Source of the DNA: Arbacia lixula
Lineage: Eukaryota; Echinodermata; Echinoidea; Arbacioida; Arbaciidae
Direction of reading: 5' to 3'
DNA length: 64,000 bases
NCBI GenBank assembly: GCA_963669155.1
Contig: OZ022584.1
Span: 7,771,362-7,835,361, forward strand
Position numbers and translations under genes: made by a program. The notes under the pieces are model-generated. The model did no database searches, was not told where the DNA came from, and saw only the letters and a program-made list of their open reading frames with translations. The stretch's first letter is position 1; the number at the start of each line of letters is the position of its first letter. This document shows, one piece after another, positions 1 through 64,000 of this stretch.

Positions 1-2120
1 CCGTTTGCACAAGACGTGATTGCTTTAGTTGACCCAGGAAGAGTCTTGTTTCAAATTAGTTTTCACACAGCGTGGAGATAGCAATCATGTTGTAAGCATC
101 ACTTACAACTCTGTTGGCAATGGCAATGTAAATGGGCAGTTGAGTTTGATACTGAACCAATTTGTGAACAGAAATATTGTCCTCTAAAAGTGAAAATTGA
201 CCCAGTGTAAATGTTCTAAGAGGACAGCTGTTGTCGTTCTGTTACGAAAACATGTGTACTTAACTTAAATAAAATCAAACTGTGATTGGTGCTACGCTGT
301 GGTTGAGTCCTATTTAACAGTAATCCCAAATTGTATGACTTTTCTCATCAAGGTGTATCTTGTATCTTGATGACAATATTCACATAGAGTACATGTATTC
401 ATGTAGAATTTAATGAACACAGGAAAACTTAAATGTTCTTTGAATGTTTCCATGGTGAGTGTGTACTAATAAATACTATTTAGAAAATAGTAAAACAAGA
501 ATACAAGCACATGGTGTTACCGAAAGTTTTACTATTTTCTAAATAGTATTTATTAGTACAGGAAAACTTGTTTCCAAAAGGTGGTACGTTTGTTTGCTGT
601 ACAGGCACATGTGGTCCAATGCCCAAATTTAATCTAATACCTGCAGGAACAGTTTGAACAAATATGTGCAATATTTTGTTCTTGCTCATTTAATGTTGAC
701 ATGAATATCATGTTGAAGAGCCCATTCTATATCTATATGAGCTCATCAGATAACTGTCCATTCATTTGATTGACACTGATCTCATACTTATCATCATGTC
801 TAGTAACTTAAACAGAATCATATTCAACTATTGTCTATGCCTGAGTAGAGTTTTTGCACAAGCAGTACATAGTGGCCGGTATTTTATAGGGCACAAAGGA
901 CCTTAGGTTTAATTGTTGAGATAATATATATTTGATGCAGGATTTTGGTGTTTTTAATTAAATGCAATATGTGCAAAGTAAATATAACAGTTATTTGAGT
1001 AAATAGTGATACAGCATATCTGTATCCAGTGTTAGCTGGAAATATATTTTTATACATATATGTCAATGAAATATAAGACAAACTGAAAGAAATTAGTATC
1101 CTCGAGTTTGTTACACTAATATGAATACATTGTTTGTGCTGTTAGTGTTTGTGTTAACTCTCTTTAAGATCCTTCATGGGAAATGTCTGCTGTGACTTAC
1201 GTTTGTGGTAGCTTTAGTCATTGCCTGTTCATGTAGACAAATGAAAACTATATAGCAAGCTGTGAGTTGGAATTGCATTATTCATAGGACTCTTGACATT
1301 TTATCATGTTTCTCCTTAATGTTAATAAACACTGATGTCTTTTGAGCAATCTGTGTGATTTTGGGATATCATGTGAATAAAACACAAAGAAACTATGCTC
1401 TTAGAATGAACTTCATAATTTTGAAATTTTCTCTCTGACACAGTCCACTCATTTATGTTTAGTTTGCACTTTTCCTTGTTCATGTTTAAAACCAAATTTC
1501 ATGAAATGTCCTGAATTGATATGTTGATGAAGAATTTTTTATAATTCTTCATGGAAAAATGAAAAGGCAAAGTTCCTATGGAATCATTTTTTTTTTCATC
1601 AGGACCATTGAACAGCTGTCCAAATTATCTTCCATCCTCGTCCTTCTTATAAATACTAGAACAAAAAACAGCCTTGCTAGTGGTAGTGAGTGGAAACTAC
1701 TCAAGATCATGATTTGTGAATAACAGATTAACTCCTCAGAATGTGATTATGTCATGTAATGCATCAAGTATGAAATATAAAGAAGTATGCCTTTATACTA
1801 CCTCTCCCTGAAGTGTGGTAATAACTGTCAAGACATCAAATTGGCAATGCAAACAAAACATAATTAAATAATGTCAAGAGATGATTATGGCAAAATTGTA
1901 CTGTATTTTACTTCTATGTTCTGTTTTTGTTTAACTGTATATATATAAATGCGTCATTGTGTAGTATCTTCCCACTCCTAACAGTCTATTGATCACCTGC
2001 TTTATTTAGAAGGGTAACTCTTACCTCATGGTGTAAGGATATTTTTATGAGTGCAGAATTTCCGATTAAAATCTTGTAACCAGAATTGCTCCCTCATGGT
2101 GTTTGTTCCAAGTTATTTGG
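1..2120. other. AT-rich non-coding stretch
   Basis: No convincing coding exon was found on either strand. The open frames are short and lack splice-consistent neighbours. Several AATAAA-type signals occur on the plus strand (for example near 268, 1323 and 1376), so part of this may be the 3' UTR of a gene lying before the window; that is inference. The only strong structure is the inverted repeat at 463-559. Confidence 0.5.
463..559. repeat. Perfect 34-bp inverted repeat (hairpin element)
   Basis: The arms 463-496 and 526-559 are exact reverse complements of each other (starting GTACTAATAAATACTATT), separated by 29 bp. The left flank, from about 430, contains AAATGTTCTTTGAATG followed by TTTCCATGGTGAG, which recurs at 27040-27070. 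A diverged right arm occurs near 27550-27575. This marks the locus as one member of a dispersed inverted-repeat family. Confidence 0.85.
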
Positions 2121-2198
<78 letters not shown>

Positions 2199-2230
2199 AT
2201 GTGTTTGTGTGTGCGTGCGTGCGTGTGTAT
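2121..2230. repeat. (TG)n microsatellite
   Basis: A nearly uninterrupted TG run to about 2193 is followed by degenerate TGTG/TGCG and TGTATG units up to about 2340. All long frames here translate to Cys-Val or Thr-His repeats and are not genes. Confidence 0.95.
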
Positions 2231-3328
2231 GTACACACGGATTTCACCATTTTGTATGTATGTGGGTATGTATGTCTGTGTGTGTGTATATGCAGAAGTA
2301 TATCTTTACGTATGTATGTATATACGTCTGTGTGAGTCTGTTCGCTCATGTACGTGTGTAGCATCGGCTATAGAAATAAAAGATGGAAGCAATTTAATTT
2401 TACAATGTGCCATGAATGTATCATATGGAGCATACTTAAATCTTCTGCACATATCAGTTTTAAGTTGCCAAATGAATTCATCCTAAATTTGTCTGGACTG
2501 GCGGCAGACCTGGGGCCCATAGCCCGCCCATCTGATATATACAGTTGCGACCGATCTGAAGCGATCGCATGTGTAATCCCGTAACTGTTATATACAGAAT
2601 TATGGTTGACATGCATCACAAGTCAAGTTGCGATTTATCGCAAGTCTCTATAAGACGGGGCCCTTGTATTTTCAAAATACCAAGCCCAACACACATCAAT
2701 ATGCCCTGGTGATATCAATGAGATTGTACATCTGTGTCCAATCACATAGGCTTATACATGTACATGTACCTCGCTGATCGAAATGCAAAATCACAGTGTT
2801 GCATTTGCATAGAGTTCTATTTATACACACAGCAACACACACAAGAGTTTAGCCAACCCGGTTTCAATAAGCCATTTGGTAGTTGCAATCTGCGCATAAT
2901 CAGATTATTGATGTAAATGGAAATACTCTCAGAGTAAAATGGATATTAATTAGATAGTCAACCACTTTTCAAATTATTATCATGTAGGTATGGCAACAGC
3001 TATTCAGTTCTGAGAAGGCAGTGAAAGAACTTTCTACCATGTGCACCTGCGTCTATTGTTGTCCCGGGCACACTGTGAAATGTCCATTTTAAAACACAAC
3101 TTCATTAACAAATCCCAGTATGCAGTCTAGTAATATTTATTCAGTGGATTGTCCGACCATGGTTTAACTATGAACTGGTCTGCAGGTAGCAACATTGTTG
3201 GGCAAGCAAGTAACAAAAGAATGATGCGCAATGTTGGCCATTCTCTGTCAATCAAAGGCTCTGTATGGGAATCCGCATTAGCTCCCTCTCTTGGTCAAAG
3301 CTTATAGGTTTGAACACGGGATTTGAAC

Positions 3329-3364
3329 ACTGAACTATACCACTACGTAATGGTATAGTTCAGT
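3329..3364. repeat. Short perfect hairpin
   Basis: ACTGAACTATACCA and its exact reverse complement flank an 8-base loop (CTACGTAA). The arms are 14 bp. It may be a transposon remnant; no target duplication could be defined. Confidence 0.6.
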
Positions 3365-4854
3365 GGATTTGAATGACAGAGACTGGGCCAGTGGCTGGGT
3401 CGGTCCGGGGTCGGTCTAGACTCTGTCAGATTTCTTATCGTGTACTGGTAACTCAAGCCACAGATATGACGTTCCAGACACTTTTTGAGACAGCGTAGCT
3501 ATTGAATACAGGTCTACAAACCAGACACGCCTATGATTACCATCAAAACCTTCTACAAGATATCTGCGTAGACCTACCAGTCGGTAGGTTTTCCTGACAT
3601 TCATAGCTTTACAAATTTAGAATTTCGAAAGAGGACACAATATTTTTTCAAATTGCGAGATAAGCCCTTGTGTCTTTGGAGGACCAGTGTTCACCTTGGG
3701 ATAGGGTTAAAATTGTTATTGTCATTTTAAGAGGGGAAATAATGTTCCCACTGTTTCATTCTCAGATTTACCTCCGGTAACAAATATGGAACGCACCTCC
3801 CCAGCCACCCCCCGCCCCACCCATCCACACCCAAACATTCTTGTGTCACTCCAGCTGCGCCGTTTCTGGTAATGGGCTATTATTTTCAATGCATTTTCCC
3901 CACTCGAGTGATAACTCACAGGACAAGTGAACAATGAGCTTCGATTGAAAGCACAGCATGCCTCGAAAGGGAGCATATGACGTCCGGGCACTTGAAAGGG
4001 GGCACATAATCAATAAGATTAGTTTGCCATTTCGAGGGGCATGGACATTTCAAGAGGGGAACTTGATCGTCGCGAGAAGGGGCATTTTTGTTATCCTGTC
4101 AAAATCTGGAGGCCATTGCTCCCTGCCCCCCCCCCCCCCACACGCTCCGATCGACGCCCTATATACTTTGCAGTTAAATCATCCCAGTTAATCGGAACAA
4201 AATATCAGTCTACCAATTTATACGGGATGGTATTTTTTCGCAAGGAGGAAAAGAAGAAATACCTAGCCATTATTGATCAGCCCTTGTCAATCCGTGACTG
4301 ATTTCATGTCGAAACAAGTCGAGGCAAGATTTGAATACTCAATGCGGGTAGTCTAGGTTCTAGACATATTTTATCAGCCTGAATCCGAGTGCATAAGGTG
4401 CTACGAAACTGAACGCAACGAGTAGCTCGCTATATACTGTACTAGAAATAAGGCTGATAACATACGTCTTTTAGACCATTTTCAGGGTGAACAACACGCT
4501 AAAAGGAAACAATTAATGGAAGAGTTAATATATTTAACCAGGCTTGCCCAATGTTCATCCATCGTGGGAGGGGGGTTCCCGGGCGCGTTTCTGAATCATC
4601 AGTTGCTTGTTTAGCTTGATTAATAAAGATAAATAAATACGGCACTATTATGCCTACGGACATGAACTGAAAGATGATGGGTGTGTGTTTGTGTATCGGG
4701 GGTGGAGGGTCGGGGGGGGGGGGGGGACTTGCCGAAGTGGCAATCTTTTGATTACTCCAAAGTTGTGATGTAGTCATGTGTACGTGTGTTACCACGGCGC
4801 TAAGAACCAGAAGAACTGTAGGTCTTTTTGAGGGATCAGTCCACACAATGGCGG

Positions 4855-5210
4855 ATTTTTTTTTTTTTTTTTTGGGGGGGGGGGGGGGGGACATCCGGCC
4901 CGTGCCCCCCCTTTTGAAACCAAAGTGAGGACCTTTTTTTTTCTTCTCTTTTCTTTTGTAGTCATCACGCCTCCGATGAATAAATGAGGACCTTTTTTTT
5001 TTTTTTTTTTTTAGTCATCTCGCCTCCGGGGAAGAAGTGAGGACATTTTTTTTCCTTTAATCTTCACGCCTCCGCGGAAGAAGTGAGGACCTTTTTTTCT
5101 TTCTCACGGGATTTCCCCCGACCAAAAATATGTTTCGAAATGTGCCCCCCCCTTCCCCCCCCCCCCCCCCCCCCCCCCCTTTCCCCCAAATCCTGGATCC
5201 GTCCCTGCAG
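4855..5210. repeat. Degenerate tandem repeat with poly(T) and poly(C), likely transposon end
   Basis: Units of about 45-60 bp, each containing GAGGACC, a T-run and a CACGCCTCCG-like segment, recur at roughly 4925, 4986, 5036 and 5081. A long C-run and the phrase CCAAATCCTGGATCC close the block. It looks like the end of a dispersed element, but the class cannot be told from one copy. Confidence 0.45.
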
Positions 5211-5370
5211 TCCACTATGCATGGTATGCAGTGCAGGCTGGTGGCACACACACTAGTCTATGCGCTGTCATTCCCAGGCCAGGTCCATTAGATCTATTTT
5301 TACAGTAGTAATGTACACAAATCCCATAGAGGCTTTAAATAAAATGAAACTGCACTCCGTCCCCTCCTCT

Positions 5371-5483
5371 CCACCCACACACACACACACACACACACCT
5401 ACACACACACACACACACACGCACACACACACACACTCACACACATACACACATATACACATATACACACACATACACATATA
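5371..5483. repeat. (CA)n microsatellite
   Basis: CA-repeat with ACACAT variants. Overlapping frames on both strands are repeat translations, not genes. Confidence 0.9.
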
Positions 5484-8400
5484 GTGCATGTATTTTGTAT
5501 AGTGCCCTTGATCGTAACAAAATAACCGAAAATATCCTTATTCGTGGAGCTCCATGCCTCATGCCATAATAATCAACGCGCGGTCAACGAACCATGTTAT
5601 GGCTTACAACCACACCTAATAAATAGACCACATAATAATAGTTCTATACGGAAAGGCCCTACTTTCAAAACAGGAAAAACTCCCCTTTAGCGTGCATTGC
5701 GCAATGTCAGAAACCGAAACAAAATACCTATTGCATGCCTCGCACGCACTACAAAACCACATCAATGCATGTCTGGAAATTTCTACACTTATCTGGAAAA
5801 CCCCGCCCGCTATTCGCTGATTGGTCACTGAACCTAAAAAGAACCGCGTGTATGTGTGATGCAAGAATCCCCCGTCCATTCATGCCCATTTATAGCGCAT
5901 GACGTATTTAATCTGCTACGTAGTCTACACGGTACAGACCATATTTATTACGTGTATTGCTTAAGTCGCGATGATAACGTTTGCGTTGTACATATGCAAT
6001 GTCCCTGTTTATGATTACAATCTTTCCGTCCTTTCGTAATGTGAAATGACGTTCAAATAAGGTAAAACAGTTCTTCTTTTCCCCTTTCAAATATTTTTTT
6101 GCCCAGAAGGAGAGAAACGAGAGAGCTTACCCGGGGAAGGGGTCAGGAAAATCAATCCGGTTACATGTACGACATTACATCATAAGTAAGTCATGGTGAA
6201 TCATGGCATGATTGATAATGACTGCGACATCTCATTTGCATTGTTGTCGCTCTTGGTCATAACTGTTAACTTGAATTCAGCATTATACAGTGGCCTAATA
6301 ATTGTTTCTAAAAATAGATATGCCCGACGCCCCTTTTTTTTGGAGATTACTTTGAAAATTGTAAGCATAACGAAAGTAGAAGGAAGTTGAATTAGAGAGG
6401 GAAAAGGAGAGGGGAGAGGGGTAGGGGGTAGGGAAGGAGTAGATAAGGGGAAGGGGAAGGGGATGGGTGGAGCGGTAAGGCGAGATATAGCAGAGATAAA
6501 AGGAGAAAGACCATACATAATACACACGCAACGTACACACGCACATTCCCACACACATAACCATACATACATCACACCCAAAATGTTCATACATACAAAA
6601 ACACATTGTACAATTTCTTGTGTTTTCTTCCTCTTTTTTCATAACAATATATTTCCTGATTAACAAGAATATTAACATCATCTTCATTAGCCATTTAGAA
6701 TCGTCATATTAGTCTTCTTCCGAAATTCTCGATAATGTTTTATAAAAACACGAAATGTAGATCCACCTAGTGTGACCCATGAGTCCTCAACAGGTTTGTC
6801 GCTCCCTCGAGACAATCAAAACACAGAGCTGATGTAAACACGGTAAGGGAGCCTCCATTTATAAGTTACATTCTAGTTTCCACTGGAAATACACGTATAT
6901 GTGAAGAATACGATGCAATATCAACATGCGCCATAGTTCTTGATTTTACTATATTCTTTTCCATTAAACAATAATGAAAATGTACATAGCCAATATGGCT
7001 TGGTATGATATATCAAAGTGATATTGGAATGATAAAGTATTTACCAGCATGAGATTGATTATGAGGTTTGAGGACGCTGAGATATTTGTAAAATATACAA
7101 ATTTACCTCAGCGCATAATCTAGATCCAAATCAATATCATACACAATCGTATTTACGTGATACATTTCTGCATAATTTAGACACATTACGCCTTGCTATT
7201 CCAGTCTGCGAGTAATACGCAGTAAATAAACATAACCCCACAAAAACACGACGAAATAAGAACATGAAGAACATTGACAATTCAGACACTGTCTTGTTTT
7301 AGAATGTAAATCGCCACTATCAAGCCAGCTAATTGTGGCGATATATACTCGAAATTATTTGGCACTAACCTCATAATAAAATTGCACTTTTCCACTGTAC
7401 AAGTCAAACCTTTGTATAAATTATATGCGCTCATCATTTCATTGAATACAATAATGTGTACATCCGTGTTTGTTTGTTTATTTAAATGTACTGGAATAAA
7501 AAACATAATGTCCAGATAGACGATGTGATATACAAGTCTAAAATGCCTGACATATCATAAATGCTAATCTTGACAATTTAATGCTTCCAATCAATAATAC
7601 ACGTTACAATTCATTGACAACGATATGTATGGAAGTGTAGCAATTTCACATTTTTCATCAGACTTAACTAAAGTATATTTCAACCATTTGATAGTGCTTT
7701 CACATGTATTTTTTTCATGTATCTTTTTGAACAGCCAATCAAGTTTTTGCTTACAAACTGCTCACGAAGGGCTGCGTTTGTCTTGGGTCAAAAAACTTTT
7801 GTTCGACCAATCATTTGATTTTAGGGCGTGAACACAAATTACGTTCTTGTGGAAGACATTTTTTAAAACTTCTTCTAGATATCTCGTGGAGTCAACTTCG
7901 ATATTGCACGTTTTATAGAAGTAAGTCATTTACCTCGTGGTTTTTGTATCAACCACCATTAGAGTTATAGCTGGAGTTGTAACTGGATTTATACCTGATG
8001 ATATACATCACATTTGCGGACATATCTGTGGATTAATATATCGCAATTTGTGTACACACACAAAAAAAACTTGTTTTACATTTTCGTGGATAAAACAAGG
8101 CCACAAGCTTTATGTTATTGCAGTCACCTTCTCCGGGATCTGTACAATGACACTTGGACTTCACTTCCGCGATGACAAAAGCAAGATATGTTATAATGAT
8201 ACAAGTAGAATACAAAATACAAAATACACGAGTATGAAGAGGGACTATACGTGCAATATAACATAGACAGCACGAAATTGACATGATAACCAGATCTGTT
8301 GCAATAGTTTATCACCGAAATTAGTCATTTCGGTATTTTGATCTAGTCTAACATTGATCACAGTCTAACAAAGTCTCTATTTAGCACAAAGTTTTACAAT

Positions 8401-8821
8401 GAGACTCGATCTCTCTATTCACGTTCTAACGTAACGAAGGAACTTGAAATGTGACTTTGATTTCGCAAACAAGATATGACATTTTCCCATGATTAAAATG
8501 TGAACATAATCAATTATGAAGACGAAAGAATGATGGGATACAATGAACGCGTTTTGAGTGTTAATAAATACAGTACTTGAGAGTGAATTGTGTCCAAGAT
8601 AACATGCAAGGTGATAAGCGTTACCAATACACTCGGTATGGATTTGCAGCCTCCAGTCGACGACAAATGTGATATAACATGTCCACAATTGCTTCAGGAT
8701 GGGTTAAGGGTACCCTCCCACAAATTGAATTTCGTTTGATAATGGAGAATTTGTCACTTCTTTATATCCATTTTTCAATATAATGGTAATGATGGTTGAG
8801 TGACAAGTAACAAGTTCTATA

Positions 8822-8982
8822 ATTGTCAAGACAATTGGCTCTCAACAAACTCAGTCCGGTGAGAGGTTTAGCGGTCCGATATTGTCTATAGGGCTAGTGT
8901 CCGGCACTCCCAATTACAGTCCCCGAGGTGATCACCGCTGCTTGCTCTACCCGCATTGTTTAGAACCAATTGTCTTGACAAT
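8822..8982. mobile_element. 161-bp inverted-repeat element (copy 1 of 2)
   Basis: The ends are ATTGTCAAGACAATTGG and its inverse CCAATTGTCTTGACAAT. The interior contains CGGTGATCACC- and GGGAGTGCC-like segments that recur in inverse orientation at about 53233-53392, so this is a small dispersed MITE-like family. No coding capacity. Confidence 0.6.
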
Positions 8983-9102
8983 AATGCTCAAATAACGTCA
9001 CACGTCACACGCCATGTCAATCGCGGACTGGGAGTGCTACATGGGAAACATTTCTCATGTGAACGTACAGTACCATCTTAGAATAAATAACTACTCTGGG
9101 CA

Positions 9103-12100
9103 TCAATGACGAACCAACTTAGGGGGCGGTGCGGGGGTGCTGCCCTTCGCGGCCTGGGCGTGGCAGGTAGTAGAAGGCGATGGGGACTGGGCATCGAACC
9201 GTCCCATGATGGATCGGTCGTCGTATTGGGGAGGGGGGTCGACCGGGGAGGGGTTTGCCGTCGGAGCAGCGGTATCGACAGCAGCATCTACATCGCCATC
9301 TATGTGGTCGTAACCATACGCAGTTCGATCACGGACAACATCGCTCGGGAGAGCGTAGCCGGCATCGTCCCATGAGTTATTGACCTGCTAGAGAGAGAGA
9401 GAGAGAGAGAGAGAGAAGGAATATTACTATCACAGAAAATAGACATGTTATCAGTTTTCACGTTTGATCATGATTTGAAAATTATCGCTGTATCATCTTG
9501 CCCATTCATTCTAATTATTATTGAGAAAAAGCCCCTTCAAATTCTATATAGGATTTAATTATATTCTATTCCGCCTTGGACGAAGGAAGGGGGGGGTTCA
9601 GAGGTGGAGTGCCCCCCTATTGGGAGGCTCCCTCCCTCGTACTAGCCCGTGTGTTGGGCTCTGTATTCACCCTCTCAACGGCTGCTCTTACATGTAACCC
9701 AAGCAGGATAAAGGCGCACTCACCTCGTCGAAGCTGCGAGCCCGGGCGTGGCGCTTGTTGTCCATGCAGGCCGCAGGGGAGTGCTGAAACATACCGGGAT
9801 GGGCTCGATGGTTAGGGCGCTGCTCTTGGTATCTGGTGATCTGTACATAAGAAAAAGAAACATGGTTTAGACTCCCAGAGTAAGTTACTAAGCAGTTATA
9901 TCTAATAGACACTCACAATTAAATACATTTCTACGCTATTCATTCAAGGCAAAATAGCGAAAATAATTATCAGGAATGCCTTCATAGCTATCGCGGTACT
10001 TAGAGACTAATTTGTGATAGAAAATGAGATTAGTTATCATTAATCTAATACAAACTAAGATGGATACCGATTTCGCCATATTTTCCAGTAGCATGTGGTT
10101 ATTAAATATGAAACTAAATGAAGTGTTAATTAAGAAACGCCTTTGGCAGATCTAAAAACTCTCACCTGAGCCTTTAGGGAACTAGCGAAGTCTTCAGCTT
10201 TCTTGAGTTGTTTCCTGAGATCGTTATTCTCCGTCTTGGTTCGCTCCTTGTCTCTTTTCTCTTGCTTGAAATCATCCAAGCAAATTGAAATCTGTCGGAT
10301 CAAAAATAAAGGAAAAATAAGACGTTTTTAGATAATATTTTGGTAATTGACTCAGGCTGTCATTTATACAGAGCATTGCATGATCGCAGTTGTCAAGTAC
10401 CCCCGCCCTCCTCCATACACAAACATAGAAACACACATCCTCCCCCATACATATTAACAAACACACATCCTCCCCCATACATATTAACAAACACGCACCC
10501 CCCCCCCCCCCCCCACCCACCCCGGTAGAAGGGGAGGCTGATATGAGCAAGGGAATCTAGTCTAGCTATTTACCTGCTGTCTGTAGAGATCAGCCTGTTC
10601 ATCCATCTCCTTCTTACACATCTCCAGTGTCATTTCCAGATGGTCAACTTTCTCCTTCAGATCCACGACTCGCTTGCTCATATGATATAAGTCCCTGTCC
10701 TTCTCTACCTCCCTTCGGCCCTTTCCATCCTCTCCCCTCGCAACTCCGGGTCCGGCGCCCTCCCTGAGCGCTCCTTCGAGCCTCCTGTTCGCCTCTTGCC
10801 TCTTCTTCTCAGACTGCTTCAGGGTCAGCTGTAGCTCCTGGTTCTCTCGCTGCGCGCGCTCCAGCGCGGACTTGCGCTCAGATGCGCGTACACGCGCGTC
10901 TGTCCAGCGCAGCTCCAGGTCTTCATTACGCTTGACCTGCTCCAGGAGTTTTCCGTCCAATAGCCGGACCTGCTCCTGGAGCTCTGCGATCTGCTCCTGG
11001 TTGTTATGATGGCGAGCGGTGAGGTCAATAACCACGACCTCGCGCTCCTTATCGTACTTCTGCCAGCGAGAGTTCATCTTACTGATCTCCCTGATCTGGC
11101 GGCTCGCGTTCTGTTTCTCCTGGCGGAGCTGCGCGAGCTGCTTGCGGAGGATCTGAAGCTGGGCTTCCATGGGGATGAACTCCACGTCTCCTGGGCTGCA
11201 CGGGCTGTCGATCTGTGATCAATTAAATTCAATTTTGTTTTCATGTTACATATTATTTAAAGGAAATATATTGTACTGGGAAGACACAAAAGCCTTCAAA
11301 AGGTGACCGTGAGCAATCTTCTTACCAATGGTCTTGAATTCATGTATTATCCATTTAAAAAAACTTGCTGAAAGTTATTTGCCCTCAAAAATCCACATTT
11401 GGATTAATTAGTGATTAAATCACAAATCATGAAAATGTTCGGCCCGAACAATTGGGGGATTTGTCATTTAATCACTTATTACTCCTAATGTGGATCATTC
11501 GAGGGCAAATAACTTTCAGCAAGTTTCTAAAATGGACAATACGTGAATATTAGACCATTGGTAAGAACATTGCTAACGATCATTTTTTGAAGGTTTTTTT
11601 TTGTCTTCCTAGTAGCCCTTTAAACAAAAAATCATAAGCAATATATTCACTTCATGTACTCGTTTAAGCTCCCAATATTGATTGTTTCACCTCCAAATTA
11701 ACGCATACATAAAATCAATACATGTATACATCTTCATGTACCATGGTACTGAATGAGACGCATGAAATGTGGAAATATTTCACAACCTCATATTTTCATC
11801 AAAGTATCTTTTGCATCCTAAGTTCCTGTCAAAAATTAATTCCACTTGAAATTACATGATCGAGACGCAATGATGGTTCCTCACTGACCGGATAGACGGA
11901 GATATTGTATATTATCTCGAGGGGCCGGTTTCAGTAATAATTTACCGAGCAATATCCGAAAGCGATTTAACGGACAAATCTTCAAATTGAAAGCAGTTGT
12001 TAAAAAGACACAATGTCTTTGATATGTTAGCAAAATGTAAATATTTTCAGCTCAACATCTTAAAATGAATAAAGGCTGTATTCAAAATAAATCACACGGA

Positions 12101-12411
12101 TCGGCTTAAATTCCGTACCCGCAATCTACTTGGGACTTCATTGATGCACGAGCTATTTTCTGCGAATGCTATAGGAGGCAACAGAATGCATATTTTCCTT
12201 ATAATCGACAGTTTACCTGTTTTTCTGGAGAGTTATTATAGGCGACGGGAAGGTGGACGTCTCCTCCGAACATCGGTGACATCGGGGTCGAAGATGAGGA
12301 CGCTGGAGATTCGGGTGGAGTTGGGCAATGCTGATACACGGACTGCGGCCGCCGGCAAGTGCACACAGCTTCATCCATGGGACCACTCTGCGCAGCATTT
12401 TGACATTCCAT
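9103..12411 (-). CDS. TNIP/ABIN-like UBAN-domain coiled-coil protein
   Basis: Five coding exons on the minus strand: 12411-12217, 11212-10574, 10291-10166, 9840-9724, 9387-9103. All joins are phase 0 with GT-AG borders, giving 453 residues. The start ATG at 12411 is the first Met after an in-frame TGA. Residues 1-65 are Ser/Pro-rich. Residues 66-278 are a charged coiled coil with the motif RWQKYDKERE at about 114-123, matching the W-x-x-Y-[DN] motif of TNIP2 and CEP55. Residues 279-320 (LDDFKQEKRDKER) match the UBAN helix that in ABIN, NEMO and optineurin binds linear or K63 ubiquitin. The tail holds a PPxY motif (PPPQY, about 410-414), a potential WW-domain ligand. No C-terminal zinc finger, unlike TNIP2, NEMO or CEP55. 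By family, it is probably a cytosolic ubiquitin-binding adaptor limiting NF-kappaB signalling. CEP55-like identity is the main alternative (length close to human CEP55), but the promoter kappaB sites favour TNIP. Confidence 0.72.
9391..9415. repeat. (GA)n microsatellite serving as polypyrimidine tract
   Basis: On the minus strand this is a CT run ending in the acceptor TAG directly before the last exon of the TNIP-like gene (9387-9103). The microsatellite therefore occupies the position of the polypyrimidine tract. Confidence 0.75.
11257..11624. mobile_element. Palindromic MITE-like element in intron 1 of the TNIP-like gene
   Basis: Two arms of about 160 bp are imperfect reverse complements. 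Landmarks are GGAAGACA, CTTACCAATGGTCT and CTTGCTGAAAGTTATTTGCC on one side, with their inverses on the other, around a short centre near 11440-11450 (CGGCCCGAACAATTGGG). The outer ends contain TTTAAAGG and CCTTTAAA. No open frame. It looks like a foldback element inserted in the intron. Confidence 0.65.
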
Positions 12412-12532
12412 GTTCAGATTGTAGTCTTTTAACGAAGGAAATGGAAGAAGAAAACTGTCAGATCACTTCGTAGGGTGTATTTCTTGTGCTGCAAGTGTTA
12501 GTCAAATGGTTATCTGCGTGCGAAGTCCTGAT

Positions 12533-12538
12533 TTTATA
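12533..12538 (-). promoter_or_regulatory. TATA box of the TNIP-like gene
   Basis: TATAAA on the minus strand, 122 bp before the start codon. This would place transcription start near 12505 and leave a short 5' UTR. It lies between the kappaB sites and the coding sequence. Confidence 0.55.
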
Positions 12539-12580
12539 CTCGCGTACCCACGCTTTCTCCCACGCATAATAACTACGGCC

Positions 12581-12590
12581 GGGAAATCCC
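12581..12590. promoter_or_regulatory. kappaB site 1 (GGGAAATCCC)
   Basis: Matches the Rel/NF-kappaB consensus GGGRNWYYCC. It lies about 43 bp upstream of the TATA box of the minus-strand TNIP-like gene. Confidence 0.6.
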
Positions 12591-12617
12591 AAATACGTGC
12601 GCTATTCTTAGCTCACC

Positions 12618-12628
12618 GGGGAATCCCC
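12618..12628. promoter_or_regulatory. kappaB site 2 (GGGGAATCCCC)
   Basis: A perfect palindromic kappaB motif 28 bp further upstream than the first site. Two near-ideal sites within 48 bp and just upstream of a TATA box are unlikely by chance and suggest Rel-dependent induction. Confidence 0.6.
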
Positions 12629-13085
12629 TTTTCCACTGCGCGCTTGACTTGTACATGGTCACATTTATAATCACCTTGAGGGTAATAGGGAGCTTTCGTT
12701 ATAGCCCCGCGGACGGAAACAAGATCAGTGAGCAATCTGTTCTCGCCGTCCGTCCTCGGCAATTCACACGCAGTTTCGCTAAAAGACAGAGAACGCGAAC
12801 GACGGTGCGTGTGGCATCATCTCGCACACCCCCTACCGAGCTTGTCTACAAAACAGCCGGTCGCACGTGCGATTTGCATTACATCATCTGTACGGGCGCT
12901 GATTGGCTGCTGTCCTCTACTCGTCGAGGACGAGAAATCTCAGAATTCACGTTCTCGATTCCCCGCGCGGATTCCAGAGCGGGCGGTGGCGCATGCGCAG
13001 ATCGATCTTGGTGTCGGATTACCGTACTGGAGCCCGTCCGTCCTCGAAACGAAAGCTCGCTAATAACATGAGTAGAATGTAAGTT

Positions 13086-13087
<2 letters not shown>

Positions 13088-13150
<63 letters not shown>
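13088..13150. repeat. (CA)n microsatellite
   Basis: About 31 CA units, almost uninterrupted. It lies upstream of the TNIP-like promoter region. Confidence 0.95.
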
Positions 13151-13153
<3 letters not shown>

Positions 13154-15450
13154 GTGCACACATGCACAATCAAGAACCTTCGACCTTCATTTACAATAGT
13201 CTTGCTTTGTAGACTTTTTTCTTCTAGAATGCTCTATAAACAATGTACAATGGGAATTTTGCAGCGTCGACAATGCGAACCATTTGTTTGCTTCCTTATG
13301 CTAAACACGCTATGCCGGTTACGCATTGTTAATCACGCACATTGCGATCACACAATAATGGATTGCGCAATGACACATGCATGGGGTTTTTAGATTCGAT
13401 CATTGCTCAAAAAATTAATGAAATGTATCTCGCCTGGAAAAATTGTTGTTGTTTTACTAAATGAAGAAAATATTGCACTTTTGATTGGTGCAGGAAGTGT
13501 TTTACCCTCGTTATTTGGACCCGATCGTACTCAATGACCAACTGGCACATAAGATAAATTCCCACAATAAAACAAGTGCTTTGAAACCGTGACCCTATAG
13601 AAGCATTGTGTACAAAGGTATTGAGACTTCCTTCACTTAAGATTGAGAGAGTTAAATCCCACTGCCGTTGATGAAAATCAACGCACGGAAGCGCATCGTT
13701 GCAATATACTGCGTCCTCATTGTGGATCGTCCTTGCCCGGCGAGCCCAGTAAAGACCCGGATGTGCTTCTGTTCGAATATTAAGTTATTAAAGAGAAAGT
13801 CCTCCCTGAAGCTCAGTTGGTTTCAATAAAAGCAAAACATGATGGAAACAAATTAGCGAAGCTTTGACAAAAATCAGTCAAAAGAGCACAGACTTAGGAA
13901 TTGTTACATCTTAGTTTTGTGACGTTACTTGCGAGAGACTCTTCTATGAGTTTGTTTTTTTTTTCAAAAGAAAATGCAAATTTTCTCCAAAGGATATATT
14001 CTATTTTAACCTGTGCATTGTATATATCATTCAAAACATGTTTGTACACACATACCGCCATTGATTTTTTTTAGTCCATTATGAACAAAAGAAAAGTGGG
14101 AATTTAATTGATACAGTGCATAGCATAATGTGATATTATCATTTCGCACGTGATGTCACAAAATTAAAACTTACAAAGACTATAGCATTTGACGAATTTT
14201 TGTCAAACCTTCACTAAGTTGTTGCTTTCATTTCGTTGCTGTAATTAAAACCAATTTAACATCAGATTTGGTCTTCCCTTTAAGCTTTGCGGGGAAAAGG
14301 GGGGGGGGGCATAATCGAACGTTAGACATATTCGAAACTTCGAAAGGTCATTGATCAGGAAGGGGACATGTATGTATGACTTGTGATAATTCATCATTTA
14401 TTAATCAGCAAACCTTTATTTGTTAATGTGTAATTTACTGTTTGACTATGCATTCAAGCACGTGACTCATGAATTTTGTATCAGCATGTTGACCCAGCAG
14501 TTGCAAACACAGAAATTACGCAAACAAAATATATAGGTAGTACGTTTCCTGTCCCGTGACTATATTCATATTTAAACCTCTCTTTACTATTGGTATGGAG
14601 ATGTGAAAAAAGGCCAATAGAGTTGTCAAGGTCTGGTACTAAGAGGGTTTAGTCCCTAACGTGGACAATCGCTTGTCATGATGCGGACTTCATCTCCAGT
14701 ACTCTTTCCCGTTGCTGTTGTTTGTGCAAATAGAGTGAGAACAGCAGAAATATATGGTGTTCAGCTATCAATGATAAAACAGATGATAGAGCTTTTAATA
14801 AGTATAACATCTAGCTAAAATGAAAAAAAGTGTACCCAAAACATTGCAAGATCATTTCAGGTTGCATTTATCAACTTTGATTTGTTTTTGTAAATAGTTT
14901 TTATTTTCCAAGATGCGAGCGTCGTTTTTCATTGTCATATGCTTCATATATCATTCTGGCGAGTTGTATGATACCGTTCTTGCATTGATAGATCCATGTG
15001 TTTGTATGACATCTAATCAATCCTTCATCTTAATGTGAGTAAACATGGTAAAGATCGATCAGAGAGTGGGTTCATTATCATCGTAGATATATGACGAAGT
15101 TGTGTGATTAGAAAGGGACAACGACAGAGTTACGAAGTGATTACCATGATTGGTATGGTATGGTGTGGTGTGGTAAAAAGGTTTATGTTGATACTAGCTG
15201 AAGCATACTTATGGGTACGCCTGATCATATAGGTAGATTTGTGGCACATTGCCCCTCAGTCATCATTGGTTAATTCTACAAGTCATTGGTTCTTTGTTTC
15301 TTATACGAGTTATTTTTCATTATTTGCCCGTTACACTATTGGGTTAGTTTCTTTCCTTGTGGTGTAGCTTGAAACACGTTTCCCCGCGGCATAATCCTGA
15401 CAAAACAATACAAATTATGATCTATATTTTGCACCACAGAGTATTATACG
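13151..15450. other. Intergenic, no gene seen
   Basis: Ordinary AT-rich sequence with a G-run at 14300-14309 and a short GGTATGG/GTGTGG stretch near 15150-15175. No exon or RNA gene could be supported. Confidence 0.5.
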
Positions 15451-15452
15451 TA

Positions 15453-16080
15453 CAGTTGAGGCCAAAAGTTTACATACACCCATGGAATTTAGTGAAATTT
15501 GCTCGCGTGCCGAACATGGTAAAATCTACTATATCTTCAGAAATACAAATACTTCCATGTATCAAATTAAAGAGCGTATCAAGTATTTCACATGATTGGA
15601 ATGCCGTTGGGATTAAATTATATTTCAGTTGGAATTTTGTTCGAAGAAAAAAAAGTAATATTCGTGCCAAATGTATTCTAGTGTTTGTTATTATATTTTC
15701 AAACATCGTTTTATAGAAATATATATATGTCAAATCTATGATATATATTACATTTTCTATCATTATGTCACCACTGAACATAGAAGTGTAATCTGCAATG
15801 CTTGTATTGAGAAGTAACTAGCACAAATATGAAATTTTTTGTCAAGTTTTAATTTTTAATTTGTCTAAAATATGAAGATTTTCTGGGGAAAACGACACCT
15901 AAATATTTGCCAGCTCCTAATAACAAATAAATGTGATGAAGGGGCGTGACATACTCATTCGTTTGATATTAAATTCGTTATGATAACTCAAATATAAGAT
16001 ACAGGAAATTCTGTGACGTTTGGCAAGTGTCAACTTTTCCTTGAATTTCCTGGGTGTATGTAAACTTCCGGCCTCAACTG
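15453..16080. mobile_element. Tc1/mariner-type non-autonomous element
   Basis: A 628-bp element flanked by TA on both sides (15451-15452 and 16081-16082). The ends begin CAGTTGAGGCC and continue AAAAGTTTACATACACCC on the left; the inverted right end is the same with a GG for AA change. CAGTTGA and AGTTTACATACAC match the ends of Sleeping Beauty and related Tc1 elements. The interior has only short frames and no recognisable DDE transposase, so it must have been mobilised in trans. Confidence 0.85.
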
Positions 16081-16195
16081 TATAAACTGTTATGACGTTT
16101 ACTACTGTTGTACTTGTTGTACACTATTGTTTCAATATTTAGCAATATTGTTGACGTTTGTGTCGCAATAACTCTCTCAGTCTCTCTGGCTTCAC

Positions 16196-16268
16196 ATGTG
16201 CCAATGCCTTAATGGGTAAACGCCGCGTTAAAATAAAATCGAAAATGTTGAAAATTACGCTACATTTC
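16196..16268. repeat. Inverted partner of repeat at 18903-18975
   Basis: About 73 bp (CCAATGCCTTAATGGGTAAA and following) recurs in inverse orientation at 18903-18975, inside the loop of the palindromic element at 18581-19275. It is probably a fragment of another copy. Confidence 0.65.
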
Positions 16269-16955
16269 GTAATCAAACATTTCAACGGTGAAAAACATGT
16301 ACAGTTTATAAACAATACTAAATGGTGAAAATACATTTTAATCACGAAATAATGATGTGCGATTGCAACATTCATGCTATATATTTCAACTCCCACGCTG
16401 TTCGTTACCCTTATGGGATCAAAGGTCCCAGTGGTTTTGTAAACTATGTACTGTTTATACACTGTCTCATGCCTACATGAATTAATACGTATACAATTGG
16501 AGCCCCCCCCCCCCCCTCTATCTCTCTCACGTGTCTTTTCTCTGAGTCATAAACATTACATGTCGTTTATTCATCGCGATATATTCCCTACGCCCCCCCC
16601 CCCCCTTTGATACATCAGATATGTACACTACACACAACCATGTCAAACGTATATTAAACTTAACTGTGTCACTTAATTCTTATCGGTATCGATACGATAA
16701 ATCTAAAATAATGATCACGAACATTTTGTAAATGACTATGATCACACTGTTCTTTTGCAGCACATGTATATTGCAAAATCAGATAACACATTTATCAACA
16801 TAACATTGCTATATTGCTTTCAGTGTTGATCTCAATTTTGATCGAGACGAAATCCATTCCATTTCGGGCAATCGAAGATTCGGAGTCACGGACCTTCGAA
16901 ACATTAGGCAGTTACTCTTGAAGAGTGACGAGATGGGAATGGTTTTGGGGAGATG

Positions 16956-17000
16956 GGGGGGGGGGGGGGGGGGTGGGGGGGGGGGGTGGGGGGGGTGGTG
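16956..17000. repeat. Poly(G) tract
   Basis: Long G-runs interrupted by single T bases and followed by GGTGGTGG. The tract can form G-quadruplexes. Other long G/C runs nearby are at 16502-16516 and 16592-16606. Confidence 0.9.
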
Positions 17001-17576
17001 GTGGAGGTTCCAAGTGTATATTCATTTAAGATATTTAACTATGCTTGGAGCCGAGCAGAGCTGGATATAACTATATAACTTTACAACGCTATAGAAGATG
17101 ATACATTATTAAAGTACTCTCTACGTTTGCCCAAAATAAATTGATGGTTCCAGAGGAATCGCAGGGAGACTGCTTCGCGATCATCACTTACACAAAAAAT
17201 AATTCGAATGCCATGGCTGTAGTGTACACATTAAACATCATAATGTTAGCTGTCTAATAAACCTGTACAACCATCCGTACACCAAACAGGCGCCTTCAAT
17301 AAGTTGTGCTTTTCCCTCCTCACTATCTTGTCCACAACTCGGGGGGTTTATTATGTCCGCAAAAGCTCCGGGACGATCACCTTCTCGCTAATGGATCATT
17401 CTTTATGACAGTGGTGTACGAACGCTTTACGAGGCGCTATTAAGCCATCTCAGCTAGAATATAGGCCAAATGCAAATATACCCTTTGGGGAGTGCGATTC
17501 TTAATTAAACAAGAAGCGCGGAGTTTGAACAAAGCGTTGATTATTATCATCAGGAATTATAAATACTTGTACGGAT

Positions 17577-17885
17577 GATGAGGGGGATGGGTGAAGAGAG
17601 GTAAAGAGGAAGGCGGGAAGAGGAGAATGGAGGAGGAGGATGAGAAGGAGGAGGAGTGAGAGATGAGGGTAAAGAAGTGGGGGTAGGAAAGGCGATGAGG
17701 TGAGAAAGATGGACGGAATTAGAAAGAGACAGGGAGAAGGAGAGGGAGCGAGGGAGAGGAAGAGTGAGTGAGAGACAGTGATAGAGAGAGAGGCAGGGAG
17801 GGGGAAGGGGTATAATACGATGGTGAGAGCGAAGGCGGAAGGAAGGCGGTTTTAGGATCGGTGTGTGGGGGGGGGGGGGGGGGGG
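17577..17885. repeat. Purine-rich (GA) low-complexity tract ending in poly(G)
   Basis: An asymmetric GAGG/GAGA-rich strand about 300 bp long, ending in TGTGTG and then poly(G). Its open frames are low-complexity Pro/Ser/Leu strings and are not genes. Confidence 0.85.
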
Positions 17886-18025
17886 TATTGGCATGATTAC
17901 TGGTAGTAATTTGCGTATGTCCATTGCCATGATAGATAATCATTGGATTGAATATACTAGCTTTTTATCAAATAACCAATAAATCTTCATGAAGAAATAT
18001 AACTATTATTTACATACACACACAT

Positions 18026-18027
<2 letters not shown>

Positions 18028-18066
<39 letters not shown>
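18028..18066. repeat. (TG)n microsatellite
   Basis: A run of about 18 TG units after a short ACACAC stretch. Confidence 0.95.
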
Positions 18067-18068
<2 letters not shown>

Positions 18069-18580
18069 GTTAAGGGGAGGGGGATTTGTATTATCATAGT
18101 TCACCATCATAGTTTGCTCAATTTGCTCTATTTCATTTCCTTATCACATCATGTGTACGTGCGCCCGTCGTTAAACGCGTGTTTGTTCAATGACAAGCTG
18201 AAAACTCTGTACGTGAACAGAGGAAAACTACCCGGATAAATCTCAAGTTAGGAGAACAGTGTCGATGTATTTTCAGAGAAAGGAACTGCGAGAAGGGCAA
18301 TACCCTTCGGCACCTACGGAAAGAAGTTAAATTGTCACTTTTCGTTGAGAAATCTGCATCCTTGTTCCGTCATCCAGCCATTTGTTATTGTTTTGGCTCC
18401 CACGATCAGCTGTGTCTGTTCCTGGTTGAGACAGACACTAACATGACTACGACGTCCGATTTGTATGCTTGTTATTGGCATGACATTTGGGGGAAATCGT
18501 CATTTATTGCATTTATTGCAGATTGCTACGTGGGATATCCCCCCCCCCCCCCCCAAATAAAAGACACAAAAACACACACA

Positions 18581-19275
18581 TGTGTATCCCAAAGTGAAAA
18601 TCTCATTAAACATTTAAAAAATTATTACAAAGACGATATTTTATGAAATGTCACGTAACTTGACTTTATGATATGTGAATCTCAGCTTGATTTGAGTTGT
18701 GACATTTATGATATTGTTTTTTAAAAGTGTCAAAAGTTCTTTTTTAACATTTAGTACCAATAAAGGTTCTCCCGCTCAAGTAACAGTTTTGAACTTAAAA
18801 TCATTGCCTGAGATTCAAATTTTACAAGGTGTGGGTCCTCACGCGGCCCTTTAGCTTTTTCAATTTACGTTTTTCAGCGTTGAAATGTTCGCTTTATACA
18901 AAATGTAGCGTAATTGTCAACATTTGCGATTTGATTTTAACGCGGCATTTACCCATTAAGGCATTGGCACATTTCCATATCAATAGACATGCCTGAACTC
19001 GTTATACACGTGTACCTGTATTCACAAGTAATGCGCACAAAGCCCATAGAACCCACAACAGAAGGCAAAAGAAGGTCAAAAGACCTGTTCACATTTTTAA
19101 CAAAATAATATCATAAAAGTGCAACTCCGATCAAGCTGAGATTCACATATCATAAAGTCAAGGGGGTGTCAATGTTTTTTTTAACCAAGTTACGTGACAT
19201 TTCACAAAATATCGTCTTTGTAAAATCTTTTAAATGTTTAATGAGATTTTCCCTTTGGATTCACAGGTGTGATGC
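18581..19275. mobile_element. Large palindromic (foldback) element
   Basis: The arms at about 18581-18745 and 19090-19275 are reverse complements over most of their length. Landmarks are AAATCTCATTAAACATTTAAA, TGTCACGTAACTTG and GATATGTGAATCTCAGCTTGA. The right arm has about 25 extra bases between two landmarks. The roughly 340-bp centre holds the repeat shared with 16196-16268. No coding frame. Confidence 0.7.
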
Positions 19276-20326
19276 ACAATGCTCTAAATGAACTATTTGA
19301 TACACAGACCTTTTTTGGTCCAAATTTGTCCAAAAATGAAAATCTGAAAATGAAAAGTGAATTCATGTTGTCTTTCTTTCACAGAAAGTGCTAAAAAGGC
19401 CAACGCATCTGCTTGTTCGGGAATGGAAGGTGGGTCGGTAAAAGTTGGCGTTATGACCGTCGCGCTGTATCCGCTTAAAGATGGGCGATAATGATATCAA
19501 TTTGGGGTGGTATTCCAGAAGTTATCCTAAGTTTTCTCTTAAATCCTCTCTTACGCACATTCTGGAATACCAATCCTCCTAACTTTATGATTTACATAAA
19601 TTTGCATAAAGATAGGAGAAAACTTAAGAGAAATCTTAGGAGCGGAGTTAGGAGAAAAGTTAAGATCGTTCTGGAATACCACTTAGGAGAATCTTAGACG
19701 TAGAATAAGATTTCTTCTATAAGTTAGTATTTAAGATCGTTCTGTAAATATGTATATGTACATGCGATGAAGTATTGCGACCGTGGAGTTATTCATGCAT
19801 CATCTAGCTATTTATATGAAAGAGACCTTAAACAATTTAACGACATGTATATATATATATATTTCTATATATCATTTCCCAAGCTCACGTGTCAATTAAT
19901 CCCTGACTACATCAGTGTCCGTCATCACCCTCATCTGCCCGATACCCGATCGATAGTATCGAGATAGTATCAGACGACTCTTTCTCCCTACAGCTCCTTG
20001 CTAACGTTCGTCTAAGCCGAGCGATCTCTTTTACTCTGTCTCGGAGTCACCGGACATTCCATGATGATTTAACTCTGAAATGTCGGTCATCATTACTCAA
20101 ATAATCGAATCCTTTTTAAAAATAGGCTCAATTAACGAATGACCTGGTTTAGGTGAAAGCGAGAATCGCTTTTATCACTGCTGCTCTAAGCTCTTATCGC
20201 CGCTTCGCGGTTTTAGGGCTCTTCTGAAAAGAAAAAAAAACCCGCTAGCGTGTGACGAAGATGCACTGAGCAGGCACTGTCATCTTGCTCTTGTTATTTA
20301 CCTACCAGAGCGACTTGTCTTTCAAA
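19276..20326. other. Upstream region of the class C GPCR gene
   Basis: Contains an imperfect self-complementary segment at about 19505-19700 built on GGTATTCCAGAA/TTCTGGAATACC and CTTAGGAG-like words, probably another MITE-like hairpin, and then about 500 bp of more GC-balanced sequence before the start codon at 20327. No core promoter element stands out. Confidence 0.45.
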
Positions 20327-21436
20327 ATGGAAGTGCGCTGTTTTCTGTTTTGTGCCATTCTACCTCTCGTTTCTCCATTCATATACATGAAGCAAATGGA
20401 CAACGCATCGTGTTTGGAAGGTGGAGGATGCCCGTCCTTTTCGTCACCAGACGATGCCAATTTTTCACGGAGTTTGAGCGGGAGCGTCAACATTGTTTTC
20501 GTCGCGTCACCCGATGCTGGCTCCACGGAGGCATGCCAGGAGGCGATAACGGAGATAATCCTAATATTAGAATATGTCATGAAAGAGGTCCGTGAATTGT
20601 ACGGCTCCAGTTCCTACTCATGGATAGACTACACCATCATCTGCACGAGTTCGGGAAAGAACAATACTGACTCTTCGGTTCTGGGTCCTGACGATATTTT
20701 GCATCTCTTGCAAAATTCGGAAAATGCCGCCATAATTGTTGGCGCTTATTCTGACACAGTTTTGACTTCCTCCTTAATCTGGCTTGCGGGCAGCCTGAAT
20801 GTCCCTATCTTCTCTCTGAACCCATTGACCCCAGATCAGGCACCGACTTTTAGGATTGTCCCATCGACTGCAGAACTCATAGGCGCCGTCGTCGAAGTCA
20901 TTGACCATTTCGAATGGTCGTGGATTAGTTTACTGTCTACGGATAATGATATCAGCCGCGACGTTTTGAGTAAGATTGAGCTGGAGCTAGAGAGAAAACA
21001 GACAATTTGCATTGATGTCAAAATGTTTGTTGATTCCTCGCTTGATGCGGGCAACGAATCCGTTGAACGAAGGCGAATATTTGACAAGATTACCATGACA
21101 ACAGCGAGAGTGGTCGTAGTGTTTGTATTCGATGCAAAGGCGCACAAGATTTTGACTGAAATCATGGAAATGTTTCCAGGTAATGCAATTTAAGACGAAA
21201 CTACAAAAAGTCGTGTTTGTATTCTCTCGCACCTTTTCTCTGTTTTATTTATTAATATGTTTTATGTGATTTAAAATCACTGCTGAATGTGTCTGAAATT
21301 TTGAAATGCATTCAATGACTCTATCCTTTTTACAAACTAAAACGTAGTAGTAGTAGCAGTAGGTGAAGTAGTAGTAGAAGAAGTAGTAGCACTGCAGTAG
21401 TATTAGTAGTAGTAGTAGTAGTAGTCGTAGTACTGC

Positions 21437-21477
<41 letters not shown>

Positions 21478-23577
21478 GAGTAGTAGTAGTAATATTATTA
21501 TTTGTTCATTTTAAATCATTATAGACATGTTATAGGGGCTTGCACTCTTCCTTCATATTTTGGGGGGCTTCAAACTATTCCCACGTGTAGTCTAGTAGGT
21601 GAGGAGAATGCCCGTGCAACTCCCCCCCCCCCCCCCAAAAAAAAAAAAAAAAGAAAAAAAAAAAAAGAAAACAAAACAAACAAACAAAAACACGATTGAC
21701 GACTAAACTTTTTAAATCCGCAAGAGTATCATTTTTATCAAGTTAGATGTTCACACTTGATAAAAACGTCCCTGAAGATTTCTGGACCACTTAATTGTGG
21801 ACCCAGGTCAAAAAAGCTTGAGGTTTGTGAAAATAACATCCCCTGGTGAAGCCATATCTCCAGAAATACATCATTATATCTTATTAAATTTGGCTCACTA
21901 AAAGATTGTTCTTAAATCAAATGACTGGTAATGTTTTAAAGACATTGCAATTTATCTTCATCAATTATTGACATAAAAAATGCATAATATTAGATATGCT
22001 GTTGCCTTTGGTAGTTTCTGACACACACAAAAAACTCCTTTCACTTATTTTTTTACGAGCAAAGTTAGTACGAGATGATTTTGAATAGATATACTTTTTG
22101 GTCTTTCTGCTGATCGAAACATAATGTTAACTGGAAAGATACTATGCATCCTAACGTTTAAAACTCCATTTAAACACGATTGCAAGGTATGATTTAGCCC
22201 TTATATTGTATCTCATAACACTCGAATGTCTGAATGTCTAGGAGGATAGGTGGGCTGCCGTGCACCACCTGGAATGATATTGTTACATGATTATGAACAC
22301 CTCAAATATATCTCTTGAGAGAATTCAGGACTTACAAACAAGACAAAATATCCCGCGTAATCCTAATTAGCATATCCAAGAAGGCCGCTATCACAGCATG
22401 CCTAGCGTATATCACCATGGTCATAGTTCAGTCTGTTTTTAAGCCAACAGAATGCACATTTCTCAATAGTGTTTGATAAACCAATTTTTTACATGATGAG
22501 ATTTATGTTTTAGGGGTACTTGATAAGTGATTAGGGATTCGTACAAGTAGTTTCAGGTCAAGGTCACATTCAATCTCTGAGTATGATAATAAACAAGTGC
22601 TATTGTTTTTCCAATCCAGATCGCATCTGGATATCAGCCAGTCTGGGTAACATAGAGTCCCTCCCATCGCCTCCAACCACCATTGCGATCTCACCCACGG
22701 TCTACAACTTTCCTCCAAGCTTTGACGCCTTCCTCATCGACTGGTGCGTGCGTTGGGCCAACTGCTCCGATCTCGACCGCCAGCTGTGGGGTACCGTCGA
22801 GGTCGACTACGAATTCATCTGCGAGGCGGCCCAAACGAATGCGACGACTATGACTACGACGGCGAGGCACGCCCAACTGTTGGGGTTATACGTCGCGGTG
22901 CACGCGGCGACAAGGGACACGGTCTGCGAGCAGGCTGCGGTAAATGATTCGGGCGATGAACCGGGATGCACGTTCGCTTTCAAGGTCAACGAACTTCTGG
23001 CGCATGATTTGTTAAGTCACACGAACGACAGCCAAGACATCAACCAATTTGATTTTGATTTGCTCTCGTGGGGGTTCGATGTCAGAGCGACGCGTTGGAC
23101 CACCTCGCCTCAGGATGGGATGATGAAGTGGTCACGTGCCGATAGGACAGAAAATGAGGTCGGTAATGGTGAGGACGGGGATGGAGATGTCGAGATTGTT
23201 GATGACGTCGGACTGTATGGTCTATACAGGTCTAATCAGTTGGTGATTGACCCAAGTCGCGAGATATGGCCTGGTGAAGTAAGTGATATGGTATACAAAT
23301 GAGTAATGCTTGAAAACAAAATCAATAGAAAGTTCAAACAGCATGATTGAGGGCTACTTTCCTTTTCCCCGTGTTCCGTCTCTCTCTCTCTCCTCTCTCT
23401 TTCTGTCTCTCTCTCTCTCTTCTTCTCTCTCTCTTTCTTTCTCTCTCTCTTTCTCTCTCTTTCTCTTTCTATCTTTCTCTCTCTCTTTCTCTGTCTCTCT
23501 CTATGTTTCTCTTTCTATCTCTCTCACTCTCTCTATCCATCTTTCTCTCTCTCTCTTTCTCCCCCTCTCTCCCTTTA

Positions 23578-23621
<44 letters not shown>

Positions 23622-23634
23622 CCCCTCTCTCCCT

Positions 23635-23690
<56 letters not shown>

Positions 23691-26600
23691 AATGTTACAT
23701 ACATTGTTACTGATTCTTTCTCGCAGTTCCTGTTATACACTGTTTCTGATTCTTTCTCGCAGTTCCTGTTATATGTTAGTTCAATAATCTCACAGCGAGT
23801 GTCCGTGTACTCCTCATCCTGGTCATTACCCTGACCACTCTCCCTCCCTCCCTCACGCCTCCCGGATGTCATATCAAGAAATAAATATCCGCCGCGGTCT
23901 TACCAGACTGCTTGAAGAAACACGCGCTTTACGTCCAAGAGAGTGTCCAGTTTCATTTCCTCATCACCACTCGTGCGTGTGAAAGCACATATTGATCACC
24001 ATGGCATAGTAACCTTATCGTTGAGCTCTGCACATACGCATGCCAACTTAGCCTGAAGGTATAATGAAAAGAGAGATCTCACAATGTTTGAAATACTACA
24101 GTCATTATTGTTTAGAGATTTTCATTGGATTATTGCAGATCTTTTTGATATTCGGGCTTATCAGATTTTTTGGGTTATTCACCTTTATTAATTTGCCTTT
24201 ATGTACTTCATACAATTTCCATTATCATTCTTAACTAGTCCATCTATCAACATCCTGCTATTTACATTCACTATATAAGGAATATGAAAATCATGATCAT
24301 AATTGTCAATGCTAAATATGTTACTCGTTGCGAATAAATCGCTAGTGATAATCGTATGTCTCGCAATGTATAGTCAACAAGGGATCTAAGATCACGACAT
24401 TTCGTGCGCCGATGCAACACTTCGGCCAAAGGTTAATGAATTTTGCCAAAATTGGCCATAAAATATTGCTCCAAAATTTATAACTTTTCACAATAAAATC
24501 CAAATTCAGTAATCCAATTTCAACCAAACGTGAAACAATGGATCACTACATGGAGGTACACTGATGAAATTTTGCGTAAAATTCTTGAAAGGTCAAAGGT
24601 CAATGAACTTCACAAAACTTGGCTAAACCTGCCAACATGTTTTTATTCAAATGTCTTAATTGAATAATCCAAATTCAAACAAACCTGATGCAAAGGTGGA
24701 TATGCCCCCATTTAGATTTAGAAATTAATAGATTGGAAATCAAAGAAAAAAAGGTCAAAGGTGATTGAACATTGCCAAATTTGGCCAAATGTGGCAAAAC
24801 AAGTTGAAATTGAATGGTTTGATATCACGAAGTTAGTTAATGGTACACTGTCAAAAAAGTTTTCTATAAGAAGACAATCAATATCAATCAAATAAAGCTA
24901 ACAAAGAAGCGGGGACATTTTACTCAAGTTTTTTCCCCAAAAAAGATTTGCGTTACAAAAATGGCCATAAAAGGAAGTTTCCCCATTCCTGAAGGCTACT
25001 CGGACGTGGGAATACCTGACGTCTGAACAAAGCAGTTCACGAGTAAACAGTGTTTGTTGTGCTTTTCTCCTTTCGCGTGAATGACTCGTGGGTTAGTCAT
25101 TCCGTGTATTGTGCCCGTATGACCGTAAAATCTCCAATAAGACCGGTTTACTAAGATATTCAAATTTTATGCATACCAGTTTAACAAAGGTTGCCCCTGA
25201 CAACCGGAAAGCTTGCTCGAGGTTTGCCCGACCTAGCAACAACTAATGTATGCAAAGTGGAATCCAAGTACTCATACCATCGTTAGGTACAGGTTAATGG
25301 AATAACTCGTTACTAGGCCCCGAGGGAAGAGACATTCATGAATTTGACTACATTAGTAAACCGGTCAATTGCCTCGACTGTTACTGTGACTGACCTACAT
25401 AACTTTGCATAACGAGTTACTTTAAATTTTAAACACAACTTTCAAGCGCTATAGTCGCGTTTAATCTGAGGTGCATTTAATCACAGCTTAACCTTCACGT
25501 AAGACGGCCTAAAACACACAAACCGTCTGTGGCATGCTTGATGTGCGTGTTCTGTGTTTAGGTTTCAATGATAGTTAATTAATCTTAATTATTCCGCTCA
25601 ACAGCCAAAGTTTTCTGATCACTATTAGCTCATGAGATACACGTAGTTTACAGTACTGCATACCTCTTCTCCACCTCTCTTCCTTGTTTTTACAACAACT
25701 ATTTAGCGCGTCGTTGACAATCAATTATTATTATGCCGAAGCGTCGCGCTTTTGTCAGATGAGGTTTAATGGAGATGAGACATTCCTGTGGCGTGGAGAG
25801 GTATCCACGCCTACTCTTGTGTGGAAGGCAATAAAAAGAGGGAGACAAATTACGAGGGCTGATTAATGCAAGGGTAAGGTCGACCATGTACCGTGACCCT
25901 TTGAACACACAATAATCCATTTTCGTAATGTATTCACAGCTTTCCCTCTAACTGCCTGGTGACGCGTTATTTACATCCACCTGTATTTCGTGATTCAGTT
26001 TGAATAGATGGAACGCACTCTTAATATACATGTTGTTGCTATTCGGACAAACCTCGGACAAGCTTTTGGATTACCATTAGTAACGTATTGTTTGAACTAC
26101 GTGAATAAAATCTGCATATATAACGAAAATGGTAAATTCATTTTAAAGGTGATATTCATAGAAAATCCAAAAATATGAAGATATTCATTTACAGAAACCT
26201 TACAAGCCATACAATGAGCTTGGATGACATTCAAAGAATATATCACTTCCAAAAAAGCGAAATTAGGTTGAAAACAATCACCCTATTCTCGGGGACAAAT
26301 TTATCCTACTGTCATCCGAAACGGCCTTTAGGTCTGACGTAAGAAAAGGGAGGCGTTATTGTGCATCGCACACGCCAATCTGCAGCTTCTTTTCCGCCAG
26401 AAGCATCATGCATTGTTAATGAAACTGCGATGGCAGTTGCTAGGGATTGACAGGTGTGATACACAATGGTCATTGTGAAGCATCCCGGCTGTGACGTACA
26501 CACAAAGCCACTTTCCCTTGGGCGATTTCGTAGGTCAGGAGAGAGTCAAATTTGATTTTCAAAAAACACGAAAATGAACACTTTCATGACATGTTAGCTG

Positions 26601-29600
26601 CATAAATTGTTTTAATGACTCATTCAATTATAAAATAAAATATATTTATTTGATTTCATTTTCTATAAGTATCACCTTTAAACGGAACGCCACCATACCC
26701 TGTTTACAGTGACCATGGACCTTATTTTCACAAAGCATAGAGTATTTTGAATTTGTATTTAATGACCACACGCATAATCTTGACTCGTTTGAGATGTCGA
26801 CATGAATATTCCTAATGGAATAGTATGTACATAAAACGTAAGCGTGTGTTTTCATAGAGCTATCGTTCATACATATTTGCTTATTCATTACAGCTTTATA
26901 AATTTCAACAATTTGGCAGCATTTTCGTGAGCATAATATAGATCCCCGTGTCTTCCGTGCCCACCCACCCACTTTCTCTTCGTTTGCTGTTTCCAAATTA
27001 GCAGTGTTCGAGGACTGCGATAAAGCAACACATTGCAATTTAAATGTTCTTTGAATGTTTCCATGGTGAGAGTGTACTTATTAATACTATTCATTGGCCG
27101 GATTCGGACACTCTCGGGTTATTTCGGATCCATTCGGATCCATATACTCGGTGCGCTCATTTGTTCCTTCGAGTTATTCTCCGTATGACGGACAGAACAC
27201 ACTGCCCGAAACGTTGAGACTGATACTTTCTCTATTTTGAAAGAAACGTACAGTTAGTTGCAAAACTTACTATTACCTCTCCACACCTTTCTTCCCTCTC
27301 CTTCTTTTCTCTTTATAACTTCTTTGTGACTAGTTCACAACTCTTAATCGCCAACCACCCTCTTCTTCTACCTCCATTTCATCCCATTTATTTTCGGTTT
27401 AAAATACCGAAAACTAAAGCTAAAATGACCTTGTGTAAGTGTTATAAAATATGAAAAAAATCACCTCTCCTCTTTTACACTTTCATTTTTCTTTCTTCAC
27501 CCCATAAGTGGGTCAATTATCCGAAAGAATAGGCCTGTTAAACTATTTTGTAAATAATATTTATTAGTACATTACAATTTGTTTTACATTGTGACTCAAT
27601 ATTGAGTCCGTGTCACGGGATCGTGACAGGGTGGCGAGATCGTTTTAATCGTACTCGCGTTCGGCCTCGACCACAACACTATAACTGATATTATTGGTAT
27701 GTACTCTCTGCCCCCTCGTGCCCGAACCCAGGTTCCAGCGAGTCGCTGCACGGCTGAGTGCCCGTCCAATCATCTTCAGTTCCCGCTGCCTGGCTGGCGA
27801 CAATGCTGTTTCCTCTGTGTTCACTGCGAAGGCAATTTAACCTACGACGCGAATGGTAAACATGCCTCCTCTACTCTGCCCTACTCTGACAAAAGGAAGC
27901 AAGTAACAAATTACTCAAATCTGGGTTATAAGGATTCTTAGATTGTACCCAGCATTCCTTACATACGGCCAAAATGTGGACAAGAAATATTCATCTTGCT
28001 GTGAGATATTCAGTCTAACATGATGTTTTTTTGCACTGATGCCAATGCAAGTGAAAGACACACTTTGCTCATTTAAAAGAAAGTATCTTTTGTTAGTTGC
28101 TTCCTTTTTGTCATAGAAGGGCAGTACTATTCTCCTCTTTTCTACATACCCTTCGTCTTCTTTTATTCTTCCTCCTTTACCCATGATTCCTTTCTTTTTC
28201 GTCCATCTCCCTATCCGTCATTTTCTCATTCTTTTTTGTCTGCATTTTCCCATATTTCCTGGTTTTCTCCTTCATGCTTCCCTCCTTGTTCATCAAATTG
28301 GTGTTTCCACTGTCTATCATAATCTTCCTTTCTTGTCGCTCTTTTCTCTTCTCCTTGCTATGATCAATGGTTAATTTCCACTAACACATGGGCATCAAAC
28401 AAGCTAAAGATATAGGCCTATAACGCTTATGCAAGGGCTCATTAAATGGCCACGCTTAATACACGGATGCACGAAACGATGATTATGAAAGTACATTTTC
28501 TTCTTTAAAAAAAAAAATGCTCTGCCATTCCCCCTTGCCATGGTCATTATCAGTTCAGATTCTAATAAACCGGTCTAATAATAGACCACTACAAAACGGT
28601 TGGATGTACAACTTCCACTTCACTCCTTTCGGTGCAAGTGAATGTTTCCTCACAAAATGGAATTGACAAAAAGACGTCTTACGTACATTTAATAAAGAGG
28701 CGAAAGTACAACTAAAGCCCTGTATAGTTTTCAATTTCAACACACATGGTATTGAAGTGTTTAGCTGCCTTCCGTTAATCATATCTATTTAGACCGCAGG
28801 AAGTGAAAGTAACGTGCATGTCAAATAGTTATTTAGTTCGCTCAAAAAAAAAATCCCAACATGGTGGAAACGATTGAAGCCAGGAAATTATGTCATTATC
28901 CTCTCCTGATATTATGGTATCGAACGTTACATCACATCCATTTTTTGTTGCTGTGTGTGGGGTGAGAGGGGGGGGGGGCGTGTCACGTGATAAGATTTCG
29001 TTGATTCCTTGGTGTTGCTTTTGTGCATGAGTTTTGATAACGAACATCAAAAAGACAAGAATAGAGACGCCAAGTGGATCAGCCACACTGCAGTTATATG
29101 CGCATGGAAGAGATTTGAAGGACCCATCGGAATCACAGACCCGGTAAAATAACAAAGGGGTGGTGATAAACATTCATAATGATTGGCCAACGATTGTGAC
29201 CACTTGACTATGCTTGGGGACGGTCTGATAGGAAAACACAAGGAAAGCATTGTTGATGCATTGTGGGAGCAGTCTGGGAACTGTTATTAGAGTGTAATTT
29301 GGGCTCTGAATTATAAAGAGTTGTGATAGATCTGAATTGATCGCAAGTCTTACCCCTTATCTCTACGCGTACAGAGTCACGTTTTATTCAAATTGCAACT
29401 CTAGTTGCGATTGAGGACTATGTAGTTCGCTGTCACTGTAAGCTGTCTCCTCTCTCGTTTATAGGGCTGCTGTCATGCGAGGCGTGCCCCGAACGGACGT
29501 GGTTCGACATTACATCTGGAGCCTGCGAGCCCAGACACCTGGACTTCCTCCGCTGGGACTCCATCCCGGGTCTGGTGTGCGTCGCCATTAGCTTATTCAG

Positions 29601-31188
29601 CTCCGTGGTCAATGCCGTGCTTCTCGTCGTGATCGGCTGCCACCACACGTCGCCCATCGTCAAGGCTGCCAACCGCGACCTGAGTCTGCTGCTGCTGGTT
29701 GCAACCCTGATCGCCACGGGGACGCCCCTGCTCCACCTCGGCTTCCCCACGCCCACGCAGTGCATGGTGCATGTCGGGCTGCAGGGTCCGCTTATCTCGC
29801 TCATCGTGTCCATCCACCTGGTCAAGACGAAGAGCGTGCTGTCCCTCTTCGAGGCTCGACTCCCGGACCTCATGCACCGACACCTATTTCTGCAGAGACA
29901 CCTGCAGCTGCTCGGCGTCTTCTGCTTGGTCCTAATCGAGGTCGCGGCCGTCATCGCCTACCTGATCTTCACGCCACCAGGTGTGGTCTACATCGACAGC
30001 CGCGTCCCACATATCACATACGTGGAGTGCGACTACGGGGTGGTCGCCCTACCCGTCCAGTGGCTCTACAACTGGTGCATCGTCGCGGTTGCGTTTGTTC
30101 TGGCGTTTCGCGCTCGGCACCTACCGGAGAACTTCGGCGAGTCTCGGCTGATCGCGGGCAGTATGGGGTTCGGCTTGATTTCATGGGTGGTCAGCTTCAT
30201 ATGTTTCGCGTTGACGCATGGCAGCTTAAAGGCCATCTTCCAGAACGCGGTCCTGGTGGTGTGCCCCTGGATCTTCATGGGGTTCCTATACTTCCCCAAG
30301 TGCTACATCATCCTGCGGCAGCCGCACCGCAACACAGCACGCGAACTGCGCAGGATGACCCTTGCGCACATCCAGAAGCGGGCCGAAACAGTGTGTGAGT
30401 CGTCTGCTTCCCATCGGACGAGCGTCCCGGATATCCAGGAGGAGACGACCCATACAATGGTGACCTCCCTCGCTGGTGCCAGACCCAATGGTCACACCAA
30501 CTCACCAGCACCGCATGCCCGCAGCAGACCGGGTGTGTCCAACGGGACCGTGGTCCTGCAGATGGCCCAACTGTCGTCATCGTCGTCGTCGGGCCTGGAT
30601 GCCGATGGGGTCGCGGTCACAGACGTAAGCGGGATGACGTCGACCTCGCCTTCGAGCAAGAGGTCGTCCAGGAGCGACACGGAGGTCGACTCTCAACCAG
30701 AGTTGTCCGCCATCTCCGTTTTGATCAGATCTTCGATGATGATGAGCGTGGGTTGCTCCTGCAACTCCCCCTGTAGTAATTGCCATCACCTGTCTACCCA
30801 AGTGAGCCTGTGCGACACCGACAACCACCCGGACGTCCCCCAGGTGACGGATGGCGACATGGGGGACACAGCAGGGAGGACAGATGCCGACAGCTGCCAG
30901 AAGATCAAGGATACAATCAACGACGAATTAAGAGGAAATACCTCGCCCCGTGAAGCTAGTGTAAAAGACAAACTACCCATCGCTTCGTCACATGTAGAGC
31001 AACGTGCTAACCAGGCGGATGGAACCGATCATGAAATGGAAGAGGCTTTATCTAGTGACATCGTGATGGGAAATTGCTTCAATACATGTGATGAAATATT
31101 AAGCCCAGACCCCGTCCTTGTTCAAAAAGAGGAGAAGATTTCATCGGAAGATGACTGCTCGCTGTCAGAATCACATATCTCCGGATGA
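20327..31188 (+). CDS. Class C GPCR, metabotropic-glutamate-receptor-like
   Basis: Four exons: 20327-21179, 22620-23278, 27732-27855 and 29465-31188. Phases agree (1, 0, 1), giving 1119 residues. The model starts with MEVRC followed by a hydrophobic signal peptide. Residues about 25-500 form the Venus flytrap ectodomain (IIVGAYSD...VPIFSLNPLTP...FRIVPST and EWSWISLLS match mGluR-type strands). Exon 3 and the start of exon 4 encode the cysteine-rich domain (QCCFLCVHC, then CEACPERTW). The seven-helix core is about 580-830, with PIVKAANRDLS in loop 1, the TM3/loop 2 cysteines (PTQCMV and VECDYG) and FPKCYIIL at the end of TM7. A Ser/Asp-rich tail of about 290 residues follows. It is a plasma-membrane receptor acting through G proteins. 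The flytrap residues that hold the alpha-amino group in mGluRs are not conserved, so the ligand is unknown. No Homer-type PPxxF motif was seen. Confidence 0.9.
21340..21495. repeat. (AGT)n trinucleotide repeat in GPCR intron 1
   Basis: AGT/GTA repeats with a few AGC, AGA and GCA variants, ending in AATATT. Confidence 0.9.
21622..21690. repeat. Poly(C)-poly(A) low-complexity tract
   Basis: A C-run is followed by A-runs broken by single G and C bases. It may be the A-tail of a retroelement, but no element body could be recognised. Confidence 0.7.
23379..23692. repeat. (CT)n polypyrimidine tract in GPCR intron 2
   Basis: About 310 bp of CTCT/TTTC repeats starting roughly 100 bp after the exon 2 donor. 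A duplicated segment (about 36-40 bp; GATTCTTTCTCGCAGTTCC) follows at 23711-23775. The long frames here are repeat translations. Confidence 0.9.
24402..24900. repeat. About 163-bp degenerate tandem repeat with DR1 motifs
   Basis: Three diverged units share GGTCAAAGGT and GCCAAAATTGGCC-like words, at about 24423, 24588 and 24749. The second unit contains AGGTCAAAGGTCA (24590-24602), a perfect DR1 nuclear-receptor motif. It lies in intron 2 of the GPCR gene. Confidence 0.6.
24901..26140. other. GPCR intron 2, no feature seen
   Basis: Mixed unique sequence without a supported exon. Frames near 25684-25920 are isolated and lack splice-consistent partners. Confidence 0.4.
26143..26682. mobile_element. 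540-bp MITE-like element in GPCR intron 2
   Basis: The terminal inverted repeats begin TTTAAAGGTGATA and continue TAGAAAAT on both ends (left about 26143-26170, right about 26655-26682). The interior has no gene. Confidence 0.55.
27040..27575. repeat. Diverged, longer relative of the 463-559 inverted-repeat element
   Basis: The left end (AAATGTTCTTTGAATG, TTCCATGGTGAG and GTACTTATTAATACTATT) and the right end (ACTATTTTGTAAATAAT, ATTTATTAGTAC) match the arms at 463-559. Here about 430 bp of other sequence separate them, including CATTCGGATCC repeats and a CCCGAAACGTTGAGA stretch. The locus is in GPCR intron 2. Confidence 0.55.
27876..28124. mobile_element. 249-bp MITE, copy 1
   Basis: The terminal inverted repeats are CTGCCCTACTCTGACAAAAG on the left and a slightly diverged inverse on the right. 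The flanks carry TACT as a 4-bp target duplication (27872-27875 and 28125-28128). The element starts 20 bp after the donor of GPCR exon 3, in intron 3. The interior matches copies at 51697-51945 and, inverted, 62296-62546. Confidence 0.85.
28130..29460. other. GPCR intron 3 remainder
   Basis: A pyrimidine-rich stretch at 28130-28360 and a G-run at 28968-28978 are the only notable features. No exon was found besides those of the receptor. Confidence 0.45.
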
Positions 31189-31644
31189 GACGAGCAAAGA
31201 GTTCCGACGAGGCGCGAGTTCAACCGGTTGAGAGGGACACTTAAAATGAACATACCAAGTCGCAAGTATGAGTGGAGGATCATACTTCCTGATGATACTG
31301 CATTGTCACATCCACAAGGAAACAAACTGATCAAACACGCACCTCTAGCCCTTGACGGGAGAAGGACGTATAGCGAACAATTCCGCAAATTAAAGCTCAG
31401 TTATGTTGAATAATGATGGGCGAAAATGTGATTTTATAACATATCTAACAAAAAGACAACTGTTTCAACATGTATATGAAACTAACTGTAAACAAAATGC
31501 TGCATATTTTCCAGATGTAAGAACGTGTATTTCCTTATAATCGGGATTATTAAGGGGAAAAGGAAACGAGTGCAAAGGGAAAGCCAAGGGAGGAACAAAA
31601 TGAGAAGCAGAAAAAGAGAAAGGAGGAAGACAGAAAGAAAGAAA

Positions 31645-31704
31645 GAAGAAGAAGAAGAAGAAGAAGAAGAAGAAGAAGAAGAAGAAGAAGAAGAAGAAGA
31701 AGAA
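31645..31704. repeat. (GAA)n trinucleotide repeat
   Basis: About 20 GAA/AAG units, 450 bp after the receptor stop codon, within the likely 3' UTR or just past it. Frames reading poly-Glu or poly-Leu here are artefacts. Confidence 0.95.
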
Positions 31705-33093
31705 AGGAGTAAGAAAATTGTAAGGGAAATGGAGCATATAACTCAGCTCTATGTACCATTTAATTGTATTCTTATTATTTTGTTGAAGTCGTTTTCATAA
31801 TTACACCGCGCTTTATGCAGCATGTGTATCAGACTAACCAGTAACCACTACTCAATCCTCTGTTTAACAAGTTTGTAGTTTGGTGCAAGAATCGCATCAA
31901 TGACACATAATATGATTAATAAAAAGCATTATTTTGTTCCCACCTCTAGTTTTATTTTGTTAAACTGCGATACTAAAGGATGTGTCGACCCCTCTTAGGC
32001 TTGAAATAAAACGTTCCGTCAGTGCAAACCACAGTATATAGATATTCAATGGAATAACTCCACTCCGAACATCATAGGAACAGAACACTTCATGTAATGG
32101 AATTATATTGAACGTTTGATTTTAAATATAAGTTATTCATTTTATGACAGATCGTTCCTAGCTTTAGTCGAATACATGCAGACATTAATTTCATATCGCA
32201 ATCAAAGCAACTTAATAAATACAATTGTAATCACATTGTGATATTCAGTCAACTTGTTATATGACTATGTAGGCAAGGGGGAGACATCATCCGCTTTGCG
32301 TCCGCTACCTCGGTTCTTTATCCTTCTAGCTTAGTCATGCAATTATCCTTTAGTAGAGTCAACCCACCACCGCTAGACATGAGTCTTGGAGGCGTTCTCC
32401 TAACGATAGTCAAAAGTGCGAAAAGTGACATGGTTGCTCACACAAACCGTCGCATTTACACGCTCAGATCCCTTAATTTATTCTCCCTACTTATCAAAGA
32501 TCTAACCATGGTTTATGCAGGTTTTTGTCAGACCATTGTTAAAGGGCCCCTGTCATCAATTATGTTGACTTCTGTTGATGCAACTTAATATGTATAAAAC
32601 AAAATCACTAACTGTTCAATGGAAATATGTGTCCTATATCTTAAAATATTTTTTCTATATTTTTTCTCAGCACTAATAAGCCCCGCCTCCAAAATATCCT
32701 CCAAATCAAGAAATTTTCCTGTGACATCATCAAAGGTAGAAATTAGCAGGATAATAGACATGACAAAATAAACATTGCAATGACTAACTGCAAGTGCATA
32801 TAATAGTATCACATAGCTTGCACATTTCTGACATAAGGAAACGAGTTTTTCCACGTGAAGGGTTATTAGATGGTATTGTGTGAAGATAAGTGATGCTCTT
32901 GTGGACAGGTGGAGGTAGTCATTGCATTACAATAAATGAGTACTTTTCTGTTGCATTTACCGTAACATTTGCATAAATCTCTTAAATTCCAATTTTTTTT
33001 GGTCTCTTAAAAAAGCAGCTAATAATGAACAAATATCAAAGAAATGTATTGATTTGCACTTTGCAAGGTTTTGTACGCTTAAGAAAATTTGCC

Positions 33094-33190
33094 CTGTACA
33101 AACTTGCCACAGCACATTGGTAATGGGACAGACGAGTTTGTAACACACTCGTCTGTCCCTTTACCAACGTGCTATGACAACGTTGTACAG
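33094..33190. repeat. 97-nt near-perfect hairpin
   Basis: Two 48-nt arms starting CTGTACAA pair at about 41 of 48 positions, with almost no spacer between them. The central 16 bp include GGGACAGACGAGT and its inverse. It could be a precursor-microRNA-like hairpin or a MITE remnant. No target duplication was found and the terminal loop is very small for a miRNA. Confidence 0.6.
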
Positions 33191-35042
33191 ACTTGGTTTA
33201 GAAATATATAATAAATGAACATTCAGAGCAGGATTTTAGCTGAAGTTATTTTGGAGGAAATAAATTCAACACTTTGTCATATTTTGGTGGTGCAAAGTGG
33301 TCATAATTTCAAATGATTCAGTTGTGCCAAAAATATCCCTTTACTATAAACAGACCCCCAAAAATGGGCGTTAAAGGAAAAGTCCGATACCCTACCTCAC
33401 TAGATTATTAAATAATTCCCCGACTTTCTAAACATGTTATTATCGCTCTCCACGCACTTCATAATGTGTAAACCTCATTTTTTGTTAATATGAACTCCAG
33501 AATGAAAATGTTTGTTTATTCTGCTATTAATAATTTATAAACAATTGCATTTCAAAATGTTATATTTGATTGCTTAACTTGTGGGCAATGTTCCCTCTTT
33601 TTATGTTTTTTTTCTGATTTTCTGTTCTCTCTTCCTCTCTCTACATCTCTACCTGTCCCTCTTTCCCACTCTCTCATCATGTGCAACATGCACTGATAGA
33701 ACATTTGTATATTTGTATATTGTAGTTTGGTGTATTTATATGATTTACTGAAGGTTTTGTTAAATGATTGCATCACAATATTATACATATCGGTCTTGCC
33801 ATGGTACATCTGTGCGGTATATTGTGCATAATTACTCCTTTCTCAGTCTTTTCATCTCTATTTATTCTCCTCCTTTTTCTGTGTTTTTCATTTTCGTTTT
33901 GTCCTTATCTCGTTTTCAGTATCATTGCTGTACTAAATAATGTAAATACATCAATTTGTTATAGAAATTATGTGATCTAATTTAAACTTTTGTAAGCCAC
34001 AATAATTCAATTCTTGGACTGCGATCCTGGATTTTATCAATAAAATATAATATACTACATCATCAAAGAATAAAAAGTTTGTTTAAATCATAAAAGATAC
34101 TCATCCTGAGAGACGAGATATAAACAGACAAATAGGTTTTCCATATATTATTGGAATTATTTGAATTATCACAAAAGTATCACTTTCACAAAAGTAGGTC
34201 CTGTAATTGGATGTATTACCTCTAAAGTAGAGCTCAATGTGACAATTAGCACGCCTGATAAAGAGAGTGTAATCCGTGTGAAGGATTATCGCAAATCGTG
34301 TTCCTTTTCCGCCACTATATAAAGAGATCGCTTTTTCAATTACCAAGCTAAAAGCCTCTCATAAAAGCATTCTCATTAACCAGCCAGTAGGCCATTCAAT
34401 CTTTCTGGTTGCAAATCATTCTGAAGTGTATTTTCAACGCGATTTATCTCTTCTTTTTCCTTTCTTTCAGAAGTTTAAAGAAAATGTTACGGGCAAGACT
34501 CTTCGTTTAGCTTTCCGTCAACTGCCTATCCAAAAAACAATGTACCAGTTACATTGCTAGTTATGTGATCGCTTTTGTTTGGTAGTATTACTTTGTATTG
34601 CTTGTATTCACTTTGTTTAAAATATTTTGTTTAACACATTCGTATGGTCATGTATAAGCTTTCGTTTTCAATGTCTTGCAGCGCGCCTTATTTTTTTTTT
34701 AAATATCTGAATGGAATTCTCTTATCCTGCATGAGTAAATTAAGAGATAGATACATTTCACCCGTTTGAATCGTGAATAAATTTGTGATATAACGTCAAG
34801 TCTGCACAAATAGCTTTCCATCACTTTATAACTCAGACATAGTATACGGAACCTATCTGATCGGTGTGCGATCACATCGCAATATCTAATCTAAGAAGGC
34901 ATCCTCAATCATGTCTCATTGTTTACTGCTGTTTTCTCTTCACTGCATTGTAGAGACTATTCGAATCAGATGGCATACAGCTCGTAGATCATGTCATATT
35001 CCGCTATGTAATGTGAATTAGTATTTAAAATGTACATGTTGT

Positions 35043-35174
<132 letters not shown>

Positions 35175-36019
35175 GGGGGGGGGGGGTCAAATCTTAAATC
35201 AACAACTTATGTGGACCCATGTAATATTTATTAATGGTATTCTGTATATTACAATGAATGTCTATCCTGAGAACTATGCGTTCGTTTTAGTTAGCATAAA
35301 CACACAAATGAATAAATCGACAAAGATTAACGTAAATAATGGTGTTTCTGTTCTCGCAATTGATACAGAACAGATCTCTTGTAAAAAGAACCATATTATA
35401 TCAATTGGCATGACGTCAGTACTTATATAGTCGGCATATTTTGTTTTAAATGCACCTAGTTTGAGGAAAATATTTTGCAAAGATGTACGTGTAAGCTGTT
35501 TTCATGTACTTTTTATGTATCGTAACTTATGGAAATTGAAGTTCAAGTTCAAGTGCTTTAAAATGTTTTTCATATCTTTTGGGGGATACTGTAATGGAGG
35601 TCTAACCTTCAGGTAGAGACGTGACAAAAATAAAAAGTTGATCAGTGCATTTTCCTACATCACCCAAATGTACCATAACGTGTAATGTAGTAAATTGTGG
35701 AATATTGCGCAAATACATTAATTATGCAGACACATTTGCATGACATGAGTCAAGATACATGTACATTACATTACATCAAAAATGGTTTTCAAAATGGTTT
35801 TAGATGACTACATCATCTTGAGAACATACCAACATTACCCCAATAGAATTGAATTATCCATTTGTATAAGAGCCACCCTGTTATTTTTAACGACATATAA
35901 AGGGCTATTTTATGTAAGACTGTGTCGACTTATGAGAATCAACGTTATTTCATTTCATTTGATACTTGTCGAATACACGTAATCAATTTACCTGTTGGTC
36001 TGTTACAAAAATGTTAAAG

Positions 36020-36530
36020 TTTTTGTCTATTTCCGCATCAATTGTGATCACACTGGGTGCAAATGATCCGTGGGTAATACCACATGTGTTTTCATGAGGA
36101 TGATGGGGTCAAAGGTCATCTAGGGGTCAAAAGGTAAAAAAATATGGGACTGTGTGCATCATTTTTCTCAAAGTTTTCGTTGGACTTGCTTTCATTTCTT
36201 TATTTCTGCATCAATTGTGATCACATTTGGAACAAATGATCCTTGAGTAATACCATATGTGTCTTCATGAGAATGATGGGGTCAAATGTATTTTTTTTAC
36301 AGTTTTTTCTTAACTAAAGGAAGGTACTTTATTTCAGGTCGGATCAATTAACTTGGCACAGATGCGCAGGGGCTTGTTCTTAAAGTTTTGGTTAAGCTAG
36401 CTTCCACTCATTTTTTTTTTGTTATTTCTGCATCAATTGTGTTCATACTTGGTACAAATTATCCTTGGGTAAAACCACGTCTGTTGATGAGGATGATGAG
36501 GTCATAGGTCATTTCGGCACCATTTTAAAT
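36020..36530. repeat. Degenerate tandem repeat, three units, with DR1 motif
   Basis: The words TTTCTGCATCAATTGTG, ACAAATGATCC, GGGTAATACCA and GAGGATGATGGGGTCA recur at about 36030, 36200 and 36420. Unit 1 contains GGGTCAAAGGTCA (36106-36118), a DR1-type motif. The units are spaced about 170-220 bp. Confidence 0.65.
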
Positions 36531-39011
36531 ATTTGAGAAAAAATCTCAGAACTACTATTATCGATTGCGAAATCAGGCGAGACTCGTAGTTCGCGAACCA
36601 ACTTGTTTATGAAAGTTCTTATACAGTATTTTTTTTGGGGTGTCACAATGTGAGTCTAACACTCCCCCCCCCCCCCCCCCTTTCCAGACTCACATTCTTA
36701 GGCTTACACACTATACGGCATAGACCAGGTGAAATAGCGGGTAAACACAATAGAGGCTCTGGAGCGAACTCTATGAATGATACTCAGTACTCAGTGAATA
36801 CTGATATTGATAGAAGGGCTCGAATAACTACCACTCCTAATTAAGACAATCAGAGTGCCATAGCCAGGTGTGTGTGAGAGTGGAATTAGGTGTGGCAGTG
36901 TGTGGAAAAGTTAGCACTGGACAGATGACATTAGGCTGTGCTACGAGCAGAACGTGCAGCTCTGGGCTAGCCACCCCCCCCCCCCCCCCTCCACCACACA
37001 CCCACACCCACACGCACACATAAACCCACACACGCAACGACGGAACACTACCAAAAATAGCTCGGCGCCATGGGAAAGTCGCCAGGCTTGCCTAATATTA
37101 CGCACGTACATTTGTGAAATTGGACGGGAAAATTACCTGATATCACACGAAGACCTGTATAATTGGACACTAAACTGCTATAGAGACTTCATATTCACGA
37201 CGTTTATACCGCCATTAAAGGGCAACATTGGCTGTCACAAACTGGTAAACTTGGTATGCAGTCTCCATGAAACACTTCAAATAAAAAAAATAAGTCAAAC
37301 AAAAAAATAACAGACCACGTCATGAAAGAAAGGGAAAAAAAACACAGGTCCAATGCCATTAACGTAAGGGCACTTATTTTCATCGGACCTGCATACCGCC
37401 TTACTGGTAATATCTGTTGCCCAAATTGGTTGATATTGTGCCACATAACCGGTGACGATTGTGTGCCAATGTGTGAGCAATAATGTGGCAAAGTAGGCCT
37501 ACCTTAAACACAACAAAAAAGTCCCCCCCCCCCCCTCCTAAGCAAAAATAGCATAACTTTTTATCGAAGAAATTTTGGGCAAAATAATTTGGCAGGATTG
37601 TTCCTTAACTTATTGAAAACCACATTAATCTAATTAGTCACGCATGAGTGGGCACATTTAAAAGACAAAAATGTCACTTGTCAAAAGTCACAAGGGTAAT
37701 TTTGGGATTCTGTCAAATGAATTGTGTATGAATTCCACCTCCGGTGCATAATTTATGTCCTTTCAATATTTATCATCCATCTCCCGATGCACTAACCCAT
37801 ATCCCGACACTTAACCCACTGTTCTGGTTGAGTGAGTACCGTTTAACAAATACTCATCCCTCTTGCGTTTGAAACTTTAATAAACTCTTTATTTTTTTTT
37901 AAACAAAGATGTAACATGACCTGCTATGTAAACATAAGAAGTCATTTTCGTGTCATGGTTGAGTAAAAAAACTTTAATAAAAAAAAGTCAAAATGTATTG
38001 TTAAAACGGCATTTTGAAAAGTGACGTAGTCAGTCTCACCAGGGAGCAAGAAGAAGGTTGGGGTGGGTGGGGGGCTTGTCACAGTTTTCTTTCTGATGAA
38101 ATGCATGTGGGCATTTTCATGACAAAGTGAACTCATTTTGAAATCAATAGACAGATCGTCTCTTAATTTCATTATGATTTCTTTCTGTCTTATTAATTAT
38201 CATTAAGTGGTCTGTCCGAATCGACAGATCACCTCTTAATTCCTTGAGAATTGTTTTTATTGTCCATTTTTATTCTTTCTCCCCCACTTGCTTGTGTCAC
38301 TTATAACTCATTTTGCATTAATCATACCTATTGAAATGTTCAGTTATTGGCATTCATCCAACCTTGTTAAAATTAGGTTTTCGAGGTCGCCACATAATCG
38401 TGACGTCATCAAAGAGCAATTGAAAATGAATTACATGTACATAAAAAAAATGTGAAGTGGATCATGAGTATCTAATGATTTTTTTTACATAATAACAGTT
38501 AATTGCATAAACCATAAACAAAATCAAAGGGAAAAAACCGCTAAAAATGAACTACCGGTATATGCATATCGTGTATGCACTGATCATTCCATAGCGCTAT
38601 TGCTGTTTGTTGACGGTGTATAAAAGACATTGTCGACTGCGTTCATTGACGCTGAGGTACTGTAAGTACTTGGTGCCATTGATGACAAGGGGGGACGGGT
38701 TGTAGAATAAGCGATATCCTATCAATAAGCCCGTGCCATGATGTATGCTTAGAAATGGAAGGTGACAGCACGGGCCCTATAGGGTCCATGGTGTCAGGAG
38801 AATTCATTCGTAATGAGATATTACATTCCTTTGCCTACTGCAATCCCAGTGAATTGTGCTTAGAAGTTGTTGCGAGTCGACAAACGTTGGGGCTATCATG
38901 AGCAACAAATTATTGTATGAAAGGGGTGCATTAAATTGCATACATATTGATACTGTTATGTTTAATATATCATGTAAATATATGAATATATCTATAATTG
39001 TTGCACGATTT

Positions 39012-39089
39012 CTCTCTCTCTGACCCTCTCCTCCCCTCTACTCCCCAATTGATTTTCTCCATTTTCTTTTGACTTTCTCTATGTCGCTG

Positions 39090-39126
<37 letters not shown>

Positions 39127-39150
39127 GTCTCTCTGTCTCTATCTCTCAAT
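39012..39150. repeat. (CT)n microsatellite
   Basis: Interrupted CTCT/CTGT repeats with no coding meaning. Confidence 0.85.
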
Positions 39151-39270
39151 AAATACATAGACACACACATATACACACAAATGCTAGATATTGTTTACAT
39201 ACATATACAGTATCAAATAATACCAGCTTATTTCACACAGTGATGAACAAGAGGAGACTCATTTTACATT

Positions 39271-42200
39271 TCACATAAAAACATATTTATTCTAAAAAAA
39301 CAAGAGAAACATGTGTGCACAGAATTTATCATTTTCCATCATTTATCATCTTCATAGCATGTTACATACATCATTAAATTTGGAATTTTGCACAAATAAC
39401 AATGAAAAATTATGTCTCCAATTCCCTCACACATACAAGTGACATCACTCACTTTTATCATTAAAAATACACATTTTTTTGCAAAACTACATTCTTTTTT
39501 GCGACACATTCAACAATTGCACAGATAGGGCATATGTGCACTTTCATTGTGCTTGCTAGTTACTAATTATGCCATATGAACAGTGCACATGTGTATTTCT
39601 ATAATAGCACACAAAATGGTATTGGAAGATGGTGCAATGGAACGAAATATCACTCATTAATTTATAATACAGTAGAAGATTCATACTCCAAAAACACTGC
39701 ACAGTACAACTACTGTGACATTCTGATATTAAAAAATTGTCATGCCAACGTTGCTACAAAAGACATAAAAATACAAGCAGAATCAGGGGGAATGACGTGT
39801 TGCAATGAGACTCTATCCAATCAGTCTTTGTTTGGGAAGTAAGGAAATAAAAATGGATGTTTTCATTGGAGTTATCAACACAAGACAACCTAGAATACTT
39901 GTACTTGGAAAAGCTATAAATAAAAATGATTTGCATGAATCTAATTAGAGTTCAATATCAAGTAGTATAATAGGACATTACGTACATGTCCCCATGCTAT
40001 CTTTTGGCAGGCAGTATTATGAAGATTGTTTGAATGAAAAATTCAAGAGAAGTGAGAATTTTGTTCGATTTCGATGGGATTAGAAACCCCCCCTGTAAAT
40101 ATTATTGAGATTTCCACGCACTAAGCATGCTATGCTAGAATTTATAAATGCTGCGATTTCATAGAAAAGGAAAGTGTCAATACAAGGTTGCATCAATATT
40201 TCCAACCCTCCGAAGCAATTGATGTCTAAAAAAGTACTTAATTATACTTTTGTGCTTGTACAAATTCAGTGCATCGGAGAGACCATGCAATATTCTAGTT
40301 TGGAAAGTAACTGAACATATCTTTGATTGACAGGTATATTTCTCTGTGTAAGAAGAGGTGAACCCTTGCCCCCTTCTATCACCCCATCGCCTGTATAAAC
40401 TAAATGTTGGTGTGTTTTCGGGGGGGGGGGGGGGGGGGAGGAGGGGGGTGGGGAGGGGGGGGGCTAGTACATTTAAACTCTCCTACCCAGGTGCCTCTAC
40501 GACTAAGACCTATCACACTCTTTGACTGGCTTCTTTCGCTCTACATCACACGCAGAATATTCATGAAATTCTTTGTCTCGGTATGACCACACAGCAATTT
40601 GAAGTCACCATTTTTACATTTTACATTTCCTTCTCTTTGTGCAAAAATAGATTAATTTATATATTTTACAATCTCAGATGTTCTGAATCTGTACCATCGT
40701 CTATATGTACTTCACATTAATTGAACAATTGCATTCTATGAAAAGAAAGGAATATAACAACTCAAGGTTTTAAAACAAATATAAACATTACATATACTAC
40801 ATGTTGAAAGGATGGGGGGGGGGTAACTTCGCTGATGCAACTTGTATTTCCATTTCAAATTGATCACCTTGGTCAACAGAGTTGATATCTATACTTGGAA
40901 ACCATGATTATGTACTGGTGTACTAGTTCCGGTATTGATATAATTCATGTTCTCGTTTGACCTCATCTGTTTGTGTGTTTTTTGCATTAGGACACACTAT
41001 CATAGAAGACTGGGACAAATGCAAACAAATGACAAACACTCAAATTTGAGTGCTTCATCTGTTTTCATTGTATTTAGCATATCCTACTTGCGAGCAAAAT
41101 CTGGAAAAGAAACATTTATCATGTTTCTATGAACACAAGGAGTTGTTGCTTTGATGCCAATACAAATGATGGAGACATTTTGCTATGTCACACAAACGTG
41201 AAATTTTACGATTGCTTTCTCATGTCACAGTATAGTAGCGTCTGGTTAATCCGTCTCCGCAGCCAGTGGCAGTTGAAGTGGTATGCCCTCTAACTGGATG
41301 GTAGTCTAGTTTACAGACCATCTACATGTGATATGTAGAAACAGCTTGAGCAACTTTGAACAACCCCTTATCCACGATCACAGACAGGGAAATATAACAA
41401 ATAAAGTACATTCTTATCATACCTACAATTCTGTTCAATATAATCTACACTTACAGTTACTTATTTTACACGATAGCAAGCGTGCAACAATTACACAGAG
41501 AAAAAACAATGACTGTATGTCAAATCTCATGGCAAGCATTCTAACACACACAAACATAGTTCCAAGACTGAATCCTTTTCATACTTACGGAGCACACAGC
41601 GCTGGAAACATTATGGAATAAAGCATAATGATACATGTACAAGAGAAACAAAGCATTATAACTACACTGAGAATAGCAAAAATAAAGTACTTTCTGTAAA
41701 ATAGGACTGAAAATATGGAGGGAGCGGGGGGAAACACAATATTTAAATACTGCATAGTCACATCGCAAAGCCCCAATCTCATCTTCAGTAACACAAACAA
41801 AATCATGACAAACACTGCTTTCAATCACTGGGAATCGTGTGGTTCTTTGTTTCGAGTTTCCTGAACATATCCATCTTTGATAGTTTACACTAAGTCCAAT
41901 ATTCAAGTAATGGCATACATATACATTCATCTGCTTGAGAAATGAATGAGTAACAATTTCTCTCTTCAAACAAACAAAAAAGTTACTTATTTTCAAAATG
42001 AAAAAAGGCTTCAATACTCTATAGTCAGCATTCCCCCCAATCACCTCATCCAAATAAATCTGTATGTCCAGGCCTTTGCTGCTTAGCTGACAATAATACT
42101 GGTGAAAGAAAAATCACTCATTTTCAATTGGTGTATGATTTCTGAGCATCAGCACCTACTCCGAACTTGGTCCTTAGAAGGTTCAATAACCAAGTACAGA

Positions 42201-45200
42201 AACATTGGAGTCACAAAAACACAACAAAATTAAAATAGGTAATGGTTCGAAGCATCTCTCTACCTTCATTACCAGGGTTCATGCACACACAAAGCTTCCA
42301 TTAAAAAAATTAAGTGATATAAACTAAAAAGCACAGGTGACAGTAAGTTTGCATAGAGAAAAAAATGTAAGAATCAAGCTGCATCTTGTACAGAATATTG
42401 AAACATAAAAAAAACAAAATTCACTGCGGGCATTCATGTCAGCTCCCTTGATACTTCAGCAAATCTATGACCCAGGGTTCAATAGAAAAATATTAACATA
42501 TTATTTTGTTCAATTACTTTTACATGATTTTTAAGACAAATCAATCACAGTTCAAAGAACTTGACCTTAATATTTCAATGCTGATTTATCTTGTCTTGGT
42601 CATGTTTTTTTGCACCTGTATTACAGTTATATCAGTAGGAAATACAATAGTTCTTAACATCCCTACGTGTATTAACCTTTTGAACTTCAACTGTATGCAT
42701 CTATGGTTACAGCACATGGTCACACATACATTTAAGATGGGGAGCTTTATAAGTAGATACTTCATATACTTTCTTATCTCCTTCCAGAATTGAAATTGTA
42801 ACTACTACATATGTAATCAACCGGGTCATAATATTGTGATCTGTTTATAGTATGTTCAAGCTGAAATAATTTAAATGCATAGTAGACAAACCTATACAGC
42901 ACATTTACAGGAATTGATTGCAAAGACATGTTAATGTTATTTATTTGTTTTTATGTATGTTCAGTATAAAGGATGGTAATTATCTTACGACTGAAAATAC
43001 ACCAACAAAACCATAAGATATATAAGAAGATATTTAAAAAAAAAAAAAAATACATCTTTGGGATATTCTATACTACAAGTTCCTGTTTAATACCTCAACA
43101 ATCCTTACATAACTGAACATCATATTCACCCACAACACGGTACCATCCCAATAGCAGTAATATTTAAAAAAAATTGCCGTAACATTCCCAACATTTTATA
43201 TTTGAATTCACTTTATAAAAAGCACACAGAGTAAGGTAATATAGTTGTTCATAACCAGGGAGGTAGTCAATGCACCAAAGGTGGGTTTTAAGAAACAATG
43301 ACAGCTGTAACATCAGTATCAACTCAGTAACTCAGCTGTTTGTGTTTATAGTGCTTTTTCTTAAATTGCTATTCTGGCATGCAGGATTGAAGCCCAGTTA
43401 GCGCTGGGATTCCTTTCAAGAAGCCCACCCCAAGTCTCAAGACAAAGGCAAAGCCTAAATACTTGTACATGGTGGGTAGCATACCGGTCAGCCTAGCAAT
43501 ATTTCCAAGCCAGGATCAAGTTCTCTACTTATTTCCTAAAAATCCAAAGGCCTTTTAATCTCAACAGTTGTTAAAACCCCTCAGTACCAAACGATCCTAT
43601 CAATTACAGCACAACTTATTAACTATGGGACTAACAGGTTTGACTAAGTATGTGTATTACATCAAGTCTACACTAACTTGAAAGGGTGTGAATATAACTT
43701 GTGTGATTTTCTTCACAAAATCAACATCTTTGTTCAAGGTAGCCCATCCCTTTTGCAGACCTAATTCAGGAAGTTCCCTGACTTTGTCATCATTTGAGAA
43801 AGAGTGGCTATATAACCTTTCCCTGGAATCGACAAAGTATAATATTTGGTTTAGAGGAAATAATCTTCGATAATTGATCAAGCTTTCTTTTAGTTCATAC
43901 CACGAAAATAGTAAAATCTCAGTGAAAACTAGCTAGATTTTCATTGATTGTACGGGAGTTGTAGTACCTCTGACCTTAAAATTTCACAGTTGGTATCCCA
44001 AAGATATGTACTACATAAGTGCAAATTTTCATGAAGTTTGCAGATGTTTGTAAAAGGGACGGGTCATCTCTAAGGAACTCCCTATCATGATTGTGATGTT
44101 GTCAATTTACTACAGTGAGTGGTTGAAATTGATCGCTGCGATTATGCGACAGAATAACATTTTTGTAGGGTCCCTGAGCCCCCCCCCCCCCCCTTCCTTT
44201 AAAATAGGTCAGGTTCAGTATGTGCTTTACATTAAGCCACTATTGAGAAAATTGACTGTACAGCAATGGAAGCAATTTCTGCTGGCTAATACTTGGTGGT
44301 AATGACAACGATGAATGTACATTGGGTGGGTATGGATCCAAATGAGAACCCCAATAGAAAAAAATTGGGATACAATCATTTTTAGCGCCATAGAATGAGA
44401 TTGCAATATTTCTGTACAACATAACACAAATTGACAAAATAGAGTTGGGTAGTATTTGAAAGATATAAACAATAGAATCAGTGATGTGATAGTATTGGCT
44501 TTATCAGTTGGAGCATCAAAGACACATTATCAAACTCGATGATCAAAAGTAAACAACCAGAGTAGACACAAACAACTAAATTAGGCAACTTCTTGTTAAA
44601 TATGTGACTTCTACTAAAAACATTCTATTTTGGATTCAAGTTGTCCTGGTAAGTAGGAGTAGCACATCAGCCTGTTGTCATGTTAAGTGATGCAAAAGAT
44701 GTTACAGTAATATTATTATACATGCCAAGGATTAGGCATATTCAATAGTCAATGCTTCATAAATAAGAAACCTTGCAAAGTCAACTCCTCTCCGTGTTCA
44801 ATGCAAAGTGTACAGAACTGGTTAAGTAAGTTTGTAAGCATACTATGATCAGATAATCTACTGAATTACATAAGGCTAGAATGCTGACGTGTATGTCTCC
44901 CTGAAGCCATCTGGACTGATGGGTCTTCAATCCTTCCAATGCTGATTCGCGATGATAGAAACACGTGTATGTGGACGATCTGTTTATTGACTTCCTTTTC
45001 AGAGCTGAAAGGCATACCCAGAATTGACTTGTAATGAACGAAGCCTATTAAATCCAATGGCCTGTTCCATTTACCATGTACCGCTACAAGCTCACCAATT
45101 ACAAGGCCCCGAGGATGGACAGGGATCAAGGAGCAAAAAGAAACAAAAACAACAACAATAAATACAATTCACTGCATACCTAGAGCTACATGTGTGTGAC

Positions 45201-45759
45201 AAAACAACTGCAGTTTTTGTGGTCAAATCACAGAAGGCATACATGTATTTGGGAGTATTCCCACATTGGAAATCACATCTAATCTTCTCATCTCCCACGA
45301 ATCTTCTTCGTCCTCTCAAGGAGATCTCCAGTAAGTTTGCATCTCTTAGTCCATCACAAGTATTGCCACACATAGTACATAACTCTCTGGTGCAACAGGA
45401 TAACAACATGGACTTTTGGGCTGCACTATTTAGTCCAGTTATTTGTTCTTCATTGATGCAACAGTCACATATGCTAAGAACATTTACACAGAACAAGCCA
45501 TCAAATGACTTCTGCATAAGTGGATAGCACAACCCAGTGTGTCACCAAGGCTATCAAAGCCCATGACGAAAGCCAAAGACTTGGACTGGATCAAGACTGG
45601 ATTGAGTCTACAAAGGGTTAGACCTAGCCCGGCTCCAGGCTGATGGCAGAATTAGAACAGTCCACAGTCAGGACTAGGCCCAAAGGATGGAACTATGAAG
45701 ATCTTGGCTATGTGGCCCAAAAGAAGGCTTGGGACTTGGGCCTGGGACTTGGGCCTGGG
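39271..45759 (-). other. Possible long 3' UTR of the minus-strand membrane-protein gene
   Basis: About 6.5 kb downstream of the stop codon at 45760-45762, with few repeats compared with neighbouring DNA. Many short frames exist but none joins by splice sites. A minus-strand AATAAA lies near 39284, another near 42937. A long 3' UTR is inference. A G-rich run at 40421-40460 and a C-run at 44180-44192 interrupt it. Confidence 0.25.
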
Positions 45760-47945
45760 CTAGCTGCTGGCTGATAGTACAAACATGGAGTAGACTAGGA
45801 ACTGGATGAAGGTCACAACGACGAGGAATGTAGCAAAGGACTTGACACCATGGCTCTTCCGCTTGACTATACGCAGCGGAACCAGAACCCTGCAGAGATC
45901 AAGAGAAGCAAGTGATACGGGAAGAAGACAGAGGCAAGAGAGAAGGAGTGGGAGTGAAGAAGGAGAGGAGAATAGACAGAGAGGAAGCGGGGGAAAAAGA
46001 AAGATGGATAGAGAAAGAGAAAGACATAAGAGCAAAAAAAAAAGAGAAAAGAGAATAAGAGTGGGAGAATGAAAGAGAGAAAAAAAAGAAAGGAGAGGGT
46101 GGCAGAGTAGGAGAGGGAAGAAGAGAAATGGGTGAAAGAGAGAGAGGAGGAGAGGGGTGAAACACAAGTTACACAATGCTTAATTCATGATAATACTGCC
46201 AGGTTCATTACACCCTAAATACAACAACATACTTTTCTAATGACTTTTAAGTCACTTACTCAACATGATATATCTGTAAATTATGCACAAATATTTTTCA
46301 AACAAATACTTTTGCTGTTGTGTTATAAATAGGATGTCCCATAAGATGTCATGGGTGTTATATTTCTCGTTACAGAAGTACCAAACAGACAACAAGAAAA
46401 TCAACCATATTCGTGATGTGTTCTATTGACAACTGAAATTCAGTCTTACATAATTTGCTAGATTCTCAGAGTCCAAAATTCTGCAGCGCATCTTGTCATG
46501 AGATGCCGCAAAATACTGAACACCTCCATTGGATTGAATTTGAAATGCTCATTTTGACGCTTTTGATTCTGATGATCAATTTCAATCGTATCCTTCTCAT
46601 TCTTTTCCTTTTTTTTTACCTTTTTTTCCTTTTTTTCCTTTTATTTTCTTTTCCCCCATTATTAGTAACGTTTCTATTCAAGCAGCATTTCAATTCAAAT
46701 CCTGAGTTCTGATTAGAATTCTCTTTCCACACACTTACCCTTTGACAAGGATAAAGACGATGACAGAAATAACAAGGAATTCCAAGAAAGTCACTGCAAA
46801 GGATTGGTGCCGTCTGTAAAGGACATAAAGAGAAAATGAAATTTGGAGATTGAATTAGGCGGGCTTTTTATAAATCTTACAATGCCTTTTTATTTTTTGT
46901 ACAATCCATTATTTGTTTTAATCTTGTAAATCATTTGTAAATATTGGGATTTTTGATGATTCACCTTAATAAAATCTTACATCTAAAAAAAACCCCACAC
47001 AACTGGACTCCTAATCTCCTAAGCCCCATTCTACCATGACCATGGCTTCCATTCTTATCTAATTTCATACCATAAGGAGCCATCTCAAAATGATATACTT
47101 GATATGAAACAAAATCTTGACTCGATGATGATAACAGAAGGGGTGTCATGATTTCCAACCTGTAATCAATACCACTTCTTTCGTACCTTTAAATTTTGCA
47201 ACGAGCACATGATTCATGTTTGACAATCCGCAACTGAGCCAGGTCATAGTTCAGGGAAAGATTTACCTTGACTAGGGTCTTTAAGAATATGTTATGTGTA
47301 AGCAGAGATGAATGTATGACTTACAGCCAGGAGGGTATGCTTTCGTCTCTGAGCTGTGCTGCGTTGAGACTGGCATCATTGTGGCCTTTGACCTTGCGCA
47401 GCCCCCTGTCCTCTCTCCTGTGGCCACTGAGGCGGAGGGTGTCTCTGAACTCCCTGCCGGGTTGGTCTCTCTTCAGCCGGTCCATGTTGATCCTGCCCTG
47501 TCCCTGGGGGTCTGCCTGGGGGATGATGCCCCCTCCTCCCACTACACCGGGGCTGTCCCCCTTCACCCTACCCCTGCCCCGGTGGGCAGCGACTTTGATG
47601 CGGTTTGGGTCAAACTTGAGGTGTCCCTGGATGCGCTCTTTGCGTCTGGCTCCAGCGTCGCTACTGCTGTCATCCTCCTCCTCGTCCTCATCGTTATAAC
47701 TGTTCTTATCCTCCTCCTTTGCCTGCCCTCCCATCTCTTTCTTAACACCTGCCTCCTCCACATAATCCTCCTCCTCTTCGTCTTCCTCCTCTTCCTCCTC
47801 CTTGGCATGATTGGCAGGGTCCTCTGGGATGCGTTGCCATGGTTGCCGATGCTTGCTGGCCAGCATGTTGGCCAGGGTGGGGTACTCATCCTCACCAACC
47901 TCACGGATCTGCTCCACAGCCCATAGGTCATGCAGCTCATCTTCT

Positions 47946-47988
<43 letters not shown>

Positions 47989-48162
47989 GGGAGAGAGGGG
48001 GGGGGGAAGAGAGGGAGGGAGGGAGATTGAGAGAGAGATGGAAGGGAGAAAGAAACAGAGAGAGAGAGAGGGAGAGAGAGGAAGAAAGGGGGAGGGAGGG
48101 AGAGTGAGAGAGAGAAAGAGGGAGGAGGGGTGAGGGAAAGAAAGGGAAAGAGAATGCGAGCG

Positions 48163-48200
<38 letters not shown>

Positions 48201-51200
48201 ATTAATATTCATGGAAGAATGTATTGATAAAAATGCCTCATGTCACATTCTTTGCATGTTCTGCCTGCCATTTTACATACGAGGTGGTGGGTTCTCTTCG
48301 CATTTTAGCAGAAACACATGCAAGTCAATTACGAATGCGAGTTTAAGCGGAATGTGTTATTGTACAGACAGCAAGAGCCCACATGCTCTTTCCCATCGCC
48401 GTTTTGCATGGATATTTTGTTTCAAGTTGGACCGTGGCATGGCAATCCTGGTTGTTAGGGTTCTAAATTATTTTAGGTTGCTAACTTCAGCTCCTGTTTT
48501 TATTCCTACTTAATTTTGTTTCCATGTCTTACCTTATATTCATCTCATTCACTCTTTTACATACTCTTCTCTACACTCTCATAGATCCGTCTCCTCAATC
48601 GTTTCATCAGTGCCAATCTTCCTCTCCATCAAAATGTATTTTAATGTATGTATCCTCCTGTATCCTGTCTCCTCAATCTCACTGTGAATTTTTCTTGTTT
48701 TTACCCCTACATTGTAACCTTTTCACTTGCAAGGCAAAATGTTTGCAATTTTCATTTGACAAGTTGATCTTCTGTTCTTTTTTTTCGCCCTTCATCAACG
48801 TAGATAAGCACCGTATGTTCAGTCACTGCATTTGAGTCACTGTGATTAAACAAGGCATTAGCAATATTGTGTCTCGCCCACTTGCGAAAATAACCAGAAA
48901 TATCGCGATCTCCGTTGCTACGCAAAAGAATTGTATCCCTGGCTGATTGTGAAATATCTGCCATAGAATGTAACATTCCATAAATGAGAAGGGCGATTTC
49001 ACGCAATGCTACTTCCTCTATCTACTCCCCCTCCCCCACCTTCCCCCTTCTTTGAGATGGAATAAAAAGCCTCCACCAAGTTCTATTAGATTAGACAAAG
49101 ACAAAACAGGATGATAATCAGTTGCACAATAGAGGCGAAGTAAACTTTGTCTCTGGGGGGCATAGAAATGTAAAAAGGTTAAAATTAGTGCTGCAGTTGA
49201 AAACTGAACATGGAATAAAGTTTCTAAAATTGATACGTTTATATAAGAAAGTTTGTCAACAGACATGAATAATGCTGAACATTATGATTGTAATAAGGCA
49301 TGCATGTAAAGTGAACAAAGTAGAATAATTTTTTTGGAGACTTGATAACCTGTCAGGGGAAAAGTGAATGATTAGAGAGAGTTTAAAAGCAACAATTTTG
49401 TGCACAAGTTAGGAAGCCTTCACCAAGTGTCTTGCAAGTAAACTTTAATGTATGACCTCAAATGACCTTTGACCTTATCATGTGACCTCTTACAGCACAA
49501 TAACATGCAGGTGCCCCCAGTGCATCCATCATCCAAGTTTGATTGCCATTGTAGCAACATGTGATGAGTTATGTGTGATAAGAGAGTCTTGCAAGTAAAC
49601 TTTAACGTATGACCTCAAATGACCTTTGACCTTATCCTGTGACCTCCAACGGTACCATAACATGAAGGTACACCCAGTGCATCTATGACCCAAGTTAGGT
49701 TGTAATCCAAGCAACCTATGTGAAGTTATTTGTCAAAAGAGAGTCTTGCAGGTAAACTTTAACGTATGACCTCAAATGACCTTTGACCTTATCCTGTGAC
49801 CTCCAACAGCACCATAACATGAAGGTACCCCCAGTGCATCTATGACCCAAGTTAGGTTGTAATCCAAGCAACCTATGTGAAGTTATTTGTCAAAAGAGAG
49901 TCTTGCAGGTAAACTTTAACGTATGACCTCAAATGACCTTTGACCTTATCCTGTGACCTCCAACGGTACCATAACATGAAGGTACCCCCAGTGCATCTAT
50001 GACCCAAGTTAGGTTGTAATCCAAGCAACCCATGTGAAGTTATTTGTCAAAAGAGAGTCTTGCAGGTAAACTTTAACGTATGACCTCAAATGACCTTTGA
50101 CCTTATCCTGTGACCTCCAACGGTACCATAACATGAAGGTACCCCCAGTGCATCTATGACCCAAGTTAGGTTGTAATCCAAGCAACCTATGTGAAGTTAT
50201 TTGTCAAAAGAGAGTCTTGCAGGTAAACTTTAACATAGAAAAAGAGAGTCTTGCACATACTCTTTAATATATGACCTCAAATGACCTTTGACATCATCAC
50301 ATGACCTCTGACTACACCATAACATGAAGATACCCCTAGTGCTTCTATCAACCAAGTGTGGCTGCCATTGCTGTAACAGTTGCCAAGTTATGGATCATAA
50401 GAGAGTCTTGCAGGTAAACTTTAACATTTGTGACGGACGACGGACGGACGACGGACGGACGCCATTTGGATCCCTTAGTCTCGCCTTCACCTCCGGTGGG
50501 CAAGACAAAAAAATCACAGGTGGATTCAGAAGGGAAAACATGAAGTTGATCTTCATTTAAAAAACAAAAAAACAAATTATAGAGAGCCCGCCTTCCATAC
50601 TTAATGCATGGATGGAAATAGTCAGGGCTTAGAACCATCAGGAGAAATACATCCCAATGTTGCACTAAATTATAATGTATTGCTTTTTGTTTTTGTAACT
50701 GTTATTTCTTATTGTTTTTTTACTCTTTGAGCTTATTGAATGACTGCACCTAAGTCACTTCACATATGTTTACAATTGTATGTTATTCTTAGTTGAAACA
50801 CAGTGAAATGAAATGGAACAAAATGAGAAGGAGCGTTGTTCTTACTGTGTCCGGTGAAGTCGAGCCAGCCTCTGGGTTTCTCTGGCGTCAGGAAGATCTG
50901 GATGGTGTATGGGAAGGGTTCGCGCACCCCTCGCTCAAACAGGACCAGGGTCCAAAGCCCTGGCTCCATCACCCCACACATCAATGTGTTGATGAAACGG
51001 ACGGTGTCAGACTGAGGGGCAGAAGGGAAAACATAGCCAGTTTGGTCTACATTCTCATGTTTTTTTTTGGAGTGGCTCTTAACTATTTTCATATACATAC
51101 AAATCCTATAGAGCAGCCATTTATTCAGCAAACACGGGATTAATAGAAACTGTTGTCCCATGCAGAAATACATTTTGTCATCATTCCCCATATAGTAAAA

Positions 51201-54200
51201 CAACTTGACCTCATAGCTGCCTGAAATTTCAAAGTGTTTCAACATGATGTGGTTGATAATGTTACTCTGCATATAATTTCATTTTTTATCTTCGTGCCAT
51301 ATTTTTTTATCAAAATAGTAATAAATATGTAAAACACACCTCTAATTTGCATAACTTATAATTTACACAAAATTCAAAACTTGTTCCCTTTGAAAGAAAT
51401 ATGCAACAGTGCTCTTAGCATGTGCCTTAACCTCCATGCAATGTTGTAAGTTCATACAACTTTGTGTGCCCCCCCCCCCCCCCCCCCCCGAGGTCAAAAC
51501 TTGCTCTCAAAAAGCCCAGTCAGAATAGGTTACAGAGGAGGCCACCTGATTGGAAAACTTCACCAAAACGTGCTCTGCAATGCTCACTCTGAGAGTTGAG
51601 TAGCAGTTCCTGGAATAGCACACCAGGAGCCACTGTCAGCTCTTGACAGGCAATGTGCATATTTTTTCACCAGTACACAAATCATAGAGAGCAATACTGC
51701 CCTACTCTGACAAAAGGGAGCAAGTGGCAAATGACTCAAATCTGGGTTATTGGTATTCTTAGATTGTACCCAGCATTCCCTTCATACGGCACAAATCTGG
51801 ACAAGAAATATTCATCTTGCTGTGAAATATTAAATCTAACATGATGTGGTATTGCATCGATACCATTGCAAGTGACAGAAACATTTTGCTCATTTACAAG
51901 AAAAGTCTCTTTTGTTAGCTGTTTCCTTTTGTCAGAGTAGGGCAGAATCTGCGTCAAACCTTATATGACACAGGAAGAGCAAACACGGAAGAGAAGCCAC
52001 TCACTTTTTGGACGGAAGGATGAGCCTTCTTGAAGGTGATTATGACATCGATAAAGCAGCGAACATCGCCCTCTGGGTTGATCAGACTCGCGTTGAAGTG
52101 CACAGCGTGATTTTCGGCCGTCTTGTCGTTCCCGAAAGTCGTAAACGTGAAGCTGTCTGGCGATCGGCCGTCGTAGCTATCATCTGGACAACATAACATG
52201 GACATTGGAACAATTAGGTTGTGTCCTGGGACTTGAAGATCCTTGGGTCATGTTGCCTCTCTTAATTCATTAAAAGTACCAGGAATTGGACATACTATTC
52301 AAACAGCCCATAAGCTCTCAACACTAAAGCTGTTGGAAGGGTAGTAACAATTAATCCTAAATGACCGTGGTTGTAGAGTAACATGAATTTGTTTTAATTG
52401 CTAACTGGAGGCAATAAGATTAACAACTTTAAGCACCAAAACCAAACACATGGGGGGAAACAGAGACAATTGTAAATATTTGGGTCATCATTTTCTTCTT
52501 CTTCTTCCTCTTTCACTTTAACGGAAGAGTGACTTAAATGCGTCTCACAATCTATCGTGTAGACCTTCCTACCTGGTAGGTTCTCGATCTCGTTGCACTC
52601 AGGGGCTGGGAGCATGTCTTCGCTCAGGTTGATGTACGAGGCAAGATATAGTGTGCTGCCCCCTGCAGTCTCCGTGGGGATAGGCGCACTCGGCTGCACT
52701 TGCGTTTTCCTGTGGTAAAAGAAGAAGAGAACATTTGAATTTGTTTGCAATCTCTTTTCTAAAGAAATAACAAATGGTAAAATCAAGAATTTCATGGAAC
52801 ACCGACTCAGCCAAGCTCTTTTTGATTTCTGCTACGACTTTGGAGAGATTTATTGAATGTATTGAAGTTCTCTATTCTTTTTTCATCCCCTTTCATTCTA
52901 GTACTTTCTCAATGCAAGCCTCATTACATCCAGAATTCCATGGATTCCGTCATACTCAAAGTGATGACGGACATACTGTATCAAAGTGCATCTAGCTCAC
53001 TTCATTCACTATTCCAGTTTGCTTTGGATTGCGACTGGACTGATTGTGATACCTTCACCACTAACATAACTGTTTTTTCTTCATTGTGTAATGTTGCTCT
53101 TACATGCACTGATCTGCCCCTGACATGTTTGTTCTGCTCCTTTTCAGAAATAGTTGTCTGTCAGGCTGAACTACTCATCTAAGATGCACCATTGGAATGT
53201 ATAGACTACCAAAATGTGACATCATATGGCCATGTCATCAAGACAACTGGTTCTTAACTACGTGGGTAGAGCAAACATCAGTGATCATCGCCGGGACTCT
53301 TACTGGGAGTGCCCGACACTAGCCCGCTAGACTATGTGGACCAGTGAAAGTTTCATCTGAGTGATGTTGTTAAGAACCAGAAGCCAGCATAACAATGGAT
53401 ATGACGACACCACTTTGGTACTCTATAGAAGGACTAGCCTGTCCTACTCACTTGTCTCTGGCATGCTTGGTGGTGAGATATAGACCCTTGATCTGACCTC
53501 TTGTGAAACACTGGTGTCTGCTTTGGGGAACCTACAACGGCAAGGCAAGGAGCAACAAATATTCAATACAATGCAGAAATATCGAACTAGAGAAACAAAA
53601 TAGAGCAAAATACTACTCTACCTCCGTGTATACAGACATTTTTTCATAATCCCCAAATGTGCTTGTTATATGATTTCAAACACTGTTATTTCACATTTGA
53701 TCTACACCTTTGTAAGAGATGTCCAAGGCAAAGTCCTCAAAAGAACAGGATAGATCTCTTGGACTCTCTCATATTGCATCATGTAAAAAAATGCATTTCT
53801 AATGCAGTACATATTTACTAAGTAATGTTTGCCAATTTGGGTGGTGGTTAATCAATAATGACTTCATGGATTAAAGACATTTTTTTCTTACAGTCCCTGT
53901 CACACAAAAGGCCACATCCAAATTTAAATAAAAAGATGTGTTTATCATTGAAAGTAAGGTAAGGTAACTTAAATAGTGCTTTAATATTTTTCTGTAAGAA
54001 GCAAGACAAACCTATCATTTATAAAGTATTTGGATTGCAGCTAATATAATAAATAGCATTTTCTGTAAAAAGAAAATTAACCCTCTTAGATAGTGACATG
54101 AATTTAACAATTAAAATGCAAGTCACATGTTCTATATCATCTTTTCTCTCTCCCTTCGTATATTAAAATAAAGAGTCTACTTACAAATGACGCCCTCAGA

Positions 54201-57200
54201 GCCCGTCCTTCTCCAGTTTGAATCTCCGTCTGCAGATGGAGACAAACAAGGTCATCAAATCAATGACAAAGCCTGAAAACGTATCACAAATGAATATATT
54301 ACTGAATCAAAACAACAAATATTGTCTAAAGCAAAATAAAAGCAGCAAGCTTTCTATTAAAACAAATCAAAAGCCTCAAAATGTACTGTGAATAAATCCG
54401 CATCTCAATCTATGCAGTGTACTTGTCAAAGTGTGAAATGGGAAGAACCTAATGATCCTTGGGGAAAACTCAGGCCTTTGGCTAGAAGACTTTATATGTG
54501 TCTTCAATAAATGAACAACTTAAGCAATGCAACACACTCGTCTGAACCAATCACGGGCAAAGCATAATACAGCTGCATGCCAAGGCCTGAAACAAAACAC
54601 ACTTATCTGAACATATCATGGGCAAAACATAATATCCCAATCTCTGCAATGCAACATATTTGTCTAAAGAATCATTGGCAAAACATAACATGCCTAGTCC
54701 TGAAAAAAACAAACGCAACACACTTGTCTGAGTACATCATGGGCAAAACTTAATACTGTAAAACCGGTACTTTTAATGCATGGTTATAACATCACCATAA
54801 AGTTATAACCAGCCTGCCTTATTTTAGCAGGCTAGACACGCAAGTTTCTTAGGGATTCCGGAGTTACCAGTTATGGAATTCAACTCGCGCGCATGTTGCA
54901 TGCTGTGATGCAATTGCACAGTGATCTTGCGCGTGAAATTATCCCGCGAGTATGTTGTAGGTGTGCTAAGCAGTGAAAATTAACTCACGCAAAATTTATC
55001 CGTTTTACAGTATGCCAAGGCCTGAAACACAACATACTTTACTGAATGCATCAAGTCTGATTTTACCAGGACCTAATCCAAAGACTGATTTTTATGGTAA
55101 CCATTATATTACCAGATCTTGCAAACCCCACTGACTTACAACACATTTTCATGGCAATGGTCATGAGAGAGAGAGATATAGGGACTGAAAAAATGGAAGG
55201 ACGTACCACAAGGAAGTCTATCCAGTAGCGGGTATCCTTGAACATCTGGTTCTTGGAGTGGTAGATGGGGGTACAGCAGGGGTCGATAGGAAGCAGCATG
55301 GGTAGGGCTCGCAGCTTCAGCACCTCAGTCACCTGCACCTCCTCCTCCCAGTTCTCACCATACTCCGTGTGCAGGGCCAGCTTGATCAGCTGTCTGTAGA
55401 GGCAACATTGCAGGCAATATGCACAAATATAACATGAACGGTTCTCAATGTGGAGGCAGCATTGTAGGCAATATAGAAAAATATAACATGAACAGTTCGC
55501 AATGTGGAGGCAGCATTGCAGGCAATATTGCAGAAATATAACATGAACATTTCTCCATGTGGAGGCAACATTGCAGGCAATATGCACAAATATAACATGA
55601 ACATTTCTCAACTAAAAGATAACTAAAAGCTCCTTCAACGAGCGAGTCCATTATGGATTTGCCTGTTAAAACAAAAAGTTGCAGACATACATGCAAACCC
55701 CATCTAAGTTGGCAACACAGCTGGCTGACCCAGCTGGCTTAGTGATTCTCTGAATCATGGTGCGGGATTTATAAACAGGTAACAGAGCACTTCTCAAAAT
55801 GTTTGAATAGATTGACTAGGTGTGTCTACATTAGCCCGATCAGACAAAATAGTGTGCTGATCCGGGGAACTAGCCTGAAGTTGCAATTGCGTTGTATAAA
55901 AACCCATTACGTAAACAACGCGCTGATGCATGCTGGCATCGAGAAATTTTCAGGCTAATGAAGATGCTCCGAGCTAGCTCGAGCTAATTCGCAAACTAGC
56001 TCGAGCTAGACCCACCTAGCCCAAGATTCCTTGGGAAATTTTCTTGACCAAATAGCTAGCTATTCCGCCTGATCTGGCTAATGAAGACGCAAATAGCTAG
56101 CTATTTCATGATCTGGCTAGGCTAACCCGATCAGAACTATCTAGCTATTTGGCCACATCGGGCTAATGAAGATGCCCCCTTGAGACTGAGTAAGAGATGT
56201 TGATGAGAGTGTGAATGTGAAAGCAGTGATAATAGACCCCTAAGCTGCACAAAATGTTCAAAGTTCCCTGTCCTAACCTGAGCAGCTCCTCTGAGATGAA
56301 ATTCTTCCTGAGGAAGTCATAGTACTGGCCTGACACCTGGTTGAGGGCAAAGAGGCGCACAGAGTTCTCGGGGTTGCTGTCAAACTTGCGGGCGAAGAAG
56401 AGCTGGTTGGCGATGTTGGTTAGAATGTCCGTGTCCTTTGGCTCAAAGATCCCCGGACCCTGAGAACGGTACATTGAAATTCAAATGATTAATTAACTCA
56501 GAAAAATATAAAGAATGTATAGAGTGGTTGATCCGGGATTTGGAGATGGAGGGGGGGGGGGGGGGGGGTAGCAGACTTTTTGAACAGACAATAACCCCGT
56601 CCATATACCATAATCATGATAATACAGCTATTATTACCAATGCACATCAGTAAGAGACTTTCCAGCGAGCCTCTAAAAACACTGTACACATAAACCAAAA
56701 AAGCTGTTATCTCACAGTGATTTGGACAGCTGGACTCTCTCCATACCCCTAGCTAGAGCAAACGCACAATGGTGACATGTTCCGCTAAGCCATACGAGCG
56801 TTGCGATTACCGAATCACATGCCAGTGTGCGATGCACATTTACGACTGTTTTGCAGATGCAGTTTATAATATTCGCTTACCGCTATATTGCGGCATCATC
56901 ACTAGGTCTTGATCCGCAAAGTAGTTGCAGAATAGGTGGAAAAAAGGAGGAGGCAAACAGCATTATTTAAGTGATTCTCATTTTGCAGCTTTCGGTAGTG
57001 CATTGGCAAAATTGCCTCAAATGTTGCACTCACGTGCCTAGGCCCATAGCATTACGTGCAAAAATAATTCGCGCATTCAACTTTTTGCACATGAGCGCAT
57101 CAAATGCAATAAAGCGCGCTGTCCCTTCAGTTTCGGGACATCACACCATCAGCTTGATGGTGTTAATGTATGCAAAATACATGAAAGGACGTTTATTACT

Positions 57201-59585
57201 GGCTGCCTCTGGGATATATTAATATTGGTTAAAATCTTCGTAAGATAATTTTCGGAATACCAAAGATAAAATATTTTAAGGACATTATATCTAAGGGGAG
57301 ATAAAATTTTCTCTATACACGTGGTTTCTTTCTATATCCTTCTATTCCATTTGATGTCACTAAGTATGATATACATGGAAAATGGTTACAAATATATGGA
57401 TATAATAATTGAAACGGTTTATAATAATGATAACAATTCCAGATGTAAGGAACCAGAGAGAAAGTAAGTATCCATGTATGTGGTACAGTGGCACTCCTAG
57501 TGAGGAGGGTGGGGTACGCAGAATGATAATGTTCTTGTGTTTTCTCTGTAGGAAGTCCTTTCGGGCAAACCAGTGTTTGCCTCTCTCACCTTGAAAGAAA
57601 GAGATAATTGAGGGAGAAGATCTGCAGAAAAGCAGCATGCACATTAGTACCTTATTCTAGTGAGGGAAGGATAATAATATTCAAGTGAGTTTTTTTCTGG
57701 ACTGAATAATTCCCTGCATGAGTTGTGTTTGTCTTGTGCACCTTGAAAGAAGCAATGCAAGAGATAGAAATGAAGACACTAAACAATATGCATCGAATAC
57801 AGCGCATAGTTCTGCTGAGGAGAATGGGATGAAACAAAATGATCATGCAATTGTTTTTCTGTCGAGGTCATTTCAAACGTGATCCAAATTTGTTCCTTTA
57901 TCCTCGAAAGAACCAATAAAAAATGGGGAAAATGGGGAAAAATGTAGAAAATCTGACAAATCAGTGCTCAATTTTGTTGGGATAAAGCATAATAAATCAA
58001 TAAATGTGTTTGTTTTTCTGTAGATAGAACTGATTCCAAACATAATTTCTGTTTGTCTTTTTCACCTTGAAAGAGAAGAAAAATAGACAAGAGGAGAAAA
58101 GGCAAAGAGCATAATGTTTGAACTACAGCGCATATTAAGGAGGGTGAAATCAAATAAGTGCATTACGTCTGCATTTAAGTAATTGTTTGCATCATGTTGC
58201 ATTTTGTTTAAATAACTTTTAACCATGTTGTTTTCCTCTGGCAAACTTTGGTTCCTCTTTCTCTGATTCACTTCATCCTTCTTTAGTACCACTCTCACAT
58301 ATCTGCACCAGGAAACATGACAACAAAGAATGGGTTACACGTAAGCACAGCTCTACTCTTTTTTTTCTCTCTCTCTTAATTTTGTCTTGGTTTCACATGG
58401 TATGAACACCATGTGAACAAAAAAAAAATAGAAAAGAAATCCCAAATATAATTTTTTTTATCAACATACAATTTGTGCACACATCACACAAACATGTTTT
58501 GCATATCTCTCTTCTTTGTGCCAAGGAATAGTTTCCAACACACACAAAACCGACCCTTTGTTAGAGCCTGGCGTAAAGTGATATTTACTTCAAAAATAGG
58601 ATGAGTTTGAGCCCTGCCAAGCTTGCGCATCAATTAGACCCTTTACGTGAGTAAAGTAATGTGTGAGGCTCATGCTGCCTAGACTTGCTTCTAAGCTGCT
58701 GCAGCATTTCTATCAGAAAGTCTGTAATCACAGATCTTGTGCACATGACAAATTAATATGGGTCTGGCTGTATGAGACTGGCTGTATGAGACTAACTGCT
58801 GTCCATGTCTTTTTCACCTCGTCCAGGGAAGAAGGGATAATTTGCCCAATGGAATGGACCAAAATTTATCAGCGATAGTTTGGAGCAGGATTGGCTAACA
58901 GCCTGAACGCTAAAGCTGTAGTTTGTAAGGAGACAGCCAAATGCTAGATGCATGGCCGCTCATGCAAATCTGAAACCTGTCTGGACCATTTCAACAGCTG
59001 AATTACTTTACATAAATTCACATATTGGTTCGAGGATGCATTGATAGGAACATTCACTATCATGTACACTGGTGAATACAATCAAAACTTGTTCAATTGC
59101 CCACTCTCATACTTTTCAGCCACTTATTTCCTTTAGCAACTATTAAGAAGAAATAACAATGACCTGCTATATCACATCATTAGGTCAAGTATTTATTACA
59201 AACAAAAGTACATGTACATTCAATGCATGTAATACATTATGCATTCAGACTTTCATTTGTTAATGATAAAAAAAAACTTTTCCCATCTAAATAATGTTAA
59301 ATCAAATTGTAATCATTATAAGAGATTGTGACTGATTCTGGGGCAAAGTAATGACTAGAAGAACAATTGCTCACACATATATGAAATATATCTTGCAGAA
59401 AATAAAGGGAAATGACATGCAAAGGGGAGATAAAGGATGAGGGAATGAATAAATGTAGAGATCAGGAGGGAAATACAGGGAGTAAGAGGAGAAGAGAGTG
59501 GGACAGGGGAATGAGAGAGAGAGCAAGAGAGAGAGAAAGAGAGAGAGAGGGGGGGGAGAGAGAGAAAGATAGAGAGGGAAGAGAA

Positions 59586-59619
<34 letters not shown>

Positions 59620-59701
59620 TGAGAGAGAGGAAGAGAGACAAAGAGAGACAGAGAGAGAAAGAGAGAAAGAGAGAGAGAGAGAGAGAAAGAGAGAGAAAGG
59701 G

Positions 59702-59751
<50 letters not shown>

Positions 59752-59758
59752 AGAGAGG

Positions 59759-59793
<35 letters not shown>

Positions 59794-59950
59794 GGGTTAG
59801 CCTGGAGAATGATTATAGCATGATCAGTAACATGAGGCTGCATGTCAATATTGTCATGGTTACCAGGGTAACAAACTTATCATCACATCAGGGGCTGCAC
59901 TGATGAGCAGGGGATGTGATACTCACAACCTGGGAGTCTCTCGTACTCAT
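45760..59950 (-). CDS. Unrecognised membrane protein with acidic linker and two C-terminal TM helices
   Basis: Eleven exons on the minus strand: 59950-59927, 56459-56278, 55393-55207, 54229-54185, 53531-53452, 52709-52573, 52183-52005, 51011-50846, 47943-47325, 46813-46739, 45889-45760. Every junction has GT-AG borders and matching phase, giving 607 residues if the first exon (MSTRDSQV) is right; that exon is the weakest part. Residues 9-333 form a soluble domain (FEPKDTDIL, FFARKFDSNPEN, IKGLYLTTKHARDK, MEPGLWTLVLF) with two N-glycosylation sequons (NLS, NAS). Residues about 382-393 are almost all Glu/Asp, followed by a Gly/Arg-rich basic stretch. Helices lie at about 545-563 and 582-603, joined by a basic loop (KRKSHGVK), with a tail of only a few residues. 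The FxPxD...FFARKF spacing and PGxWT loosely resemble the C-terminal part of peptide O-xylosyltransferases, but no catalytic domain is visible. I do not assign a function. Confidence 0.7.
47949..48197. repeat. (GA)n microsatellite next to a splice acceptor
   Basis: GA repeats with GGGAGA variants. On the minus strand the CT run ends CTCTCTCGCTGTAG directly before the acidic-linker exon (47943-47325), so it supplies the polypyrimidine tract. Confidence 0.9.
48200..49424. other. Intron sequence, no feature seen
   Basis: Unique sequence in the intron between exons 51011-50846 and 47943-47325 of the minus-strand gene. No exon or repeat could be supported. Confidence 0.4.
49425..50445. repeat. 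157-bp tandem array rich in nuclear-receptor half-sites
   Basis: Unit boundaries (GAGAGTCTTGCAGGTAAAC) fall at 49582, 49739, 49896, 50053 and 50210, an exact 157-bp period. A junction at 50210-50243 is followed by another unit, 50244 to 50401. The inner copies are nearly identical. Each unit carries TGACCTcaaaTGACCT (DR4) and TGACCTTTGACCT (DR1), for example at 49463-49475, 49620-49632 and 49777-49789, plus a GTGACCTC. The array ends in a GACGGAC minisatellite (about 50432-50462). It lies in an intron of the membrane-protein gene. Confidence 0.95.
51470..51490. repeat. Poly(C) tract
   Basis: A run of about 20 C within an intron of the membrane-protein gene. Confidence 0.95.
51697..51945. mobile_element. 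249-bp MITE, copy 2
   Basis: The best-preserved copy. The ends CTGCCCTACTCTGACAAAAG and the inverse CTTTTGTCAGAGTAGGGCAG are near perfect. The flanks AATA and AATC are an imperfect 4-bp duplication. It sits 60 bp before (on the plus strand) the exon at 52005-52183 of the membrane-protein gene. Confidence 0.9.
53233..53392. mobile_element. 160-bp inverted-repeat element (copy 2 of 2)
   Basis: Matches 8822-8982 in inverse orientation. Shared words include GGGTAGAGCAA, AGTGATCA, GGGAGTGCC and GACACTAGCCC. The ends AACTGGTTCTTAAC and GTTAAGAACCAG are inverted. Located in an intron. Confidence 0.55.
54490..55070. repeat. 57-65-bp tandem repeat interrupted by a MITE
   Basis: Units with ACACACTTGTCTGA, CATCATGGGCAAAAC and ATGCCAAGGCCTGAAA start at about 54532, 54597, 54654 and 54718, and resume at about 55012 after the insertion at 54756-55010. 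Confidence 0.7.
54756..55010. mobile_element. 255-bp MITE with CTGTAAAAC ends inside a tandem repeat
   Basis: The left end is CTGTAAAACCGGTA and the right end the inverse of CTGTAAAACGGATA, with TA on both sides as a likely 2-bp target duplication. It interrupts the surrounding tandem repeat cleanly. Two further inverted pairs lie inside (GTTATAAC...GTTATAAC and CAGCCTGCC...GCAGGCT). Confidence 0.75.
55397..55617. repeat. 54-bp minisatellite abutting a splice acceptor
   Basis: Four units start at 55401, 55455, 55509 and 55564 (GGCAACATTGCAGGCAATAT and variants). The array begins about 4 bp from the acceptor of the exon ending at 55393. On the minus strand its sequence is open and in frame with that exon. 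Confidence 0.9.
55818..56178. mobile_element. Palindromic AGCTAGCT-rich element, copy 1
   Basis: The ends are GGTGTGTCTACATTAGCCCG and the inverse of GGGGGCATCTTCATTAGCCC. The interior has repeated GCTAGCTATT, GAGCTAGCTCGAGCTA and GCTAATGAAGA words. Related to 61122-61606 and 63041-63428. Within an intron. Confidence 0.75.
56460..59926. other. First intron of the membrane-protein gene
   Basis: A poly(G) run at 56551-56568, otherwise AT-rich sequence with (GA)n at the far end (59513-59792). Several segments of the form CTTTTTCACCTTGAAAGAG recur at about 57580, 57735 and 58060, suggesting a diverged repeat of about 150-330 bp spacing. No exon seen. Confidence 0.4.
59513..59792. repeat. (GA)n microsatellite
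   Basis: About 280 bp of GAGA/GAAA repeats. Long Glu-Arg and Ser-Leu frames on the two strands are artefacts. Confidence 0.95.
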
Positions 59951-61121
59951 TGCCCAGGGATCAGAGCACAGTACCACTTCCAGTAGTTAATAATTATTAT
60001 GATGTTATATTGTATGTTACATTGTTTGATACCATTTGTAGGCTAAGGAGCCTTCCGGGGCGAACTACAAGGGGTCGACATCTCTCATCTGCTTTCCAGT
60101 ATAGGCTTTTTGTCAATTCCCCCAGGTTTTACCCTTAATCAAGAAGTGAAGTGGGTTCTTTAAGGTGCATTGAGTGTGGCTCTTAATCATGTTCAATTGG
60201 GAACATGGCCATTAATGGATAGTGTACTCCATGATTTGTATAAGTCACGCAGGAATACTTTGGATTGGCCGGTGATCACATGTATGCCAGGCTAAAAGCC
60301 CACAGCAAAGAAACACTACTGGTAGTTAACAATGTTCAAACAAGAACATGGCCACAAAGGGGTTGTGCACTCAATAATTTGTGTAAGTCATGCAGTGTTA
60401 ACATGCTCCTTACAGTGCACACTGTCTGTGGGATAAAGGTTGATTCTATGTGCACAAGACTCTTAATGTGAATTCTCCCCAATCACTAATGACAACTAAG
60501 TAGGTTATACGACAGTCCATTATCATCATGTGAGCATCTGAAGTGATTGATGATCCTTTTTGCAAATAAAATTTGGGCATTGAAGCATAAAATGTGCATA
60601 CATATATTTTCCATTAAAAAAGGAAGCAATTAATTCACATACAGTCCCTGAAGCAGCTCAACAATGTTTGTTGTTGAGTATGGATAGTGCCTGCACTTTC
60701 ACTGCATCTGCCATTGCACATCATCATTGACAGCAAATATAATTATTTCAAAACTACTGGAGATTAATAACTCACAGAACGGTGCGCAATTTACTTTTTT
60801 TGACCATAACCACACTTACAGCAATAAAACTCTCCAAAAATAAGATTAATTATGATGTATCGTAGTCTAAGAATCATGTTATATTATTGGTTGGCAGTTA
60901 TGACATCCGAGATCTAAGTGGGAAATAGTATCTCAAAAGTGCTATTGACTGGTCAGAAAAATCTTTCTTTGAATAAATTAGTGAACGATTGCGTGCTAGG
61001 TTGATTTCAAATGTTGCATAGTTTTCCTCATGTGAATGGGGGAGGAAGATGATGTATAAGGAAAGACAAAAAGAAGACACACAAATGAAGGAGGAAAGAA
61101 GACAAATGCAGGAGGCCATCC
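59951..61121. other. Region upstream of the membrane-protein start, no gene seen
   Basis: If the first exon model is right, the promoter lies here; no TATA box or initiator stands out. Two segments of about 110 bp (around 60180 and 60325) share GAACATGGCCA and TTTGTGTAAGTCA-like words, a diverged direct repeat. Confidence 0.35.
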
Positions 61122-61606
61122 CATGAGGTGTGTCTTCATTAGCCCGATCAGACAAAATAGCGAGCTAGTTTGCTGATCTGGGGAACTAGCCTGAAGTTGC
61201 AATCGCATCTTCATGAGCTCGAAATTCTGGATACGTAAGCTTGAAACTCGGGATGCATAAATTATCCCGATGTTCGCACATACGCAGTGTGTGACGGGAA
61301 TAGGCCACGACAGCATGGCTTCGGTTGTGCATGAGCTCGCATTCACGCACATGTAAAAACATAATGTAAACAATGCTGATGCACGCTGGGGTTGGGAAAT
61401 TTTCAGGCTGACGAAGACGCTCCGAGCTATATAGCTCCATCTAGCCCAAGATTTTTTGTGAAATTTTCTCAACCAATTGTTAGCTATTTTGCCTGATCTG
61501 GCTAATGAAGACGCAAATAGCTAGCAAGTTCGTGATCTGGCTAGCCACCCCAATCAGAACAAGCTCGCTATTTCGCCCACATCGGGCTAATGAAGACACC
61601 CCCATG
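61122..61606. mobile_element. Palindromic AGCTAGCT-rich element, copy 2
   Basis: The most complete copy, about 485 bp. It begins AGGTGTGTCTTCATTAGCCC and ends with the inverse of GGGTGTCTTCATTAGCCCG. The flanks CCATG on both sides suggest a target duplication of about 5 bp. The interior words match 55818-56178. Confidence 0.8.
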
Positions 61607-62295
61607 GAGACAATGAGGTGATCGATGGTGACATCCAGAGACAGGAATAGTCTTACTTTATAGGAAGCACATGTGGGCCTTCCACCACCCTGACCCACTC
61701 TCACATTCCAAGACATCACCACAACCAGAAGATAGCTGCTTCAAATTGCACTGGTGCAACGCATCATTCTCCCTCCCCTGCCCATACCTGCTCAAAGAAT
61801 TCTTATAATGGAGGGGTCACCATGGTAATTGCAGTAACGAGATCACATTAGGAAACAATTGATTCACACCACACTCTCAGCACTACACATGCTAAAAACA
61901 AGTATCCCTCTCACATGCACAAAGAATATTAGCAAGTTGGAAGCTAGAGGACATCCTGTGCCATAAACCTTACATCAAGATCCAATTTTGGAGTATCTTC
62001 TTTCAAAACTATGATTTGCTGACAAAACAAGGCCCTATGACCTATGAGTGTTCTGTGCTGGGCTGTCACCCTATTTGATAATGTGATTGTGTAGACGTTC
62101 AGCTTACGGAATCGCGCACGTTACAGTATCTCCCAGTTGCCTGTGCCTTTAAGTCGGGCTTTTCCTTGTAACTGGCATCAAGCCACTATTCCCACCAGTG
62201 TTGATAACATGTGGTATGAACACCACATGCACATTTTTCTCACAGGAACATACTATGTGTAAACTTGTTTAGCATTGGATGTACTGATCACAATA
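61607..62295. other. No gene seen
   Basis: Unique sequence. A possible donor near 61787-61792 on the minus strand has no matching acceptor. Confidence 0.35.
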
Positions 62296-62546
62296 CTGCC
62301 CTACACTGACAAAAGGAAGCAACGAACAAAAGAGGCTTTTCTTGTAAATGAGCAAAATGGGTCTGCTACTTGCATTGGCATCAGTGCATAACATCACATC
62401 ATGTTAGGTTGAATATCTCATAGCAAGATGAAGATTTCTTGTCCAGATTTTGGCCATTTGTAGGGAATGCTGGGTACAATCTAAGAATACCAATAACTCA
62501 CATTTGAGTGATTTGTCACTTGCTTTCTTTTGTCAGAGTCTGGCAG
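62296..62546. mobile_element. 251-bp MITE, copy 3
   Basis: Inverted relative to the other two copies in its interior. The ends are CTGCCCTACACTGACAAAAG and the inverse of CTGCCAGACTCTGACAAAAG. The flanks carry AATA as an exact 4-bp target duplication (62292-62295 and 62547-62550). Confidence 0.88.
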
Positions 62547-63040
62547 AATAGTTTATGTGTATCATCCCTTTGTGCGCCAAGAGGGTGTTTTACCATGCTC
62601 TCAAACAATCCTGACAAGACAATGCTGATGACATCCTTTTGTTTGTCTTGTCTAACTTGTCTTGCACATTCTGCCAGGACACAGAGCAATGTCCCCTGCT
62701 GTTCATGTCTCCCCATAGACTCTGTGATCACCCTTAACTTGGTGAGTCTTCACAACTTCAAAGATGCCAAATAACTCAATCAGCTAGAGTTTGGGGTGAA
62801 ATAGCCCAAAGCTGCCATAAACAAAATAGAAATGCTACTTAGGTCTTTGTCCATCCACATCAGATAATGTGTGTAATGAAGTGTCACGTTTCTCATGTTT
62901 GGCAAAGTATTGACATCTTTCCAAGCACTTTCAAACTATTAGAGAGAAGATGGGTCATAAAGACTAGCATCTACTGTACAACAGCCCAGGTTTAAGCGAG
63001 AAAGATTTTCATTAGGAAGTATTTAAGCATCTTACTCTAG

Positions 63041-63428
63041 GGGTGTCGTCATTAGCCCGATGTGGGCGAAATAGCTAGCTTGTTCTGATCGGGTTAGCTA
63101 GAAAGATCACAAAATAGCTACCTATTGTGTCTTCATTAGCCAGATCAGGTGAAATAGCTAGCTTTTTGGTCGAGAAAATTTCCCAAGAAATCTTGGGCTC
63201 GTTGGAGCTAGCTCGAGCTAATTCGCGAACTAGCTCGTTACATTTCATTACATTAGGTTTCTATACGTGCGTGAATGCGAGCTCACAACCGAAGCCATGC
63301 GGTTGTTTGGAGCTTACATATTCCTAGTTTCAAGCTAATGAAGACGCGATTGCAACTTGAGGCTAGTTCCCCAGATCCTCAAACTAGCTCGCTATTTCAT
63401 CTGATCGGGCTAATGAAGACTCACCTAA
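63041..63428. mobile_element. Palindromic AGCTAGCT-rich element, copy 3
   Basis: Opposite orientation to 55818-56178 and 61122-61606. It begins GGGGTGTCGTCATTAGCCCG and ends near GATCGGGCTAATGAAGACTC. The interior includes GGAGCTAGCTCGAGCTAATT. Confidence 0.75.
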
Positions 63429-64000
63429 TGAAGATGGCTTGTATGCCTTTTTTTTTTTTACCCTTTCTGACTTGTCTGGCGAGTATTTGGTAATGATATA
63501 ATCCCCCCCTGCTGCCTCTGTCTCCCCTTGGACAGGCCCCTCTTACCTCCACCTACCGTCAGACAGACAGCAAGGGTTGGGCAAGGAGATGAGTAAGGAA
63601 GTGAGGATGCCTGCTCCACAAAATTAATAACTACCCTTTCTTGACAAAAATTGACAGTTTTATGAGGGTAAAATGAGTAGAAAAAAATCTCACAAATTGG
63701 AAATTGCCATGTTATTAGGCGAATTTGATGTAAGGAGGACAGCCCTTATAAAATACATCATTAAAAAAATGTATTATGTTTGAAGGGTATTTTTCTGTGG
63801 CAGCACAGATACAGTCTGAGAAGATCTCTGCATGGTTGCCTTACAGGCAAACCAGAGATAAGACAAGGCAAGGCAGGCGGAGACAGGATTCATAAGATGA
63901 CAGCACATGACATTCTACCCCCAGCGTATCCGGTTGTTATCTCGGGTTCCAATGCCAGTATTACATGACTGATACGAACAATCCGTCATTGTGTACATAT

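Follow-up and report, generated by a model that had tools for sequence, protein, structure and literature searches.

Paired kappaB motifs at the predicted promoter of an ABIN/TNIP-like gene in Arbacia lixula

The analysed window, a 64-kb stretch of Arbacia lixula DNA, contains a minus-strand gene coding for a protein with a UBAN-type helix, and two closely spaced palindromic kappaB motifs lie next to its predicted start. This locus is probably the promoter of an invertebrate ABIN/TNIP-like gene, at which Rel would drive transcription from about position 12507 and whose product would act in negative feedback.

Gene model

Five coding exons of the minus strand, with borders chosen by hand, join in frame to give 452 codons ending with TGA; all four introns are in phase 0 and have GT-AG ends. 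Coding exon 1 (12217..12411) comprises 65 codons, with the ATG at 12411-12409 and GTAAAC as donor, while exon 2 (10574..11212) codes for a helical region that includes an EABR-like stretch and the start of the UBAN-type helix. The UBAN core, LDDFKQEKRDKER, is found in exon 3 (10166..10291); it is followed by exon 4 (9724..9840) and by exon 5 (9103..9384), which codes for a proline-rich tail and contains the stop codon at 9105-9103. A gene with a UBAN-type helix downstream of the TATA box had been proposed in an earlier note on this DNA; the coherent five-exon model, together with TNIP1 as the best match in the PDB, bears this out.

The kappaB sites

The motifs described in the earlier note, namely GGGAAATCCC at 12581..12590 (site 1), GGGGAATCCCC at 12618..12628 (site 2) and a minus-strand TATAAA at 12533-12538, are all present exactly at these positions. 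The two kappaB sites, which are not assigned to either strand, read GGGATTTCCC (site 1) and GGGGATTCCCC (site 2) on the minus strand; their spacing is 37 bp, start to start, and on the minus strand they begin 43 and 80 bp, respectively, upstream of the upstream edge of the TATA box (12531..12538).

The sites had been considered near-ideal. This is well founded for the 11-bp GGGGAATCCCC, which is identical to experimentally bound sites, whereas the 10-bp GGGAAATCCC is a fit to the consensus only, and it was not found in the available text of the Nematostella NF-kappaB EMSA paper or of the H-2 kappaB dimer paper. In the available parts of the published reports, GGGGAATCCCC is the MHC H-2 kappaB sequence, which serves as positive control in work on NF-kappaB dimers and is bound by p50 and RELA dimers, and it is included in the 19-mer DNA of the p50 crystal (PDB 1SVC). 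The same 11 bp are also contained in the EMSA probe of Nematostella NF-kappaB, which derives from the region upstream of the IkappaB gene, as described in the accessible part of that paper; no stronger indication is at hand that site 2 would be bound by the Rel protein of a non-vertebrate.

Promoter geometry

Two candidate promoters can be recognised on the minus strand, one on each side of the kappaB sites; initiators were compared with the consensus strings BBCABW and YYANWYY. The TATA box of candidate promoter 1, at 12531..12538, is TATAAAAT, matching 7/8 of TATAWAWR. It predicts a +1 A at 12507, 31 bp from the TATA box, with ACCATT (5/6 of BBCABW) or, by the second consensus, CCATTTG (6/7 of YYANWYY) as initiator; the resulting leader is 96 nt long and contains no upstream ATG. 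Relative to this predicted start, site 1 lies at -74 to -83 and site 2 at -111 to -121. Promoter 2 has its TATA box at 12662..12669, TATAAATG, with 8/8 of TATAWAWR, and a predicted +1 A at 12637, 32 bp away, where the initiator is CGCAGT (6/6 of BBCABW) or GCAGTGG (4/7 of YYANWYY). In this case site 2 would be located at +9 to +19 and site 1 at +47 to +56, inside the leader.

A TATA box matching at least 7/8 together with an initiator matching at least 5/6, at a distance of 28-34 bp, occurs 152 times per 128 kb of strand, i.e., 1.19/kb; thus, since pairs of the quality of candidate 1 are so frequent, its TATA box alone is not significant. The placement of the sites just upstream of the TATA box, as first described, is correct with respect to TATAAA at 12533-12538, but a second TATA/initiator pair, which the earlier note does not mention and which is better by the TATA and BBCABW strings, is located beyond both kappaB sites, and for this reason the promoter geometry is uncertain. 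The sites would belong to the proximal promoter if transcription starts at about 12507, and to the leader if it starts at about 12637.

The main alternative is that transcription of the ABIN-like gene begins at about 12637, driven by the upstream TATA box, in which case Rel may still act through the sites in the 5′ leader, a Rel-binding repressor may use them, or they may be idle. TATA quality and the BBCABW consensus favour this start, pairs as good as that of promoter 2 being found only 7 times in 128 kb of strand (0.05/kb); YYANWYY, the structure of the leader and the location of the kappaB sites speak for promoter 1, since promoter 2 gives a 226-nt leader in which a single upstream ORF of 21 codons begins at 12567, against the clean leader of promoter 1. 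On balance, a start at about 12637 is regarded as unlikely, though it is the alternative that survives best, and the start at about 12507 is retained as the preferred one. A sigma-70 promoter scan was set aside, being irrelevant to an animal promoter.

Chance expectation for the kappaB motifs

In the 64-kb window, the pattern GGGRNWYYCC gives 13 strand-wise matches versus 4.48 expected, a number reached in 1 of 100 shuffles, while the narrower GGRAAWYYCC gives 5 versus 2.04 expected, which is reached in 8 of 100 shuffles; across the window, the narrower pattern is thus not exceptional in number, and single sites are unremarkable. After merging, the distinct loci in the 64 kb are 7 for GGGRNWYYCC, 12 for the looser GGGRNNYYCC and 4 for GGGWWWYCCC. 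Among the 7 GGGRNWYYCC loci, the sites at 12581 and 12618 are the sole pair less than 200 bp apart, and the same pair accounts for two of the four GGGWWWYCCC loci of the window; the remaining two, at 5108-5117 and 18532-18541, are palindromic as well and have no recognised gene start nearby.

Clustering was evaluated by simulating 2 Mb under each of four models and dividing the result into 120-bp blocks. The fraction of blocks with at least two GGGRNWYYCC loci was 0, 2.4e-4, 0 and 0 in the four models, and with at least two GGGRNNYYCC loci it was 6e-5, 6e-4, 6e-5 and 0. The binomial probability of two loci in a given 200 bp is 5.8e-5 with 4 loci, 2.0e-4 with 7 and 6.3e-4 with the 12 GGGRNNYYCC loci. 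The chance of such a pair is therefore roughly 1e-4 per 120-200 bp; since the interval was chosen after the sites had been seen, these figures serve as guides. The standout features of the pair are its clustering and its quality, not the number of motifs in the window.

These data bear on a second alternative, namely that the two motifs occur by chance, or serve another factor reading GC-flanked palindromes, and that the gene is not a Rel target; HIVEP/Schnurri-type zinc-finger proteins are candidate alternative readers of such palindromes. The similar palindromes elsewhere in the window and the unexceptional count of the narrower pattern are in line with this explanation, but it would have to accommodate two sites 37 bp apart just where this very gene begins, with the low chance given above, and the match between motif and pathway, which requires no search over factors. 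It is thus considered quite unlikely, and control by Rel is the explanation that is followed here.

Protein identity

When a 69-aa query covering the UBAN region was compared with the PDB, its four distinct TNIP1 sequences ranked at the top (E from 1.9e-5 to 7.8e-5) among 7 matches up to E=1, followed by apolipoprotein A-I (0.13), an Xrcc4 fusion (0.3) and TNIP2 (0.31). With a 97-aa query, TNIP1 took the first four of 12 matches up to E=10 (3.5e-5 to 5.8e-5) and TNIP2 was seventh (0.32), while NEMO, optineurin and CEP55 were absent among these 12; the reversed 97-aa query gave 0 matches up to E=10. In the 7eao chain (99 residues) the alignment begins at residue 37, and in the 7eal chain (109 residues) at residue 47, hence the preceding part of the TNIP1 chains is unmatched. 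A query of 152 aa beginning with exon 2 had 0 matches in the PDB up to E=10, and none of the PDB searches with the 69-aa, 97-aa and 152-aa queries picked up the A20-binding AHD1. According to the accessible part of the literature, AHD1 is needed for A20 binding and AHD4 is common to all ABINs.

Searching Pfam with the whole protein yielded five matches, all below the curated cut-offs, the first being CC2-LZ of NEMO (E 4.6e-5; 24.2 bits versus a cut-off of 35.3) and EABR of CEP55 (E 5.4e-5; 23.1 versus 25); at these cut-offs the protein is assigned to neither model. In NCBIfam, the whole protein matched 6 families with E no higher than 1, generic models of coiled coils or ATPases whose bit cut-offs were missed by a wide margin, the best ones being the prokaryotic SMC model TIGR02169 (E 2.2e-5) and PspA (1.8e-4); these matches are read as matches of composition. 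Since an SMC model reaches 2.2e-5, E-values near 1e-5, including that of the TNIP1 match, do not settle the identity of a protein that is helical and charged; it is thus the rank of TNIP1, together with the reversed control and the aligned core, that supports this match, and not just the E-value. A comparison of the whole protein with viral_contigs gave 4 stretches fitting the pattern, and tblastn found no relative there.

In NEMO, residues D311, E315 and R319 are reported, in the text available to us, to be mutated in patients with defective ubiquitin binding. At the same spacing this protein has D285, E289 and K293, and TNIP1 has D, E and R; D and E are therefore conserved, while the third core position, equivalent to R319, is a lysine here. 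As judged from sequence, a putative UBAN (AHD2) ubiquitin-binding helix with TNIP-like character is supported. The ABIN/TNIP-like identity first assigned to the gene thus stands for the UBAN helix, for which TNIP1 ranks first and the reversed query finds nothing, but it is less supported for the rest of the protein.

A third alternative is that the gene belongs to another NEMO-related branch (NEMO, optineurin, CEP55) or codes for another coiled-coil protein, which would leave a role as feedback inhibitor unsupported. The two best Pfam matches, although below cut-off, and the E-values reached by generic coiled-coil models point in this direction, and one source, in its accessible part, includes CEP55 among the ubiquitin receptors of the NEMO family. 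This possibility is improbable, and the weakest of the three, since TNIP1 and TNIP2 are the sole members of the group listed in the PDB searches, with TNIP1 far ahead (the absence of CEP55 says little), the reversed query has no match, and the last 132 residues, examined by eye, contain two Cys only among Cys/His, unlike a NEMO-type zinc finger.

Upstream region and neighbouring features

A CpG-rich stretch extends upstream of the predicted promoters, at 12690..13070, with a CpG observed/expected ratio of about 1.2-1.45 in overlapping 200-bp tiles versus 0.66 for the window; between 12101 and 13200 the ratio ranges from 0.77 to 1.45. This richness in CpG counts in favour of a promoter here, and the window's ratio of 0.66, like the small number of exons, speaks against a vertebrate genome. 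The next three tiles, up to 13500, have ratios of 0.69, 1.25 and 1.18 at lower GC; the high CpG ratio is thus not confined to the promoter, while GC peaks there.

An imperfect 18-nt inverted repeat, 89% complementary, with arms at 12683-12700 and 13048-13065, bounds this CpG-rich stretch of 383 bp directly upstream of the kappaB sites; it is the best of the 11 inverted pairs listed between 12400 and 13250. Exact copies of GTCCGTCCTCG are found at 12748 and 13036, and the arm core GAGCTTTCGTT occurs elsewhere in the window as one-mismatch copies only, at 26857 and 34656. The region 12683-13065 could be a short inverted-repeat transposon inserted in the promoter. A divergent plus-strand gene sharing the CpG-rich region was also considered, on the basis of an ATG followed by GTAAGT near 13068 noticed by eye, and was not established.

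Just past the stop codon of the ABIN-like gene, at 8819-8985, there is a further inverted repeat of 30 nt, 90% complementary, with arms 107 nt apart, which looks like a short inverted-repeat transposon. A Pfam scan of 11 of the 55 ORFs, besides those of the gene itself, gave two matches, both to parts of a class C receptor whose beginning lies about 7 kb away: the plus-strand ORF 20270-21193 matches ANF_receptor (E 9.2e-20) and ORF 29341-31188 matches 7tm_3 (E 5.2e-38). The two ORFs are inferred to belong to one class C receptor gene, spanning 20270-31188. RNA genes were considered as a possible source of the region upstream of the ABIN-like gene, but none was detected between 8000 and 20500 at the gathering threshold.

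Proposed feedback loop

In the proposed mechanism, a Rel/NF-kappaB dimer, activated by immune signalling, would bind both palindromic kappaB sites and, once bound, would raise transcription from about 12507. The encoded protein would then use its UBAN helix to bind ubiquitin chains linked through Met1 or Lys63, and would dampen the pathway that activated Rel, thus closing a negative feedback loop. Such a loop is plausible; the motifs, the gene model and the similarity of the UBAN helix to TNIP1 are observed, while the start site, binding by Rel, induction, ubiquitin binding and the direction of the effect are predicted.

The type of circuit is already known in mammals. According to a review, of which the text was partly available, ABIN-1 and ABIN-3, unlike ABIN-2, are increased by stimuli that activate NF-kappaB; knock-out mice, as the review also states, have cast doubt on how important ABIN-1 is as an inhibitor in such feedback. 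NF-kappaB sites in the human TNIP1 promoter, and its positive regulation by NF-kappaB, are reported in a review citing Gurevich et al. (2012). That some UBAN proteins are NF-kappaB targets in vertebrates, as stated in the earlier note, agrees with the available parts of these reports for human TNIP1 and for ABIN-1/ABIN-3 induction in mammals.

Outside vertebrates, A20/ABIN-mediated inhibition of NF-kappaB is reported in amphioxus (Yuan et al., 2014, PNAS, as cited elsewhere), which weakens the novelty that had been implied for a non-vertebrate animal. An A20-like sequence has been reported in sea urchin and amphioxus, the amphioxus A20 being regulated by LPS, and in the larvae of sea urchins tnfaip3 is regulated as part of the response to Vibrio; in Aplysia, a co-expression module includes TNIP1 among its dampeners of NF-kappaB. 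These statements come from partly available sources, as does that of one paper in which A20 was not found in lower invertebrates, including Drosophila; on this ground, a mechanism that depends on A20 is not necessarily present in this species. No literature joining TNIP1, sea urchin and NF-kappaB was found, and no promoter of an invertebrate ABIN gene was noticed among the matches listed, in a search made mostly among non-subscription papers.

If Rel binds these sites, the inhibitory arm that acts on NF-kappaB by binding ubiquitin chains would be controlled by Rel in a non-vertebrate too, and a comparison of this single short promoter among invertebrates could then address the age of the feedback. 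A Rel-to-ABIN loop may be hard-wired in this invertebrate by a compact TATA promoter with two near-perfect palindromes, one of which is identical to a site that NF-kappaB of cnidarians and of mammals binds; control by Rel would in that case be older than the vertebrates, and the human TNIP1 loop may derive from it. This broader proposal is put forward tentatively, as possible rather than probable. The whole represents a clear and cheaply testable hypothesis, not a surprise.

Comparison with known systems

The closest counterpart is human TNIP1/ABIN-1, whose UBAN-type helix is the best match of this protein among solved structures; human TNIP1 is, however, 636 aa long in the source available to us, versus 452 aa here, and its AHD1 has no counterpart recovered here by similarity. 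Likewise, NF-kappaB sites in the promoter of human TNIP1 and induction of ABIN-1 by NF-kappaB-activating stimuli are reported in the accessible literature, whereas the promoter described here is a predicted one. The amphioxus A20/ABIN system cited above is a further close counterpart.

The MHC class I H-2 kappaB site, present in PDB 1SVC as described in the available text, shares the identical 11 bp GGGGAATCCCC with site 2, while gene and lineage are different. In Nematostella the inhibitor is IkappaB and not a UBAN protein; the likeness is that of an inhibitor gene with an upstream site which, in the accessible part of that study, is bound in vitro by cnidarian NF-kappaB.
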